Below are positions 1 to 64,000 of a DNA stretch of 64,000 nucleotides, in pieces (the stretch's first letter is position 1; each line of letters begins with the position of its first letter). The translations under genes and the position numbers were made by a program. Origin of the DNA: Cellvibrio sp. 79 (GTDB taxonomy: Bacteria > Pseudomonadota > Gammaproteobacteria > Pseudomonadales > Cellvibrionaceae); the NCBI GenBank assembly GCA_003056245.1, contig MVDH01000001.1, positions 1,550,716 to 1,614,715 on the forward strand. Direction: 5' to 3'. The notes under the pieces were generated by a model that saw only the letters and a program-made list of their open reading frames with translations, was not told the origin of the DNA and did no database searches.

Positions 1-907
1 ACGCTTCGGTAATTGGATGCTCTACTTGTAAACGTGTATTTACTTCAAGGAAATAAAATTCGTCGCGTGCCGGATCATAAATATATTCAATAGTGCCCGC
101 AGAACGGTAGTTAACCATTTTGCCGAGGCTTACGGATGCGGCGAGTAATTTTTCGCGCGTTGCTGCGGGTAAATTCGGTGCGGGAGTTTCTTCAACCACT
201 TTTTGGTTGCGGCGTTGTAGTGAACAATCGCGCTCACCTAATGCGAGTACATTGCCGTTGCCATCGCCAAACATTTGTACTTCCACGTGGCGGGCGTTAT
301 CGACAAAACGTTCGAGGAATACACCGGAATCGCTAAAAAAGTTTTGGCCTAAACGTTTTACGCTTTCATAGGCGTTAATTAATTCTGTTTCGCTGTTGCA
401 GCGAGTTAGTCCGATACCACCGCCACCGGCGGTACTTTTTAGCATTACCGGATAACCAAGTTTTGCCGCAGATGCGATTGCTTCTTCAACGGAATCCAAT
501 AAACCCGTGCCGGGAGTGAGTGGTACACCGGCTTGTTCGGCAAGTTCGCGCGAAGTGTGCTTTAAACCGAACTGGCGAATTTGTGTGGGGGTAGGTCCGC
601 AAAAGGCGATACCTTCTGCTTCGCATTGCTCACAAAATTTTGCGTTTTCAGACAAGAATCCGTAACCGGGAATAATCGCTTGTGCACCGGTTTCTTTTGC
701 AGCAGCGAGAATTAAATCGGCCTTTAAATAACTTTCTGCGGCCGTATTGCCGCCAAGGCATATTGCTTTATCGCACGCGGTAACGTGCGCGGAGTTGCGG
801 TCAGCATCTGAATAAACAGCGACAGATTCAATCCCCATTTTTTTCAACGTTTTGGCAATACGTACCGCGATTTCTCCGCGGTTGGCGATCAGTACGGTCT
901 TTAGCAT
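1..907 (-). CDS. Urea carboxylase, N-terminal biotin carboxylase part (cut by window edge)
   Basis: Read on the minus strand the frame starts MLKTVLIANRGEIAVRIAKT, the Rossmann-like opening of biotin carboxylases, and continues with the ATP-grasp glycine loop (KSTAGGGGIGL) and the FLEVNTRLQVEH active-site segment just before the window edge. The same opening is found in acetyl-CoA and propionyl-CoA carboxylases. The urea carboxylase call rests on the allophanate hydrolase gene directly upstream on the same strand, which would use its product. Together they would break urea into ammonia and CO2 in the cytoplasm at the cost of ATP. The ATG at 905-907 has a GGAG-type site (ccggagaagaacc). The rest (carboxyltransferase and biotinyl domains) lies outside the window. 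If the missing part were short (about 450 residues in total) it would be AccC instead. Confidence 0.8.
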   Translation of the reverse strand, partial: MLKTVLIANRGEIAVRIAKTLKKMGIESVAVYSDADRNSAHVTACDKAICLGGNTAAESYLKADLILAAAKETGAQAIIPGYGFLSENAKFCEQCEAEGIAFCGPTPTQIRQFGLKHTSRELAEQAGVPLTPGTGLLDSVEEAIASAAKLGYPVMLKSTAGGGGIGLTRCNSETELINAYESVKRLGQNFFSDSGVFLERFVDNARHVEVQMFGDGNGNVLALGERDCSLQRRNQKVVEETPAPNLPAATREKLLAASVSLGKMVNYRSAGTIEYIYDPARDEFYFLEVNTRLQVEHPITEA

Positions 908-933
908 GGTTCTTCTCCGGCTGTAATTGGGTT

Positions 934-1040
934 ACCCCCTCCCAACCTCCCCCTTGTTAAGGGGAAGGAGCTAGCCCGCACTCAATGAGAGTGAGATTTA
1001 AACTCCCGCCCCTTATGAAGGGGAGGGTTGGGGAGGGGGT
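934..1040. repeat. C/G-rich inverted repeat between urea carboxylase and allophanate hydrolase genes
   Basis: The left arm at 934-952 (accccctcccaacctcccc) and the right arm at 1020-1040 (ggggagggttggggagggggt) are near-perfect inverted copies, and inner arms (cccttgttaagggg near 951-964, gccccttatgaaggggag near 1008-1024) pair as well. The element ends one base from the allophanate hydrolase stop codon and fills the intergenic gap. It looks like a REP- or MITE-type palindromic unit inserted in the operon. A folded transcript could reduce read-through into the carboxylase gene. No coding content. Confidence 0.7.
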
Positions 1041-2846
1041 TTATTTTTGTAGTGATTTGATATACGCCCGCCATCCACCAAGGTGCGTAATATCTTTCGC
1101 ACCATTGACGGCGGCGCCTTCGCAAATAAAACCTTTTACTTCGCGACCATCTTTTAATGTGAGCGTGCCTATACCCAATGGAGCGGGAATCAGTGCGACA
1201 AAACTGCCGAAGTGCTGCACGGGTACGTCCCACAGTTCCACAATAATTTCTGCTCCTTCGCCCTCTGTGCGAATCAAACCGGGTTTGGGTGGTGTGGTAT
1301 TGGGTAGCGCAAATAAACGATAATTTTTTGCAGTAAATGTGCTCTCAACAAATAACGCTTTGCGTTCTTGCAATTGCAAATTCAATGGCATTCCAGTCAG
1401 GTGTGCACCGACAACTGCGAGGCGAACATAACCTTTGAGCGTCTTAGTGGAGACAAGGAATTCAGGCTGCTTTTTATCAAGTGCACCTAATGGCAATTGC
1501 GTGGCGGCATGCCATTTTTTTCCAAAAGCAGCAATTGCTGCGTCTTGCCATGCCGGTGCAATCAAGGTGATGCCAAATGGTAAGCCATCGGTACGAATCA
1601 CTGCTGGTAATGCGAGTGCAGAACAATCAGCGAGATTTACAAAATTGGTATAAGTACCGAGTTGACTATTCACCGTAATGGGATCGGCATTTACTTCAGC
1701 AATAGTTGGATGACGCGGTGATGTGGGAACTAATAACGCATCAACACTGCTCATCAGGGATTGAATCGTGCGTGCGAAATCGGCGCGTTGGTATTCGGCG
1801 ATAAAACTTTCTGTCGCAGAAAAATTAACCGCTTTTTCGACGATGGAGCGAACAACATCATTCATATCGTTCGCATGGTTTTTCATGAATTCGCCAATCG
1901 CCGCATGACGCTCTGCAACCCAGGGGCCGCCATAAAGCAATTGTGCGAGTGCGAACATAGGTGTGAAATCGAGTTCAATTAATTCCACATCAAGTGCGCG
2001 AATTTTTTCCAACGCTATTTCCCAGGCAGCTTGCGCTTTCTCATCACCAAACCAATCGGGCGATGCCGGAATTGCAAAACGCGGGGATGCGGAAAAGTAA
2101 GTTGCGGCTGCAGGTACTACGCGCGAATAACTGTCCGCCGCATCGAAGCCCTCAATTAACGACGCAACCAATTCAGCATCATCAACGGTAAGCGAAAAAA
2201 TCGAAACGCAATCCAGACTGCGGCACGCAGGTACAATACCTTTGGTACTGAAGCGGCCTTTGGTTGGTTTCAAGCCAATAATATTATTAAAACCGGCAGG
2301 TACACGGCCTGAACCGGCAGTGTCGGTTCCCAAGCTGAAAGGCACCAGGCCTCTGGCAACAGTGGTTGCAGAACCGGAGCTGGAACCGCCAGAAACATAT
2401 TCCGGTTTAAACGCATTGGGCACTGCGCCGTAGGGTGAGCGTGTGCCTACAAGGCCAGTGGCAAATTGATCGAGATTGGTTTTGCCAAGCACAATGGCTC
2501 CGGCTGTTTTCAAGCGCGCCACACTGGTTGCATCGACTTCAGGAATATAAGTGAACGCCGGGCAGGCAGCGGTAGTGGGAATACCGGCAACATCGATATT
2601 GTCTTTTACCGCAAAAGGTACGGCATATAACGGGAGATTTTTTGCATCCGCATATTTGCCAAGCGCATCCAACTGTGAATCCAGTTCAGCAGCAGAGACG
2701 ATATAAATCCACGAAACATCGCTACTACTTAAGTGATTGCGCAAGTTATGCAAGGCTTCGCGTGCATCCAGCCCCTTGGTGCGATACGCCTCCAGCCATT
2801 CGTTAATAGTCCAGCCGGTTGTTGTTTGACTTGGTGACTGTGTCAT
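1041..2846 (-). CDS. atzF: Allophanate hydrolase
   Basis: The 601-residue product is an amidase-signature enzyme. The glycine/serine motif GGSSSGSA, followed by GTDTAGSGRVPAG, carries the nucleophile and the bridging serine, and the upstream AVKDNID holds the catalytic lysine. After the amidase domain (about residues 1-440) there is a second domain of about 150 residues typical of full-length allophanate hydrolases, which completes conversion of allophanate to ammonia and CO2. An upstream in-frame start would add eleven residues, but the ATG at 2844-2846 has a good ribosome site (GGGGA, 5 bases before it), so I start there. It lies upstream of the urea carboxylase gene on the same strand and is probably co-transcribed with it. 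The usual order is reversed or variable in this family, so nothing is odd about that. Confidence 0.9.
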   Translation of the reverse strand: MTQSPSQTTTGWTINEWLEAYRTKGLDAREALHNLRNHLSSSDVSWIYIVSAAELDSQLDALGKYADAKNLPLYAVPFAVKDNIDVAGIPTTAACPAFTYIPEVDATSVARLKTAGAIVLGKTNLDQFATGLVGTRSPYGAVPNAFKPEYVSGGSSSGSATTVARGLVPFSLGTDTAGSGRVPAGFNNIIGLKPTKGRFSTKGIVPACRSLDCVSIFSLTVDDAELVASLIEGFDAADSYSRVVPAAATYFSASPRFAIPASPDWFGDEKAQAAWEIALEKIRALDVELIELDFTPMFALAQLLYGGPWVAERHAAIGEFMKNHANDMNDVVRSIVEKAVNFSATESFIAEYQRADFARTIQSLMSSVDALLVPTSPRHPTIAEVNADPITVNSQLGTYTNFVNLADCSALALPAVIRTDGLPFGITLIAPAWQDAAIAAFGKKWHAATQLPLGALDKKQPEFLVSTKTLKGYVRLAVVGAHLTGMPLNLQLQERKALFVESTFTAKNYRLFALPNTTPPKPGLIRTEGEGAEIIVELWDVPVQHFGSFVALIPAPLGIGTLTLKDGREVKGFICEGAAVNGAKDITHLGGWRAYIKSLQK

Positions 2847-2879
2847 TATGGTCCCCGCTAAATACAATCTTGGATACAA

Positions 2880-3198
2880 GTTTGTATTCAGCAGAAATTA
2901 TGCCAAGTGAAATTTGCGCCTGAAATAGAGTATCGGACCAAGCATAAATTTCTTTATATTCAATGAGTTAAATAACGTAGGAGAATGGATCCGGATTAGA
3001 ATTTGCACTGATTTTTATGCGCTGAATTTGTGCGTTAAAAAAAATTTCCTGAGACAAACTGGTGCATAATGGCGGCGCAATTTTCGAATAAAAGATAAAG
3101 ATGCAGTTGAATGCTTGATGGCGTGCTACCTTTCTTGAGGTAATGTGTTGAACTTTGGTTTAACACAATTTTTAAATTGAAACAGGGACTTATCCATA
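2880..3198. other. Intergenic region between divergent genes
   Basis: About 320 bases separate the allophanate hydrolase start (minus) and the broken beta-barrel gene (plus). The region is AT-rich and must hold both promoters. I could not assign convincing -35/-10 pairs. No ORF, RNA gene or riboswitch is recognisable. Confidence 0.5.
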
Positions 3199-4112
3199 AT
3201 GAATGTTGTAAATCATCCTTTGTTGGCTAAATCGATCTGCCCTTCTTTTATGTTGTCTCGTTTGGTGTTGGTTGCCGGATTATTTTCCTGTCTTGGTGTT
3301 AATGCCCAATCTTCCTATCAATACGAAAATTCAATCATTTATTCCCAGTTGCAAAAGGACACCTTGCCCGATGAAGACTTTGATGGCTGGGCCGCAGGTA
3401 TTGGCGGTATTAGTTATTTCCAGAGAGTAAATACTGATCGTGGTCCCTTGGCAGAAGCGGCTTTCCTGGGCAAGGCCAGTGGTGTTCGCCTGTTCTATAC
3501 CCGTACAGACACTAAAGAGTCAGTGGATAATGGGAATTGGACTGAGCGTGAAGAAAACAAAACTGATGACGTTTTATTAAATGTCGAGTATTACATTCCT
3601 GATAGTATTTTTATGCGAGCCTCGGCGTAGCTGCACAGAAAAAATCATCTGCAGATAAAGTACTTTTGGGGAGCCGTACTTTTACTGTTGATCGCGATAA
3701 GGGCGAGTGGGATTACGTTGGTGTTGCGTCTGCGGGCATCACTCCGGTGACTGGCTGGTTGATCTGGTCCAGTTTTCATGAAGGCCAGGATGTTGGCGAT
3801 GAGTGGAATATTCAAAGTAAATATCTGTGGTTATTAACTGGTGAGCAAGCGCTAAATATCGAACTTGGGTATGAGGAAAACGATACGGAAATTTCGCGAT
3901 CCAAATATTCGTTAAGTGCAGATTACTATTTTAATGAAACCCTTAGCCTGGGTGTTGTTCATTCGGCAATCGATTACGACGATGCGGATTCCGCTGAAAC
4001 AAATCAAGTGCGAATTAAAAAATTCTTTAGTGAAAGTATTAGCGTACAAGCCGCTTACACCGATATGGAGGAAGAGAGTTCTGTGTTAGTGGGTGGTAGT
4101 TATCGTTTTTAA
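3199..4112 (+). pseudogene. Outer-membrane beta-barrel protein, frameshifted
   Basis: The first frame (3199-3630) has a signal peptide (hydrophobic stretch ending near GVNAQ) and alternating barrel-like strands, then stops at 3628-3630. The next frame (open from about 3609, ending at 4112) carries on with the same kind of sequence (ASLGVAAQKK, then GSRTFTVDRD) and ends in SYRF, a typical C-terminal barrel strand with terminal Phe. One added T in the T5 run at 3608-3612 would give IFYASLGVAAQ and join the halves into a protein of about 304 residues, so I read this as one gene with a single-base deletion. The family looks like the small putative porins common in this group, but no substrate can be named. 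It could be a real mutation, a phase-variable tract or a sequencing error. Confidence 0.75.
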
Positions 4113-4151
4113 ATAAAAATATATCAAGTCGAATGTTAATGAGATTGTTTT

Positions 4152-5519
4152 ATGTCAATGAATTGGGACCAGCTGCTCTGCGCAGACCGATTGGGAAATC
4201 GCACTGCGAAACATGAAGAAGGGCGTTCGCCCTTTCATTCGGATCACGATAAAATTATTTTTTCAGGCGCTTTTCGTCGCCTTGCGCGCAAAACGCAGGT
4301 GCATCCCCTTGCGACTAATGATCATATTCATAACCGCATGACCCACAGTCTGGAAGTGGCATGTGTTGGTCGAACATTGGGGATTCGTGTCGGGCAAGCA
4401 CTGAAAGATAAAGGTGATTTGCCACAACATATTTTGCCAACGGATATTGGCGATATTGTACAGGCCACCTGCCTTGCACATGACATTGGTAACCCGCCGT
4501 TCGGTCATACCGGTGAAGATGCAATTCGCAACTGGTTCCAAAAAGAAGGCGCGGAATTTTTGCAGGATTTATCACCTTCCGAGCGCGATGATATTCGCGT
4601 ATTTGAAGGTAATGCGCAGGGGTTGCGTGTATTAACCACATCTGAATACCATCAATACCATGATGGTATGCGTTTGACCTATGCGACCCTCGCGTCATCA
4701 ATAAAATATCCCTGGACTTCATCACCTACTGTATTGGGGCAACGCCCGAAGAATGCCAAATATGGTGTTTTTCAATCTGAATTAAATTATTTTCATGAGA
4801 TTGCCCAAAAAACCGGATTGATTGAGCGCGGTAGCGATTGGTATTGCCGACATCCATTGGTTTATTTAATGGAAGCGGCAGACGATTTTTGTTATGGCAT
4901 TATTGATTTGGAAGACGGTTTGGAAATGGGAATTCTGAATTGGAGTGAAATTTATGAATTGCTGCATCCAGTCATTGCCGATTCTGCACAACTCGCTGAT
5001 CTTGAGCGGCTACTGAAGAAAGTTAATGATGGGCGCAAACCGGCATTGGTGCGTGGTAAGGTAATTGATGCATTTATTAATTCCGGCTCTGCTGCTTTCA
5101 TTAAGCATCAGGATGCTTTTCTTCATGGTGAAGTGGAAGGTGATTTAATTTCCCTGTGTGATCCACGTGTGCGCGATGCGGTGCAGGCGGCGAAGGATTT
5201 GGCCAAACGCAAAATTTTCAATCATTCGCGCAGGGTCGAATTGGAAATTGGTGCGTATGCCGTCATCGGCACGTTGCTCAATACGATTTGTTCTGCGGTC
5301 TATGCTTCTTTGGGAGACCCATCGCAAATGACATATAAAGATAATCGGGTGATGGCATTGATTGGTGAAAACAATTTCCATCCCTGCGTGAGTAGTCGCG
5401 AACAAAATTATAAATATCTTGCACTGATGGCGGTAATTGATTACATCAGTGGCATGACCGATAACTACGCTACTAATCTTGCCAAACAATTTAATGGTAT
5501 GGGGCATTCCCAATATTAA
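4152..5519 (+). CDS. dgt: Deoxyguanosinetriphosphate triphosphohydrolase (dGTPase)
   Basis: The 455-residue product shows the dGTPase opening (FHSDHDKIIFSGAFRRLARK), the first metal histidine in HNRMTHSLEVA and the HD dyad in CLAHDIGNPPFGHTGEDAI. These define the HD-domain family that splits dGTP (or other dNTPs) into deoxynucleoside and triphosphate, adjusting dNTP pools in the cytoplasm. Length matches the non-E. coli type subfamily. It starts 39 bases after the broken barrel gene and is followed by a strong terminator. Whether dGTP is the preferred substrate cannot be seen from sequence. Confidence 0.93.
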   Translation: MSMNWDQLLCADRLGNRTAKHEEGRSPFHSDHDKIIFSGAFRRLARKTQVHPLATNDHIHNRMTHSLEVACVGRTLGIRVGQALKDKGDLPQHILPTDIGDIVQATCLAHDIGNPPFGHTGEDAIRNWFQKEGAEFLQDLSPSERDDIRVFEGNAQGLRVLTTSEYHQYHDGMRLTYATLASSIKYPWTSSPTVLGQRPKNAKYGVFQSELNYFHEIAQKTGLIERGSDWYCRHPLVYLMEAADDFCYGIIDLEDGLEMGILNWSEIYELLHPVIADSAQLADLERLLKKVNDGRKPALVRGKVIDAFINSGSAAFIKHQDAFLHGEVEGDLISLCDPRVRDAVQAAKDLAKRKIFNHSRRVELEIGAYAVIGTLLNTICSAVYASLGDPSQMTYKDNRVMALIGENNFHPCVSSREQNYKYLALMAVIDYISGMTDNYATNLAKQFNGMGHSQY

Positions 5520-5528
5520 GAAATAAAA

Positions 5529-5555
5529 AATCCCGGTACGAACCGGGATTTTTTT
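5529..5555. terminator. Rho-independent terminator, bidirectional
   Basis: The stem tcccggt / accggga (5531-5548) is flanked by an A-run on one side and T7 on the other. It sits between the convergent dgt gene and the secreted-protein gene at 5570 and can serve both. Confidence 0.85.
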
Positions 5556-5569
5556 AGCGCAGAAGAAAA

Positions 5570-6346
5570 TTATTTTTTGGCAGGGAAAGCAAAAAATACT
5601 TTGGTTGCTGCAATCCCGATTCCTTTACCGGGCTCTGCGCCAGTTTCGTCAAAGCCTGTGGATTCATATTTAGTGCCGGTAATTACCAACCCGTTGGTGG
5701 AGAGTGCTTGCCATGCTTGCGCTTCTTGCTCTCGATCCAATGCAGCTTTTTCCAATGAAAAGTCATGGAATTCGCTGCTGTAGTCGCTATTAATAATGTT
5801 GGCTTTAAAGTATGGACATGGTGTTGTAATACACACTATGCCAGTGCTGGTAATATTCAGGTATGGGCCTGTTGGTGCATTTTTGTTAGCGCCGACCCAT
5901 GCTCCATTGGCAACCAGGGTTTGCGTGCGTGGAGCAAGCTTGGTGGTAACCGGCGTGCTGGTTACGTTGCCGCGTAATAAGGCCTGGTCATTACGGATAG
6001 CAGCTTCCAATTCTGCGACCTGCTTTTCATTTAATCCCAAGCGCTTATAGTTGATATAGGCTACATAAATTGTATTCGGTAATAGACTTGCGATGTCGTG
6101 GGCTTCTGTTTCAGTTTGGAGATAAAGTGAATATTGGTTTACCGGTGTTAAATACCAACCACCGCAAACTGGAAATGCACATTTCCGGTAATCGGGTTTG
6201 ACGATATAAGTCGTACCTGATAGTTCCTGTTTAACAATTGTTTGCGCGTATGCACTTGTGGTTATTGCAAAAAAAGCAAGTAGGGCCGCACCTAATTTAA
6301 GGGTGCGGTTCAGTGTAAAATGGATCGTTGATTGTAGATAGCTCAT
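5570..6346 (-). CDS. Secreted protein with CxxxxCGG motif, possibly DUF6748 family
   Basis: The 258-residue product has an N-terminal signal peptide (hydrophobic LGAALLAFFAITTSAYA, cleavage expected after AYA). The mature part begins with a YIVKPDYRKCAFPVCGGWYL segment followed by conserved VNQ. This CGG-type motif resembles the DUF6748 family as I remember it, but I cannot run a search. A second cysteine-proline motif (CITTPCPYF) lies in the C-terminal half, so two disulfide pairs in the periplasm are plausible. The start has a GGAA ribosome site. No enzymatic motif is visible and the function is unknown. It is convergent with dgt and monocistronic. Confidence 0.7.
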   Translation of the reverse strand: MSYLQSTIHFTLNRTLKLGAALLAFFAITTSAYAQTIVKQELSGTTYIVKPDYRKCAFPVCGGWYLTPVNQYSLYLQTETEAHDIASLLPNTIYVAYINYKRLGLNEKQVAELEAAIRNDQALLRGNVTSTPVTTKLAPRTQTLVANGAWVGANKNAPTGPYLNITSTGIVCITTPCPYFKANIINSDYSSEFHDFSLEKAALDREQEAQAWQALSTNGLVITGTKYESTGFDETGAEPGKGIGIAATKVFFAFPAKK

Positions 6347-6543
6347 GATTAAATTCCTGTTATCAGTGCGTGTTGTTCATTAACATCATTGTTTGCATTC
6401 TGCTACCTCTGAATGCAATTTCATACTAAACCCTGTATTTATTTAGTCATCACGGATTGCCAAATGAGGCGCCAGAGTTTTGTAATAATTTGTTTTATGA
6501 TTTTTGTGCGTAGCAGCGCACAACTCTGACTGGAGTGTAATGT

Positions 6544-7467
6544 TTGAAAAATAAATTAATTGGTGGGTTAATAGTGGCATTAATATTTGCCTGCCCATTC
6601 TTTTTTATCGGCGGACCGAGTGAAGTATCACCATTGTTTTTTAATCATTTATGGAATTTAGGGCATATTATTTTTTTCAGCGGTGTGACTTTATTAGCGT
6701 TGCAATTTTTCACGCTGATGTCATTGCGAGCTTGGTTGTGGGTGAGTGTTGGTGTTTTTTGTATTGGCGCTTGCATCGAGCTTTTGCAACATTTTGTAGG
6801 CAGAGATTCCAGTTGGGATGATATTTTCCATAATTTATGCGGAGTATGGTTTGCATTGTTCTGGGGGCAGAAACTTGGGGCAACACGTAGCATTGTATTG
6901 TGCTTGCGCGTATTGAGCTTGTTACTGGTGATGCCTTCATTTTGGTTTACAGTGAATGCTGCCTACAGCGATTTGCAGATGCGTAATCAGTTTCCATTGA
7001 TAAACAGTTTTGAAAGCGATTATGAAGTAAAGCAGGTAATGGGTTTTCAACTGCATGACGCAAAGAAGCAAGTAAGTGATCATGCATCCACCGGGCGTTT
7101 TTCATTAGCCGTTCAATTTGGAACAACGAAATATTCTGTTGTTAAGTGGATTGGCCCATATGGCGATTGGAGCCCATATAATTATTTTGCGATAGATATT
7201 TATAATAGTGAATCACAGTCATTTGCTGTGACCTTGAAAATTGCCGATTTTCAACATGACCTGGGACGCAATGCGCTGGATGATCGATTTAATCGCCGCA
7301 TCACTCTGGCGCCAGGTTGGAATCTTGTGCGCGTACCAATGGAGGAAATTCGAACGGCGCCTGTTAGTCGTGTGATGCAGATGAATGAAATCAGTTGCCT
7401 TGAATTGATATCAATAAGCCTGGATAAACCCAAGCTTATTTACGTCGATAATGTACGGTTGGAATAA
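6544..7467 (+). CDS. VanZ-like membrane protein fused to a carbohydrate-binding-like domain
   Basis: Residues 1-130 contain about four membrane segments and the VanZ-like signature (CIELLQHFVGRDSSWDDIFHNLCG). Residues 150-307 form a soluble region with the pattern of galactose-binding or CBM-type beta-sandwiches: NYFAIDIYNSE, LAPGWNLVRVPMEEI and the closing LIYVDNVRLE. The start is a TTG at 6544, supported by GGAG at 6532-6535; the overlapping ATG at 6540 gives only a tiny frame. VanZ-like proteins lie in the inner membrane and their exact role is uncertain. The C-terminal domain is probably periplasmic and may sense or bind glycans. The gene is convergent with the diguanylate cyclase 4 bases away, whose sensor domain looks structurally similar. 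Confidence 0.75.
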   Translation: MKNKLIGGLIVALIFACPFFFIGGPSEVSPLFFNHLWNLGHIIFFSGVTLLALQFFTLMSLRAWLWVSVGVFCIGACIELLQHFVGRDSSWDDIFHNLCGVWFALFWGQKLGATRSIVLCLRVLSLLLVMPSFWFTVNAAYSDLQMRNQFPLINSFESDYEVKQVMGFQLHDAKKQVSDHASTGRFSLAVQFGTTKYSVVKWIGPYGDWSPYNYFAIDIYNSESQSFAVTLKIADFQHDLGRNALDDRFNRRITLAPGWNLVRVPMEEIRTAPVSRVMQMNEISCLELISISLDKPKLIYVDNVRLE

Positions 7468-7471
7468 AAAA

Positions 7472-8782
7472 CTATATGCTTTTTGCGGCGACTACCCGAT
7501 CTCGCCCATTTGTCTTCGCTTCATATAAAGCTGTATCTGCTGCTTTAAATAATTGCTCCAGATTTTCATTAGTATTGAGCATGGCAACCCCGAAACTGGC
7601 GGTAATTTGAATGCTTTTATGAAACTCTTGCGCTGCGATAAGTTCACGCAGTTTTTCCGCCAGTACGAACGCATTATCGATATCGGTATCGCGGCAGACC
7701 AATACAAATTCTTCACCGCCCCAACGAGCCAGTAAATCTTGCGCACGGATATGCTGGTGAATCAGATCAGATAATTTGCTCAGGATCAGATCGCCGATAT
7801 CGTGGCCATAGGTATCATTGATTTTTTTGAAATGGTCGATATCCATCATCACTAATGACAGTGGCTTTTTGTTATTGCGCCATTCATAAAGACCGAGGCT
7901 GAATGCCTCTTCCAGTCCCAATCGATTGAACGCACCGGTTAATGGATCTTTTTTGGCTTTAAGCTCCAATGCCTTACTGCGGGTATCCAGCAATTCATTA
8001 ATTTCTAACAATTCAGATTCGCGTTTGCGTTGCACAACCACTTCATCTTTTAACGAAATAATGCGGTAGGCGAGGAAACATAAAATAATAAATAACCAAA
8101 TCACCATGATGGTGAGATACCAATCGGCAGTACTGAGAGCCTGTCCGATAAATTCTACTTTGCGCAAGCGGAAGTGGTGCTCGCCGAGCGGGCGACCCGA
8201 GCCTGTTTGCACTTCAAAAATAGTGATGTTATCGAATTGCGGGCGACTCAGGTGCGGTGGGATGTTGTTGTCAAATACCCACCAGTTGGCGACGAAAAAA
8301 TCGCGCAGGGAAAATTCGGCCACACCGTTGAGCATGTTTACATTAAATTCGACCTGATTGTATTTGGTGCTTTGGCGAATTTCTTTTTTGCTGTATTGCG
8401 GGTCGTAATTGCGCAGGTAAACACGCAATGTCTGGCTGGGGCCGGTGTAATCCAGCCAGATGCGAACCTTTTCGTAGTGACTGAAATCTATTCCCTGGGT
8501 GCGACCGGGATCAAATAAAACTTCAAATCCACAAAAGGGAAAATCGTAACTATCGCGCAGGATGCAATGCCATTCCATAGTACCGGGATTGTCGAGATAA
8601 ATACTGGAATTGCCGCCAGTCTCTTTATCATCGTACACATTAAGACTGAGGCCTGAATGATTGTCTATGGCATAGCGCTGTTCAAGGATTTGCTCCTGGC
8701 CGGTAACGGCAAAAATGGTAATGATCACCATAAAGCCGAGGATAATGTCAAAGTACAAACGGTGTCGGGGGGAATGCTGCAT
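7472..8782 (-). CDS. Membrane-bound diguanylate cyclase (GGDEF) with periplasmic beta-sandwich sensor
   Basis: The 436-residue protein has an N-terminal membrane segment (FDIILGFMVIITIFAV), a periplasmic region of about 190 residues with CBM-like beta patterns (YEKVRIWLDYTG, RLRKVEF), a second membrane segment (YLTIMVIWLFIILCFLAYRI), a charged coiled-coil linker and a C-terminal GGDEF domain. The active-site signature is GGEEF, which is competent for making cyclic di-GMP. RAQD five residues before it is an intact RxxD inhibitory site. It probably couples an extracytoplasmic cue, possibly a carbohydrate, to c-di-GMP output. The gene is convergent with the VanZ-like fusion. Confidence 0.9.
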   Translation of the reverse strand: MQHSPRHRLYFDIILGFMVIITIFAVTGQEQILEQRYAIDNHSGLSLNVYDDKETGGNSSIYLDNPGTMEWHCILRDSYDFPFCGFEVLFDPGRTQGIDFSHYEKVRIWLDYTGPSQTLRVYLRNYDPQYSKKEIRQSTKYNQVEFNVNMLNGVAEFSLRDFFVANWWVFDNNIPPHLSRPQFDNITIFEVQTGSGRPLGEHHFRLRKVEFIGQALSTADWYLTIMVIWLFIILCFLAYRIISLKDEVVVQRKRESELLEINELLDTRSKALELKAKKDPLTGAFNRLGLEEAFSLGLYEWRNNKKPLSLVMMDIDHFKKINDTYGHDIGDLILSKLSDLIHQHIRAQDLLARWGGEEFVLVCRDTDIDNAFVLAEKLRELIAAQEFHKSIQITASFGVAMLNTNENLEQLFKAADTALYEAKTNGRDRVVAAKSI

Positions 8783-9110
8783 ACAACGTGCGCTCCAGCG
8801 GCTGCTCGGTTAACACGATGGTTAACTCTTATTATTTTCGCTGTTTTTGTTTATGAATCGCGCGGCGCCAGTTGGTCCTTACGGGGCCTCGATGTCTTTT
8901 TATATTCGTAGTGGTTGATTTATAGCATCCAGGCTGACTGTACAAGTGATCATAGAAGCTAATGGAGGGCGCAGCAATAGTCTTGGCAGGATGAAATGGT
9001 AAAGATATGAAACATCTTATAAATGCTCAAAAAAATAAGCCGCCAACAAGGGCGGCTCCAGCATTTTTGTATTGACCGAATACCTGTTAATCAGGCTTTT
9101 GATTGTCTGG
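8783..9110. other. Intergenic region
   Basis: About 330 bases upstream of the diguanylate cyclase start. The only recognisable element is the minus-strand terminator of the PA3496-like gene at 9029-9056. The rest should contain the cyclase promoter, but no clear boxes could be assigned. Confidence 0.5.
9029..9056 (-). terminator. Rho-independent terminator of the PA3496-like gene
   Basis: On the minus strand a GCCGCC / GGCGGC stem with a 6-base loop (plus-strand 9039-9056) is followed by TTATTTTTTT. It lies about 55 bases beyond the stop codon at 9111. Confidence 0.8.
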
Positions 9111-9320
9111 TTAAAAGTCCAGATCGGAAATATCGTCATAACCTAATTGGTCTTTGATGCGGCGGCGCTCCAGACGATCTTCGATTTTGCGACGCATTTC
9201 CAGTGTGTGCTGGCTGGCTTCTTTTCCGGTGAGCTTTGGGGTGGCTGCCTCATCATCATCGGATTCGATGCTAGTATCACCCATCAGATCAGTGTCTTGT
9301 GACTCTACATCAACTGACAT
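9111..9320 (-). CDS. Small acidic PA3496-like protein
   Basis: The 69-residue product begins MSVDVESQDTD, has an acidic middle (SIESDDDEAA) and ends with a basic helix MRRKIEDRLERRRIKDQL followed by an acidic tail DDISDLDF. This layout matches small PA3496-type proteins found beside the RimK region in pseudomonads. The ATG at 9318-9320 has a GGAG ribosome site 7 bases upstream. A frame open further upstream would add an unlikely 27-residue leader. The function is unknown; an RNA- or ribosome-associated role would be speculation from the basic helix and the neighbouring rimK. It is transcribed away from the rimB-rimK pair. Confidence 0.7.
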   Translation of the reverse strand: MSVDVESQDTDLMGDTSIESDDDEAATPKLTGKEASQHTLEMRRKIEDRLERRRIKDQLGYDDISDLDF

Positions 9321-9409
9321 ACGACTACTCCAACATTGATAGAGAGAAGGTTTGGCGTCGGTTCCCGCAAAGGGAGGATTTTGACCCGCGCTATTTACCA
9401 TAGCCCATT

Positions 9410-9456
9410 AAAAAAAAAAAGAAAAATCTTCAATGAGCAACAAGATTTTTCTTTTT
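9410..9456 (-). terminator. A/T-only long hairpin in the divergent leader region
   Basis: Arms at 9416-9430 (aaaaagaaaaatctt) and 9442-9456 (aagatttttcttttt) pair perfectly over 15 bases around an 11-base loop. On the minus strand the stem is followed by a long T-run, so it has terminator form, yet it stands about 90 bases upstream of the PA3496-like start codon. It may be a leader attenuator or a terminator for unseen upstream transcription. Confidence 0.5.
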
Positions 9457-9553
9457 ACCTTTGCTCCTAACTGGAGTACAAAGCGCGCTTTTGGTGCTTT
9501 GTTTATTGATGGGTTATTGCCCTTTTGTCCATTCGTTTTCAGGAGTTTTACCT

Positions 9554-10018
9554 GTGGCCATTAAACAACCGGAAATTATCGGCTGGCGTGAATGGGTTGG
9601 TTTGCCGGAATTGGGCATCACCCATATCAAAGCCAAGGTTGATACCGGCGCTAAAACCAGCGCTTTACATGCCTATTACGTTACGCCTTTTGAAAAGGAT
9701 GGCAAGCCCTGGGTGAAATTTGGGTTGCATCCCTTGCAAAAAGATAGTCTCACCTGCATTGAGTGCGAAGAACCGATTAAGGATATCCGCCCGGTGACAG
9801 ATTCCGGTGGCCACTGCGAAGAACGAGTGGTGATTGAAACCCGGCTGCTGATCAACGGCGTGTCCATGCCGATCGAGATTACCCTTACTGATCGCGAGAA
9901 TATGCGCTTTCGTATGTTGTTGGGGCGTAATGCGCTACGGCGGGGATTTCTGGTGGATAGTGGTAAGTCGTTCCTGTTAGGGGGTAATAAAGATCAACCC
10001 CTGATGCCCTGTATGTAA
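9554..10018 (+). CDS. RimB-like retropepsin-fold protease (ATP-dependent zinc protease family)
   Basis: The core reads [30 protein letters not shown] and [14 protein letters not shown]. The DTGA triad, in place of the DTG of aspartic proteases, defines this retropepsin-like family, which is annotated as putative ATP-dependent zinc protease. The gene stands just before rimK, as in pseudomonads, where the two products act together on the glutamate tail of ribosomal protein S6. I start at GTG 9554, which has AGGAG at 9541-9545, giving 154 residues, the usual family length. The frame is open back to a TTG at 9461 and would add a hydrophobic leader resembling a signal peptide, so an exported form cannot be fully excluded. 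Confidence 0.8.
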
Positions 10019-10064
10019 TTGGGCATCCACACTTTTATTCGGATTATTATTCGTCAGGGCTTAT

Positions 10065-10970
10065 ATGAAAATCGCTATTTTGTCGCGCAATCGCCGCCTC
10101 TATTCCACCAGCCGTTTGGTGGAGGCCTGTACCAAACGAGGTCATGAGGTGCGCGTGCTCGATATCCTTAAATGCTACATCGATATCGCTTCAGCCAGCC
10201 CTGCCATTTGGTATATGGGTGAGAAGCTGGAAGATTTTGACGCAGTAATCCCGCGCATCGGCGCATCGGTAACGCACTACGGATTGGCGGTAATTCGCCA
10301 GTTTGAAATGATGGGAGTTTATTCCCTGACAGAATCCATCGCACTGGGACGTTCGCGCGACAAGCTACGCGCACTGCAACTGCTGTCGCGCAAGGGAATT
10401 GGCCTGCCTAAAACCAGCTTTGCGTACAACGTGCATGACGCCAAAGAGCTGATCAAGCTCGTTGGGGGTACGCCATTAGTGCTCAAGTTATGCGAGGGTA
10501 CCCAAGGGCGAGGAATCGTCCTCGCTGAAACCCAAAAGGCCGCTGAAAGTGTTATTGAAGCCTTTCGTGAGCTGCGTGCTGAATTTCTGGTGCAGGAATT
10601 TATCAAAGAGGCTAACGGGAGCGATATTCGCTGTTTTGTTATCGGCGATAAAATTGTTGCGGCGATGGAACGTACGGCGCAGGAAGGAGAGTTCCGTTCC
10701 AATCTGCACCGTGGCGGTACTGCAAAGGTCACCAAGCTTTCTCCCACAGAAAGACGCACTGCTATCAAAGCGGCGCAAACGATGGGTTTGCATGTGGCGG
10801 GTGTGGATTTATTGCGCTCGGCGCGCGGTCCGTTGGTAATGGAAGTTAATTCCTCACCAGGCCTGGAGGGGATAGAAGGCGCAACTAATAAAGACATCGC
10901 CGATGCGATTGTGGCTTTTGTTGAAGAGAATGCGCGCCCCAATGCCAATAAAAGTCGTGGCAAAGGTTAA
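10065..10970 (+). CDS. rimK: Ribosomal protein S6 glutamate ligase RimK
   Basis: The 301-residue product begins [21 protein letters not shown] and shows the full ATP-grasp arrangement: ATP-binding lysine in [19 protein letters not shown], the [19 protein letters not shown] segment, and metal-binding [16 protein letters not shown] near the C-terminus. RimK adds glutamate residues to the C-terminus of S6 and in pseudomonads this tunes translation. It follows the RimB-like gene by 46 bases and is probably co-transcribed with it. It ends at a perfect bidirectional terminator. Confidence 0.95.
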
Positions 10971-11001
10971 TTCATAGAAAAACTGTGTAGACGACGGAAT
11001 T

Positions 11002-11030
11002 AAAAATGGGAGCCCTAGGCTCCCATTTTT
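11002..11030. terminator. Bidirectional terminator between rimK and the GGDEF-EAL gene
   Basis: A perfect palindrome: aaaaatgggagcc, 3-base loop, ggctcccattttt. Its right arm contains the stop codon of the minus-strand GGDEF-EAL gene, so the coding end is part of the stem. Confidence 0.9.
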
Positions 11031-13333
11031 ACATGCGGTTCCAGCTGGACCACTGTGCCATCGAAATAGAAGCGCCCATTGCGGAAATGGTTTTCCAATT
11101 GCTTGGCGGTCATGGGTTTGGAGTAGAGAAACCCTTGTGCCTGATCGCAACCCATCTCACGCAGCCATTCGGCTTGTGGTTCGGTTTCCACGCCTTCCGC
11201 GACTACACGCATTTGCATGTTGTGAGCGAGGCCGATGATGGATTTCGCAATTGCCGCATCGTTATGGTCGTCGTGTATATCGTTAATGAAGCTGCGATCG
11301 ATTTTGAGCTTCTGGATTGGGAAGCGCTGCAAATAGGCGAGGGAAGAGTAGCCGGTGCCGAAATCGTCGATTGCTAAAAACATCCCCATTTGGTTGAGCT
11401 GGTTGAGTTGGTTGATAGTTTCACCTGCGTGCTCCATCGCACAACTTTCAGTAATTTCCAGTTCGAGATGCTTTGCTTCCAATCCGGTTTCTTTAAGGAT
11501 TGCTTCCACTTTGCCGGGGAAGTTTTTCTGGCGGAATTGGCGTGGCGACAGGTTAACAGCCACTTTGCCTACGCGTTTACCGACATCCAGCCAGGCTTTT
11601 TGCTGACGACAAGCTTCACGCAACACCCACTCGCCAATCGGCACAATCAAGCCGGTTTCTTCTGCCAACGGAATAAAATGAGCCGGGGATACCAGGCCTC
11701 GATCCGGATGTTGCCAGCGCACTAGCGCTTCTACACCCATCATCTCGCCGGTTTGCAGATCAACTTGGGGTTGGTAATACAACGTTAATTGTTGCTGCTC
11801 AACGGCGCGGCGCAAATCGTTTTCCAGCAGTAAATAATTCACCGCCGTGGCATTCATACCTTTGGTGTAGAACTGGCAATTATTTTTGCCGGCTTCTTTC
11901 GCTTTATACATAGCGATGTCAGCGTTCTTCAGTAGTTCATCGGTATCAGCGCCATCTTCCGGAAAAATACTCACGCCGATACTGACCGTAGTGGTTAGTG
12001 TATGGCCACTAATTTCCAGTGGGCGGGAAAGTGTGCTCAATAATTTATTAGCGACGAAAACTACATCTTCAGTGTCGTGGATGCCTTCCAGTACCACTAC
12101 AAATTCATCGCCGCCTAAACGGGCGACGGTATCCATATCGCGCACGCCTTCATTCAGGCGCATTGCGATAGCTTTCAGCAGGACATCGCCCGCATCGTGA
12201 CCAAGGCTGTCATTGATAATTTTAAAACGGTCAATATCCAACAGCATTAGCGCAACTTTGGAGTCGCTGCGGCGCGCGCGCGCAAGGCCGTGATAGATGC
12301 GATCATAAAACAATGAGCGATTGGGTAACGAGGTCAGTGAATCATGGAAGGCCATGTAATTCAGGCGCGATTGCTGTTCGCGCAGGGCATTTTCGGCCAG
12401 TTTGCGTTCGGAAATGTCGGTACCAATCGTACAAACACCAAACACATTATTCTCTTTATTGCGCAGCGGGAATTTCACCATCAAGTAAGTATGCTGGCTG
12501 CCATCTTTATGCATTAAATCCAATTCAACTTCATAGGTCTGTTGCTTGGCTTTCGTAGCCGCATCAATTTCCCACATGGATTGCGCAACGTCTTTCGGAT
12601 AGACATCAAACACATTTTTGCCAACAAACCCCGACTCATCGATGTTGGCCATTTGTTTAAAGTGCTCACTCGCGAGCACCACATTGCCATCCAGGTCTTT
12701 AACCGAAATTAATGCAGGTGAATAACGCAAGATCGCATTGAGGTAGGTTTCGCTAGCCCACAATGCTTGCTCGGCGACACGGAAACGTTCAGCCTGCTCT
12801 TCGTGATGCCACATGTCGATTACCTGCCGCACGAGCAGGGAGCTGAAAGTCCAAACGGTGTCGAGTTCACTCACGGTTTTTTGCAGAAATGGCAATTCGT
12901 GGGTGGACTCCATATAAAACACAGCGATGGTTTTATTTTTTTCCTGGATTGGATGCAGGCAACAGGAATTGGTGCCTTTCTGGATAAACATGACACCGAG
13001 TTGATCGATAGCGTGTTTATTGAGTGCACACGATTGGCCGGAGTCGAACACCTGATGAATATATTGATGGGGTAAATAATTCAAGCGGCTAAGTGACGTG
13101 GCAATACCATTGACCATTGGCTCATGGGTGCCGGAAGACGCAATTGCTTCTACATATAAATGACTATCGCGTTCAACAATAAGCACTGCGCGGCTAATGG
13201 TTTCCTTGGCAATGACCAATTTAACCAGCCGCTCGGCGATTTGCTTATGATTTAAATCTGTAAAAAGTTGCTGAAACTTTTTAATTAATTCTATGGCAGT
13301 ATTCTTTGACTGCACTGCTTCATTGTTTTGCAT
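11015..13333 (-). CDS. Cyclic di-GMP signalling protein, GAF-PAS-GGDEF-EAL
   Basis: This is a 772-residue soluble protein. Residues 1-180 look like a GAF-type sensor. Residues 195-315 are a PAS/PAC unit (ILRYSPALISVKDLDGNVVL, then VFGVCTIGTDISERK). The GGDEF domain has an intact active site (ARLGGDEFVVV) and RxxD inhibitory site (RDMD). The EAL domain has EALVRWQHP, the DDFGTGYSSLAYL loop and KIDRSFI, all consistent with active phosphodiesterase. Both catalytic halves appear intact, so the net direction depends on the sensor domains. No membrane segment is seen. Monocistronic, convergent with rimK. Confidence 0.93.
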   Translation of the reverse strand: MQNNEAVQSKNTAIELIKKFQQLFTDLNHKQIAERLVKLVIAKETISRAVLIVERDSHLYVEAIASSGTHEPMVNGIATSLSRLNYLPHQYIHQVFDSGQSCALNKHAIDQLGVMFIQKGTNSCCLHPIQEKNKTIAVFYMESTHELPFLQKTVSELDTVWTFSSLLVRQVIDMWHHEEQAERFRVAEQALWASETYLNAILRYSPALISVKDLDGNVVLASEHFKQMANIDESGFVGKNVFDVYPKDVAQSMWEIDAATKAKQQTYEVELDLMHKDGSQHTYLMVKFPLRNKENNVFGVCTIGTDISERKLAENALREQQSRLNYMAFHDSLTSLPNRSLFYDRIYHGLARARRSDSKVALMLLDIDRFKIINDSLGHDAGDVLLKAIAMRLNEGVRDMDTVARLGGDEFVVVLEGIHDTEDVVFVANKLLSTLSRPLEISGHTLTTTVSIGVSIFPEDGADTDELLKNADIAMYKAKEAGKNNCQFYTKGMNATAVNYLLLENDLRRAVEQQQLTLYYQPQVDLQTGEMMGVEALVRWQHPDRGLVSPAHFIPLAEETGLIVPIGEWVLREACRQQKAWLDVGKRVGKVAVNLSPRQFRQKNFPGKVEAILKETGLEAKHLELEITESCAMEHAGETINQLNQLNQMGMFLAIDDFGTGYSSLAYLQRFPIQKLKIDRSFINDIHDDHNDAAIAKSIIGLAHNMQMRVVAEGVETEPQAEWLREMGCDQAQGFLYSKPMTAKQLENHFRNGRFYFDGTVVQLEPHVKMGA

Positions 13334-13712
13334 AGTCGCTCAATTTGGGTGATCGTCTCGCCAGAGGTACATTAACACTTAACCTGCGGCCACTCTTCCG
13401 GGGCCTGTTGTATCCCAAATTTTTCATTCGAGCCGCACTTTACCTTAAAAAAAGCGGTTAGAGCTTTTTTTTATGAGAAATAAGGCGGAAATCTGCACCC
13501 GGAATAAATCCTGAACAATGTGTCACAACTGAAGTCACATCAGTGTTTCGAAAATTCCCATCGAAAACTAACTTTACCTATAAGGGATGAAATTTGTGCC
13601 ATGAATATGCTTTCATAGAGTGAGGAAAAAGCGGCTAGGCGCTGCAATTCGCATTTAAAAGGCGTTGAACTAAAATGAGATCATTGATTAGCTGATTTAT
13701 CGGGAGTCGGTA
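13334..13712. other. Intergenic region between divergent genes
   Basis: About 380 bases between the GGDEF-EAL start (minus) and the STAS gene (plus). It contains a short A7-GC / GC-T8 hairpin at 13447-13472, which has terminator form in both directions, but no transcript end is expected there. Promoters for both genes must lie here. Confidence 0.45.
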
Positions 13713-14411
13713 ATGCGTCATCAGGTTCCATTCGTGGGTGAGCGTAAGGTTGTTCGGGCCGATGATGATCAGGCGCGGGCAAAGCGCACTAGCGGGCGGG
13801 TAATTGATGATGTTGTGGGTGATGGTTTAACCGCTAGCAGTTGGGAAGATGTTGTTCCGGCAGGATGGAATGATAAGTCGCAACCTAAAAAAAACTCCAA
13901 AGCAGAACAAGCTCGTGGTGCTGTCTCCGTACCCAAACCCCATGTCCCTATTAAATCTGGTGGACCTCTCAAGTCGGGTGAAAAATCATTGTCATCCGGA
14001 GTAGCGCCCAAGCCAGCATCGGCTATTAAAACCAGTGGTGCTTATTCGGGCGCGGTTACTTTTTCCGACTCGGCAAGCCTGGACTGGATTTCAATTAATA
14101 ATGGCCGTGGTTTGCGTGTGAATATTTACGGCAGTATTGACCATGGTTTGCGCAAGGAATGGAGTCGTTTATTAAACGATGCGGAAAGCAATAATGTTCA
14201 TGAGTTTGAATTTAATCTCCATGAAACACCTGCGCTTAGTTTGACCGGTCTGGGTATGTTGTTACTATTTAAAGAGCGAAAAGGTTCGGGGCGTGAGCAA
14301 ATTACGTTGTGCAATTGCAATAAAGAGGTTGAGCAATTGTTGAAGTGGTCGGGGATGGATAAATATTTTTTAATTCAGGGCAGTGTATCCACAGGTGAAT
14401 TGCATGGTTAA
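13713..14411 (+). CDS. Protein with C-terminal STAS domain
   Basis: In this 232-residue product the first 110 residues are charged and low-complexity (many Lys, Pro, Ser), probably disordered. The last 110 residues show an anti-sigma-antagonist-like fold: VNIYGSIDHGLRKEWSRLL, FEFNLHETPALSLTGLGMLLLFKER, then EQITLCNCNKEVEQLLKWSGMDKYF. This is the STAS pattern of SpoIIAA-like proteins, with a serine-threonine pair where phosphorylation occurs in relatives. It probably acts in a partner-switch or signalling relay. No kinase or phosphatase partner lies next to it; the neighbouring c-di-GMP gene is divergent. Confidence 0.75.
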   Translation: MRHQVPFVGERKVVRADDDQARAKRTSGRVIDDVVGDGLTASSWEDVVPAGWNDKSQPKKNSKAEQARGAVSVPKPHVPIKSGGPLKSGEKSLSSGVAPKPASAIKTSGAYSGAVTFSDSASLDWISINNGRGLRVNIYGSIDHGLRKEWSRLLNDAESNNVHEFEFNLHETPALSLTGLGMLLLFKERKGSGREQITLCNCNKEVEQLLKWSGMDKYFLIQGSVSTGELHG

Positions 14412-14430
14412 AAAAATCCATTTCACAAGA

Positions 14431-14463
14431 AAAAATAGCCCGCAATTGCGGGCTATTTTTTTG
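14431..14463. terminator. Bidirectional terminator between STAS gene and hisC
   Basis: aaaaatagcccgcaa pairs with ttgcgggctattttt, with almost no loop beyond the central bases, and a T-run on both strands. Confidence 0.88.
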
Positions 14464-14480
14464 TTGTTTTTTTACAAGAT

Positions 14481-15536
14481 TTATTTGTATGTTTTCAGTG
14501 CGTCGATCAATGCTTGCATTTGCGCATCGGTACCTATGGTGATGCGCAAAAACTGATTGATGCGCGGTTTATTAAAATAACGCACCAGAATTTTATTATC
14601 GCGTAAATATTGCGCCACCTCTGCGGCATTCTTTCCAACTGGTTCCGCGAACACAAAATTTGCTTGCGAGGGTAAAACGTTAAAACCCAATTTTTCCAGC
14701 TCGGCAACTGTCCAATCGCGCGTAGCAATAATTTTATCGCGGCAGGTTTTGAAATAAGTGTCGTCTTCAAATGCGACAATTGTTGCTGCTTCCGCAATGC
14801 GATCAATCGGATAAGAGTTAAATGAATTTTTAACGCGATCAAGCGCATCGATTAAATCTTTGTGTCCTATCGCCAGACCTACGCGCATACCGGCAAGTGA
14901 GCGGGATTTTGACAGTGTTTGAACTACTAATAAGTTGGGATATCTGTTTACCAATGCAATTGCGGTTTCCCCTCCAAAATCCACATAAGCTTCATCCACA
15001 ACAACCACTGATTCGGTGTTTTTTTGCAGCAGTGCTTCTATCTCGGCAAGTGGTTTACCGATGGCAGTGGGGGCATTCGGGTTAGGAAAAATAATACCGC
15101 CGTTATCAAGCGCGTAATCGGCAAAATTAATGGTGTAATCGGCGCGCAATGGAATTGTTTTTTCTTCGATACCAAAAAGTTTGCAATACACCGGATAAAA
15201 GCTGTAGCTGATATCAGGAAACAATAATGGTTTGCCCTGTTGGAAAAATGCCATGAATAACAGCGCAAGAACTTCATCGGAACCGTTGCCGACAAATACT
15301 TGTTCACTGGTTACGTTGTAGTAACTGGCGATGGTGTTTTTCAGTTTTTTGGAGTTTGGGTCCGGATAAAGGCGCAAGCGGTCGATGGCGTCATGGGTGA
15401 TTAAATCAATTACCCGTGGTGAGGGCGGGTAGGGGCTCTCGTTGGTATTTAATTTAATTAACCCATCAATTTGTGGCTGCTCACCGGGCACATAAGGCTC
15501 CAGCTCGCGCACCACAGGACTCCAGAACTTCGACAT
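14481..15536 (-). CDS. hisC: Histidinol-phosphate aminotransferase
   Basis: The 351-residue class I/II PLP aminotransferase opens with the HisC pattern ([29 protein letters not shown]). It has GNGSDEVL, the [11 protein letters not shown] substrate segment, the VVDEAYVDF aspartate and the PLP lysine in [19 protein letters not shown]. It converts imidazole-acetol phosphate and glutamate to histidinol phosphate in histidine synthesis. The ATG at 15534-15536 has GGAG nine bases upstream. It stands apart from other his genes, as second or stand-alone hisC copies often do, so it could also act on aromatic amino acids. Confidence 0.9.
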
Positions 15537-15599
15537 GGCCGCTCCTCAGCGAATGACTGTAAAAAAAGAGCGAGCAGTATACGCGTTGCCAACGCCGGG

Positions 15600-16868
15600 T
15601 CACACCCAGCGTTTTAATAAAATACTGGCGTTCACACCACCAAAACCAAAACCGTTGGAAATCGCATAATCGATAGTCGCAGGGCGCGCTTGTCCATGCA
15701 CTATATCGACCCCGTTTGCGTCGTCATCCGGATTTTCCAGGTTTAACGTCGGAGGGATAATTTGGTCGCGCAATGCCAGTGCGGTGAAAATGGTTTCGAT
15801 ACCTCCAGCAGCGCCCAGCAAATGTCCGGTCGCGGATTTGGTGGAGGTGACTGCAATACTGTTATTACTACCAAATACGCGCTTAACGGCCGCAAGCTCT
15901 CCCTTATCACCCACCGGAGTTGACGTGGCGTGCGCATTCAAATGCTGGATTTGATCAGGTGCAATGCGAGCCTGTTTAATGGCGTGCTCCATCGCGCGTT
16001 TTGCACCATCGCCATCTTCCGGGCCGGACGTCAGATGATAAGCATCGGCACTGGTGCCGTAACCGACAATCTCGGCGATAGGTTGCGCACCGCGCGCCAA
16101 AGCGTGCTCAAGTGATTCGATCACCAAAATACCTGCGCCTTCACCCATCACGAAACCATCACGGTCGCGGTCAAATGGGCGGGATGCTTGTTCCGGCGTA
16201 TCGCCGAAATCTGTTGAAAGAGCACGTGCTGCTGCAAATCCGCCAAGGCTGACGGCATGGATGGTGGCTTCTGCTCCTCCACAAATTGCTACGTCGGCTT
16301 CACCGCTACGAATCAAGCGCGCGGCATCACCAATCGCTTGTACACCTGCCGCACAGGCAGTTACCGGCGCTCCCAAAGGTCCTTTAAATCCGTAATTTAT
16401 AGAAACATGCCCGGCCGCTAGATTGACGAGGAATGAAGGAATCGTGAAGGGTGATAACTTGCGGGCACCGCGTGCATCCATGGTACGAACGGCATCAGCG
16501 ATAGCCGGGAAACCACCAACGCCTGAGGCGATGATAGTTGCTGTGCACTCGCGTTGTTCATCGGTTTCCGGTACCCACTGTGCTTGTTTAATGGCTTCAT
16601 CCGCGGCGATCAACGCGAACAAAATAAAGCGATCCATCTTACGCTGGTCTTTGGGGGAAACTATTTCATCCGGATTTAACCCGCCAACCGGATCTTCCGC
16701 AAGTGAGGGAACCACCCCGCCCACCTTTACCTGAAGCTCCCCCACAATTTCATCATCCAGGCGGCGTATGCCGGATTTTCCAGCTAACAGTTGTCGCCAT
16801 ACATGTTCTACTCCACAGCCCAGGGGCGATGCTATACCCATGCCGGTGATAACGATGCGTGTATTCAT
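15600..16868 (-). CDS. 3-oxoacyl-ACP synthase, FabF (KAS II) type
   Basis: The 422-residue thiolase-fold condensing enzyme begins MNTRIVITGMGIASPLGCG. It has the nucleophile in VTACAAGVQAIGDAARLI and both histidines (LNAHATSTPVGDKGE and SATGHLLGAAGG), giving the C-H-H triad. It would extend acyl-ACP with malonyl-ACP. No acyl carrier protein, FabD or FabG gene is nearby, so this is a stand-alone second FabF-like enzyme, perhaps for membrane adjustment or a specialised lipid. The ATG at 16866-16868 is chosen because GGAG lies 6 bases before it; a start four codons earlier lacks a site. A divergent TetR regulator next door probably controls it. Confidence 0.88.
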   Translation of the reverse strand: MNTRIVITGMGIASPLGCGVEHVWRQLLAGKSGIRRLDDEIVGELQVKVGGVVPSLAEDPVGGLNPDEIVSPKDQRKMDRFILFALIAADEAIKQAQWVPETDEQRECTATIIASGVGGFPAIADAVRTMDARGARKLSPFTIPSFLVNLAAGHVSINYGFKGPLGAPVTACAAGVQAIGDAARLIRSGEADVAICGGAEATIHAVSLGGFAAARALSTDFGDTPEQASRPFDRDRDGFVMGEGAGILVIESLEHALARGAQPIAEIVGYGTSADAYHLTSGPEDGDGAKRAMEHAIKQARIAPDQIQHLNAHATSTPVGDKGELAAVKRVFGSNNSIAVTSTKSATGHLLGAAGGIETIFTALALRDQIIPPTLNLENPDDDANGVDIVHGQARPATIDYAISNGFGFGGVNASILLKRWV

Positions 16869-16951
16869 TGGGGGCTCCATATTTTTTACATGATGGCTAT
16901 AATGTATAAAATTATATGATGGGTGTCATGTATACTGTCAAACACTATTTG

Positions 16952-16967
16952 GTCATAGCTGTATGAC
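16952..16967. promoter_or_regulatory. Candidate TetR-type operator
   Basis: GTCATA, 4 bases, TATGAC: a perfect inverted repeat in the gap between the divergent FabF-like and TetR genes. A weaker palindrome (TATGA, 6 bases, TCATG) lies at about 16915-16930. TetR regulators usually bind such sites beside their own gene. Confidence 0.55.
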
Positions 16968-17004
16968 ATTCATGTTGAATATTGATTCGCAGGCTGGAGT
17001 AACA

Positions 17005-17592
17005 ATGAGAGTAAGCAGAGAACAAGCAGCAGAAAATCGCGGAAAAATTTTGCACACGGCGGCGCAATTGTTTCGCGAAAAAGGTTTCGATGGGATTGGT
17101 ATCGCGGATTTGATGAAAAAAGTGGGTTTAACCCATGGCGGTTTTTACGGTCACTTTTCTTCAAAAGAAGATTTAATGGTACAAACCTGCGCTTATGCGG
17201 TAGACGAAATTCTGGAGCAGGGACAAGCAGTGCGCACTCAAACGCAAACGACGAGCGCTCAAACAAAAAGTGCCAAATATAAAGCATTTATTGCGCGTTA
17301 CTTATCAGCAGAGCATCGCGATAATCCCGGGCGTGGTTGTTTGATGGCTGCGTTGGGGGTGGATGCTGCGCGGCAATCACCGCTAATCAAACAAGCCTTT
17401 ACACAGAGTTTTAATCGCCTGCTTAATTCGCTGATGAATCTATTGCCCGCAACAAAAACGGAAGCTGCAAAGCGTGAACAAGCGTTGTTGACACTAGCGA
17501 GTTTGGTCGGAGCCCAGGTGATTGCGCGTGCAGTGGATGACCCGCAACTTTCTGAAGAAATATTGCGGGTGGTCAATAAAAATTTACACTAA
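17005..17592 (+). CDS. TetR/AcrR-family transcriptional regulator
   Basis: In this 195-residue product, residues 1-50 form the TetR helix-turn-helix (RGKILHTAAQLFREKGFDGIGIADLMKKVGLTHGGFYGHFSSKEDL), followed by an all-helical ligand domain. I start at ATG 17005, which has GGAG 5 bases before it, rather than at the earlier ATG 16963, which would run through the candidate operator and add 14 non-conserved residues. GGFYGHF with cysteine-free ligand domain resembles regulators of fatty-acid or efflux genes. It is divergent from the FabF-like gene and its tail overlaps the convergent isochorismatase gene by 9 bases. Confidence 0.88.
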   Translation: MRVSREQAAENRGKILHTAAQLFREKGFDGIGIADLMKKVGLTHGGFYGHFSSKEDLMVQTCAYAVDEILEQGQAVRTQTQTTSAQTKSAKYKAFIARYLSAEHRDNPGRGCLMAALGVDAARQSPLIKQAFTQSFNRLLNSLMNLLPATKTEAAKREQALLTLASLVGAQVIARAVDDPQLSEEILRVVNKNLH

Positions 17593-18183
17593 TAAATCAT
17601 CGACAGACTCAACGATAACTGCAAATGCGTCGCGCAACTCTGCCAATGCAACTTGCTTCACTATTTCTGCATCAATACGGTTGCCGACATGATCGAATAA
17701 ATCACGGCTGGTTGTTGCATTGGCGACAACTGTTGATTGATAGCCCAAATCCAGCGCCGCACGCGCTGTCGCTGAAACGCAAACATGGGTTGTGCAACCA
17801 GCGATAATTAATTGCTTGCGACCAGTGCGTGCAATGATTTCTTGCAAGTTTGTTCCTGCAAATGAATTGGGTAAATGTTTGATTACCACCGTTTCACCGT
17901 CACGCGCGGCAATATCGCTCAATTCAGCGTAGAAAGGCCCTTCACCATTAAATAGTAAATTGCCATCAGGTCCTTTATTCACAACATGGATTACCGGTGT
18001 TTTTTGTGCATGTGCACTCGCAATTAATTGTGCGGCACCGGTTACTGCTGCTTGCAAGTGTGGTAATGGCACTGAACCATCGAGATATTCGCGTTGCATA
18101 TCGATAATAATTACCACCGCTTCGCTCAAGCGTGCAGCGGCGTAATTAAAGCCAAATAATTCAATAAATGTTTTATCGCTCAT
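17584..18183 (-). CDS. Isochorismatase-family cysteine hydrolase
   Basis: The 199-residue product has the isochorismatase triad: Asp in VIIIDMQREYLDG, Lys in VVIKHLPNSFAGTNL and Cys in IIAGCTTHVCVSATARAALDLGY, with the usual cis-peptide region before the cysteine. Family members hydrolyse isochorismate, nicotinamide, ureidoacrylate or other amides. Nothing here fixes the substrate. It lies 63 bases downstream of the NAD(P)-binding gene on the same strand, and both are divergent from a LysR regulator, so a small regulated operon is likely. Its last codons overlap the end of the TetR gene. Confidence 0.88.
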   Translation of the reverse strand: MSDKTFIELFGFNYAAARLSEAVVIIIDMQREYLDGSVPLPHLQAAVTGAAQLIASAHAQKTPVIHVVNKGPDGNLLFNGEGPFYAELSDIAARDGETVVIKHLPNSFAGTNLQEIIARTGRKQLIIAGCTTHVCVSATARAALDLGYQSTVVANATTSRDLFDHVGNRIDAEIVKQVALAELRDAFAVIVESVDDLLV

Positions 18184-18202
18184 TGCCAGATTCCTTGTGT
18201 TG

Positions 18203-18233
18203 TTGCGGGGCGAAAATTTTCCCCCCCCCGCAA
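18203..18233. repeat. Intercistronic hairpin with C9 tract
   Basis: ttgcgggg at 18203-18210 pairs with ccccgcaa at 18226-18233. The right side includes nine consecutive C. It lies between the NAD(P)-binding gene and the isochorismatase gene and may lower expression of the second gene. The homopolymer is a possible slippage site. Confidence 0.55.
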
Positions 18234-18246
18234 TTACTACGATGGG

Positions 18247-18858
18247 TTAATAACCCACGGTAAAACGTTGTTGATGATGTTGTGGTTGTTCCAATTCATT
18301 GATCACTGCTACCGCGAAATCCTGATTGGAAATACGGCTCTCACCTTTTTCATCGACCAACAATTGTTCGCTGCCAATTCGGAATGTTCCGGTGCGCTGG
18401 CCGGGCTCAATAAATGCAGACGGCGATACATAAACCCAATCGAGATTTTTTTCTGCACGCAAGGCATCCAGAAAACCGATTGCCGCTTGTGCTACCGCTT
18501 TCCATTCATTGGGGAAATCGGGCGTGTCAATAACGCGTACACCGGGCGCTACTTCCAGGCTTCCGGCGCCGCCTACTACCAGCAAGCGCTGAACACCGGA
18601 CGCTTTTACGGCGTTGATTAACGCCGGAAAATCCACATTCAAGTAATGGAAAGAAATTACCGCAACATCATGTTTTGCCAGCGCAGCGGTTACTGCTTGC
18701 GCGTTATTGCTATCCAATGCACGGCTCGTAACTTGCGGATGCGCGGTAATTTTACTGGTGTCACGTACAAGAGCTGTTACTTGATGTTGGCGATTGATTG
18801 CTTCGGCCAAAATGTGTTGGCCAATAAAACCGGTAGCGCCTATTAATGCGATTTTCAT
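18247..18858 (-). CDS. NAD(P)-binding protein of the NmrA/atypical SDR type
   Basis: The 203-residue product begins MKIALIGATGFIGQHILAEA, a GxxGxxG dinucleotide-binding motif, followed by VTALVRDTSKI and VVGGAGSLEV, as in small NAD(P)H-binding epimerase-like proteins (YwnB-like). There is no catalytic YxxxK tetrad of classical SDRs, so it may be a sensor or quinone reductase-like enzyme. I start at ATG 18858, which has GAGGA 7 bases upstream. The frame is open 38 residues further upstream, but that part is not family-like and runs towards the divergent LysR gene. It probably forms an operon with the isochorismatase gene downstream. Confidence 0.82.
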   Translation of the reverse strand: MKIALIGATGFIGQHILAEAINRQHQVTALVRDTSKITAHPQVTSRALDSNNAQAVTAALAKHDVAVISFHYLNVDFPALINAVKASGVQRLLVVGGAGSLEVAPGVRVIDTPDFPNEWKAVAQAAIGFLDALRAEKNLDWVYVSPSAFIEPGQRTGTFRIGSEQLLVDEKGESRISNQDFAVAVINELEQPQHHQQRFTVGY

Positions 18859-18995
18859 AATCTGATCCTCATGGTTTGACTTGGATGGGGTGACTTTAAT
18901 GGTGTCAGTGGGAGCAGTATCGCTGTGATTGATTGTGCTGATAAGATGGCTAAAAGCTGATTCTGTGTTCATTAAAAGTGGACAATTGAGGTGAT

Positions 18996-19901
18996 ATGAC
19001 CAGTTTGTTTGATATCAACCTGAACCGTTTAGTGGTATTTGCGGCAGTAGTAGAGACAGGTTCAATTACTGCAGCGGCTGGCCGGTTAGGACTGGCCAAG
19101 ACGATGGTGAGCGCCCATATACAAAAGCTGGAAGCGGAGATTGGTAGTAATTTGCTGGTCCGCACCACTCGCCGTTTGCACCTTACTGACGCGGGAGGCC
19201 GCTTTTATGATGCGTGTCAGAAAATCCTGCAGGACACGGAGCTAGCCATAGCGGAAGCCAGCAATGACACTCAGCAGTTGCGCGGTAAATTGCGTATATC
19301 CACCTCTATTGATTACGGGGCATCGGTGGTGTCGCCGCTGGCTGCACGTTTGTGCAAGTTGCATCCGGATTTGCGTATTGAAATTATCGCCAGTGATCAT
19401 CGCGTCGATATGGTGGCCGAAGGTATTGATCTGGCAATTCGTATTGGCCGATTGGCGGACTCAAGCCACAAAGCCGCATTCATCGCCAGCTTCGACGAGT
19501 GGCTGGTTGCTGCTCCGGATTATGTTGCGGATCGTTTGCCTGGCGCGCCGGACATGTTGGATGCTTTCCCGTTGATTGGTTTATCCGTGTTATCTAATCC
19601 ATTGCATTGGACGTTTACAAGACAAGGATTTTCTTCCATGACGCATCGCTTCCAATCTTCCCTGATGACAAATACCTCCCTCGGTGTTCAAGCGGCAGCG
19701 CGGGTAGGGGCCGGTTTGGCGATATTACCGGATTACGCAGTGAAAGATGATATTGCCGCAGGCAGGCTGGTGCGTTTATTGCCTGAGTGGTCATTGCCCG
19801 GCGGCGGGATTTATGCCGTGTTTCCCGGTTCAGTACAGCGCTCGCAAAAGGTCGGTGTTTTTATTGAAGCGTTAAAACAGCGCTATAGTTCAGAGAGCTA
19901 A
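18996..19901 (+). CDS. LysR-family transcriptional regulator
   Basis: The 301-residue product has the LysR helix-turn-helix in residues 1-60 (FAAVVETGSITAAAGRLGLAKTMVSAHIQKLEAEIGSNLLVRTTRRLHLTDAG), then a two-lobed effector domain starting LRGKLRISTSIDYGASVVSPLAARL. It belongs to the subgroup that often controls a neighbouring oxidoreductase. It is divergent from the NAD(P)-binding/isochorismatase pair, its likely target. ATG 18996 has GAGGTGAT just upstream. Its last five codons, including the stop, form the first unit of a four-copy 15-bp tandem repeat. Confidence 0.9.
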   Translation: MTSLFDINLNRLVVFAAVVETGSITAAAGRLGLAKTMVSAHIQKLEAEIGSNLLVRTTRRLHLTDAGGRFYDACQKILQDTELAIAEASNDTQQLRGKLRISTSIDYGASVVSPLAARLCKLHPDLRIEIIASDHRVDMVAEGIDLAIRIGRLADSSHKAAFIASFDEWLVAAPDYVADRLPGAPDMLDAFPLIGLSVLSNPLHWTFTRQGFSSMTHRFQSSLMTNTSLGVQAAARVGAGLAILPDYAVKDDIAAGRLVRLLPEWSLPGGGIYAVFPGSVQRSQKVGVFIEALKQRYSSES

Positions 19902-19946
19902 AGTTCAGAGAACCAAAGTACAGAGAACCAAAGTTCAGAACGCTAA
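19887..19946 (+). repeat. Four 15-bp tandem repeats spanning the LysR stop codon
   Basis: Units at 19887 (agttcagagagctaa), 19902 (agttcagagaaccaa), 19917 (agtacagagaaccaa) and 19932 (agttcagaacgctaa). The first unit is exactly the last four codons plus stop of the LysR gene. All units stay in its reading frame, and the last also ends in TAA. Units 2 and 3 differ at the stop position (CAA). Confidence 0.9.
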
Positions 19947-19973
19947 TCATCTTTTTCTGTGGAGAGCTGGGCG

Positions 19974-20759
19974 ATGAAACGTATACCGGAATTGGTAATG
20001 CTCGATCTGGACGGAACCCTGTACATAGGCAAGCAAGCCATTCCCGGTGCAATTGTCTGTGTGCAGCAATTACGTAAGCGCGGCATCCAATTGCGCTTTC
20101 TTACGAACACGACGACTAAATCCCACGATGAATTAATTGCTCAATTGCGTGTAATGGGATTTACGCTGGAAGATGAAGAATTAATCAGTGCCCCCATTGC
20201 AGCTAAACTCGAATTATTAAGCCTGCAGCAAAAACTGCGGCGTCCGTTGCGAATTTGGCCGGTAGTTGCTGACGGAATCAAACAGGATTTTTCCGAATTT
20301 TTCTGGGACGAACAAAAGCCGGATTATATTATTCTGGGTGACGTTGGCGATGCCTGGGATATGACTCTTGTTAATCGCTTATTTAATGCAATGCACATCG
20401 GTGCAGAATTAATTGCTTTACATAAAAATCATTTCTGGCAAACAGAAGACGGTTTAAAAGCGGATATAGGATTTTTTGTTGCCGGCCTCGAATATGTGTG
20501 TGGTAAAACAGCGCGGGTAATGGGCAAACCTAATCGTGCTTTTTTCCAGCGAGTGCTGGATTCAGTGGGTGTTGATGCCAACAACGCTATTATGGTTGGC
20601 GATGACCTTGATAGCGATGTCGGTGGTGCACAGCAAATGGGGATTCGAGCATGCCTGGTAAAAACTGGCAAATATCGTGAAAGCTACGCTGATCATTCTC
20701 CCACTAAACCTGCGTACATCGTTCCTTCTGTTGCCGATCTCAATTTACTTTGGGATTAA
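19974..20759 (+). CDS. HAD-superfamily phosphatase, subfamily IIA (LHPP/HDHD2-like)
   Basis: The 261-residue product has HAD motif I (LVMLDLDGTLYIGKQ), motif II (RFLTNTTTKS), a IIA-type cap, GKPNRAFFQRVLDSVG with the motif III lysine, and motif IV (AIMVGDDLDSDVGGAQQMG). It most resembles the LHPP/HDHD2 branch, which removes phosphate from small molecules or phospho-amino acids. The actual substrate cannot be read from sequence. I start at ATG 19974 rather than the TTG five codons earlier because GGAG and GGG stand just before it. It follows the tandem repeat and probably has its own promoter. Confidence 0.85.
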   Translation: MKRIPELVMLDLDGTLYIGKQAIPGAIVCVQQLRKRGIQLRFLTNTTTKSHDELIAQLRVMGFTLEDEELISAPIAAKLELLSLQQKLRRPLRIWPVVADGIKQDFSEFFWDEQKPDYIILGDVGDAWDMTLVNRLFNAMHIGAELIALHKNHFWQTEDGLKADIGFFVAGLEYVCGKTARVMGKPNRAFFQRVLDSVGVDANNAIMVGDDLDSDVGGAQQMGIRACLVKTGKYRESYADHSPTKPAYIVPSVADLNLLWD

Positions 20760-21208
20760 TTTTCTGTTTTAGCGGCTACGTAAAAAATAATTGCGCTCTT
20801 TTGAAACCGATATATAAAGCCGAGTGCATTATTCTGTTTCTTTATGGTGCAAGCAAAATACTCTACTAAACTGCAAATAACTTTGGATGGGTTATATAAG
20901 TACCTGGATTCCTGATTCACCGCTGAATCTGCGCCAGTTATCGGGTGTTGCGCGATTCTTTTCGCAAAATAAATAAAGTTTTAATCAAATAATTTTTGAA
21001 AAATTTTATCAGTTCAAGTTGGCATGAAAACCGCTCCGGCAGAAGATCATAAAAAGCGCGGTATATGAAAGGAACGAACGCAAAAATCAAAAGACCACTG
21101 GCTTTTGCCAGCTAAGGTTTTTTGTGGCGCCTCATACGGTTTCGTTGCTGAAGAGAACATTGATGATTCATGAATTATTGATCGTTAACTAGCGAAAGGG
21201 GTGAGTAT
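20760..21208. other. Long leader region of the TonB-receptor operon
   Basis: About 450 bases with no ORF of note. A short hairpin ctggc-tttt-gccag at 21098-21111 is followed by ctaaggtttttt, a weak terminator-like form 90 bases before the receptor start. No riboswitch consensus was recognised. The receptor promoter should lie here. Confidence 0.45.
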
Positions 21209-24100
21209 ATGGGCAACACAAATCAACTGGCATTACTGATTAAATTAGTTACCTTGGGAATATCGGGTGGTCTGTTATTGATATCGTTACCGGTAGTTGC
21301 GCAAGATGCCGGTGCAAAAGAACCGATAGAAGAAATTATGGTTACCGGTTCGCGTATTAAGCGCCCTGAACTCACATCTAACAGCCCGATCGCAATAGTC
21401 GAGGCGGCTGATCTCAAAATGACCAATACGGTTAACCCGGAAGAATTTTTACGCGATGACCCGCGTTTTGTTGCGGCATTGGGTAGCAATACCAACAACG
21501 GAAATGATGGTGGGGCAACGGTTAACCTGCGCAATCTCGGTGAAGAGCGCACGCTGGTGCTGGTCGATGGTAAACGTTTTACTCCTTACGATTATCAGGG
21601 ATTTGTTGATCTGGCGATGATTCCCACTGCATTAATTGAGCGTGTGGAAGTGGTAACCGGCGGTGCTTCCGCTGTTTACGGTTCTGATGCCATTGGTGGT
21701 GTTGTGAACTTCGTAATGAAAAAAGACTTTAGCGGAGTTGAATTTGATTTGTCCCGGTCATCCAGCTTCGAAAGTGACGCCGAGCGCGATGATCTCAGCA
21801 TTACATTTGGCGGTAATATCGCTGATGGAAAAGGCAATATTGTTGCCAGTCTCACTTATAGTAAACAGGAAGCCTTGTATCAGGGCGCGCGCAAATACTC
21901 CGAATTTTCGCTCGATAATATGTTGGAGCCTGGCGGCAGCGGAACGCATCCGAACGGGACCGTTTATACATCGGTTGATATTCCCGCTTTTGGTATTGGT
22001 TTGGATGACCCGGTGCAATTCGATGATTCCGGAAATTTAACGGACGATGTCCAGTCATTTAACTTCAATCCTTATAACCTCTTAATTACACCGCAAGAAA
22101 AATATGTAGGCACTGTTATCGGTACCTACAAAATTACTGATCAAACCGAATTTTTCTCTCGCTTATCCTTTGCCAATAATCGCGTTGATACGATTCAGGC
22201 ACCGACCGGGACATTTTTCTTCCCTTATTCTCTCAATGTTGATAATCCTTTTTTAAGTGAACAAGACCAGGCCATTCTTGCCGGGCTTGATGCAGTGGAA
22301 GAGGGGGAGGCACAAAACGATGGCTTGGTCGATATTGCTTTTGGTCGCCGTTTAACCGAGCTGGGGACGCGCGATTCACTGTATGAAAATACTACAGTGC
22401 AATTTGTTGCCGGTTTGCGCGGTATTATTTTTAATGATTACGATTGGGAAATCTTTGCGCAAAAAGGTCATACGGCACGCGCGCAAAATTTTATTAACGA
22501 TGTGGACTATGCCAAATCGCAACAAGCCATGCTGGCAGTGGAAGATCCCGATACTGGCGACATTGTTTGTGAAGATGATAGCGGTGGTTGTGTGCCGGTA
22601 AATTATTTCGGGCCGGATACTATCACTCCGGAAATGGCAAAATTTATTCGTTTTAATCTCAACGAAAATAATCGCACGAACCAACTGGTAGTGGGCGGAA
22701 CTATTTCCGGTCCGTTGGGATTTACTTTTCCCTCTGCCAATAGTGCTGTGCAGTTTGCGGCAGGCTTTGAGCATCGCGAAGAAGATGCGCAAAATATGCC
22801 TGACCAAAATTATACCAACGCCAATTCTGTGGGTTATGGTGGTAGTTCACCGGTCGATGCCAGTTTGAAAGTGCAAGAATTGTTTGCTGAAGTACGTGTG
22901 CCTGTAGTGGAGGATGCGGCCTTTGCCAAAGCGATTATTCTTGAGGCCGCTGCGCGCACCGCCGATTACGATAATAAAGTTGTGATTGGCGAAACCACCG
23001 CCAATCAATTTGATAACACGAGCTATAAATTTGGCGGCGAGTGGGCCGTTAATGATGGTGTGCGTTTGCGCGCTTTATTCCAGCATGCTGTGCGTGCGCC
23101 GAATCTGGCGGAAATTGGATTGCCTAAAACGCCATCCACTGGCGATTTAAACATTGATTATTGCGCAGAAGATGACGCACTTTCTGATCCCGCGTTAGTC
23201 ACACTCTGTGAACAAACCGGCGTGCCTGCCGGAAAAGTCGGTGCTTTTAATAGCATCCAGGCAGGGCAAACCAATAATTATATCGGTGGCAATCCGGATC
23301 TAACTCCTGAAGAAGCAGACACACTCACAGCGGGCATAGTGTTTACTCCCGCGTCTATGCCACTGACGCTCTCGCTGGATTATTACGATATCGATATTGA
23401 AAACGTAATTCTCGCGCTGTCAGAACAAAATATCGTGGATGCCTGTTATCTATTGGATAAAAAACCGGATGGTTTTTTCTGCTCGCGCATCCATCGCAGC
23501 CCGATGAGCGGTACTTTGTTATCGGGCACAGAGACTGGCGTTGATGCATCGGTTGTGAATGCGGGTCGCAAAAGAACGAAGGGGATAGATTTTGTCGCCA
23601 ATTACCATTTTGATTTGAATACACTGGGTTCGCTGGATATTGGTTTTAATGCAGTAAAAGTGTTGGAAAATAAGCAGCAAGACGCCGCGTTATTTCCTAC
23701 CATTGATTGTGCCGGGCTGATTGGTAAAACCTGTTTGCGCCCTGATCCGGAATTACGCTTTACCCAAACCACCCGCTGGAGTCTGGATGCCTGGACTGTG
23801 ACGTTACGGTGGCAATATATTGATGAATTAACGCAGGATGCAGTGGTATTGGGTAATGCATCTGCCGATGATTATGCGGTGGTGACTGTTCCCGATTACA
23901 ACTATTTTGACTTGTTTGCCAGTTATGCATTTAACGATATTCTTGAGCTGCGCGCCGGGATTTATAATGTGTTGGATAAAGAGCCCCCTATTGTAGGCAA
24001 CGAATACGGCGGTACAGCGGAGAACAGTGGTAATACATTCCCGGCTACCTATGATCCGATTGGTCGTTCAGGTTTTGTGGGAATGAACCTGAAATTTTAA
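21209..24100 (+). CDS. TonB-dependent outer-membrane receptor (probable peptide uptake)
   Basis: The 963-residue product has a signal peptide (LVTLGISGGLLLISLPVVAQ) and the TonB-box/plug start EEIMVTGSRIKRPELTSNSP. The plug holds VNLRNLGEERTLVLVDGKRF and RVEVVTGGASAVYGSDAIGGVVNF. A large beta-barrel follows, ending ...FVGMNLKF with terminal Phe. This is the large-receptor type common in Xanthomonas, Shewanella and Cellvibrio for peptides or glycans. The genes just downstream encode a POT peptide transporter and a peptidyl-dipeptidase, so peptides are the likeliest substrate. GGGGTGA precedes the ATG. The 450-base leader suggests regulated expression. Confidence 0.92.
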   Translation: MGNTNQLALLIKLVTLGISGGLLLISLPVVAQDAGAKEPIEEIMVTGSRIKRPELTSNSPIAIVEAADLKMTNTVNPEEFLRDDPRFVAALGSNTNNGNDGGATVNLRNLGEERTLVLVDGKRFTPYDYQGFVDLAMIPTALIERVEVVTGGASAVYGSDAIGGVVNFVMKKDFSGVEFDLSRSSSFESDAERDDLSITFGGNIADGKGNIVASLTYSKQEALYQGARKYSEFSLDNMLEPGGSGTHPNGTVYTSVDIPAFGIGLDDPVQFDDSGNLTDDVQSFNFNPYNLLITPQEKYVGTVIGTYKITDQTEFFSRLSFANNRVDTIQAPTGTFFFPYSLNVDNPFLSEQDQAILAGLDAVEEGEAQNDGLVDIAFGRRLTELGTRDSLYENTTVQFVAGLRGIIFNDYDWEIFAQKGHTARAQNFINDVDYAKSQQAMLAVEDPDTGDIVCEDDSGGCVPVNYFGPDTITPEMAKFIRFNLNENNRTNQLVVGGTISGPLGFTFPSANSAVQFAAGFEHREEDAQNMPDQNYTNANSVGYGGSSPVDASLKVQELFAEVRVPVVEDAAFAKAIILEAAARTADYDNKVVIGETTANQFDNTSYKFGGEWAVNDGVRLRALFQHAVRAPNLAEIGLPKTPSTGDLNIDYCAEDDALSDPALVTLCEQTGVPAGKVGAFNSIQAGQTNNYIGGNPDLTPEEADTLTAGIVFTPASMPLTLSLDYYDIDIENVILALSEQNIVDACYLLDKKPDGFFCSRIHRSPMSGTLLSGTETGVDASVVNAGRKRTKGIDFVANYHFDLNTLGSLDIGFNAVKVLENKQQDAALFPTIDCAGLIGKTCLRPDPELRFTQTTRWSLDAWTVTLRWQYIDELTQDAVVLGNASADDYAVVTVPDYNYFDLFASYAFNDILELRAGIYNVLDKEPPIVGNEYGGTAENSGNTFPATYDPIGRSGFVGMNLKF

Positions 24101-24243
24101 AATACGCTGATTGGTTGCAGCTTGTGCAGAATTAGCAAGCAGTTAAAGGATTGGCTGGTTTTCTGCATAAGTTGCAGTCGCTGATGGAATTGCATCAGTA
24201 TAAAAAACAGAACATAACAATTAACTGCAAAAATCAAACAAGA

Positions 24244-26028
24244 ATGAACTCTATGTTAAAGACCAGTGATGATTTTCTCGGGCACCCTAAAGGCCTTTAT
24301 ATTTGTTTCGCGACCGAGATGTGGGAGCGATTTTCTTTTTACGGAATGAAATTTATTCTGCTGTTATACCTAACCAAATACCATTTATTTTCCGATAACC
24401 ATGGTCTGGATATTCTCGGTGCTTATGCGGGCCTGGTTTACGCATTGCCGGTAATTGGTGGTTTGATTGCAGACCGTTATCTAGGCACGCGCCGGGCAGT
24501 TTTATTCGGTGGGATTTTATTAGTTATTGGTCATTTTTTAATGGCAGTGGAAGGGCAGCAAGCGGTGCATTATCCCGCTGGAACCACGTTGACAGAATCG
24601 CTAACGCTTGCCACGGGTGAGGTATTGGCGGCAGGAGCTGTGCTCACCAACGAAGTCACTAAACAGGATACCGCCGCGCTTAATGTTTTCTACACCGCAA
24701 TTGCATTTATTGTCATCGGTGTTGGTTTTTTAAAACCCAATATTTCGGTAATTGTCGGCAAACTTTATCCCGAAAACGATCCTCGTCGCGATTCCGGTTT
24801 TACGCTTTTCTATATGGGAATTAATGTTGGTGCATTGGTGGCGACATTAGTGTGCGGCTGGTTAGGTGAAACCTACGGTTGGAAATACGGTTTTGGTTTG
24901 GCTGGTATTGGTATGATTTTCGGATTAATTACGTTTTTATTTGGCCAACGTTATTTACGGGGTTATGCGGAGTCGCCCAATCCTGAATGGCTTGCAACAA
25001 AACTCGCAGGTATTAAACAAGAGTGGTGGATTTATATTGGTAGCATTTTAGCGTTACCAATAATTTGGTGGTTGGTGCAAAGCGAGCCGGTTGTGCACAT
25101 TACGCAAAATATTTTCTTGTTGCTCGGCATTGTCGGCATTCTCGCTTATGCCATGATTCATCCCAATCCCTGGCAATCCAAAAAATCACTACTGGCGTTA
25201 ACAGCGGTAGTAATTTTTATTGGCATCGGCAGCGTGCTTACACAAAACCACGTGTTCCAGGTATCTGACGATGCTACAGAATATTGGCTGTATGCCGCAT
25301 TGTTGGGATTACTGGTATTTGTTATTTACGGATTTGTTAATCATCGCAGTATTGAATTTATGCGCACATTGGTGTTGATGGTTCTTATTGTTTCTACCAT
25401 TGTATTCTGGTCGCTGTTTGAACAATCGGCTGCATCCATGACGTTATTTGCGGACCGTGTTTTGGATCGCGATGTATTTGGCGCAACGATAAAAGCCAGT
25501 CAATTCGCTGCACTTAATCCTGCGTTCATTATGTTACTCGCTATTCCTTTTGCCTTGCTTTGGCCATGGCTGGATTCACGTGGCCTTAATCCATCCACAC
25601 CCGTAAAATTTGCAATAGGTACTATTCTTGCCGGCTTGGGTTTTGGTGCGTTGGTATTGGGTGCGCAATTTCCAAATGACTTGGGCAAGGTGGCGACACT
25701 CTGGTTTGTGCTTGCGTATTTTTGCCATAGCACTGGTGAATTGTGTTTGTCCCCGATTGGATTATCGGCTGTTACTAAGTTATCGATTCCGCGCGTAGTT
25801 GGTGTGAGTATGGGCACCTGGTTTGTGGCGACTGCGCTTTCAGAAACATTGGCAACGCGCTTATCAAAACTTGCTTCCATTGATACATCGGCTAAATCCG
25901 ATGTATCTGCCATGCTCGTCACTTATACCGGATTGTTTGAATATCTCACCGTGCTAGGTGTAGGGTTCGGCGTATTTTTATTGGTGCTCTCGCCGCTGTT
26001 AAAACGCGGTATGGCGGGAATTCGTTAA
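24244..26028 (+). CDS. POT-family proton-dependent di/tripeptide transporter
   Basis: The product of about 594 residues has around 14 membrane segments. The proton-coupling motif ExxERFxxYG is present as EMWERFSFYG, and the PTR2 signature appears in FLKPNISVIVGKLYP and GFTLFYMGINVGA. It imports small peptides across the inner membrane with protons. I start at ATG 24244 (MNSMLKTSDDF, typical of the family start DDFLGHPKGLY); ATG 24253 is equally possible, and the frame open upstream to 24151 lacks family similarity. The gene lies 143 bases after the TonB receptor and 31 before the M2 peptidase. An insert of about 40 residues between early helices (GQQAVHYPAGTTL) is seen in longer POT members. 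Confidence 0.93.
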   Translation: MNSMLKTSDDFLGHPKGLYICFATEMWERFSFYGMKFILLLYLTKYHLFSDNHGLDILGAYAGLVYALPVIGGLIADRYLGTRRAVLFGGILLVIGHFLMAVEGQQAVHYPAGTTLTESLTLATGEVLAAGAVLTNEVTKQDTAALNVFYTAIAFIVIGVGFLKPNISVIVGKLYPENDPRRDSGFTLFYMGINVGALVATLVCGWLGETYGWKYGFGLAGIGMIFGLITFLFGQRYLRGYAESPNPEWLATKLAGIKQEWWIYIGSILALPIIWWLVQSEPVVHITQNIFLLLGIVGILAYAMIHPNPWQSKKSLLALTAVVIFIGIGSVLTQNHVFQVSDDATEYWLYAALLGLLVFVIYGFVNHRSIEFMRTLVLMVLIVSTIVFWSLFEQSAASMTLFADRVLDRDVFGATIKASQFAALNPAFIMLLAIPFALLWPWLDSRGLNPSTPVKFAIGTILAGLGFGALVLGAQFPNDLGKVATLWFVLAYFCHSTGELCLSPIGLSAVTKLSIPRVVGVSMGTWFVATALSETLATRLSKLASIDTSAKSDVSAMLVTYTGLFEYLTVLGVGFGVFLLVLSPLLKRGMAGIR

Positions 26029-26059
26029 TCCAAACCATTTCCAAAATGGAATCTTGCTT

Positions 26060-27934
26060 ATGATTAAAAAGATGAGGATAAGAAAAGTGCATCAACATAT
26101 TGCACTGCGCGCAACAACGATGTTGGCATCTTGTATTTTTTTAGCATCATGCCAGTCTTCGTCACCAGCCAAACAAGATGAAGCGGTTTCAGATAAAAAA
26201 ACGGCAGATGCTTTTATTGCAGATGTTAACCAACGCTATCTGGATATTTACCGCGAAACCAATGCCGCACAATGGGCCTATCTGACTTATATCAACGAAG
26301 ACACGGCGCTCCTGGCATCAAAAGCCAACGAGCGTATGATGGCATTTGATAAAGATATTCTCGCCGAAGCACGTGCGTATAAAGATAAACCAATGTCCAC
26401 ATCCACGGCCAAGGCTTACACCAATTTAACGTTGGGTAAAACATTATTGCCGCCGGACACTCAAGCTGAGCGTGCTGAACTCGCGCAGTTGGGCACCAAT
26501 ATGGAAGGCATTTACGGTGCTGGAAAATATTGCAAACCCAAAAAAGGTAGCACCACTGAACAAGAGTGCCGCGATTTAAATCAACTGTCTGATGTATTGG
26601 TAAAAAGCCGTAAATATGATGAGTTGTTGGATGCATGGACTGGCTGGCGTACGGTAGCGCCGTCGTATAAAAAAGATTATGTACGTTACGTAGAACTGGT
26701 TAATTCAGGAGCGCGTGCTTACGGTTTTAGCGATCTCGGTGCATCCTGGAAATCCGGTTACGATATGCCTTCTGCAAATTTTGAAGCGGAAGTGGAGCGC
26801 CTCTGGTCACAGGTAGAACCTTTATATAAATCATTGCATTGTAAAGTGCGCACTGATCTCGCCAAACATTATGGCAAGGATAAAGTGCCGCTCGATCAAG
26901 GTATTCCCGCGCATTTGCTTGGCAACATGTGGAGCCAGCAATGGGGTAGCATTTACGATTTGGTAACACCTTATCCCGGTGTAGGTGATCTGGATGTCAC
27001 TGCTGCGCTAGTAAAAAGCAAAAAAGATGCAGTGGGCATTGCCAAAACGGCTGAGCATTTTTTTACTTCATTAGGTTTGCAATCCTTGCCCCAAAGTTTT
27101 TGGGAAAAATCCATGCTCACCAAGCCGCGTGATCGCGAAGTCGTGTGCCATGCAAGTGCATGGACGATGGATGCGAAAGATGATGTGCGAATTAAGGAAT
27201 GTATTGAGCCAACAGAAATCGAATTTGAAACCATTCACCACGAACTTGGCCACATTTATTATTTCCTCGAATATAAAAATCAGCCTTATCTGTTTCAGAA
27301 TGGCGCTAACGATGGTTTCCATGAAGCGATTGGCGATACCGTTGTGCTCTCGATGACACCGGGTTATTTAAAAAGTATCGGCCTGATTAATAAAGTAGAA
27401 AACAATCAGAAAGCGGTTATCAACCAACAAATGAAATTAGCGCTGGATAAGGTCGCATTTTTACCGTTCGGAAAAATTATCGACCAATGGCGTTGGCAAG
27501 TATTTTCCGGGAAAATAAAACCGGAACAATACAACCAATCCTGGTGGCAATTGGTAAATCAATATCAAGGCATTCGCTCTGCTATACCGCGTAGCGAAAA
27601 TGATTTTGATGCGGGCTCTAAATACCACGTAGCTGCTAACGTTCCCTATACCCGCTATTTCATCGCACACATTCTGCAATTCCAATTCCATAAAGCCTTG
27701 TGTGAAGCTGCTGGCTTTAAAGGACCATTGCACGAATGTTCCATCTATAACAGCAAAGAAGCCGGCAAAAAATTACAGACATTATTAGCTGCCGGTTCCA
27801 GCAAACCGTGGCAAGATGTTTTGGAAGAGGCCATTGGCACCCGCGAAATGGATGCCTCTGCCATTCTGGATTATTTCGCGCCATTGAAAATCTGGCTGGA
27901 TGAGCAAAATAAAGGGCAGGCGTGTAGTTGGTAA
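26060..27934 (+). CDS. M2-family peptidyl-dipeptidase (ACE-like) lipoprotein
   Basis: The 624-residue product has a lipoprotein signal peptide with lipobox LASC (Cys near residue 32). The zinc motif HExxH is seen in IHHELGHIYYFLEY, and the third ligand glutamate in FHEAIGDTVVLSM, 24 residues further on, as in M2 peptidases related to angiotensin-converting enzyme. These remove C-terminal dipeptides. As a membrane-anchored periplasmic enzyme it would trim peptides brought in by the TonB receptor and feed dipeptides to the POT transporter encoded just upstream. Start ATG 26060; a TTG two codons earlier is less likely. Followed by a bidirectional terminator. Confidence 0.93.
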   Translation: MIKKMRIRKVHQHIALRATTMLASCIFLASCQSSSPAKQDEAVSDKKTADAFIADVNQRYLDIYRETNAAQWAYLTYINEDTALLASKANERMMAFDKDILAEARAYKDKPMSTSTAKAYTNLTLGKTLLPPDTQAERAELAQLGTNMEGIYGAGKYCKPKKGSTTEQECRDLNQLSDVLVKSRKYDELLDAWTGWRTVAPSYKKDYVRYVELVNSGARAYGFSDLGASWKSGYDMPSANFEAEVERLWSQVEPLYKSLHCKVRTDLAKHYGKDKVPLDQGIPAHLLGNMWSQQWGSIYDLVTPYPGVGDLDVTAALVKSKKDAVGIAKTAEHFFTSLGLQSLPQSFWEKSMLTKPRDREVVCHASAWTMDAKDDVRIKECIEPTEIEFETIHHELGHIYYFLEYKNQPYLFQNGANDGFHEAIGDTVVLSMTPGYLKSIGLINKVENNQKAVINQQMKLALDKVAFLPFGKIIDQWRWQVFSGKIKPEQYNQSWWQLVNQYQGIRSAIPRSENDFDAGSKYHVAANVPYTRYFIAHILQFQFHKALCEAAGFKGPLHECSIYNSKEAGKKLQTLLAAGSSKPWQDVLEEAIGTREMDASAILDYFAPLKIWLDEQNKGQACSW

Positions 27935-27950
27935 ATAATAATTGCGAAAG

Positions 27951-27982
27951 AAAAACGGCCGATATATTCGGCCGTTTTTTTT
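27951..27982. terminator. Bidirectional terminator between M2 peptidase and MATE genes
   Basis: aaaaacggccga pairs with tcggccgttttt around a short loop (27951-27982), with T-runs on both strands between convergent genes. Confidence 0.9.
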
Positions 27983-27986
27983 CGTA

Positions 27987-29399
27987 TCAAAATGACGGTA
28001 AAGTTTTAAACCTAAACATCCGTACTGTTAACAACGACGCCGCACAAACCAACCCCACAATTAACGCTGTCCAAAAACCCGGAGCGCCCATCGGTTGTGT
28101 AAACCAATCTTTAAATGTCAATGTATAACCCAGTGGTAGTGAAATTCCCCAGAAAGAAACCAACATAATAATCATCGGAATCTTGGTGTCTTTGTAGCCG
28201 CGTTGTACGCCCATCATGGTGACCTGGATTACGTCGGCCAGTTGGAATATTGCACCGAGCACAAATAATGTTGCTGCGACTTTCTGTACCGCTAAATCCG
28301 AAGTGTACAGGCTGGCAAGCCAGTCGCGGCCTAAAAATAAAATTAAGGCATTGACGCTACCAATGGTGAGTGCGAGAAGTAATGCGCTGCGGGCGAGCAA
28401 GCGGGCTTCCTCGTGATCTTTTGCACCGACGAGAAAACTGATTCGCAGTGTTAATGCCATCCCCATGCTGAGTGGTAGCATAAATACCAGCGAGATCAGG
28501 TTTAAAACAATTTGATGCCCCGCAATAGTTGTTGCACCCAAAGGCGCAATAAACAGGGCAATCATGCAGAACATACTGACTTCAATAAAACTGCTGAAGC
28601 CGATAGGCAAGCCGAGTTTTAATAAACGTTTAATTTCATCTGTTGCCGGTGCAACCCAATTGGCGATTAGATGAAATTGCTGGTAAACACGGCTGGTATT
28701 TAAATAAATTAACAGGGCTATAGTGGCTACCCAATTGGAAATGCTTGTGGCCCAGCCGCATCCTATACCGCCCATGGCTGGTAATTGGAAAAATGTAAAA
28801 TCGAAGCCGTAGATAAAAATATAATTGAGCGGAACGTTTAATATAGCGCTGATAATTGAGAATACCATGATGATGTGAGTGTGCCCCAATCCATCGGTAA
28901 GGCCGCGCAACGCCATTAACAATAAAAGTGCGGGAACACCCCATGAAAATGCTTTTAAGTAACCATCGGCAATGTGCAGGGTTTTCTCGTCCAATTGCAG
29001 CAGTGTGAGCACCGGATGCATATTGGTTAAGAATAAAATCATCAACACCATGGCCGCCAGGGAAATATAAATTCCCTGCCAGGTTGTCGGCATAATTTTA
29101 TGCCACTCCTGTGCACCGCGATGCCCTGAAATAGTCGGTTGCATAGAACCCAGGATACCGGCAAAAAATAATAATGTTGGAACCCATAAGCTGGTGCCTA
29201 TACCAACGCCTGCCAAATCTTCTGCGCTGGAATGACCTGCCATTATTGTGTCAACAACGCCATTCGTCATTTGTGCGAGTTGCGCCACTAGAATAGGCGC
29301 ACCGAGAATCACCAGTTGTTTCCATTCGATGAGTGTGCGAGCAATAAGGCTCTGATTGTGGTCCGGTAAGGCTTGGGGAATATTGTCTTGGGTATTCAC
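27987..29399 (-). CDS. MATE-family multidrug/cation exporter (NorM-like)
   Basis: The 470-residue product has about 12 membrane segments in two MatE halves (PILVAQLAQMTNGVVDTIMAGHSSAEDLAGVGIG at the start, and GLPIGFSSFIEVSMFCMIALFIAPLG at the second half). These are NorM-type Na+ or H+ antiporters that expel cationic drugs. It lies 28 bases downstream of cobC on the same strand, so it may be the last gene of the cobalamin operon. A link to cobalamin is not evident and may be transcriptional only. The start is GTG 29399 with GGAA upstream. Confidence 0.9.
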   Translation of the reverse strand: MNTQDNIPQALPDHNQSLIARTLIEWKQLVILGAPILVAQLAQMTNGVVDTIMAGHSSAEDLAGVGIGTSLWVPTLLFFAGILGSMQPTISGHRGAQEWHKIMPTTWQGIYISLAAMVLMILFLTNMHPVLTLLQLDEKTLHIADGYLKAFSWGVPALLLLMALRGLTDGLGHTHIIMVFSIISAILNVPLNYIFIYGFDFTFFQLPAMGGIGCGWATSISNWVATIALLIYLNTSRVYQQFHLIANWVAPATDEIKRLLKLGLPIGFSSFIEVSMFCMIALFIAPLGATTIAGHQIVLNLISLVFMLPLSMGMALTLRISFLVGAKDHEEARLLARSALLLALTIGSVNALILFLGRDWLASLYTSDLAVQKVAATLFVLGAIFQLADVIQVTMMGVQRGYKDTKIPMIIMLVSFWGISLPLGYTLTFKDWFTQPMGAPGFWTALIVGLVCAASLLTVRMFRFKTLPSF

Positions 29400-29427
29400 G
29401 CGAGTTCCAGTGCATCTTGAGATGAAA

Positions 29428-30048
29428 TCAAACAGTGTTTAGGCCGATGTATTTGATCATCGGTAAGGCATTTTGCTGCATTGCTATTTCAATTCGAGTA
29501 TGGCTTGCATAATCGATAGTCAATTGCCGAAATAAACGGGCGTTGCGCCAGTCCAGATTGAGCAGGTGGGCGATGATAATCCGAATTACGCCGCCGTGAC
29601 AGATGACCAGTTGATGTTCTGCTGTGATATTTGTATGAATTTGTTTCCAACTGCTAATAATTCGCCCGGCAAATTGTTCCAGTGTTTCTCCATCCGGTGC
29701 ATGGGCCGTCGCGGGTGTTTCCCAAAATTGGTTGAGTGTTAACCAATGATCATCGTTAAAGTTCTCGAAGGGAATTCCATCCCAGCAACCAAAATGCATT
29801 TCTTTTAAATCATCGATAATTTGTAACGGCAAGTTATTGGCTGAGGAAAATTCCTGCGCAGGTATTGCACAGCGAATTAACGGCGAACAAACAATGTGGC
29901 TAATCGGATTTAACTGATGTAGTTGTTGGATGTTGTTGTGCAGTTCACGCAAACCATCAGCGCTGGATGCAATATTGGTATGGCCATAAAGTGCAGCGGG
30001 GCCGTCTACTTTGCCATGGCGGATAAGTGTAACAATCCGATTACTCAT
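29428..30048 (-). CDS. cobC: Alpha-ribazole phosphatase (CobC-like histidine phosphatase)
   Basis: The 206-residue product opens with the RHG motif (VTLIRHGKVDG), and the second histidine lies in VICHGGVIR, as in histidine (phosphoglycerate-mutase-like) phosphatases. Position as last gene of a cobT-cobS-cobU cluster, with a 4-base overlap of the cobU end, points to CobC. It dephosphorylates alpha-ribazole-5'-phosphate (or adenosylcobalamin phosphate) in the final steps of cobalamin assembly. Without the context it would be a general histidine phosphatase. Confidence 0.88.
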   Translation of the reverse strand: MSNRIVTLIRHGKVDGPAALYGHTNIASSADGLRELHNNIQQLHQLNPISHIVCSPLIRCAIPAQEFSSANNLPLQIIDDLKEMHFGCWDGIPFENFNDDHWLTLNQFWETPATAHAPDGETLEQFAGRIISSWKQIHTNITAEHQLVICHGGVIRIIIAHLLNLDWRNARLFRQLTIDYASHTRIEIAMQQNALPMIKYIGLNTV

Positions 30049-30566
30049 GTTTGGCTCCCTTTTAATTGCAAGGGAAGACCGGCGGCGATAAAAAATACCT
30101 GATCAGCAACTTGTGCCAATCGCTGGTTCAGACGGCCCGCTTCATCGACAAAAGTGCGATTGATTTCTCCGAGTGGAATAATACCGAGCCCCACTTCATT
30201 GGCGACAAAAATAATCTCTGCCGTGCTCGATTCAATACCTTTAATTAGCGAATCAAACAGGTTGGCAAAATCCTGTTTAGGAAAATGAAACAACTGGTTG
30301 TTGAGCCACAGGGTGAGGCAATCCACCAAAATGGTTTGGTCTTTTTGCGATTCTTCAATTAGTGCATCAATCAAATCCAGTGGACATTCGCGCAACTGCC
30401 ACTCTGCCGGGCGCTGTTGTTGGTGATGTGCAATGCGCTCTGCCATTTCCGCATCGGATACGGTAGCTGTCGCAATGTAGAGTACCGGCTTTTGTGTGGC
30501 GTTTGCGAGCTGTTCTGCATAACGAGATTTACCGGAGCGGGCACCGCCAAGGATGAGTTGAATCAT
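30045..30566 (-). CDS. cobU: Adenosylcobinamide kinase / guanylyltransferase
   Basis: The 173-residue product has a P-loop GGARSGKSRYAEQLA at the start, then HHQQQRPAEW with the guanylylated-histidine region, LVDCLTLWLNNQL and FVANEVGLGIIPLG. All are CobU hallmarks. It phosphorylates adenosylcobinamide and attaches GMP to give adenosylcobinamide-GDP. It overlaps cobC by 4 bases downstream and cobS by 4 bases upstream, indicating translational coupling. Confidence 0.95.
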   Translation of the reverse strand: MIQLILGGARSGKSRYAEQLANATQKPVLYIATATVSDAEMAERIAHHQQQRPAEWQLRECPLDLIDALIEESQKDQTILVDCLTLWLNNQLFHFPKQDFANLFDSLIKGIESSTAEIIFVANEVGLGIIPLGEINRTFVDEAGRLNQRLAQVADQVFFIAAGLPLQLKGSQT

Positions 30567-31306
30567 AATGCGAGCAATACTCCGTAAATCGTTAATTCAC
30601 TGACTTGCTGTACTGCGCCCAATGTGTCGCCCGTGTAGCCGCCGATTTGTTTGTTCAAATAAACCTTCGCCAATATACGCACTATTATGAGTGCTGCTAA
30701 TAGAATCGCCGCGTGCGCTAGTGGCAGAAAAAATAATGCGGGTAGGGCAGTGGTTAGCAGAATAGCTAAATCAGTCTTGGTTAATTGGTTGGCAAGCGGT
30801 TTACTTTTGCTGGTGTTGCTATCACTGACATAGTGCATATCTGCAATCAGACTTATTGCAGTTACACGTGAAAGGGGATACGCAATTAACAGTGCGATAA
30901 TGATGTCGCTGTTTTCAATTAATAATAAATATTTTCCGAGCAATACCATTATCAATGCCGACGCGCCGTAAGTGCCTATACGGCTATCCTTCATGATAGT
31001 TAGTTTTTTCTCGCGTGAAAATGCACCGCCAAAACCATCGGCGGTGTCTGCCAATCCATCTTCATGGAACGCACCGGTTAGCAATAAACTAAATCCCATT
31101 GCTAGCCACAAACTAATGGTTTCCGGGAATAATTTATGTGTGGTAAAAAATATCGCAGCGACTAAGGCCCCCAATAACCAGCCAACCACTACCAGGTAGC
31201 GACTGGAATGATTGAGTTTTTCCGGGGAGTATTCCACCCAGCCGGGCATGGGAATGCGGCTGAAAAATCCCAGCGCGAGAAAAAATAAATTGAGTTGGTT
31301 TTTCAT
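30563..31306 (-). CDS. cobS: Adenosylcobinamide-GDP ribazoletransferase (cobalamin synthase)
   Basis: The 247-residue integral membrane protein has about six hydrophobic segments. The CobS metal motif is present in HEDGLADTADGFGGAFSREKKL, followed by IMKDSRIGTYG. It joins adenosylcobinamide-GDP and alpha-ribazole (phosphate) at the inner membrane. It is coupled to cobU by a 4-base overlap and stands 33 bases after cobT. Confidence 0.94.
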   Translation of the reverse strand: MKNQLNLFFLALGFFSRIPMPGWVEYSPEKLNHSSRYLVVVGWLLGALVAAIFFTTHKLFPETISLWLAMGFSLLLTGAFHEDGLADTADGFGGAFSREKKLTIMKDSRIGTYGASALIMVLLGKYLLLIENSDIIIALLIAYPLSRVTAISLIADMHYVSDSNTSKSKPLANQLTKTDLAILLTTALPALFFLPLAHAAILLAALIIVRILAKVYLNKQIGGYTGDTLGAVQQVSELTIYGVLLAL

Positions 31307-31339
31307 TAACGTGTGATGATTTCGAGGTGGAGTATATCG

Positions 31340-32374
31340 TTAAACTTTCACACCTGCACTTTCAAAGGTGGCCATCTGATTATAAAAACTAACCGCAGCG
31401 TGAATCAGTGGCATTGCCAGCGCCGCGCCCGTTCCCTCACCCAGGCGCAAGCCCAGATTCAATAAGGGTTTGGCATTGAGTAATTTCAACATTAATTGAT
31501 GGCCAGCTTCTTCTGACTCGTGGGCAAAAATCATGTAGTCGCGCGCATTGGGATTAAATTGCACGGCAAGCAATGCAGCAGCGGTAACAATAAAACCGTC
31601 GACGAGAATAATTTTTTTCGCTTGCGCTGCAACCAGCATTGCACCGCAAATCTGGGCGATCTCGAAACCACCCAGCTCACTGAGAATGTTCAGTGGGGAT
31701 TTATCCTCAACACGCGCAATTCCTTTTTTAATCAATTCGATTTTTTTGGCAAGCTGATCCGCATTAATTCCAGTGCCCAGGCCCACACATTTTTCTACCG
31801 GTGCGCCACTGATAATCGCCAGAATGGCAGCAGCGGAACTGCTATTGCCAATTCCCATTTCGCCAAAGGCCAATAAATTGGAGCCCGCGTTAATTTCCTG
31901 CTCGGCCAATAATTGCCCAAATAATAATGCTTGCCGCGCATGCGCCTGGGTCATTGCCGGTTCATGGGCGAGGTTACGTGTGCCGGCAGCGATGCGTTGG
32001 TTGATTAGTGTTGCCGGCGGAAACGAAATTTCATTTTTGATACCGGCATCGATCACCTTTAGCGGAAGATGGTTAGTACGACAAAAACAATTGATCGCGG
32101 CACCGCCCGCTAAAAAGTTCAGCACCATTTGTTGTGTAACGCTGCTGGGAGCGATACTGACGCCTTCCTCGGCAATTCCATGGTCGGCAGCGAAGACCAG
32201 CATTAGCGGTCGTTCAATACTTAAACGCGGACGTTCCTGAATAAGTGCGATTTGTAATGCGACAGCTTCAAGTTGCCCAAGGGCGCCCATGGGTTTGGTT
32301 TTTTGATCGATATGTTGTTGGATACTTGGAATCAGTTGGATATTCACCGGGTTGATTTGCCATTCAATAGTCAT
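31340..32374 (-). CDS. cobT: Nicotinate-nucleotide--dimethylbenzimidazole phosphoribosyltransferase
   Basis: The 344-residue product shows CobT segments KPMGALGQLEAVALQIA, the AADHGIAEEGVS loop, FGEMGIGNSSSAAAIL and the C-terminal catalytic glutamate region LGLRLGEGTGAALAMPLI. It makes alpha-ribazole phosphate from the lower-ligand base. It is the first gene of the minus-strand cluster cobT-cobS-cobU-cobC. The 175-base gap to the divergent aminotransferase shows no B12-riboswitch core that I can recognise. No corrin-ring genes are present, so the cluster fits salvage or late assembly. Confidence 0.95.
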   Translation of the reverse strand: MTIEWQINPVNIQLIPSIQQHIDQKTKPMGALGQLEAVALQIALIQERPRLSIERPLMLVFAADHGIAEEGVSIAPSSVTQQMVLNFLAGGAAINCFCRTNHLPLKVIDAGIKNEISFPPATLINQRIAAGTRNLAHEPAMTQAHARQALLFGQLLAEQEINAGSNLLAFGEMGIGNSSSAAAILAIISGAPVEKCVGLGTGINADQLAKKIELIKKGIARVEDKSPLNILSELGGFEIAQICGAMLVAAQAKKIILVDGFIVTAAALLAVQFNPNARDYMIFAHESEEAGHQLMLKLLNAKPLLNLGLRLGEGTGAALAMPLIHAAVSFYNQMATFESAGVKV

Positions 32375-32482
32375 AATCCGTTTCCTTTTTGTCAGGCTTG
32401 GAAAGTTAGCACATTCATCACTCCGAAATCGTAAATGCGTATAGTTTTAGCGAGTTTTTACGCGGTAATGAAAAACTCGGCG

Positions 32483-32488
32483 TATAAT
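32483..32488 (+). promoter_or_regulatory. Candidate -10 box for the aminotransferase gene
   Basis: A perfect TATAAT at 32483-32488 stands 61 bases before the aminotransferase ATG. No good -35 hexamer is found at 16-18 bases upstream, so the promoter call is tentative. Confidence 0.35.
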
Positions 32489-32549
32489 CCCGCGCGTTTT
32501 TCCCGTTATTACTGCACGTATTTTTCCTCGCCTGAATCCGGAGCCTGCC

Positions 32550-33740
32550 ATGTTTGAAGTCCTGCCCCTGCTGCCTAACGACCCAATCCTGGGGTTGAGT
32601 ATCGCCTATGCCAATGACATTAACGCCGATAAGGTGGATTTGGGGGTAGGGGTGTACAAAAATGATGCGGGTCAAACCCCGATTATGAAAGCGGTGGCCG
32701 AGGCCGAAAAACTGCGCATTGCACGCGATATCACCAAGGCTTACACCCCACCCGCCGGTGTTCCCGGTGCCAATGAGGCATCCACCCGCCTGGTATTTGG
32801 CGCTGATCACCCGGCTGTAGCAGCTGGCCGTGTACGCACTGTCCAAGCCCCCGGTGGTTGCGGTGCATTGCGGGTAGCGGCGGAGTTAATCCAGCGCGCC
32901 AAACCCGGCGCTAACCTCTGGGTGAGCACTCCAACCTGGGCGAACCACGTGCCGTTATTGGGTTCTGCCGGTTTGAAATTACGCGAATATCCCTATTACG
33001 ACTACGCCACGCACAGTATTGATTTTGCGGCACTGCTCGCGACCTTCAACGAAATCCCGCGCGGCGATCTGGTGTTATTGCATGCTTGCTGCCATAACCC
33101 GAGCGGTGCCGATTTAACCAATTCACAATGGGATCAAGTGGCCGATGTGTTGGTTGAGCGCGGCATCATCCCCTTTGTTGACATGGCCTACCAGGGCTTC
33201 GGCGAAGGCCTGGAAGAAGATGCTTACGGTTTGCGGATGCTGGCCAACCGTGTGCCGGAAATGATCGTCGCCAATTCGTTCTCCAAAAATTTTGGCTTAT
33301 ATCGTGAGCGTGCGGCGAGTTTGAGCCTGGTGTTCGCGGATACCCAACAAGCCGATGCCGGTTTTAGCCAGGTACTGAACGTTGCACGCGGTATTTATTC
33401 AATGCCACCCGCGCATGGCTCAACGATTGTAGACATCATTTTGCATAGCGATGAACTCACCCAATTATGGCAAACCGAACTCACCCAAATGCGCGAGCGC
33501 ATCGCCGGTTTGCGGGTGCAATTGGTGGACTCATTAAGCCGTTTGCAACAAGCGCGCGATTTCAGCTTCATCGCCAAAGAGCGCGGCATGTTTTCATTTT
33601 TGGGTTTGACTGTTGAGCAAGTGCGTAAATTGAAAAGCGATTACAGCATCTATATGACTGATACCAGCCGTATCAGCGTCGCAGGTTTAACGAAAGAAAA
33701 AATGGATTATGTGGCGAAAGCGATAGTGGCTGTGTTGTAA
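32550..33740 (+). CDS. Aspartate/aromatic aminotransferase (class I, TyrB/AspC type)
   Basis: The 396-residue product has the family opening MFEVLPLLPNDPILGLSIAYAND with VDLGVGVYKNDAGQTPIMKAV. It carries HACCHNPSGADLTNSQW, FVDMAYQGFGEG and the PLP lysine in NSFSKNFGLYRERAASLS. It transfers amino groups between aspartate or aromatic amino acids and 2-oxoglutarate. Which of the two substrates dominates cannot be decided from sequence, so I give no symbol. Divergent from cobT, convergent with the toxin-antitoxin pair. Confidence 0.92.
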   Translation: MFEVLPLLPNDPILGLSIAYANDINADKVDLGVGVYKNDAGQTPIMKAVAEAEKLRIARDITKAYTPPAGVPGANEASTRLVFGADHPAVAAGRVRTVQAPGGCGALRVAAELIQRAKPGANLWVSTPTWANHVPLLGSAGLKLREYPYYDYATHSIDFAALLATFNEIPRGDLVLLHACCHNPSGADLTNSQWDQVADVLVERGIIPFVDMAYQGFGEGLEEDAYGLRMLANRVPEMIVANSFSKNFGLYRERAASLSLVFADTQQADAGFSQVLNVARGIYSMPPAHGSTIVDIILHSDELTQLWQTELTQMRERIAGLRVQLVDSLSRLQQARDFSFIAKERGMFSFLGLTVEQVRKLKSDYSIYMTDTSRISVAGLTKEKMDYVAKAIVAVL

Positions 33741-33764
33741 CAAAACGCTTGCTAAAACCTGCCA

Positions 33765-33803
33765 TAAAAAAGGCCTAGAGGATCGCCTCAAGGCCTTTTT
33801 TTT
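33765..33803. terminator. Bidirectional terminator between aminotransferase and antitoxin genes
   Basis: aaaaaaggcct and aggcctttttt arms with an inner gagg / cctc stem around atcg. The antitoxin stop codon (from 33775) lies inside the structure. Confidence 0.85.
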
Positions 33804-34086
33804 CGATGATATTTAATAATCTTAACGACGAACCATTCGGTTTGTTATCGCCGGATTCCCATTTTTGCAACGCAGATGTACTGACATTAAGAACAGCGGC
33901 CATTACCGCTTGACTCAAGTGCTCGCGCAAACGCAAAGCCTTAATTTGTTGCGGAGAGATTTCCTGTAATTCCAAATTGCATAACTGTTGGTATTCATTC
34001 ATGCGACGTGCACTGATAACACCGGTTTTATGCAATCCTGCGACGGTTTCTTGCACTTCATCTAGTAAGCGGCTATTGGTTTTCAT
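33775..34086 (-). CDS. HigA-type antitoxin, XRE helix-turn-helix
   Basis: The 103-residue product has the Cro/C1-type helix-turn-helix in its C-terminal half (IKALRLREHLSQAVMAAVLNVSTSALQKWESGDNKPNGSSLRLLNII). The sequence overlaps the toxin gene upstream by 14 bases. Antitoxins of this type neutralise the RelE-like partner by binding it and repress their shared promoter. The N-terminal 45 residues probably contact the toxin. The operator candidate is at 34482-34496. Confidence 0.87.
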   Translation of the reverse strand: MKTNSRLLDEVQETVAGLHKTGVISARRMNEYQQLCNLELQEISPQQIKALRLREHLSQAVMAAVLNVSTSALQKWESGDNKPNGSSLRLLNIIEKKGLEAIL

Positions 34087-34450
34087 AATTTATTTCCTGC
34101 AATTCACCCGTGTTCAACGCTTTTTTCAATTCCTGGTCATTTAATGACAAAAGATCTTGCGCGAGTTGTTGCAAAAATTTCAGTTCATGTGACGAAATAT
34201 TCTCGCGTTCATTTTTGTTAAATCCAAAAATAAAAAACCAGCGATCTTTTAGTTGGGTTGCAATTAATGTTCTCGCTCCACCACGCTTTCCCCGCCCCTG
34301 AATAGCAACACGCTTTTTAAAAACATTGCCACCCAGATTTGCATCATTCAATCCTTGTTTCATTTCTGCTACCGCATTCCAGAGGGCCTGATCCGTCAGT
34401 TCTGACTTATTCCAACGATTGAATGTCCGGGTTTTAAAAAGTCTATCCAT
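34073..34450 (-). CDS. RelE/HigB-like toxin of a type II toxin-antitoxin pair
   Basis: The 125-residue product begins MDRLFKTRTFNRWNKS and carries GGARTLIATQLKDRWFFIFGFNKNERENIS, characteristic of the HigB-like RelE-superfamily proteins (COG4737 type) that lie upstream of XRE antitoxins. These are usually ribosome-dependent mRNA endonucleases. Toxin first and antitoxin second with overlap is the HigBA order. The basic patch KKRVAIQGRGKRGG fits RNA binding. Function is inferred from family and order. Confidence 0.85.
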   Translation of the reverse strand: MDRLFKTRTFNRWNKSELTDQALWNAVAEMKQGLNDANLGGNVFKKRVAIQGRGKRGGARTLIATQLKDRWFFIFGFNKNERENISSHELKFLQQLAQDLLSLNDQELKKALNTGELQEINYENQ

Positions 34451-34481
34451 AGCTTGTGCTCATCCGTCCTTTTTAAAACTA

Positions 34482-34496
34482 TATCATTGGATGATA
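34482..34496. promoter_or_regulatory. Candidate operator of the HigBA-type pair
   Basis: TATCAT-TGG-ATGATA, a perfect inverted repeat, lies 31 bases upstream of the toxin start codon, where an autoregulatory antitoxin would bind. It is also upstream of the KdpD-like gene, transcribed the other way. Confidence 0.6.
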
Positions 34497-34559
34497 CAGT
34501 TTGTCAGCCCGATTAAATCCTTATGTGCTCCTTATGGCGAGGCTGCTAAGCTCTCGCCT

Positions 34560-36056
34560 ATGAACGCATTATTCTCTCCTCGATACTTACAACGCTACGC
34601 AACCGGCCTGGCCATTTGGGCGCTGGGGTGGTGTGTGTTGCTATTGCTGGATACCCATTTCGATCTGGCCAACCTGAGTCTGGTATTGGTACTCACCTCG
34701 GCCATTGCCGCACTGTGGCTGCCAGTCAGTTTTACGCTGGTTACAAGTGTAATTGCGCTCATGGCTTTTAATTGGGCTTTTGTGCCGCCGCGTGGCACTT
34801 TTGCGATTGATTTGCACCAACACACTTTTTTATTGGTGGCGATGTTGGTGGTGAATGTGATTGTGGCGCGGTTGATGGTTTCCTTGCGTGAACAAACCCG
34901 CCGGGCCGAGGCACATGCTATTGCTGCTGATGCTTTGCGCAGCTGGGGCGATAAATTGCGCGATAGCAAAGAACCGACAGAACTATTAAGTGAATTACAG
35001 CAACAGCTTGCTTATCTCAGTGGTTTTCCTGTTCACGTTTTGAGTGATGCAGCCAGCGATATCGCACTATTAAATACCGAGCAGCGCGACGCATTGATTT
35101 ATTGTCGGGATAATAATCAAGCAATAGGGCCGGATACCGGTCGCTACCAGGAATTGGCAAATCTTTATTTACCGTTGCGCGGTAAAGGCCAGGCGGGTGG
35201 TGCGGTCATGCTGGATGCAGTCCTGATCAAGCAACCCGAACTTTTTGCGCAGGCGCAAGCACTGTGCGACCAAATGGGATGGGCGTTGGAGCGGCAACAA
35301 ATGTTGCAGCGTGAACGAAGCGCGCGCGATCAAGCGCAATCGCAAAATTTGCGCAATACATTTCTCGCCGCAATTTCCCACGATTATCGCACACCACTTG
35401 CCACCATTATGGGGGCTGCGTCTTCGTTGATTGAACAAGATGATCGCTTAACGCAACCACAGCGCCAGCAATTAGCAAAAACGATCGTCGATGAAGCGGA
35501 TCGTTTACGTCGCCAAACCAACAATATGTTGCAACTCGCGCGGTTGGATGGAATTAACGCGGTAGGTGCCGCAATCCAGGCAGATTGGGAATCGGCAGAA
35601 GAAATTATTGGCAGCGTGCTTCGTCGTATTCCGGCCGAATTACAACATCGAATTGAAATAAATATCCAATCTGATTTGCCGTTAATTTGGGGTGATGCGT
35701 TGTTACTGGCGCAAATGCTGGAAAATTTAATCGACAACGCATTCAAATATGGGCCCGCTGATAGTGCGATAAAATTAATTGCGCATTCGACACAACAATC
35801 GCTGGTGTTGGCAGTTGAAGATCAGGGAAAAGGCATAACGACAAATAACTTTGAACAATTGTTGGAGACTTTTCAGCGCGGTGATCACCGTCAATCCGGT
35901 GCTGGTGTTGGGTTGGCATTATGTCGCGCTATTGCCAATGTTCACGGTGGGGAATTTGTACATCTTGCGGGCATGAATTTTTCCCGCTTTGAATGCCGTT
36001 TACCGCTGCGCGCGCAGCCGACTATTGCCGGAATTATTGCCGGAGTTGACGCATGA
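34560..36056 (+). CDS. Short KdpD-like sensor histidine kinase
   Basis: A 499-residue kinase. Residues 1-110 contain four membrane segments with the KdpD-type DUF4118 pattern (FNWAFVPPRGTFAIDLHQH). A GAF-like linker follows. HisKA has AAISHDYRTPLATIMGAASSL and HATPase_c has LENLIDNAFKYGP, DQGKGI and GAGVGLALCRAI, all intact. The large N-terminal KdpD and USP domains of E. coli KdpD (about 400 residues) are absent. I start at ATG 34560; an open frame to 34419 would overlap the toxin gene and carry no family sequence. It overlaps the response regulator by 4 bases, and the potassium transporter kup follows. Confidence 0.88.
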   Translation: MNALFSPRYLQRYATGLAIWALGWCVLLLLDTHFDLANLSLVLVLTSAIAALWLPVSFTLVTSVIALMAFNWAFVPPRGTFAIDLHQHTFLLVAMLVVNVIVARLMVSLREQTRRAEAHAIAADALRSWGDKLRDSKEPTELLSELQQQLAYLSGFPVHVLSDAASDIALLNTEQRDALIYCRDNNQAIGPDTGRYQELANLYLPLRGKGQAGGAVMLDAVLIKQPELFAQAQALCDQMGWALERQQMLQRERSARDQAQSQNLRNTFLAAISHDYRTPLATIMGAASSLIEQDDRLTQPQRQQLAKTIVDEADRLRRQTNNMLQLARLDGINAVGAAIQADWESAEEIIGSVLRRIPAELQHRIEINIQSDLPLIWGDALLLAQMLENLIDNAFKYGPADSAIKLIAHSTQQSLVLAVEDQGKGITTNNFEQLLETFQRGDHRQSGAGVGLALCRAIANVHGGEFVHLAGMNFSRFECRLPLRAQPTIAGIIAGVDA

Positions 36057-36775
36057 GCCTGCGGTTATTACTGGTAGAAGATGATCGCGAATTGCGCAGT
36101 ACATTACGCTCGGCGTTGATGATAGAAGGCCATGAGGTTATCACCGCCGCGAGCCTTTCTGAAGCCAATGCAATTTACAACCAAACCCAACTCGATGGTG
36201 AAACCAAAACACAATCCTTCGATTTAATTTTATTGGATTTGGGTTTGCCCGACGGTGATGGCAGTGAGTTGCTGAATCGCTTGCGCCGCCGCCAGAATAC
36301 GCCAGTCATTATTATTTCTGCGCGCGAGGCGGAAGGACAAAAAATAGAATTACTGGATGCAGGCGCAGATGATTATTTAGTGAAGCCATTTAGTATCGGT
36401 GAATTATTGGCGCGTATTCGTGTGGCGATGCGGCATCGCGGTGCGCATTTGCGCCCGGCAATAACGCGCTATGAATATGCCAATTTATGCATCGATCTGG
36501 CGAACCACAGCGTCGTTAAAAACGGTGAGGCTATTCATTTGACGCCCACAGAATTTAATTTACTGGCACGATTGGTACGCAGTGCCGGGCAAGTTGTTAA
36601 CCATCGCCAGTTATTGGTGGATGTATGGGGCCAGGAATATCTGGATCACACCCACTACCTGCGTTTGTATATGGGGCAACTGCGCGCAAAACTCGAACGA
36701 AATCCGGCGCGCCCGAAATTTCTATTGACTGAACCTGGTATTGGTTATCGCCTGCTGGATAATAATCCGGAGTAG
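36053..36775 (+). CDS. KdpE-like OmpR-family response regulator
   Basis: The 240-residue product has a receiver domain (LLLVEDDRELRS, phospho-acceptor Asp in LILLDLGLPDGDG, Lys in YLVKPFSIGELLARI) and a winged-helix DNA-binding domain (HLTPTEFNLLARLVRSAGQVVNHRQLLVDVWG). Together with the upstream KdpD-like kinase it forms a two-component system. A 13-residue insertion in the receiver (YNQTQLDGETKTQ) is unusual for KdpE. There is no kdpFABC nearby; kup, 72 bases downstream, is the plausible target. Confidence 0.9.
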   Translation: MSLRLLLVEDDRELRSTLRSALMIEGHEVITAASLSEANAIYNQTQLDGETKTQSFDLILLDLGLPDGDGSELLNRLRRRQNTPVIIISAREAEGQKIELLDAGADDYLVKPFSIGELLARIRVAMRHRGAHLRPAITRYEYANLCIDLANHSVVKNGEAIHLTPTEFNLLARLVRSAGQVVNHRQLLVDVWGQEYLDHTHYLRLYMGQLRAKLERNPARPKFLLTEPGIGYRLLDNNPE

Positions 36776-36847
36776 CTGGCTATACTTATGCGATCCTGAT
36801 GCCGGGTTTTACATACTGCGTGTGTGTTAATTACATAGGTAGTTGTT

Positions 36848-38764
36848 ATGACAGTCTCTTCCGTATCGGCCCAACCTAATTCCGAAACCCCTGTTTCCCC
36901 TGCAAAACAAAGCCTTGCCGCATTAACCTTCGCGGCTATCGGTGTGGTTTACGGCGATATAGGCACCAGCCCGCTTTACACCGTAAAGGAAATTTTTGCG
37001 CCGGCCACTGGTGTGCCGCTGGATTCGCACCATATTGTCGGCGCTATATCCACCATCTTCTGGGCACTGATGCTGGTTGTTACGCTCAAATATGTCATTT
37101 TAATTTTGCGCGCCGATAATCGCGGTGAAGGCGGGTCGCTCGCACTCACCGCATTGGCGGCACAGACTGCGAATAAAAATCCGCAATTGCGGCGCTGGAT
37201 TTTATTGATCGGTTTATTTGGTGCGACTTTATTTTATGGCGATAGCATTATCACACCGGCAATTTCTGTGCTCGGTGCAATGGAAGGATTGGAGGTGGCA
37301 ACACCGGCATTAAAACCGTTAGTCGTACCTATTTCGTTAGCCATTTTAATCAGTCTTTTTTTAGTGCAACGCTTTGGCACGGGTGCCATGGGAAAAATAT
37401 TTGGCCCCATTGTTACTGTCTGGTTTTTGATGCTGGCAGTATCCGGCGTTGCACATATTGTTGCGCAACCCGCAATTCTCGCTGCACTGAATCCATTGGA
37501 AGCCTGGCAATTCCTAAGTGGGCGCGGCTGGTATGTTTTTGCAGCCATCGGCGCAATTGTATTGGCGCTTACCGGCGCTGAAGCGCTCTATGCCGATATG
37601 GGCCATTTTGGTCGCAAACCAATTCAACTCGCATGGACCTGGTTGGTATTTCCCGCGCTCGCATTGAATTACATGGGGCAGGGTGCATTGCTGCTTGCTG
37701 ATCCCGCGGCTATCGCCAATCCGTTTTATAAATTATTTCCGCAAACATTAATCTGGCCTGCATTAATTATTGCTTCGCTTGCCGCAATTATTGCATCGCA
37801 AGCGGTGATCTCCGGCGCATATTCAATGACCCGCCAGGCAATTCAATTGGGATTTTTACCACGCATGACTGTGCAACATACTTCGGCGCGTGAAGCGGGC
37901 CAGATTTATATGCCTGCGGTAAATTGGATGTTGTTGATCGGCGTCATTGCCGTGGTGTTATTCTTTGGTAGTTCATCTGGCCTTGCTGGTGCTTACGGTA
38001 TTGCTGTAACTGTCACTATGGCGACAACGACATGCCTCACCTTTTTTGTAGTGCGCGGACGCTGGAACTTACCATTGCCAATTGCCATCGCTGCTACAGG
38101 ATTTTTTCTGGCCGTGGATATTTTCCTCATCGCCGGTTGCGCACTTAAATTTTTGGATGGTGGTTGGTTTTCATTGTTAGTGGCTGCGCTGTTATTTTTA
38201 ATTATGAGTACCTGGCAACGTGGTCGCGCCATTGTGATGCAAACAATCCATCGCGATGGTGTTGAGTTGAAACCATTTTTAGGAACCTTGCGCCCTGCGG
38301 AAATCCAGCGTGCTGCACGTACAGCAATTTATATGGTGGCCGACGGTTCTACTGTGCCCCAGGCATTGCTCCACAATTTAAAACACAATCAGGTTTTGCA
38401 CGAACGTAATCTGGTTTTAACTGTGCACTTTAGTGATGAGCCCTGGGTCAGCGAAGATGCGCGCGTGCACATCGAAGAGTTGGGTAACACCTTCTGGCGA
38501 GTCACACTGAACTTCGGTTTTATGGATGTTCCTGATGTTCCGAAAGCGCTTAAACTGTGCGAGCAATACGGATTAATTATCCCGCATTTCCAAACCAGTT
38601 ATTTTTTAAGTCGTGAATCCATTGTTTCTACACCGGGTAGTGGGATGTCGCCCTGGCGTGAACGATTATTTTCAACCATGACGCGCAATGCAGGTGGTGT
38701 GGTGGAGTTTTTTCGCTTACCGGATAATGCGGTTATTGAATTGGGAACACGGATACAAATTTAA
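36848..38764 (+). CDS. kup: Low-affinity potassium transporter Kup
   Basis: The 638-residue product carries the signature [20 protein letters not shown] at its start and about 12 membrane segments, followed by a cytoplasmic C-terminal tail of about 150 residues ([24 protein letters not shown]), as in KUP/HAK/KT proteins. It takes up K+ with protons. Downstream of KdpD/KdpE-like genes with a 72-base gap, then a strong terminator. Confidence 0.95.
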
Positions 38765-38765
38765 T

Positions 38766-38807
38766 TTTTATCGAGAGGTGATGTTCACATCACCTCTCGA
38801 TAAAAAA
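38766..38807. terminator. Bidirectional terminator after kup
   Basis: tttttatcgagaggtgatg, loop ttca, catcacctctcgataaaaa: a long perfect stem between the convergent kup and YCII-VOC genes. Confidence 0.9.
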
Positions 38808-38826
38808 GCAAATAATTTTTAATAAA

Positions 38827-39678
38827 TTACTCGCATTGAGGCTCTGGTAACATCACCATCCAACCTACACCAAACTGATCGGTAACCTGTCCGTAAAGTG
38901 GTGACCAGAATGTTTTGGTCAATGGCATATCAACGGTGCCACCCACTGCCAAAGCATCAAAAACCTTGTGTGCTTCTTCTGCAGTTTGAATGGTTAATGT
39001 TAAACGGAAGCCGCTAAAACTGGTTGCGTCGTCACAGCCATCAGACGCGAGAATATTAACATCGCCCAGTGTGAAATCGGCATGCATGATTTTATTTTCA
39101 AAACCTGCTTGCAACATACCTTCCGGTACTGGATCAGGGCTTTCACTAAAGCGCAATTTCATATTGACGGTTGCGCCCAAATGTTTTTCATAATAATTCA
39201 TGGCCTCTTCGCAGCGACCGGAGAAAAATAAATAATTATTCACTTTGGCTTTGCGCAGCGCTAATGTATGGCGCAACTCATCTTCTTGTTCCCGCACTGT
39301 GCCATCGGGATCTGCCACTGCGAAATCCTCGATCGAATAAAAACTGCGAATTTCCAAATCTGAGTCTTCATCGTCCATTGGGTTGGGGCATTTTTTTGCC
39401 CACTCCAAGGCTTCTTCCATCGACTTCACATTCCAGATCCAGTAACCGGCAATTAATTCGTTGGTTTCAGTGAACGGACCAGTTGTTACTACACGTTTGT
39501 CGCCGCTGAAACGCACACGATAACCCTGGCTGCTAGGCTTGAGTCCATCGCCGGATTCCATAATGCCTGCTTTCACTAATTCTTCATTATATTTTCCCAT
39601 CGCAGTCATGAGTTCTTCAGTGGGCATTTTTCCTGCTTCAGAACCGGGGGATGCTTTTACCATTACCATGACTTTCAT
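38827..39678 (-). CDS. YCII-domain and VOC-domain fusion protein
   Basis: The 283-residue product has two parts. Residues 1-125 match the YCII/DGPF-type (MKVMVMVKASPGSEAGKMPTEE..., TGPFTETNELIAGYWIWNVKSMEEALEWAKKCP). Residues 140-283 match PhnB-like VOC proteins (NNYLFFSGRCEEAMNYYEKHLGA, MHADFTLGDVNILASDG, TFWSPLYGQVTDQFGVGWMVML). In many bacteria these are separate neighbouring genes, often next to ECF sigma factors; here they are one chain. The activity is unknown. The two halves may form one ligand-binding unit. Start ATG 39678. Confidence 0.85.
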   Translation of the reverse strand: MKVMVMVKASPGSEAGKMPTEELMTAMGKYNEELVKAGIMESGDGLKPSSQGYRVRFSGDKRVVTTGPFTETNELIAGYWIWNVKSMEEALEWAKKCPNPMDDEDSDLEIRSFYSIEDFAVADPDGTVREQEDELRHTLALRKAKVNNYLFFSGRCEEAMNYYEKHLGATVNMKLRFSESPDPVPEGMLQAGFENKIMHADFTLGDVNILASDGCDDATSFSGFRLTLTIQTAEEAHKVFDALAVGGTVDMPLTKTFWSPLYGQVTDQFGVGWMVMLPEPQCE

Positions 39679-39774
39679 TTTGTATCTCCTATCTGGATCA
39701 TTTTTAAGGTGGGTTGCTTACTGCTATCCAATAGTCGAGCGAGTCTTATTTAAATCGACAACGGGAAAAAATAT

Positions 39775-40392
39775 TTATTCATTATTTTTTTCAACGTGAA
39801 TTATTGCGTCGCCAGCCGTTTCATTGATGACTTGTTGTGCAAATAATTCTGCGTGGGCCGCCGGTAAACTGATATCCAACGTGACACTCGTGGCGTAATG
39901 CACATTTAAAATTTGCCCCTGATGCTGATTCACTATATGGCGGACTTTGGTTTCCCTGGCGAAATCGACAACAACTTGCAGTTGTACTTTGGGGGTAACT
40001 TCCAATAGTTCCGCGCCGTTAACAGCATTGGATACCGCAGCTGAATAAGCGCGCACCAATCCACCAGCCCCCAATTTCACGCCGCCGAAATAACGCACTA
40101 CCACCGCCAATGAATTCCCCACATCACGTTCAGTAAGTACATGCAGCATGGGTTTACCGGCCGTGCCAGAGGGCTCGCCATCATCACTGAACGCTTGTGT
40201 CAGTGGCCGTCGGGTATCGCCAATCACATAAGCCCAACACACATGGTTGGCATCGGGATAGGTTTTTCGATAATGGTCGATAAACTCCATGGCCTCTTCA
40301 CGTGAGTTCACGGGGTGAAGGAACGTTAAAAAGTCACTGTACTTTTCTTCGGTGGTCGATTCGATGGCGGCGGCCAGAACGGTGTAATACAT
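39775..40392 (-). CDS. YigZ/IMPACT-family protein
   Basis: The 205-residue product has the family core HVCWAYVIGD, AFSDDGEPSGTAGKPML, VVVRYFGGVKLGAGGLVRAYSAAV and a C-terminal ferredoxin-like domain. YigZ relatives (UPF0029) are linked to translation stress or proline-peptide control, but the bacterial role is not settled. I start at ATG 40392 (MYYTVLAAAIES); an upstream TTG would add five residues. Monocistronic. Confidence 0.88.
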   Translation of the reverse strand: MYYTVLAAAIESTTEEKYSDFLTFLHPVNSREEAMEFIDHYRKTYPDANHVCWAYVIGDTRRPLTQAFSDDGEPSGTAGKPMLHVLTERDVGNSLAVVVRYFGGVKLGAGGLVRAYSAAVSNAVNGAELLEVTPKVQLQVVVDFARETKVRHIVNQHQGQILNVHYATSVTLDISLPAAHAELFAQQVINETAGDAIIHVEKNNE

Positions 40393-40644
40393 GAGGTAGC
40401 TCGGCAAGCGGGTAGTGGTTATGGCGATCCCGATTCAATAAATAACAGTGGGGGGATTATCCGGCAAATGCACGGGTTTACCAAAGTGCTATGTGGGTGA
40501 TTTGAATGAGCCATCATGTAGATACAAGCGACTTCGATCACAGGCGGCGTTTTTATTATTAGCAGGTGCTAGACATCCCTATGCCGATGCTTAAACTAAC
40601 GTCGCCTAAATTTCACCCGCAACCTCACCAACAAGGACGCACCA

Positions 40645-43600
40645 GTGATCAACCTGACCATCAATGCCCACGACGGCAACCTTTACGAAATTACCAGCCG
40701 CCACAGCCAGCCCCAATCCTCAGCCGCGCAGCTTTATCGCAATGATTCTTACCTGACCCAGCGATTGATCGCCCGTTTACCGGTAGAACCGGATGCCTGG
40801 CGGCAAGTATTGGCGCGCATCGGCTACCATCCGGCCGGCCTTCATTCCCACCCGCGCACGGCTATTTATGAGGTTGTTGCCAGCGCCGTTATGCGCGGCG
40901 ATCTCAATATCTACAAGCTGGCGTTGCTGGATTCCGCAACCAGCCTGCGCGGTAAAAACGACATCGGCCTGTGCATCATCAAAGGCCCCAAACCACATTG
41001 CGCCACCCACTTAAACCCGGAACCCATTGCCAGCCCGGCAGCCGCGCAATTGCTACTGAGCGAATTGGGCATAGAAGCCAAAGCCGTATTGGCTTATTTG
41101 AACAGCCAAAACCTGTACAACAGCTACGATCAGCAAAACCCGCTCAACGAAGTGCTGAAGCGTTTGGCAACCAGCGAATTGCTAGCCTACAAAATTCCGC
41201 TGCCGCCGATGTCGGTGCCGGAAAAGGAGGTGCAATACGCAGCTGCGTCAGGTCCGGGTTACGACCCTGTGCCTCTGGCACCGGAGAGCTCCTCATCGGC
41301 TGCTGCACCCAAGGCAGCAGAAAAACCTGCTGCCGAACCTTCGGCGGAACCAGTCGCCGATGCTCCCGGTAAAAACCCAGCCGGAGAAACTAGCCCTCCG
41401 ACAATCAAAACCTGTACGGGCGGCGAGCCGATTAGTCTGGTTACCGGTGAAGAATTACTGGAACTGCATGACTTCACTTTTAGCGGCTTGATTGCCCAAA
41501 CCTGGACTCGCACCTACCGCAGTAGCAACCGCAATAATGTTGGTTTGGGTATTGGTTGGTCCCATCCATTAAGTGAACGTTTGTCTACTGCAAACAATCA
41601 GGTTTATTTGCTGGATGGGGAAGGGCGCACAATCAGTTTTGTATTGCCACGCATTGGCGACACCACAACTAATCGCGCTGAAAAACTGCGGTTGTTTCGC
41701 TTGGAAGAAAATCGCTTCTTTATCACCAGTACCGCTTCCGGTTCGCAATTAACGCGTGAATTTTTTGCAGCTGAAGGATCAACTTCTTTCAAGTTAATCG
41801 CGTTGCATGACGCATTGGGTAATAGCCTTGAATTGCAACATGATCAAGGTGCACTGAAACGTATTGTTGCCAATGATCTGGTGTGGTTATTTGATTATCA
41901 TCCTGACGGAAACATCGCTGCAATTCACCAATTAAATGGACAAGCTGAATCGCGCACGCTGGTTAATTATCATTACGATGCGGCAGGCGATTTAATTCAG
42001 GCAACGGATGCAACCGGAAAAAGTGAATATTACGCGTATAAAAATCATCTCATCAGCAAGCGCACGCTCAAAACTGGTTACAGCTTTCATTTTGAATGGG
42101 ACAGTAACCAACCCAATGCGCGTTGTTTGCGTAACTGGGGCGATGATATTGATGGACAGCCCACTTACGATTATCAATTTGAATGGGATAAACCGAATCG
42201 CCGCGTAACACTAACCGATACCCGTGGCGGCGAACAAATTTATCAATTCAATGCGCAAGGTTTGCCGATTTATCACCGCGATGCAGAAGGCGGCGAAACC
42301 CGTACCCGTTATGACCGTTTTGGCAATACCATTCGCATCACCGATCCGATAGGTGCGATTACTGAATTTCGTTATGACAATGAGCAACGCCTGCAAAGCG
42401 TTACCAATAAAGCTGGCCACACGACAACGCTCACGCGTGATGCGTGGGGACATGTTGTTGAATCCAAAGATCCAAACGGTCACAGCTGGGCGCGCGAATT
42501 TGATGAGCGTGGTTTAATCGCCAGCCAAACAAATCCGAATGGTGAAACCACCCGTTACCAATACAACACCATTGGATTGGTGAATTCATTAACTGATCCG
42601 CTTGATCGCACCTGGCATTTTGTGTGGGATCACCAGGGCAAATTAATTGCACGCAAAGATCCAAAGGGCCATCAAAGCCGTTACACCTATGACTGCTGGG
42701 GTAACTTACTCAAAATTACCTGGCCTGATAATCAAATCAGTGAATATCGTTACGACAACAATGGTAAGTGCACTGCCATTAAACAACCGGATGGAAAAGT
42801 CGAGCAATTCAACTACAACGAATTGGGTTTATTAAGTGGTCATAAAGATTCAACCGGCCGCACTACCCATTATGAATACAATGGCCTTTCACAAGTTGTA
42901 AAACGTATTGATCCTAACGGTCAGGTTTTGCATTACCACTATGATGGTGAGCGTAACCTTGTTGGATTAACCAATGAAAAAGGCGAGCGTTATCAACTGG
43001 ATTACGATTTAAATGAGCGCCTGATTCAGGAAATTGGTTTTGATGGCCGTGTTCAACGCTATGGTTACAACCCGGTCGGGCAGCTGCAATCAAGCCAGGA
43101 TTTCGCACGCAATGGTATCGATTTAATTAATCAAATCGATTACACGCGCAGCCTTGATGGTCGTTTATTAAAACAATCCGACGCGATTAAAAAAGTCACC
43201 ATTTCTGAATATGAATACGATGCAGTTGGCCGCCTGACCTCCGCAAAAAATGATGCGCGTGAATTGAGTTGGAAATACGACCCCGTAGGTCGTGTTATTG
43301 AGGACAAGCAAGACCAGCATCAAATTAATCACGTTTACAATGCGGCTGGAGAACGCATCCAAACGCAATTACCTGACGGTGAAAAAATCACCTATAGCTA
43401 CAACGCCAATAGCCAATTTTCCGGTATGGCATTTAACCAGCAAACCATTGTTGCCATCGCCCACGACGCCATGGGGCGCGAACTCAAACGCATGCTAGGC
43501 AATCAGCTTGAAACTGAATACCGTTATGATCCGCAAGGCCGTCTCGCGGCGCAACGCACCGGTAAACGTGATCAAGACAATAAATTTGTTTCTGTTAGCC

Positions 43601-45135
43601 AACGCGGTTATCAATACAACGCATACGGTCAACTAGCACAAATTGATGATCAGTTGCGCGGTTCAACGCGTTATCACTACGACGCGCTTGATCGGTTAAC
43701 GCAAGTGGATGGCCCGAACCCGGAAACATTTGTACATGATCCTGCCGGAAATATTTTGGGCAGCCATGAAAATGAAAACACAAATACGCAACAACAATCC
43801 AACGGAAACCGTCTTGCGTTCTACGGCGATAATCATTACCGCTACGACGAACGCGGCAATCGCACTGTGGTTGCGCGCGGCAAGCAGCAAAGTTTGCAAC
43901 AACATTTTGCATACAATGCGTTAAACCAGCTTGAGTCTGTAGAAAACCAACAGCAAAAAACCAGCTTTCAATATGACGCTCTCGGTCGTCGTGTTAGCAA
44001 AGTTAACGCACACAGTGAAACTCAATTCCTGTGGTTGGACAATGCACTGCTCAGCGAAACTACAACGCAAGCTAACAACAAAATCCCCACCGCAAAAATT
44101 TATCTATTCGAGCCTGGTACTCACAAACCATTAGCAATAGTGCAAGACACCGAGATCTATCACTACCATTTGGATCATCTCGGAACCCCACAAGAAATCA
44201 CCAACTCGCGCGGCAAACTTGCTTGGTCCGCAAGTTTTAAAGCCTACGGAAATCTAGCCGTAGTCCATAACAACGAAATCGAAAATAATCTGCGTTTTCA
44301 AGGGCAATACTACGACGAAGAAACCGGCCTGCATTACAACCGTTTCCGCTATTACGATCCGGAATGTGGCCGTTTTATTAGCCAAGACCCGATAGGGTTA
44401 TTGGGTGGAGTGAATAATTACCAGTATGTGCCGAACCCGACTGGGTGGGTTGATCCACTTGGATTGAGTTGTAAGGAAACTATTCCTGATAATTACGATT
44501 TTCTTGAAGACAAGTACATTGATCCGATCAACGAACAGCAAATATTACATAATAAAACAGTAGATATTGAAGATTTAATTCGCAGAGAATCTCCATCAAT
44601 TGGATTGGATGCTAATAAGTTCATTGCTGATACAAAAAATCTCCATGCTAGTAACACTGATCTTCAAGTGGTTCATTATCATGAGTTACTTTCAATTCGA
44701 GCTTATACAGCAAATTTTTATTCGGAAATGAATTCTGGACTGAGAGGGATAAATCCACCCTTAAAGGAAAAATGGCAAGATGTGATTGGCTCTGCTGATA
44801 CAGGTTTGAATAAGCTCGCCAACTCAGGGAAAAATTATAATGGAGTTGTTCAGAGAGGATTAACTCTGAGTGATGCTGATGTGGATAGATTGTTTCCAAT
44901 GGAAGGAGAATTTAAAGATAGTGCGTTTATGAGTACGTCTAAAAAAACGGATACTGCTTTTCCTGGTAACGTCAAAGTCCAAGTTTTGTCGAAAAATGGG
45001 GTGGACATAGAAGATGTATCTCATTATCAAAGCGAAAAAGAAGTTCTCTTCAGACCTGAAACTAAATTTGAAGTTGTAGAAAAGACCCAATCTCCAGATG
45101 GTATCTGGAATATCAAGCTTGTAGAAATCGGTTGA
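40645..45135 (+). CDS. Rhs-repeat protein with C-terminal ADP-ribosyltransferase toxin
   Basis: A 1496-residue polymorphic toxin. Residues 1-190 form an unidentified N-terminal domain without PAAR or LysM motifs. An Ala/Pro/Glu-rich linker follows (about 195-255), then the DUF6531-type start (GGEPISLVTGEELLELHDFTF) and about twenty YD/RHS repeats. The conserved shell end is DPIGLLGG then WVDPLGL (residues about 1268-1274), where Rhs proteins cut themselves. The last 220 residues are AT-rich in codon use and show the ADP-ribosyltransferase signature: Arg 1404 (VVQRGLTL), Ser-Thr-Ser 1430-1432 (FMSTSK) and Glu-x-Glu 1464-1466 (QSEKEVLF), of the arginine-specific R-S-E class. Starts at GTG with AGGAC upstream. 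Delivery is probably by type VI secretion, but no VgrG or PAAR gene is in view. Confidence 0.9.
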   Translation: MINLTINAHDGNLYEITSRHSQPQSSAAQLYRNDSYLTQRLIARLPVEPDAWRQVLARIGYHPAGLHSHPRTAIYEVVASAVMRGDLNIYKLALLDSATSLRGKNDIGLCIIKGPKPHCATHLNPEPIASPAAAQLLLSELGIEAKAVLAYLNSQNLYNSYDQQNPLNEVLKRLATSELLAYKIPLPPMSVPEKEVQYAAASGPGYDPVPLAPESSSSAAAPKAAEKPAAEPSAEPVADAPGKNPAGETSPPTIKTCTGGEPISLVTGEELLELHDFTFSGLIAQTWTRTYRSSNRNNVGLGIGWSHPLSERLSTANNQVYLLDGEGRTISFVLPRIGDTTTNRAEKLRLFRLEENRFFITSTASGSQLTREFFAAEGSTSFKLIALHDALGNSLELQHDQGALKRIVANDLVWLFDYHPDGNIAAIHQLNGQAESRTLVNYHYDAAGDLIQATDATGKSEYYAYKNHLISKRTLKTGYSFHFEWDSNQPNARCLRNWGDDIDGQPTYDYQFEWDKPNRRVTLTDTRGGEQIYQFNAQGLPIYHRDAEGGETRTRYDRFGNTIRITDPIGAITEFRYDNEQRLQSVTNKAGHTTTLTRDAWGHVVESKDPNGHSWAREFDERGLIASQTNPNGETTRYQYNTIGLVNSLTDPLDRTWHFVWDHQGKLIARKDPKGHQSRYTYDCWGNLLKITWPDNQISEYRYDNNGKCTAIKQPDGKVEQFNYNELGLLSGHKDSTGRTTHYEYNGLSQVVKRIDPNGQVLHYHYDGERNLVGLTNEKGERYQLDYDLNERLIQEIGFDGRVQRYGYNPVGQLQSSQDFARNGIDLINQIDYTRSLDGRLLKQSDAIKKVTISEYEYDAVGRLTSAKNDARELSWKYDPVGRVIEDKQDQHQINHVYNAAGERIQTQLPDGEKITYSYNANSQFSGMAFNQQTIVAIAHDAMGRELKRMLGNQLETEYRYDPQGRLAAQRTGKRDQDNKFVSVSQRGYQYNAYGQLAQIDDQLRGSTRYHYDALDRLTQVDGPNPETFVHDPAGNILGSHENENTNTQQQSNGNRLAFYGDNHYRYDERGNRTVVARGKQQSLQQHFAYNALNQLESVENQQQKTSFQYDALGRRVSKVNAHSETQFLWLDNALLSETTTQANNKIPTAKIYLFEPGTHKPLAIVQDTEIYHYHLDHLGTPQEITNSRGKLAWSASFKAYGNLAVVHNNEIENNLRFQGQYYDEETGLHYNRFRYYDPECGRFISQDPIGLLGGVNNYQYVPNPTGWVDPLGLSCKETIPDNYDFLEDKYIDPINEQQILHNKTVDIEDLIRRESPSIGLDANKFIADTKNLHASNTDLQVVHYHELLSIRAYTANFYSEMNSGLRGINPPLKEKWQDVIGSADTGLNKLANSGKNYNGVVQRGLTLSDADVDRLFPMEGEFKDSAFMSTSKKTDTAFPGNVKVQVLSKNGVDIEDVSHYQSEKEVLFRPETKFEVVEKTQSPDGIWNIKLVEIG

Positions 45136-45140
45136 AAATC

Positions 45141-46301
45141 ATGGACAAAGAAATAAAAGCAGCCTTCGATGAATTTAATAAGCGTGCATCTGAATTGCCA
45201 GATGAGTATAAAATTCCTCCAGCAAATGATAAGTTTTCTGAAGGTATTCAAGTGCCAGGTCAGTGGGTTGAACGGTATATTAATTACCGTGCATCAATAA
45301 GTCAGGATGCACAGCAAGCTGAAAAGTCTAAAAATTATTTGGATGGCATTGGGCAAAATTCGTCTGATTTAGCTGCAAAGTTCAGAGGCGCTATTCTAGG
45401 TTTGGCTCTAGGAGATGCGTTAGGAACAACGTTGGAATTTACCAGGCGAGACTCTTCTTCACATTTGACTGATATTGTTGGTGGAGGTCCTTTTAATTTG
45501 GATTCTGGTCAATGGACTGATGATACAAGTATGGCTTTGTGTCTTATGCACAGCCTGTTAAAAAAGGGATACTTTGATGCTCAAGATCAAATGAAAAATT
45601 ATGCTCTTTGGAAAAACAAAGGCGCATTCAGTGTAAATGGAAAATGTTTTGATATAGGAATAACTGTTTCGGCAGCAATCTCAAAATTTGAAAAAACTGG
45701 TGAGCCATATGCAGGATCATCTGATCCTGAAACTGCTGGCAATGGATCTTTAATGCGCTTGGCTCCTGTTCCCCTTTTTTATTTTTGCAATCTTGATAGT
45801 GTTATTAAGTGGTCTGGGGAAAGCTCCAGGACTACACATGGCGCAGCTGAGGCTATCAGTGCTTGTCAGTATTTTAGTGCTTTAATTTATGGTGCGTTGA
45901 GGGGCGTATCTAAAGATGAGTTGATAGATGGCCTGTTTGAACCTGCACAGGGAGTATGGAGCCGTTATCACTTGTCACCATCTGTTGTGAATCTTGCGAA
46001 GAACTTTAGTCAAAAATCAAGAGATGAAATTAAGTCGACGGGTTATGTAATAGATACACTTGAAGCCGCCCTGTGGGCTTTCGCGAAAACGGATAATTTT
46101 AAAGATGGCGCAATATTAGCAGTTAACTTGGGCGGGGATGCAGATACAATTGGCGCTGTTTATGGGCAGTTGGCTGGCGCATATTATGGTGAATACGCTT
46201 TGCCTGCTTCTTGGATTCAAAAGTTATGGTACAAACATTTCTTTTATCTTAAGGCTGATGAGCTTCTTAAGTTTGGAGCGAGTAATTACTTTACAAATTA
46301 A
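45141..46301 (+). CDS. ADP-ribosylglycohydrolase, probable immunity to the Rhs toxin
   Basis: The product is about 386 residues. After 75 extra N-terminal residues comes the DraG/ARH fold: FRGAILGLALGDALGTTLEF, the metal site WTDDTSMALC, RTTHGAAEAISAC and NLGGDADTIGAVYGQLAGAYYG with the second metal pair. All metal-ligand aspartates are present, so it should be an active hydrolase that removes ADP-ribose. It starts 5 bases after the Rhs stop, the normal place for the immunity gene. In the known Tre1-Tri1 type VI pair an ARH neutralises an ADP-ribosyltransferase, so the same logic is likely. The N-terminal extension could plug the toxin active site. A TTG start at 45132 is possible. Confidence 0.88.
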   Translation: MDKEIKAAFDEFNKRASELPDEYKIPPANDKFSEGIQVPGQWVERYINYRASISQDAQQAEKSKNYLDGIGQNSSDLAAKFRGAILGLALGDALGTTLEFTRRDSSSHLTDIVGGGPFNLDSGQWTDDTSMALCLMHSLLKKGYFDAQDQMKNYALWKNKGAFSVNGKCFDIGITVSAAISKFEKTGEPYAGSSDPETAGNGSLMRLAPVPLFYFCNLDSVIKWSGESSRTTHGAAEAISACQYFSALIYGALRGVSKDELIDGLFEPAQGVWSRYHLSPSVVNLAKNFSQKSRDEIKSTGYVIDTLEAALWAFAKTDNFKDGAILAVNLGGDADTIGAVYGQLAGAYYGEYALPASWIQKLWYKHFFYLKADELLKFGASNYFTN

Positions 46302-46473
46302 AATATTTTGTATTTATAGTTGAGTGCAACTAGATTGTTATGGTGTGAATTAATCGGAAATCATTATATCAAAATATAGTGATTGCTTGACGCACCAGCT
46401 TCAAGATATGCGATGAGTTCGTCATGGTTCACAGTAACGAAATCCAAACTGTCTTCACCTAAAAGCCCCAGTT

Positions 46474-47586
46474 ATGTTGAGCAATCCTGTTCCTCCAATT
46501 TCTACCCGGTTATATGAAGGTTTTTATAGTCGCAACAAGTGGTTGGGCAACTATTTTTTATTTCGGCAACATGAAGCTTACAAAGCTGGATGCTTTTCTG
46601 AAATTGAAGGATTTTTGAATTCAATTGGGAAAAACAATTCAATGCTTGCGCATCGATTTAGAGGATCTCTTCTTGGTCTTGCAATCGGAGATGCACTAGG
46701 GACGACTCTCGAATTTTCCCCCCGCGCTGCTGATGAGTTACACACAGAAATTATTGGTGGTGGTCCCTTTAATTTAAAAGCTGGTGAGTGGACAGATGAT
46801 ACCAGCATGGCTCTGTGCTTAGCTCACAGTTTGATACGTAGTAATGGTTTTTCTGCGCAAGATCAAATGGAGTTGTATCAAGCTTGGTGGCGAGATGGTT
46901 TTCTTAGTTCTAATGGAAAATGTTTCGATATTGGAAATACTATTCTTCAAGCTCTAAGAAGTTTTGAGATTTCAAATAATCCGATTTCTGGATCTGCCGA
47001 CGAGTTTTCGGCAGGAAATGGTGCTTTGATGAGGGTTGCACCAGCGGCTCTTTTTTTTGCATCGAATTGTACTGATGCTATCGAAAAGGCGGGTGAAAGT
47101 TCTAAAACTACTCATGGAAATGTGCAGTCGATAGATGCGTGCCGATATTATGCTGGCCTGATACTAGGGGCTATCAACGGCAAATCGAAAGAAGATATTC
47201 TTTCTTCATGTTATTCCCCAGTAGCTGATGTATGGAAATACTTTCCTTTATGTGATCAAGTTAGAATGGTTGCCGAAGGAACCTTCAAAAATAAAAATAG
47301 AGAGCAAATAAAATCATCAGGTTATGTAATTGATAGTATGGAGGCTGCATTATGGGCTTTTTACAATACAAATACATTTGAAGAGGGTTTGATTAGGGCA
47401 GTTAATTTGGGCGGGGATTCCGATACTATAGGTGCTATTTATGGTCAATTAGCCGGTGCGTATTATGGGGAGCCTAATATACCTTTTAGATACATTCAGC
47501 CGTTAAAACATTGGCATTACTTTTATTATTTTGCTGACGAATTGCTAGCGTATTACGATGGAAGAGATCAATTGATGAGTCGGTAA
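46474..47586 (+). CDS. Second ADP-ribosylglycohydrolase, paralogue of the preceding gene
   Basis: The 370-residue product has the same layout as its neighbour: HRFRGSLLGLAIGDALGTTLEF, WTDDTSMALCLAHSLI, KTTHGNVQSIDACRYYAG and NLGGDSDTIGAIYGQLAGAYYGE, again with complete metal ligands. The N-terminal 60 residues differ more. It looks like a tandem duplicate that has diverged, either a backup or an immunity to a related ART toxin carried by other strains. The ribosome site is weak. The 172-base gap to the first copy holds no recognisable feature. Confidence 0.85.
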   Translation: MLSNPVPPISTRLYEGFYSRNKWLGNYFLFRQHEAYKAGCFSEIEGFLNSIGKNNSMLAHRFRGSLLGLAIGDALGTTLEFSPRAADELHTEIIGGGPFNLKAGEWTDDTSMALCLAHSLIRSNGFSAQDQMELYQAWWRDGFLSSNGKCFDIGNTILQALRSFEISNNPISGSADEFSAGNGALMRVAPAALFFASNCTDAIEKAGESSKTTHGNVQSIDACRYYAGLILGAINGKSKEDILSSCYSPVADVWKYFPLCDQVRMVAEGTFKNKNREQIKSSGYVIDSMEAALWAFYNTNTFEEGLIRAVNLGGDSDTIGAIYGQLAGAYYGEPNIPFRYIQPLKHWHYFYYFADELLAYYDGRDQLMSR

Positions 47587-47942
47587 ATATTTGGTTAGCT
47601 CGTGATTATTTTGTCTTTGAGAGGGGCACGTCTTGAAGATCGTTTTAAAGATAAATAAAAATACTCCCTTTTAATTCAGGTTAGCCAGTTGGCATGCTTC
47701 GCGCTTTATTTTTCTCTCTTTGATATATGGTGTAGCTATGTGGTCTCAGGTCACATAGCTTGAGTTACCTTGCACAAAGTTACGTTTCCTTCGAAAATTA
47801 AATGCTTGCTGAAGAGTAGGGGCTGTGGCTATGTGATTTAATATTCAGCGAAGCCACAACATAAATTGCAAATCCAAAATTCACCGAAAAAAATTCCTTA
47901 TGAGCAATTCACTCATAATCTTCTAGTAATATCTCCGCATCA
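47587..47942. other. AT-rich intergenic stretch in the Rhs island
   Basis: About 355 bases with no ORF or RNA gene that I can recognise. It contains a small inverted pair (gctatgtgg... near 47735 and 47829) and leads into the Rhs-tip relic. Probably debris from cassette recombination. Confidence 0.4.
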
Positions 47943-48626
47943 GGAAATCAATATTATTTAGATCATCTGTGAGCCCTGCAAGAAATCACTAACTCGCGCG
48001 ATCTGCATTACAACCGCTTCCGCTATTACGATCCGGAATGCGGCCGGTTTATTAGTCAAGACCCGATAGGATTATTGGGTGAGGTAAATAATTACCAGTA
48101 TGTGCCGAACCCGACTGGGTGGGTTGATCCACTTGGATTGAGTTGTAAAGAGGAAAAATATAGCAACTTAAAAGAGATGGAATCAGAGTATAAAGCCGAA
48201 GAGCTAGGGTTTGCCAAAGCTTGGGCGGATTTGCCTTTTGATGTTGAGGTCGAATATCTTGAATCAGCAGCTCAAAGAGCAAAATTTGAGGTCTTTGTTA
48301 AAGATGGACTAATGGTCGATTCCGTTGGAACACCATTAGATACAAGTAACTCCAACACAGGAAAGTATATCTTTGTGATGAACTCCCAAGGGCAAATCTT
48401 TGCCGGAGCTCCACGAATTTTTGAGTTTCATCATTCATCATTTTTGGCTGGTGCTCCTGTAGCTTCTGCAGGAGAAATTGATGTCGCCCATGGCCTTTTA
48501 TTGATGAATAACAATGACAGTGGACATTACAAACCAAATAATGATCACAATGATCAGTTTTTCTCTGAAATGAAAGAACGTGGTATAGATGCCAGCAAAA
48601 CTAGAGAGTATGTAAAAAAGGATTAG
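47943..48626 (+). pseudogene. Displaced Rhs tip with a second toxin domain (orphan cassette)
   Basis: The frame reads GNQYYLDHL, stop (TGA 47970-47972), then [37 protein letters not shown] and on through [11 protein letters not shown]. It is the end of an Rhs shell with a stop and an internal deletion of about 120 bases compared with the full gene at 44161-44340. The frame is open from 47973 and fuses to about 155 residues of another toxin: its tail has [20 protein letters not shown], then [28 protein letters not shown] recognise this H-SF-G-P-AGE / SGHY-P pattern as recurrent at polymorphic-toxin ends, but cannot name the activity. It lacks its own shell, so it is silent unless recombined into the full Rhs gene. 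Confidence 0.8.
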
Positions 48627-48629
48627 GTT

Positions 48630-49001
48630 ATGAATGCATATGAAGAATTGAGATTACATGGTGCAGAAATTAAGAATGAAAAAAAAACAGGCACATTAAT
48701 TGTAGGATTCTCGTCGCAAAAGTTAACCAATGCACAGCTAAGATTGTTAAAAAAACTGGACGGTGAATTTTTGCTGGCTTTCTATGGTTGTGATTTTACA
48801 GAGTGCGATCTTTCTATTTTGGAAGATTCAGAAATATCCAATGTGGCTGTTATTTATTCAAGGTTTACAGATAAAGAAATGAATGATTTTGTTAAGGTGA
48901 GGAAATTGAAAAAAATGAAAATTTTTGACACTCAAGTAACTAAAGGTGCTCTTAACGATATACTTCATGTAAACCCAAACTTAGATGTCAAATTGGACTA
49001 A
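48630..49001 (+). CDS. Probable immunity protein of the orphan Rhs toxin
   Basis: The 123-residue acidic-basic mixed protein begins 4 bases after the orphan toxin stop codon, the typical immunity position. It has repeating LxxLxx/FxxCxx patterns (LTNAQLRLLKKLDGEF, FTECDLSILEDSEISNV, FTDKEMNDFVKVRKLKKM) that suggest a short leucine-rich-repeat-like solenoid. No signal peptide, so it should act in the cytoplasm. I do not recognise a named immunity family. Confidence 0.7.
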   Translation: MNAYEELRLHGAEIKNEKKTGTLIVGFSSQKLTNAQLRLLKKLDGEFLLAFYGCDFTECDLSILEDSEISNVAVIYSRFTDKEMNDFVKVRKLKKMKIFDTQVTKGALNDILHVNPNLDVKLD

Positions 49002-49043
49002 TTGTTAATGACATTAAGTTAATAATTAATTTAGTTGAAAAAA

Positions 49044-49754
49044 ATGATAAATAATTTTGGTAAATCATTTGGTCTTGATTACATTTGTTCAGATGTTCAC
49101 GGGAATTTTTCCATTCTTGAAGCACAGCTGAAAAGTGTTAATTTTGACCCTTCAAAAGATCGACTCTTTTCACTTGGCGATTTAATTGATAGAGGCGATG
49201 AGTCCGATCAATTTATTGAGTGGTTGGAAAAGCCCTGGTTTTTTGCGATTCAGGGGAATCATGAGCGCATGCTAATTAATGCTGTTCGTAGTCAATCTGA
49301 TTATGTTCGCAATCAATGGTTTTCCTGGGGTGGGAGTTGGGCTGAGGATCTTGATGATGAAACGCTCATGCGGTATTGCCTCGCTCTTGAAAAACTTCCT
49401 ATCGCAATCGAGCTGGAACTTGCTGATTCAAGGCGTATTGGATTGGTACATGCATCGTTACCTCGTATTGCGGATTGGGTGCAAATAAAAAAGCATTTGG
49501 AGAAATTATCAGTTGATCAAATCGAGTCGGACAGGTTGGCAAATGAGATGTTGTGGGGTCGATTAATATCTGATTTTGATAGCATTGATTTGGCTAATGT
49601 TCCGCATGTGAAAAATATTGACCATGTTTATCATGGCCACACTATCGTTAGTCATTACACCACAATAGGCAATCGCACCTATATGGATTTGGGTAGCTAT
49701 TCCACTGGCATCATAGGGTTAATTAATCCCGCTAACCATTTGGATTTGCTTTAG
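49044..49754 (+). CDS. PP2A-like serine/threonine (metallo)phosphatase
   Basis: The 236-residue product has the three metal motifs of phosphoprotein phosphatases: DVHGNFSIL (DxHG), GDLIDRGDES (GDxxDRG) and IQGNHERML (GNHE), with a later VHASLPR and HGHTIVSH. It resembles phage lambda phosphatase and PrpA/PrpB. It could remove phosphate from proteins or small molecules. It lies inside the Rhs island in the toxin/immunity zone, so a role there cannot be excluded, but the family is common outside such loci too. Start ATG 49044 chosen over TTG 49035; neither has a strong ribosome site. Confidence 0.85.
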   Translation: MINNFGKSFGLDYICSDVHGNFSILEAQLKSVNFDPSKDRLFSLGDLIDRGDESDQFIEWLEKPWFFAIQGNHERMLINAVRSQSDYVRNQWFSWGGSWAEDLDDETLMRYCLALEKLPIAIELELADSRRIGLVHASLPRIADWVQIKKHLEKLSVDQIESDRLANEMLWGRLISDFDSIDLANVPHVKNIDHVYHGHTIVSHYTTIGNRTYMDLGSYSTGIIGLINPANHLDLL

Positions 49755-49911
49755 AAGGGACAAGTTGTTTTCGTAAATGTAGCTGGATTATATTTTGTGT
49801 TGGTAGTCATAAAGTCCATGCCGACAAAAAATAGTCCTGCCTCACCAGCTAAAAAATCCCAAAGTATTAGAGTCTGAGTAGCGCGCGACGAATATCGTAA
49901 TGCAATATATC

Positions 49912-49968
49912 TATTATGATCCTGAATGTGGGTGCTCTATTACGCAGGACCCGATTGAATTCGAATAA
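49912..49968 (+). pseudogene. Third Rhs-tip relic
   Basis: A short frame reads YYDPECGCSITQDPIEFE and stop, matching the shell-end motif [17 protein letters not shown] of the full Rhs protein. It is too short to be a gene and marks a former cassette boundary upstream of the gene at 49993. Confidence 0.75.
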
Positions 49969-49992
49969 AACGACTTTATAGAGGGTGAAATA

Positions 49993-50322
49993 ATGGCCAT
50001 TTGTTTTTGCAAAAAGCATGGTGATTCAGGTGTTGTTTCCTGCATTTCAAAAGATGTTTGTGAGGATGTTTTAGGGCGATCTAATGAAGCTATAAATAAT
50101 ATATACATTGTAGTTATTAAGGTCTTTGATGCGGAAGAGTTTCTGTTTGACCAGATTAATTATGTCAGTGAATCTATATTTAAGCTTTATAATTTAAGTG
50201 TGAAGTATGAGGTACACAGTGAATCTGACGAGGAAAATCTAAATTCATTTTTTCCGGAAACTAGCGGTGCTTGCGGAAAATGCTTTGAAGAATATATTTT
50301 GTCTAGAAATCTGATAGCTTAG
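49993..50322 (+). CDS. Unidentified small protein in the Rhs island, possible immunity
   Basis: The 109-residue protein has cysteine pairs at each end (CFCKKHGDSG near the start; SGACGKCFEEY near the end), which could bind a metal. The middle is acidic and hydrophobic (IYIVVIKVFDAEEFLFDQI). GAGGG lies 9 bases before the ATG, a good start. It follows directly after the third Rhs relic, where an immunity gene would stand. I do not recognise the family. Confidence 0.6.
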   Translation: MAICFCKKHGDSGVVSCISKDVCEDVLGRSNEAINNIYIVVIKVFDAEEFLFDQINYVSESIFKLYNLSVKYEVHSESDEENLNSFFPETSGACGKCFEEYILSRNLIA

Positions 50323-50483
50323 GGTTCACTTTTTGAGGCAGGAAATTTAAGCCGGTGATTTTAATTAACAGATAATCACAGAAAACTTATAAGAATATAA
50401 CTTTGCGATTCAACTGATTTTTAAGTTTTATTAAATGTAATTCTTCAGGTACATCATCCAGCAATCGATTGAAAAGGACGATC

Positions 50484-51674
50484 ATGATCCCCGCAGTAAA
50501 AAACAATCAATACAGTATTGCATTCGATCCCAAGAGCGATATTGCCTATCTTTTGTTTGAAACAATCTATCAAGGCGAAACTGAAACACCAATAATCCAA
50601 TTACCAAGGGAGCTTTGGAATTGTTATGTAAAGTATGGTGATAAAGAATTTTCAGCTTGGGTTAAGCGTATTGATGAAGATTATCAAGTCGGGAGATTTT
50701 CTAGGGAAAACCCACGGATCTACACTGATTATCAACTTGCTTCAACCGAGGAAATAAATGCAATAAAGCAATGTTTTGACGGAAATGTAACTCTCATAGA
50801 GAAAGAGGCATTGCGGTTATTATCGTTATATGATGATCGGGGAATAGTTTCACACTGTGTAGCTGAGATGCTAAAGCAAGGAAGACTTATTTCTATTGAG
50901 CTTTTTTGTTTGACATTTTTCTTTTACGAAAATGAAGAACCTTTGGTTGATAATCAAGGTAATATTTTAATTGCCAAAGCCAATACCAGAGAAGCTCAGC
51001 GCAGGCTTAACGACAACTCTCTTATGGGATGTCCTGACGCTGCTTTGATTGCGCTAGGTTTCTTGGCTAGCGGAGCTAATCTTCGTAGAATATTTTTTAG
51101 GTTTTCAATTTTGAGTGGTCTAGAAAAAGAGTTTAATTTTCGCTATTTGCGAGAGCGGGTATACTACTACATAGACTATGCTTCAAAAATTAATCCTGAT
51201 GAGGGTGATGGATCTAATTTGGAACTATTAGTACAACAATTCAAGAAAGAGTTTCCTTCCAGTCATCAATTTGAATTAACAAAAGACAATGTATATATCC
51301 CGCATTGGATGTTTATGGAGCAGACTCTCGCGTGGGAATATGATTGTATAGATTATATGGAACAATGCTTCATTGAATTTGATATGCAGCTTGATCGTAG
51401 GGATTTGCTTAATCTTTTGTATCTTCCTTCTGAACGAGATTGGCATTGGAATAGCTATTCGTTAGGGCAGGCGATAAAATACTGTAACCAAGATCCAGAA
51501 TATTTCACAAAAGATACGGTTCGTAAGCCCAAAATGCCTATTGCGGGGTATGAAAATTTTGTCGTATCTGTTTGGTTGCATTACATCCGATTTTTTAAGC
51601 CAAATTTACATGTTACCCGTGAAAATATAAACTCCGTTTTAAACAGATTTGTCAGCGGTTGGAACGGTGATTAA
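50484..51674 (+). CDS. Unidentified protein at the end of the Rhs island
   Basis: The 396-residue soluble protein has a mixed alpha/beta composition, no signal peptide or membrane segment, and many aromatic residues. The N-terminal part (IAFDPKSDIAYLLFETIYQG) is beta-like, the rest mostly helical. AT-rich codon use matches the toxin and immunity genes rather than the core genes. AAAGGA stands shortly before ATG 50484; the frame also allows TTG 50469. It could be an immunity or an accessory gene of a lost cassette. I do not recognise it. Confidence 0.6.
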   Translation: MIPAVKNNQYSIAFDPKSDIAYLLFETIYQGETETPIIQLPRELWNCYVKYGDKEFSAWVKRIDEDYQVGRFSRENPRIYTDYQLASTEEINAIKQCFDGNVTLIEKEALRLLSLYDDRGIVSHCVAEMLKQGRLISIELFCLTFFFYENEEPLVDNQGNILIAKANTREAQRRLNDNSLMGCPDAALIALGFLASGANLRRIFFRFSILSGLEKEFNFRYLRERVYYYIDYASKINPDEGDGSNLELLVQQFKKEFPSSHQFELTKDNVYIPHWMFMEQTLAWEYDCIDYMEQCFIEFDMQLDRRDLLNLLYLPSERDWHWNSYSLGQAIKYCNQDPEYFTKDTVRKPKMPIAGYENFVVSVWLHYIRFFKPNLHVTRENINSVLNRFVSGWNGD

Positions 51675-51869
51675 GACAATAGATTTATGCCAAAATCTCA
51701 CCTCCTCAAAACTCGTCGCTAAAAACATTTAGCCCCAACGTAACACTCCACATTAATTTCTTGGCTTTCTAATTGCTTATCTTCAAAGAACGGCAGGCAA
51801 TTCGTCTTTTTTGCTTGCCAACCTTATTTTCATTGCAATTTCTAACCATCCAAATTGTAAGGAGTACAT

Positions 51870-53393
51870 ATGTCATCGCCTGATGTATTTGAAAATCGTA
51901 GCGCGGGTATTTTGTTGCATCCGACATCGCTTCCGGATTCGGAGAGTTGTTGGGGAAATGAGCGACAGAATGCTTTTGGTACATTGGGGCAGGAGGCGTT
52001 TAATTTTATTGATTTTATGGCGGCGGCAGGATTGAAGGTGTGGCAGGTTTTGCCGTTGGTGCCTACGGAGGATAATTTATCGCCTTACCAATCCTATTCG
52101 GTGCACGCGGGTAATCCGGATTTAATTAGTATTGATGGATTGGTAAAGCGTGGGTGGATTGATCAGGGATGTGTTCAGCTAGGGGAAAAAAGTCGACAAG
52201 GATTAGCTGAATTGCGCCGTCACTGTGCCCAATCTTTTTATCAATATATTAATGGTGATGCTGGCGGTGAAACCCGAAAACAATTTGAGGAATTTTGTGC
52301 AGCAGAAGGGAGCTGGTTAAATGATTTTGCGTTGTTTTCGGCATTAAGGAAAAAGTTTTCCGGTAGTAGTTGGGTGGATTGGCCGGTTGAGTTGCGCAAG
52401 CGTGAACCTGCTGCGCTTGAGCAACAGAAGAATGAGTTGAAAGAGGATATAGGTTGCATTTATTTCGAACAATTTGCGTTTTTTAGCCAATGGCTTGATC
52501 TAAAAAATTATGCTAACCAAAAAGGTATTTCTGTATTGGGTGATATCCCGATTTTTGTGGGGCATAACAGCGCCGATGTGTGGGCTGAACCGCATTATTT
52601 TTCGCTGGATGAAAACGGTAATGCACTCACTGTGGCCGGTGTGCCGCCGGATGCATTTTCCGAATCGGGCCAGCGTTGGGGAAATCCGCATTATCGTTGG
52701 GACGTGATGGAGAAAGATGGTTTCCAATGGTGGCTGGGGCGCTTCGGTACACAAAAAAAACTATTTGATTTGATTCGCATCGACCATTTTCGCGGTTTTC
52801 ATTCGGTGTATGAAATTCCGGGGGATAAACCGGATGCGCGTGAAGGAAAGTGGATTGATACTCCCGGCGATGCGTTATTGCAAGCCTGTTTCAATCGTAA
52901 TCCGGATTTGAAATTGGTGGCTGAGAATTTAGGAGAAATTCCTCCCGAACTTGAAGACTTGCGCTTGAAATTTAATTTGCCGGGAATGCTGGTGCTGCAT
53001 TTTGCGTTTGAGAGCGATGATAATCCGCTGCAACTTCATCATCACACCGAACATAACATTGCTTATACCGGCACCCATGATAATGACACCACGGTTGGCT
53101 GGTTTAACGAATTGAGTGATGAAGAGCGCAAACGTTTTGACGATTATGATTTTCAGGCTGAGGATGAAATGCCGTGGTATTTAATTGATATGGCATTCGC
53201 ATCCGCTGCAAAACTGGCGATTATTCCCATGCAGGATTTTCTGGCGCTCGGTAGTGATAGCCGTATGAATATGCCCGGTACTCCCGATAAAAACTGGCGC
53301 TGGCGTTTTGCCTGGGGGCAGGTTGATGGGAGCCTTGCTGGTGCTATCAAACAGCGCGTAGAAAAATATAATCGTCTGCCATTAGCTAATTAA
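51870..53393 (+). CDS. malQ: 4-alpha-glucanotransferase (amylomaltase)
   Basis: The 507-residue GH77 enzyme opens RSAGILLHPTSLPDSESCWGNE, then KVWQVLPLVPTEDNLSPYQSYSVHAGNPDLIS. The nucleophile aspartate lies in FDLIRIDHFRGFHSVYEIP, the acid/base glutamate in LKLVAENLGEIPPE, and the third carboxylate in IAYTGTHDNDTTVGWF. It moves glucan segments between maltodextrins in the cytoplasm in starch or glycogen use. GGAG precedes the ATG. The next small gene starts one base after its stop codon. Confidence 0.95.
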   Translation: MSSPDVFENRSAGILLHPTSLPDSESCWGNERQNAFGTLGQEAFNFIDFMAAAGLKVWQVLPLVPTEDNLSPYQSYSVHAGNPDLISIDGLVKRGWIDQGCVQLGEKSRQGLAELRRHCAQSFYQYINGDAGGETRKQFEEFCAAEGSWLNDFALFSALRKKFSGSSWVDWPVELRKREPAALEQQKNELKEDIGCIYFEQFAFFSQWLDLKNYANQKGISVLGDIPIFVGHNSADVWAEPHYFSLDENGNALTVAGVPPDAFSESGQRWGNPHYRWDVMEKDGFQWWLGRFGTQKKLFDLIRIDHFRGFHSVYEIPGDKPDAREGKWIDTPGDALLQACFNRNPDLKLVAENLGEIPPELEDLRLKFNLPGMLVLHFAFESDDNPLQLHHHTEHNIAYTGTHDNDTTVGWFNELSDEERKRFDDYDFQAEDEMPWYLIDMAFASAAKLAIIPMQDFLALGSDSRMNMPGTPDKNWRWRFAWGQVDGSLAGAIKQRVEKYNRLPLAN

Positions 53394-53394
53394 C

Positions 53395-53637
53395 ATGATT
53401 AGCCAGACGATTATTGCGATCCTCGGGGTCCTGTCTGTGTGGTTGAGCCAGGACCCCGATATACATCGGCGCAAATATGCATGCTGGTTCGGTTTGGCGG
53501 GGCAACCATTCTGGTTTTATATTTCTTACACTGAGCAGCAGTGGGGAATATTTTTCCTGAGTTTTGTTTATACCTTTGCATGGATACGCGGGTTTAAAGT
53601 GTATTGGTTCGATAAAACCCGGGAACAAGAAATATAA
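53395..53637 (+). CDS. Small inner-membrane protein
   Basis: The 80-residue product has two or three hydrophobic segments (TIIAILGVLSVWLSQ, CWFGLAGQPFWFYIS, GIFFLSFVYTFAWIRGF) with the short loop DPDIHRRKYA. It begins two bases after the malQ stop codon and is probably read with it. No function can be assigned. The high hydrophobicity and gene order support a real gene. Confidence 0.65.
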   Translation: MISQTIIAILGVLSVWLSQDPDIHRRKYACWFGLAGQPFWFYISYTEQQWGIFFLSFVYTFAWIRGFKVYWFDKTREQEI

Positions 53638-53655
53638 GAGAAAATGATTCGTTAG

Positions 53656-53682
53656 TTAATTTTTTACCGGTTAAAAAATTAT
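53656..53682. terminator. Weak bidirectional terminator-like palindrome
   Basis: ttaattttttacc pairs with ggttaaaaaatta with one bulge, between the convergent membrane-protein and LysR genes. The A/T-rich stem is weak. Confidence 0.35.
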
Positions 53683-53700
53683 TGAATTTTACTTCAACGG

Positions 53701-54612
53701 TTATTTTTCTGAAGTATGAAATCGGCGGGCCAGTTCTACAAACGCGCGCACATAATCGATATTCATATCCGCTTCGCGAATACCGAGATAAATATTTTTG
53801 TGGATACCTTGCTTACCCAAACGCACCGGCACTACGTCAAGCTTGCTTGCATACTCTTCCACTAACCAGCGCGGTAATGCGGTAACGCCGCGACCACTGG
53901 CAACCATCTGCAACATAATGTCAGTAGTCTCAATCGGTTTATGGCGTTTAGGGCTGATGCCGACAGGTGCCAGGAACTGGTTGTAGATATCCAGCCGCTC
54001 AACGGAGACAGGATAGGTGATCAATACTTCAGAACTTAAATTTTCCGGTTCAATATATTTTGCCTTGGCGAGCGGGTGAGCGCTGTTCACCACCAGCACC
54101 TGTTCATAATCAAATACAGGTTCGTAATGCAAACCGGGTTTGTATAGCGGGTCTGGCGTTACCAATAAATCAATCTCATAACCAAACAATGCACCGAGTC
54201 CTCCGAACTGGAATTTTTGTTTTACATCCACTTCCACATCGGGCCATGCAGATAAGAACGGCGAAACCAATTTCAATAACCATTGATAGCAAGGGTGGCA
54301 TTCCATTCCGATACGCAACTCGCCGCGCTCGCCTTCGGCATATTGGCGGATGCGTTCTTCAGCGTGATCCAGTTGCGGCAACACGCGATTGGCGACGGCC
54401 AGTAAATATTGCCCTGCCTGGGTGAGTTTCAAGCTGCGGCCTTCGCGTATCCAAATATCTGTACCCAGGTTGTGCTCGAGTTTCTTGATGGTATGACTCA
54501 ACGCCGATTGCGTGAGGTACAACTTTTCTGCAGCAGCAGTTAATGATCCCTGGCGGTCAACTTCCCGAACTACAGCTAAATGGATTCTCTCCAGCATGGT
54601 GCCATTGCTCAT
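53701..54612 (-). CDS. MetR-like LysR-family regulator
   Basis: The 303-residue product has the helix-turn-helix VVREVDRQGSLTAAAEKLYLTQSALSHTIKKLEHNLGTDIWIREGRSLKLTQAG. The effector domain contains LRIGMECHPCYQWLLKLVSPFL, EIDLLVTPDPLYKPGLHYEPVFDYE and LITYPVSVERLDIYNQFLAPVGISP, which match the MetR branch closely. MetR activates methionine synthesis genes with homocysteine as co-factor. No met gene is in the window, so the target is elsewhere or the branch has another role. Divergent from the iron operon. Confidence 0.82.
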   Translation of the reverse strand: MSNGTMLERIHLAVVREVDRQGSLTAAAEKLYLTQSALSHTIKKLEHNLGTDIWIREGRSLKLTQAGQYLLAVANRVLPQLDHAEERIRQYAEGERGELRIGMECHPCYQWLLKLVSPFLSAWPDVEVDVKQKFQFGGLGALFGYEIDLLVTPDPLYKPGLHYEPVFDYEQVLVVNSAHPLAKAKYIEPENLSSEVLITYPVSVERLDIYNQFLAPVGISPKRHKPIETTDIMLQMVASGRGVTALPRWLVEEYASKLDVVPVRLGKQGIHKNIYLGIREADMNIDYVRAFVELARRFHTSEK

Positions 54613-54795
54613 TTTGATGTGTGAATAAAACTAATCGATTTCGGAAAAAATACCATTTTTAATCATGAGTTAACAAGCGTGGGATACGTCTTGGAGTTGA
54701 AGTACCGGCTGGCGTTGGGCTAGGAGGTGTTCTCCAGAGTATCTAAATGCTTTCTTTGTCTAATCAGATTGGCTTTAAAAGTTTAGATGCCATAA

Positions 54796-54814
54796 AATGA
54801 GAAAAATTATCATT
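54796..54814. promoter_or_regulatory. Candidate Fur box upstream of the DUF3649-PepSY-DUF3325 operon
   Basis: aatgagaaaaattatcatt: AATGA, 9 bases, TCATT, a 19-bp inverted repeat matching the Fur-box form, 67 bases before the first gene. Iron-sufficient Fur would repress the operon. Confidence 0.7.
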
Positions 54815-54881
54815 TAATGGGTGGTCGCATTAGTGCGGCTTATTTGAAGCCGGAGGTATTGGCGTTCAGCCAGAAGTAATT

Positions 54882-55178
54882 ATGTCCACATCAACATTGT
54901 CAGCTCGCCATGTCATTTCACGCATAGGTGCCGGAGTGCTGGGCGGTTATGCCTTCGTCTGGGGTTTTATCGCACTCGGGATCGCCGGGCTTTATGCCCT
55001 GGATGTGCCATTTCACGATGCGGAAGCGGTGTCCAATATCCTAGGTTTCCTGCTGTTTTTAACCGTGTTCCTGTGGGCGTTTGCGGCGCGGAGTGTGAAT
55101 CGTGTATGGCTGGTGTTAGTTGGCGGCGGTTTGTTGATGACCGGCATCGCCACGTTGATTGAACAATCGCTGGTTTAA
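54882..55178 (+). CDS. Small membrane protein, DUF3649-like
   Basis: The 98-residue product has three hydrophobic segments (AGVLGGYAFVWGFIALGIAGLYALDV, ILGFLLFLTVFLWAFAA, WLVLVGGGLLMTGIATLI). Small proteins of this type precede PepSY-type siderophore reductases. It is the first gene of the Fur-box operon, 12 bases ahead of the PepSY gene. It probably helps iron-siderophore reduction or export of the released siderophore; the exact role is unknown. Confidence 0.75.
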   Translation: MSTSTLSARHVISRIGAGVLGGYAFVWGFIALGIAGLYALDVPFHDAEAVSNILGFLLFLTVFLWAFAARSVNRVWLVLVGGGLLMTGIATLIEQSLV

Positions 55179-55190
55179 GGGGAGGCATCC

Positions 55191-56876
55191 ATGTTCCAGA
55201 ATTTTCGTTTATCCATGGCGTGGTTGCATACCTGGTTCGGCCTGGTGCTGGGTTTTGTGTTGATGGCAATCTTTTTCTTCGGCGCGCTGTCAGTATTTGA
55301 CCGCGAGATAGATCGCTGGGCAATTCCGGAATCGCGTTTTGCGCCACAACCGATGCCGTCGTTTGATAATTTACTGAAGCCGATTTTTGCAGACATGCAG
55401 CCGGGCAAAGCAGATCTGGATTTTGTGCGCGATAAAGTGAACGGCCCCTTGCCGGAACGTTTTGACACCGTGGTGACTTGGGGAGCTTATACAACCCATC
55501 GCGATCCGGTGTTAAATATTTTTGCCGGTTATGAAGTACCTAATGCAAAAGAACCGGATGTTACTGTGTTTAGCAGCCGCACGATTGACCCGCGCACCGG
55601 TGTTTTATTTTCGGATGACCAATTAAAAATCGGCAGCGGATTTTTTTATCCGTTGCATTACAGCTTGAATTTCCATTGGATGAATCTGGGTTACTGGATT
55701 GTGGGATTTTCATCGCTGATTATGTTAGCGGCGCTGGTGAGTGGCGTGGTGATGCACCGCAAAATATTTCGCGAATTATTTACTTTCCGTCCGAAGAAAA
55801 GTACACAGCGCAGCGCGCTCGATTTGCACAATCTTACCGGCGTTGTTGCACTGCCATTCCATTTCTTTTTTGCCTTCACTGGCCTGGTTATTTTTGCGGG
55901 AATTTATTTTCCGATTGGTCACACGCAGATGAAATCGCTACATGACCAGCACGAAGTTGTTGAAGCACAGGAAACCGGTTTGCCGCATGATCGCGCCGGT
56001 GTCGCTGCACCGGTAGCGTCGGTAGATGCGATGGTTGCCGAAGCGCAACGTCGTTGGGCAGAACGCGGCATGGCTGGTGAAGTTGGCTTTCTTACCTTGC
56101 GCCATGTGGGCGATGCTAACGGTTATGTGAGTGTTTATCGTGCCGGTACTGATCGTATCGCGTTAACAGGTGAAGGTATTCACTTCAAAGCGAGCACTGG
56201 TGAATTGTTGCGTGAAGACCCGCCATCAACAGTAGTCGCAAGCGTAAATGAATTTCTAACCGGATTGCATTTGCAGCATTTCCGCCACTGGATGTTGCGC
56301 TGGTTGTATGTGTTAGGTGGGCTTGCAGGATGTGTTTGTATCGCCACCGGATTTATTTTCTTTGTCGAAAAACGTAAACGCCAATATGCGAAAGAAGGCA
56401 GCCAAAACGGTCGCATTGTCGATGCAATGGCGGTCACTACCGTAACCGGAATGTTGCTGGCAACTTTGGGAATTTTAATTGCAAACCGTTTATTACCAGC
56501 GAGCTTGCCTGAGGGCTGGCCCGGCCGTGGCGACCTGGAACAATATTTTTTCTGGGGCACCTGGGTTGCAGTGATGGTCCACGCATTTTTACGCAGTGCT
56601 CCGGTTGCACAAGGGAAAATAAATCCGGCGTGGAGTGAACAATGTTTAGCGTTAGCGGTGCTCGCACCAGTTACCGTTTTATTAAATTGGATCACCACTG
56701 GCGATCATCTAGTGAAAACGATTAGCGAAGGTTATTGGCCGGTAGCGGGATTTGATCTGGCGATTTTGGTGGGTGGCATCCTGGCTTTCATCGCGGCGCG
56801 TCATTTGCGCCGCAAAGGGAAAGGTGCACCTCAGGATGCAACTGATTTTGCGGATGCGGAGGTGCAACATGGTTAA
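55191..56876 (+). CDS. PepSY-associated membrane protein, siderophore-iron reductase type
   Basis: The 561-residue protein has the PepSY_TM layout: a first membrane segment (WLHTWFGLVLGFVLMAIFFFGALSVF) with the family histidine, a periplasmic domain with PepSY-like beta-alpha pattern, then three to five further membrane segments, one with LHNLTGVVALPFHFFFAFTGLVIFAGIYFP and another with HFRHWMLRWLYVLGGLAGC. Histidines in the helices would bind haem. Such proteins reduce ferric siderophores in the periplasm or membrane. GGGGAGG precedes the start. It overlaps the DUF3325 gene by 8 bases. Confidence 0.88.
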   Translation: MFQNFRLSMAWLHTWFGLVLGFVLMAIFFFGALSVFDREIDRWAIPESRFAPQPMPSFDNLLKPIFADMQPGKADLDFVRDKVNGPLPERFDTVVTWGAYTTHRDPVLNIFAGYEVPNAKEPDVTVFSSRTIDPRTGVLFSDDQLKIGSGFFYPLHYSLNFHWMNLGYWIVGFSSLIMLAALVSGVVMHRKIFRELFTFRPKKSTQRSALDLHNLTGVVALPFHFFFAFTGLVIFAGIYFPIGHTQMKSLHDQHEVVEAQETGLPHDRAGVAAPVASVDAMVAEAQRRWAERGMAGEVGFLTLRHVGDANGYVSVYRAGTDRIALTGEGIHFKASTGELLREDPPSTVVASVNEFLTGLHLQHFRHWMLRWLYVLGGLAGCVCIATGFIFFVEKRKRQYAKEGSQNGRIVDAMAVTTVTGMLLATLGILIANRLLPASLPEGWPGRGDLEQYFFWGTWVAVMVHAFLRSAPVAQGKINPAWSEQCLALAVLAPVTVLLNWITTGDHLVKTISEGYWPVAGFDLAILVGGILAFIAARHLRRKGKGAPQDATDFADAEVQHG

Positions 56877-57186
56877 TGTATTGTTAGCGGCAGCGACTGT
56901 TTTATGTGTGCTCGGTTTTGCATGGCTGGCGTTAGCGATGGATGTGCATTGGAAACAAGTACGCAATGACCAGCCCTCGGCAAGCACCGCCAAAGTGCTG
57001 CGTGTTTTAGGCGGCTTGTCATTGTTTGTCTCGCTGGTGCTGTGTTTGTTTACCGCTCACGCCACTATGGCATCGTTGGTTTGGGTGATGTTGCTCGCGG
57101 CTTCTGCATTGATTGTTGCTTTTACTTTTACCTGGCGTCCGCGTTTGTTTTCTTTGCTTGTCATCTGGGTGAAAGCGACTAACTAA
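56869..57186 (+). CDS. Small membrane protein, DUF3325-like
   Basis: The 105-residue product has three membrane segments (LLAAATVLCVLGFAWLALAMDVH, LGGLSLFVSLVLCLFTAH, WVMLLAASALIVAFTF). It is the third gene of the DUF3649-PepSY-DUF3325 iron operon, overlapping the PepSY gene end by 8 bases, with GGAGG 7 bases ahead of the ATG. The frame is open to 56752, but this internal start with its site is the real one. The role is inferred from the operon only. Confidence 0.8.
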   Translation: MVNVLLAAATVLCVLGFAWLALAMDVHWKQVRNDQPSASTAKVLRVLGGLSLFVSLVLCLFTAHATMASLVWVMLLAASALIVAFTFTWRPRLFSLLVIWVKATN

Positions 57187-57268
57187 CTGTTCAACCGTTA
57201 CCGGATTCATCACGCAGTGCCTCTCTGGGCCTGCGTGTAGTCTGTATAACTTTCTGGCTTGCTACTGT

Positions 57269-57328
57269 TTAACTCCGTACCATTCAACTCCGTACCATTT
57301 AACTCGCTGCCATTTAACGTCCTACCAT
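57269..57328 (-). repeat. Four 15-bp tandem repeats at the fumC stop codon
   Basis: On the minus strand, in fumC phase: ATGGTAGGACGTTAA (57314-57328, the last four codons and stop), then ATGGCAGCGAGTTAA, ATGGTACGGAGTTGA and ATGGTACGGAGTTAA. Every unit begins with ATG and ends with a stop codon. The array fills most of the gap to the DUF3325 gene. Confidence 0.9.
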
Positions 57329-58699
57329 ATTGTCTGGCACTACCCAGGCATCAAATTGTTCGCCAGTGACATAACCGAGCGCGAGTGCCGATTCACGTAA
57401 GCTGGTACCTTCTTTGTGCGCTTTCTTGGCGATCTGCGCGGCTTTGTCGTAACCGATGTGCGTATTTAATGCGGTAACCAACATCAATGAACGCTCAACC
57501 AATTCGTTAATGCGCGCGCGATTTGGCTCAATCCCTACTGCGCAGTGATCGTTGAAACTCACCATGCCATCCGCGAGCAAACGCACACTTTGCAAAAAGT
57601 TGTGCGCGACCATCGGGCGGAACACGTTTAATTCAAAATTTCCCGATGCACCGCCGATGTTAATTGCTACATCATTACCCATCACTTGCGCGGCCAGCAT
57701 AGTCAACGCTTCGCTTTGGGTGGGATTGACTTTGCCGGGCATGATTGATGAACCGGGTTCATTTTCCGGGATGCTGATTTCACCGATACCGCTGCGCGGG
57801 CCGCTTGCCAGCCAGCGCACATCGTTGGCGATTTTCATCAAACTGGCAGCGAGTGTTTTCAATGAGCCGTGGGCATGAACCAATGCATCACACGAAGCCA
57901 ATGCTTCAAATTTATTAGGTGCAGTGACGAATGGTAACTGGGTTAACTGTGCCAGTTCAGCGGCGACTTGCTCCGCGTAACCTTTGGGCGCATTTAGTCC
58001 GGTTCCAACTGCTGTACCGCCTAATGCCAATTCACTCAAGTGCGGCAGTGCAGCGCGCACATGTTTTTCGCCGTGATGTAATTGTGCTACCCAACCGGAA
58101 ATTTCCTGGCCCAACGTAAGTGGTGTTGCATCTTGCAAATGCGTGCGGCCAATTTTTACGATGTCATCAAATTCGCGGGCTTTGCTTTCGAGTGTTGTGC
58201 GTAATTTTTCAATTGACGGCAACAAATGATTGGTGAGTGCTTCAACGGCGGCCACATGCATCGCCGTTGGAAAAACATCGTTACTGGATTGGCTGCGATT
58301 GACATCATCATTCGGATGCACCAATCGTTCATCGCCGCGCGGGCCACCAAGAATTTCGCTCGCGCGATTGGCAATCACTTCATTCAAATTCATGTTGGTT
58401 TGCGTACCGGAGCCGGTTTGCCAAACCACTAATGGAAATTCGTCGGGGTGTTTGCCTGCGATTACTTCATCAGCCGCCGCGATAATCGCTTCGGTTTTTT
58501 TCCCTTCTTGCAAACCGAGTAAGCAATTCACTTTAGCGGAAGCGCGTTTTACTTGCGCTAATGCGCGAATAATTTCCAGCGGTTGGCGCTCGCCGGAGAT
58601 ATCAAAGTTTTGCAACGAGCGTTGGGTTTGTGCACCCCACAAACGTTCAGCGGGAACATCAATGGGGCCAAAGGTATCGCGTTCACTTCGTGTTTTCAT
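57314..58699 (-). CDS. fumC: Class II fumarate hydratase
   Basis: The 461-residue product has the fumarase/aspartase signature [13 protein letters not shown], the catalytic [13 protein letters not shown] segment and [14 protein letters not shown]. Class II fumarases need no iron-sulfur cluster and convert fumarate and malate in the TCA cycle. Placed beside a fagA-like gene and a Fur box, it fits the iron-sparing fumarase of pseudomonads, induced when iron is scarce. Its 3' end is the first unit of a four-copy 15-bp tandem repeat containing the stop codon. Confidence 0.95.
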
Positions 58700-58800
58700 G
58701 TTGGGACCTTATTAAAAAAATTAAAGGAAAAATTGTTAAGAAAAAATTTTTGAAAATAAATGTAGAAAAAATCGTGTCATGTGGTGGCGTGTAAGGATCA

Positions 58801-59172
58801 TTAAAAACGCAAGCTGTGACGCACATAGTGACTCTGGACCGCGAGCTCTCGTAGCAAGTACTGGATCTGCTCATCGCTCTGCATACTGTCGGAAATTTGT
58901 TTCAGCGATTGCAGTGGCCGGTTGATATTGTCCAAGCATATACAGCGCCAGTTAGCGGGAACCAGCTCATCAATAATGGTTTCCAGCAGCAACGTAAATT
59001 GACTTTCATAGCGCTGGCGCAACTCATCGCGCGTGGATTCCGGCCCCTGGTTTTCCTCTGTTAGCCAATGGTTAATTAATAACGGGTTATCCGGCTCTTC
59101 CCCACACCTGATTTTGTGGCGGACATGGGCAAGTTCCATAGATCTGACCGGGCAGTGTAGGGGGAGTTGCAT
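58801..59172 (-). CDS. FagA-like small protein upstream of fumC
   Basis: The 123-residue product has no signal peptide; the core reads LINHWLTEENQGPESTRDELRQRYESQFTLLLETIIDELVPANWRCICLDNINRPLQSL. Its position directly upstream of fumC (101-base gap, same strand) and downstream of a Fur box recalls fagA of the Pseudomonas fagA-fumC-orfX-sodA iron-starvation operon. I base the name on that order and a remembered pattern; it needs a search. The start with GGAGG 10 bases upstream is chosen; an internal ATG at 59139 lacks a site. Confidence 0.55.
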   Translation of the reverse strand: MQLPLHCPVRSMELAHVRHKIRCGEEPDNPLLINHWLTEENQGPESTRDELRQRYESQFTLLLETIIDELVPANWRCICLDNINRPLQSLKQISDSMQSDEQIQYLLRELAVQSHYVRHSLRF

Positions 59173-59243
59173 GGCTAGGGCGCCTCCAGGGCCTGTCTAG
59201 CGGAAGGCGACTATAAAGCCAAAGTAAATATTTACCAAGTGTT

Positions 59244-59262
59244 AATGAAAACTATTATCATT
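59244..59262. promoter_or_regulatory. Candidate Fur box between fagA-like gene and TonB-receptor remnant
   Basis: aatgaaaactattatcatt: AATGA, 9 bases, TCATT, the same architecture as the box at 54796. It is 72 bases from the fagA-like start (minus) and only 4 bases before the receptor remnant (plus). Confidence 0.72.
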
Positions 59263-59266
59263 TGAG

Positions 59267-60673
59267 GTGGGGTGGCGTACCGTTCATCCTGCTATTACCC
59301 GCCTCTTCAATTTTTATCCAAAAAACGCCCCATCAGCAAACAGCATCGATAACGACGTTTCATGGGGGCAACCCTGGACCAACCGTTGGTATGACTACAA
59401 GCGTTACGGCGCTAACCTGAAATGGAAGATTAGCGAAAACGTGTCATTGCGCGGTGCGTATATCGATAACCGCGGCGATCGTGGATCGGAAAGTACCAGC
59501 AACACCATCGCTGCCAATGGTACATACAGCCAGCAAATTTCCGGCGTGTACACGCCAGGGTTAGATACCGTCCTCAGTGACCAGAAAGATTCCGGTGCGG
59601 CACTGTACCTTGATGTGTTGTTCGACACTGGCGCAATCGCGCATAAACTCACTGCCGGTTACCAATACAGCGATAGCTTCCAATACCGGATGAACGGTGC
59701 CAGTGCGGTTAACATCAACCTGACCGGGTTGTCCATGTCATCACCCACGTATATCCCGCGTCCGGCTAACGTGGCGCAGGTCAAACGCGGTGTGCTGACC
59801 CTTAGCAGTAACACGGAATACCAAAGCCTGATCATTGGCGATGACATCACTTTCAATGACCAATGGTCGGTATTGCTCGGGGTTGCCCAAACCACCATCA
59901 CCCAAAAAACCGGCACCGGTTACGGTGAGTCTGCGCTTACGCCATCAGTGTCCATCCTGTTCAAGCCCGTAGAGTCGATTACTACTTATATAAGCTATAT
60001 CGAAGGGTTGGAAGCGGGGATTGTTGTGCCCGAGTTTTACAACAACACCGGAACAAAAGTCGTGAATGGCGGCGACGTTTTTGATCCGTTAACCAGCGAG
60101 CAATTTGAAATTGGTGTGAAAACCAACGTTGGTGAGGTTGCGCTGGCTGCCGCGATATTCCGTATCGAAAAAGGATTGCAGTACTACATCAACGTGCCGG
60201 GCGCCCCGGAATTTGTCCAGGATGGCCTGCAAGTGCATGACGGTATCGAATTTACCGCCATTGGCAATTTGACAGAGAATTTGAATCTCATTGGCGGCTT
60301 CACCTGGCTTGATCCGGAAGTGGAAAAGCAACAACAAACCCCGGCACTGGAAGGTAAAGCGCCAGTGGATGTTGCCGAGCAAATTGTGAAAGCGCGCTTT
60401 GAATACAGGGTTCCTGCAGTGGCTGGCCTTAGCGTGTCAGCTTCAGCAAATTACAATGGCTCCAGCTATGGCGATGGTTTGAATAACGATAAGGTTCCTG
60501 AATACACGTTGTATGACATTGGTGCTCGTTATCAAACCGAAGTGGCGGAACAACTGGTCACCTTCCGTGCTGACCTGCACAACCTGACCAATGAGCATTA
60601 CTGGAATGGTTTCAACGGTACTCGCATCGGCGATCCGCGTACGCTAATGCTTTCTGTTACCGCCGAGTTTTAA
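59267..60673 (+). pseudogene. TonB-dependent siderophore receptor lacking signal, plug and first strands
   Basis: The 468-residue open frame is a typical siderophore-receptor barrel C-terminal part: WGQPWTNRWYDYKRYGANLKWKISENVSLRGAYIDNRGD, VEFTA-like strands (HDGIEFTAIGNL), YTLYDIGARYQT, FRADLHNLTNEHYWNGFNG and a terminal TAEF. Signal peptide, TonB box and plug (about 250-300 residues) are missing; the frame begins with a GTG immediately after the Fur box and has no ribosome site or export signal. The best reading is a deletion that joined the promoter region to the barrel interior, leaving a non-functional gene. The ordinary order would be Fur box, then signal and plug, so the box may now serve only fagA-fumC. 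Confidence 0.82.
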
Positions 60674-60901
60674 TCAGGCGGAATAAACACCCAGGGATGG
60701 AGAATATCCATGCAGCGGCTGTCTCGAATAGGATGTAAGGGGAAGCCGTGAATTGGAAAATCCTATGCAAACAAAGATCGCCGTTTTTGCACCTCAATGT
60801 CGTATAGTCTATAAAAATATTCGTAAGCACCGGACCTGCATGTGTCTATGAATACAGGAAATAGGGGAATGTTAAGGCGCATCATCGAAGAGAATGATTG
60901 T

Positions 60902-61279
60902 ATGGAAAAAACGGAATGGTCACTGGTGCGAGTCGCATACGCCTCGCTCGCGGGAATAGCACTGGCATTAGGGATTGTGGGATTATTTTTACCGTTATTG
61001 CCGACGACCCCGTTCATATTAGTTGCCGCTTGGGCTGCTTCCAAAGGCTCGCCGCGATTGCATCGCTGGATATGGAATCATCCGCACATGGGTCCCTTAC
61101 TCCACAACTGGCACACCAAAGGTGCAGTGCCGCGCACAGCCAAATGGCTTGCGTGTATCTCTATGTCCCTAAGCTGGATTGGCATGATGGCGATGGGGAT
61201 GAGTTGGATAATCCTCGCTGTGACGGCACTGCTGTTTATTTCAGTATGTGCATTTTTAATCACCCGACCAGAATTCTAA
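60902..61279 (+). CDS. YbaN-like (DUF454) inner-membrane protein
   Basis: The 125-residue product begins MEKTEWSLVRVAYASLAGIALALGIVGLFLPLLPTTPFIL, the signature start of the DUF454/YbaN family, and has three to four membrane segments with RLHRWIWNHPHMGPLLHNW between them. The function of the family is unknown. I start at ATG 60902 with GAAGAGA upstream; a GTG 20 codons earlier is open but would add non-conserved residues. Confidence 0.82.
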   Translation: MEKTEWSLVRVAYASLAGIALALGIVGLFLPLLPTTPFILVAAWAASKGSPRLHRWIWNHPHMGPLLHNWHTKGAVPRTAKWLACISMSLSWIGMMAMGMSWIILAVTALLFISVCAFLITRPEF

Positions 61280-61321
61280 TCAAGTAAATAATTAAGGCGT
61301 GTTTATTTAGATACATTGCGT

Positions 61322-62245
61322 TCAGGAGGCCTTGCGCTCCGCCTTTATTTCTTCAAACAAATCGCCCTGTTTTTCCAAGCCTTTATCAATTCCCAATAAT
61401 GCAGATAACTGGCGTGCATCCTGCGGCGCCCACAACTTATCGGTATTGTCGAAGTAACAAAATACATCCAGTGATTCGTGCAACCTCACTCTTTTACCAA
61501 TCAATTTGGCATCTTTGGGATGGCTACCACGGCTCCAGGCTTTGATACGTTTATACCAATGTTCAATGGCGCTTTTGGAGTAACCGCTGCGATACAGTTC
61601 AGTATCGCCATGTAACCGCATATATACAAAATCGCTGGTGATATCTTCCGCATAAGGCCAACGGCCAGCGGTATCGGCAATCACAAACGCTACATTGTAT
61701 TTGCGTAATAGTTTTATGAATTTTGGATCGATAAAACTCTGGTTACGGATTTCAACGGCGTGGCGAAGCCGGGTAGTTTTTGCGGAATGTTCAGGTAATT
61801 CAAAATCCGGATGATATTTACGCGTACTCTTCAACGCGTCACCCGTTGTTTTGGGGAGTAATTGCAAAAACTGGTGAAATTGTTCTTCATTGAATTTAAA
61901 ACTGGGCGGAAATTGCCATAGAATCGCCCCCAATTTTTCCCGCAATTGAAGCAAGCCGGACGCAAAGAAATTGGCGATAGGTTCTTCTACATCATTTAAA
62001 CGGCGAATATGCGTTATATAACGCGGTGCTTTAACACTGAATACAAAATTATCGGGTGTATCCGCATACCATCCGTTGTAACGTTCCGGTGTTTGCAATG
62101 CGTAAAATGATCCATTAATTTCAATGCTGTTAACCGAACGCGAGGCAAAATAAAGTTCTTTACGTTGCACCAAGCCTTTCGGGTAAAAATTATTTCGCCA
62201 GGGAGCGTAACGCCAGCCTGAAATACCAATATGAAATTCGCTCAT
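61322..62245 (-). CDS. DUF72-family protein
   Basis: The 307-residue product opens MSEFHIGISGWRYAPWRNNFYP, then FYALQTPERYNGW, FSVKAPRYITHIRRL and GAILWQFPPSFKF, the pattern of DUF72 TIM-barrel-like proteins. C-terminal part has VYMRLHGDTELYRSGYS and DVFCYFDNT. Activity is unknown. ATG 62245 has GGAG 8 bases before it; the frame open 30 codons further upstream shows no family sequence. The neighbours ku and ligD are divergent, an arrangement sometimes seen for DUF72, but no functional link is known. Confidence 0.88.
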   Translation of the reverse strand: MSEFHIGISGWRYAPWRNNFYPKGLVQRKELYFASRSVNSIEINGSFYALQTPERYNGWYADTPDNFVFSVKAPRYITHIRRLNDVEEPIANFFASGLLQLREKLGAILWQFPPSFKFNEEQFHQFLQLLPKTTGDALKSTRKYHPDFELPEHSAKTTRLRHAVEIRNQSFIDPKFIKLLRKYNVAFVIADTAGRWPYAEDITSDFVYMRLHGDTELYRSGYSKSAIEHWYKRIKAWSRGSHPKDAKLIGKRVRLHESLDVFCYFDNTDKLWAPQDARQLSALLGIDKGLEKQGDLFEEIKAERKAS

Positions 62246-62510
62246 ATACCTCACTCCCCAATGAATTTCTGACCACCGCATCCAGTTTTTAAATGGAAGT
62301 TCTAAAATAATAATTATTTCTTCATTGACCAGCATTGCGCTACAAAGATTCCCTTGGGACTTTTTGTTTTAAAAAGCGGCTGCTAAATTGCCGAAATTTA
62401 AAAGGAAGTTGATTTTAATGACGCAAAACTCCAGCACTGAACTTTGTGCTGTTATTACCAGTCAAGATTTTTAATAGATCAGCAACTTATTAATGTTTTA
62501 TGGAGGGTGT

Positions 62511-63554
62511 ATGGCGCGCGCGATTTGGAAGGGAGCGATCAGTTTTGGGTTGGTGCATATTCCTGTAGCTTTGGTGTCCGCAACTTCATCTAATAATATT
62601 GATTTTGATTGGTTGGATAAGCGAAGTATGGAGCCTGTAGGTTATAAACGGATTAATAAAGTCAGTGGCAAGGAAATGAAAGCGGAAAATATTGTAAAAG
62701 GCATCCAATATGAAAAAGGGCACTACGTTATTTTAAGTGAAGAAGAAATTAAAACTGCCCACCCGAAAACAACACAGTCCATTGATATTTTTTCGTTTGT
62801 TGACCAAACCGATATCCCTATCACTCACATAGAAGTTCCTTATTATCTCAGTCCGGATAAGCGCGGCGAAAAAGTGTACGCGCTTTTGCGTAAAGCGCTG
62901 GAGACTACCGGTAAGGTTGCACTCGCCAATGTAATCCTGCATACGCGCCAGCATTTGGCGGTGCTTATGCCACTGGAATCCGCATTGGTGTTAATACTAT
63001 TGCGCTGGCCCACAGAAGTGCGCAGCCTGGAAACCCTTGAGTTGGGTAAAGCCGTTAGTCATCCTGAGCTTAATAAAAATGAATTGGATATGGCCAAACG
63101 CCTGATAGAGGATATGGCAGCCAAATGGGACCCTGATGAATACCAGGACACTTTTCAGGAAAAAATAATGGCGTTGGTCGACAAGAAAGTCCATGAAGGA
63201 AAAATTGAAAATGTTGAACAGGTTAGTGCTAATGAAGAACGAAAATCTGCCGACATTATCGATTTAACCGAGCTGCTTAAAAGGAGCCTTGGCGGTAAGT
63301 CTTCAACAAAAACATCTTCTATAAAAGCAAGGTCAATCAGTAAGGCCAAAGCATCGAGCACGGCTGAAAACATAGAAACAAAAAAAGCTGGTACGGCAAA
63401 AAGTGAATCCAAAGCTAAACCTGTTTCTACTAAAAGTGCTGCTACCAAAAGTAGTAATGCGAAAAACGTTAATAAAAGTACACCAACTAAAACTAAACCA
63501 GTTAAAGCTACGCCAGCTAAACCAACCCGGCAAAAAAAATCTGCCACCAGATAA
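62511..63554 (+). CDS. ku: Ku protein of bacterial non-homologous end joining
   Basis: The 347-residue product begins MARAIWKGAISFGLVHIPVAL, the Ku-core opening, and continues with GYKRINKVSGKEM, DIFSFVDQTDIPITHIEVPYYLSPDKRGEKVYALL and ALVLILLRWPTEVRSLE. After about residue 260 comes a Lys/Ser/Thr-rich tail of about 85 residues that would bind DNA without sequence preference. Ku rings bind double-strand ends and bring in LigD, whose gene begins 40 bases downstream. ATG 62511 has GGAGG just before it. Confidence 0.95.
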   Translation: MARAIWKGAISFGLVHIPVALVSATSSNNIDFDWLDKRSMEPVGYKRINKVSGKEMKAENIVKGIQYEKGHYVILSEEEIKTAHPKTTQSIDIFSFVDQTDIPITHIEVPYYLSPDKRGEKVYALLRKALETTGKVALANVILHTRQHLAVLMPLESALVLILLRWPTEVRSLETLELGKAVSHPELNKNELDMAKRLIEDMAAKWDPDEYQDTFQEKIMALVDKKVHEGKIENVEQVSANEERKSADIIDLTELLKRSLGGKSSTKTSSIKARSISKAKASSTAENIETKKAGTAKSESKAKPVSTKSAATKSSNAKNVNKSTPTKTKPVKATPAKPTRQKKSATR

Positions 63555-63594
63555 GATTGTCTCATTAGCAAATTGTGAATGACAGGAGGCGTGA

Positions 63595-64000
63595 ATGACC
63601 AAGCCACTGCGTGAATACCATCGCAAACGCAACTTCGATGTAACCACAGAGCCTCGTGGCGATGTGCAGGGAAAAGGAAAATCTCCGGCTCATGCGTTGC
63701 AATTTGTTATCCAAAAACACGACGCGCGACGGCTGCACTACGATTTTCGTCTGGAATTGAACGGTACCCTATTGAGTTGGGCAATTCCCAAAGGCCCGAG
63801 CCTTGATCCGACAGATAAACGTCTCGCCGTTCATGTAGAAGATCATCCATTGGATTACGCGAGCTTTGAAGGACATATACCAGAGGGGCATTACGGCGGC
63901 GGTGACGTCATAGTATGGGATCGCGGAATTTGGGAACCGGTCGGCGATGCAACGGCGGGCTACAAATCGGGAAAACTTAAATTTGTTTTAATCGGTGAAA
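63595..64000 (+). CDS. ligD: DNA ligase D, N-terminal phosphoesterase part (cut by window edge)
   Basis: The visible 135 codons start MTKPLREYHRKRNFDVTTEPRGD and run through FVIQKHDARRLHYDFRLELNG, SWAIPKGPSLDP, LAVHVEDHPLDYASFEGHIPEGHYGGG and VIVWDRG. This is the 3'-phosphoesterase domain of LigD, with the catalytic histidine and arginine region visible. Ligase and polymerase domains are expected past the edge. AGGAGG lies 7 bases ahead of the ATG. Together with ku upstream it makes the two-gene end-joining system. If the downstream part is missing it would be a stand-alone phosphoesterase. Confidence 0.92.
   Translation, partial: MTKPLREYHRKRNFDVTTEPRGDVQGKGKSPAHALQFVIQKHDARRLHYDFRLELNGTLLSWAIPKGPSLDPTDKRLAVHVEDHPLDYASFEGHIPEGHYGGGDVIVWDRGIWEPVGDATAGYKSGKLKFVLIGE

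Follow-up and report, generated by a model that had tools for sequence, protein, structure and literature searches.

The window analyzed here is a 64,000-nucleotide stretch of the Cellvibrio sp. 79 genome. Toward its 3' end lies fumC (57314..58699, minus strand), an open reading frame for a class II fumarate hydratase of 461 amino acids that matched TIGR00979 (fumC_II) at 787 bits and the Pfam families Lyase_1 and FumaraseC_C. On the minus strand, the 3' terminus of the gene reads ATG GTA GGA CGT TAA and is followed by three more copies in phase with fumC. Unit 1 (ATGGTAGGACGTTAA, 57314..57328) comprises the final four fumC codons and the real stop. Unit 2 (ATGGCAGCGAGTTAA) occupies 57299..57313, unit 3 (ATGGTACGGAGTTGA) occupies 57284..57298, and unit 4 (ATGGTACGGAGTTAA), with 1 mismatch compared to unit 3, occupies 57269..57283, all on the minus strand. 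The array at 57269-57328 is made up of these four head-to-tail 15-bp units, with a stop codon in all 4. The units are imperfect, any pair differing at 1 to 4 of the 15 bases. An earlier note on this DNA had described the last four fumC codons and the stop as repeated three more times, each copy running in phase from ATG to a stop, and that description was confirmed on the minus strand. On the 3' side of the array, the centroid structure contained the stem of a GC-rich stem-loop (57211..57237, minus strand) that lacks a T tail on the fumC strand and was not called by the terminator scan; it is a possible candidate terminator for fumC.

A second gene with a terminal array, located 37 kb from fumC, encodes a lysR-family regulator of 301 amino acids (18996..19901, plus strand). 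Its array (19887..19946, plus strand) has four 15-bp units: AGTTCAGAGAGCTAA, AGTTCAGAGAACCAA, AGTACAGAGAACCAA, and AGTTCAGAACGCTAA. Units 1 and 4 end in TAA, units 2 and 3 end in CAA, and none of the 4 contains an ATG. The earlier note had assigned the same design to both genes. The 15-bp period, the start at codon -4, and the four copies were indeed the same, but the repeated stops and ATG-to-stop minigenes were not, a stop being present in 2 of 4 lysR units and an ATG in none. The design common to the fumC and lysR arrays is a 15-bp period from codon -4 and not a series of stops or minigenes. TRF scored the fumC array at 78 and the lysR array at 85, compared to a top score of 59 in 20 first-order Markov versions of the window (period of at least 9); the two arrays are, therefore, not due to chance. 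Adjacent head-to-tail copies at fumC were more similar than expected by chance by the same scores, as in a minisatellite.

For wider counts, we used a sample of 2.064 Mb, which is 36% of the 5.7-Mb genome with the window included, and a codon-usage gene caller that gave 1,597 genes; the gene calls are our own. A third case was found in polB (DNA polymerase II), where six 15-bp units lie across the stop (G000:C1:372803-372892, or L090:12803-12892, G000 being this genome). A stop is present in 3 of the 6 polB units, TAC takes its place in the other 3, and no unit has an ATG. The polB array is absent from the TRF period-15 counts given below because TRF called its period as 30. Two intergenic arrays were also observed in this genome. 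One (G000:C1:513661-513758, L227:13661-13758) is not at a stop and consists of five near-identical copies of the 15-bp sequence AGCCAATCCGTTTCA (98% match), and the other (G000:C9:1029449-1029563, L168:9449-9563) consists of five 23-bp copies.

Relatives, with one genome compared per species, had a single unit at the same place for each of the three genes. The fumC orthologues of G014 (96% at the amino acid level) and G018 (95%), the 2 compared, both end in MVGR* with one unit matching unit 1, followed by unrelated sequence. Since the sequence 3' of fumC could not be aligned with that of the relatives, the gain at fumC lacks a clean empty site. In G010, the lysR orthologue (90% at the amino acid level) carries a single unit, AGTTCAGAAAGCTGA, which is followed by the downstream flank and HAD gene also seen here, such that the present genome has gained three units (45 bp) at lysR; the remaining differences between the flanks are substitutions and 2 indel bases. 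For polB, G010 and G014 have one unit each, and the G014 flank resembles the sequence that follows the last unit here. G018 and G003 have a different polB ending, and the array is absent from the aligned stretch.

Besides fumC and lysR, 4 of the 12 TRF arrays found across a stop were checked against relatives, namely polB and three others. In a DUF1456 gene, a 15-bp duplication accompanies an earlier stop than in G010. The array of a DUF899 gene was absent in both relatives with a match (G010 and G003), and G014 and G018 gave no match. A GTP cyclohydrolase II gene has a repeated CAGGA motif that is present as one copy in G018 and as two copies at other spacings in G010 and G014. The gains at the compared stop-spanning arrays look recent and local, with the GTP cyclohydrolase II case partly shared.

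The window fumC was itself unusual in its distribution. A close orthologue was found in only 2 of 20 congeners (G014 and G018), and the closest proteins in a named genome collection, from which the source genome itself was possibly left out, were from Burkholderiales, including Ramlibacter and Comamonas (84-86% for the highest-ranked matches, among the best 80 of a longer list). Most of the genus has another FumC of approximately 50% identity, which is also present here at G000:C1:1255409-1256695 (52%). From these observations, the window fumC was likely acquired by horizontal transfer.

Near-exact duplications in non-coding DNA were counted by lag. There were 11, 13, and 8 at lags 14, 15, and 16, respectively, and 1-3 at each of lags 9-13 and 17-20, with a second, lower rise of 8, 5, and 5 at lags 21, 22, and 23. 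The total for lags 14-16 was 32 compared to 37 over the twelve flanking lags (9-13 and 17-23; P = 7e-7), or 29 compared to 37 without the window (P = 9e-6). In all sequence of this genome, at lags that are not multiples of three, 31 duplications were found at lags 14 and 16 compared to 24 at lags 10, 11, 13, 17, and 19. The corresponding numbers were 4 and 18 for a set of 80 fumC loci from other bacteria (576 kb without gene calls), and 3 and 4 for a 400-kb sample of G018. The genome-wide peak of 14-16 bp duplications in non-coding DNA probably accounts for the common 15-bp size of the arrays, so that no common function is required to explain two 15-bp arrays in the window. This size-specific excess is a sharper observation than the fumC array itself, for which an ordinary tandem duplication of recent origin is the most likely explanation.

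We consider it quite probable that the three extra fumC copies arose by short tandem duplication in this lineage followed by strand slippage, and that they were tolerated as the stop is retained by the first copy. A stretch of about 15 bp would first have been duplicated, either through misalignment during replication or when end joining filled in a staggered break. Slippage would then have added units, and point mutations would have aged them, the stops of later units persisting or decaying without selection. The 15-bp size is probably the favored duplication length of this genome and not an effect of reading frame. Arrays are probably seen at gene ends as an insertion behind a stop costs little, and those inside genes or before starts would mostly be lost; because insertions at stops should be harmless, a mild excess there is expected. 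Consistent with tandem duplication, the stop is missing from half of the lysR and polB units, and arrays across start codons look depleted (6 compared to 11.3 expected, P = 0.05-0.06). Against it, all four fumC units keep the stop, there is a weak excess at stops for the 14-16-bp class and for the terminal 15-mer over all lags, and all three stop-spanning arrays with at least 3 good copies have period 15.

One possible source of the initial duplications is encoded in the window. Ku, of bacterial non-homologous end joining (62511..63554, plus strand; TIGR02772 Ku_bact, 295 bits, cut-off 150), is adjoined by the 5' part of LigD with its phosphoesterase domain (63595..64000, plus strand; TIGR02777, 198 bits, cut-off 144), which runs off the window. 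The lysine/threonine-rich tail of Ku also contains an in-frame 15-bp coding repeat of its own (window 63473-63521). Ku is patchy in the genus, being found in 7 of 21 genomes including this one, G014, and G010, and in 6 of the 16 genomes that are at least 90% complete; the 14 of 21 in which none was found include some incomplete genomes. A search for Ku in G018 did not find it. Non-coding hits at lags 14-16 numbered 32 here (363.5 kb) and 2 in the Ku-negative G018 (64.0 kb), where approximately 5.6 would be expected at the rate of the present genome, a lower rate that is only suggestive. In eukaryotes, fill-in of staggered ends makes short tandem duplications. No such duplications by bacterial Ku-LigD fill-in were found in the part of the matching literature listings that was covered. 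End-joining fill-in by Ku-LigD is a possible source of the duplications here, and replication misalignment is equally possible. A broader proposal, that Ku-LigD fill-in of staggered breaks leaves a genome-wide 14-16-bp duplication scar, with scars across stops kept and amplified such that gene ends record end joining, seems to us rather unlikely. As Ku-positive genomes and genomes without a detected Ku occur in one genus, counting can ask whether end-joining enzymes leave a characteristic duplication length.

The earlier note had gone further and suggested that a general process copies gene termini in this genome, an idea to be weighed by comparing repeats at stops with random placement. The part of this claim that stood is the gain of copies in this lineage at fumC, lysR, and polB, each with single-unit orthologues. 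A process aimed at gene ends, such as one acting through breaks at terminating ribosomes or convergent transcription, was not established. We counted non-coding TRF arrays (score of at least 34, period 9-60) in the 2.064 Mb and took the expectation from random placement over non-coding positions. Over all periods, 12 of 111 arrays spanned a stop compared to 10.9 expected (P = 0.41, all P values in this analysis being post hoc and uncorrected across 37 cuts of the array statistics, besides a per-lag table of the terminal 15-mer), or 10 of 109 compared to 10.6 without the window. The same was true for arrays with at least 2.8 copies (3 of 17 compared to 3.2 expected), for the first 1.264 Mb (7 compared to 6.2), and for the G018 sample, in which 1 of 13 non-coding arrays spanned a stop compared to 1.2 expected. 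Near-exact (11/12) repeats of all lags spanned stops in 16 of 109 cases compared to 11.4 expected (P = 0.10).

An excess at stops, although weak, was seen when the size class was restricted. Near-exact repeats at lags 14-16 spanned a stop in 7 of 32 cases compared to 2.95 expected (P = 0.023), a count that is one lower than it might be as only the most exact stretch of the fumC array (57268-57305) was scored, which left this array outside the stop-spanning class; without the window, the values were 6 of 29 and 2.61 (P = 0.041). TRF arrays of period 15 spanned a stop in 5 of 12 cases compared to 1.4 expected (P = 0.008), or 3 of 10 compared to 1.1 without the window (P = 0.087). Among non-coding arrays with at least 3 good copies, 3 of 4 with period 15 spanned a stop (fumC, lysR, and polB) compared to 0 of 9 with other periods, where fumC was counted as stop-spanning and two lag-30 rows that repeat the polB and C1:513.7-kb arrays were left out. 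The terminal 15-mer of genes, summed over lags 9-30, was repeated at 30 of 1,099 stops compared to 18 of 913 and 13 of 768 intergenic control offsets, and at lag 16 alone at 5 of 1,099 stops compared to 0 of 913 and 1 of 768. At lag 15, however, 5 of 1,099 stops had the terminal 15-mer recurring 15 bp on (at least 11/15), as did 3 of 913 and 3 of 768 control offsets, which makes such repeats about equally frequent at stops and within intergenic DNA. The lysR locus adds one point in favor of a preferred site. The G014 orthologue has a different array, of period 14/15 and 2.5 copies, at the same stop (L194 2394-2430), and among the 8 lysR loci scanned, including that of the present genome, only these two have a gene-end array. 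This separate array may be a hint of a preferred site and counts against simple duplication. Taken together, these data give an overall count near random placement with a weak excess at stops in the 14-16-bp class, and a process specific to gene ends appears unlikely to us.

Tandem duplication followed by slippage was also weighed against a coding origin for two of the arrays. The lysR and polB arrays could once have been coding if the C-terminus was extended by in-frame duplications and then cut back when a nonsense mutation arose in the first unit or units. In both arrays, a sense codon stands in place of the stop in the inner units (lysR 2-3 and polB 3-5), and a stop is present in the last one. 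In polB, this last unit matches the gene end of the relatives, and every multi-copy array across a stop has a period that is a multiple of three. However, every fumC unit has a stop, and the proteins of G010 and G014 end at the place of unit 1. The other stop-spanning arrays have periods of 13, 14, 15, 16, 23, and 24, and the frame is, therefore, not generally kept. A coding past for these arrays is unlikely.

Function of the fumC units is less likely still. Under such a scenario, tandem ATG-NNN-NNN-NNN-stop minigenes would re-engage ribosomes, or the stops would back up read-through; the earlier note had raised both. The ATGs of units 2 and 4 are preceded by anti-Shine-Dalgarno matches (-5.5 and -6.1 kcal/mol) stronger than the median of -4.0 for 799 well-scored predicted ATG starts, the median for 2,000 random ATGs being -1.9, and a stop is present in 4 of 4 fumC units. 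In contrast, the internal Met of unit 1 scored -6.2 kcal/mol without being a start, unit 3 scored -3.1, and the array is absent in the two relatives, G014 and G018. Both an ATG and a stop were kept in every unit at fumC only (4 of 4). Neither idea is general: minigenes fail at lysR (ATG in 0 of 4 units) and polB (0 of 6), and a run of stops fails at the same two genes, where 2 of 4 and 3 of 6 units have none. A second in-frame stop at codon +5 was not in excess over the 1,597 genes (0.061, with a range of 0.051-0.070 for codons +1 to +8), and genome-wide selection for a backup stop was rejected on this count. At the RNA level, an intrinsic terminator formed by the fumC array was rejected as the terminator scan called none on the fumC strand, strong RNA structure at the array was rejected (z of -1.83, with 6 of 200 shuffles folding equally well), and positions 56800-57800 had no Rfam matches. 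The arrays likely have no function of their own, and functional fumC units are very unlikely. An assembly or sequencing artefact is extremely improbable, for although the genome is a draft of 13 contigs, similar arrays occur at several loci and a 60-bp array with diverged units should be shorter than common reads.

The reading that we prefer, short tandem duplication and then slippage, resembles several known systems in part; it was drawn from about a third of the genome. Bacterial minisatellite-type tandem repeats (VNTR-like arrays) arise by short duplication and slipped-strand mispairing. They are likewise head-to-tail, imperfect, low in copy number, and lineage-specific, with a unit unique to the locus; the arrays here differ in that the unit spans the stop codon and the genome shows a 14-16 bp size peak. 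Phase-variable simple sequence repeats switch frame or promoter spacing, and their copy number changes by slippage, as proposed here. In contrast to these repeats, the extra units here sit behind the real stop. Dispersed intergenic repeats of the REP/ERIC/MITE type have one sequence genome-wide and, like the arrays here, are often near the 3' ends of genes, whereas the fumC unit is specific to its locus. A search of the genome with the pattern ATGGTACGGAGTTRA at up to 2 mismatches gave 18 places, of which 2 were exact (fumC units 3 and 4) and 16 had 2 mismatches, compared to 13 for a reversed control pattern. A dispersed element, whether REP/ERIC/MITE or of the TAACTGA type, was rejected as no other place in the genome matched the fumC unit with fewer than 2 mismatches. 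Comparable duplications across a stop were not reported in the titles and opening parts of abstracts of the literature searched. The TAACTGA direct repeats of marine Beggiatoaceae (MacGregor 2015, PMC4679880) are a fixed 7-bp sequence in 169 sets, mostly directed at start codons. In that system one fixed 7-bp unit is used, whereas each locus here repeats its own 15-bp sequence, copied from the end of its gene.
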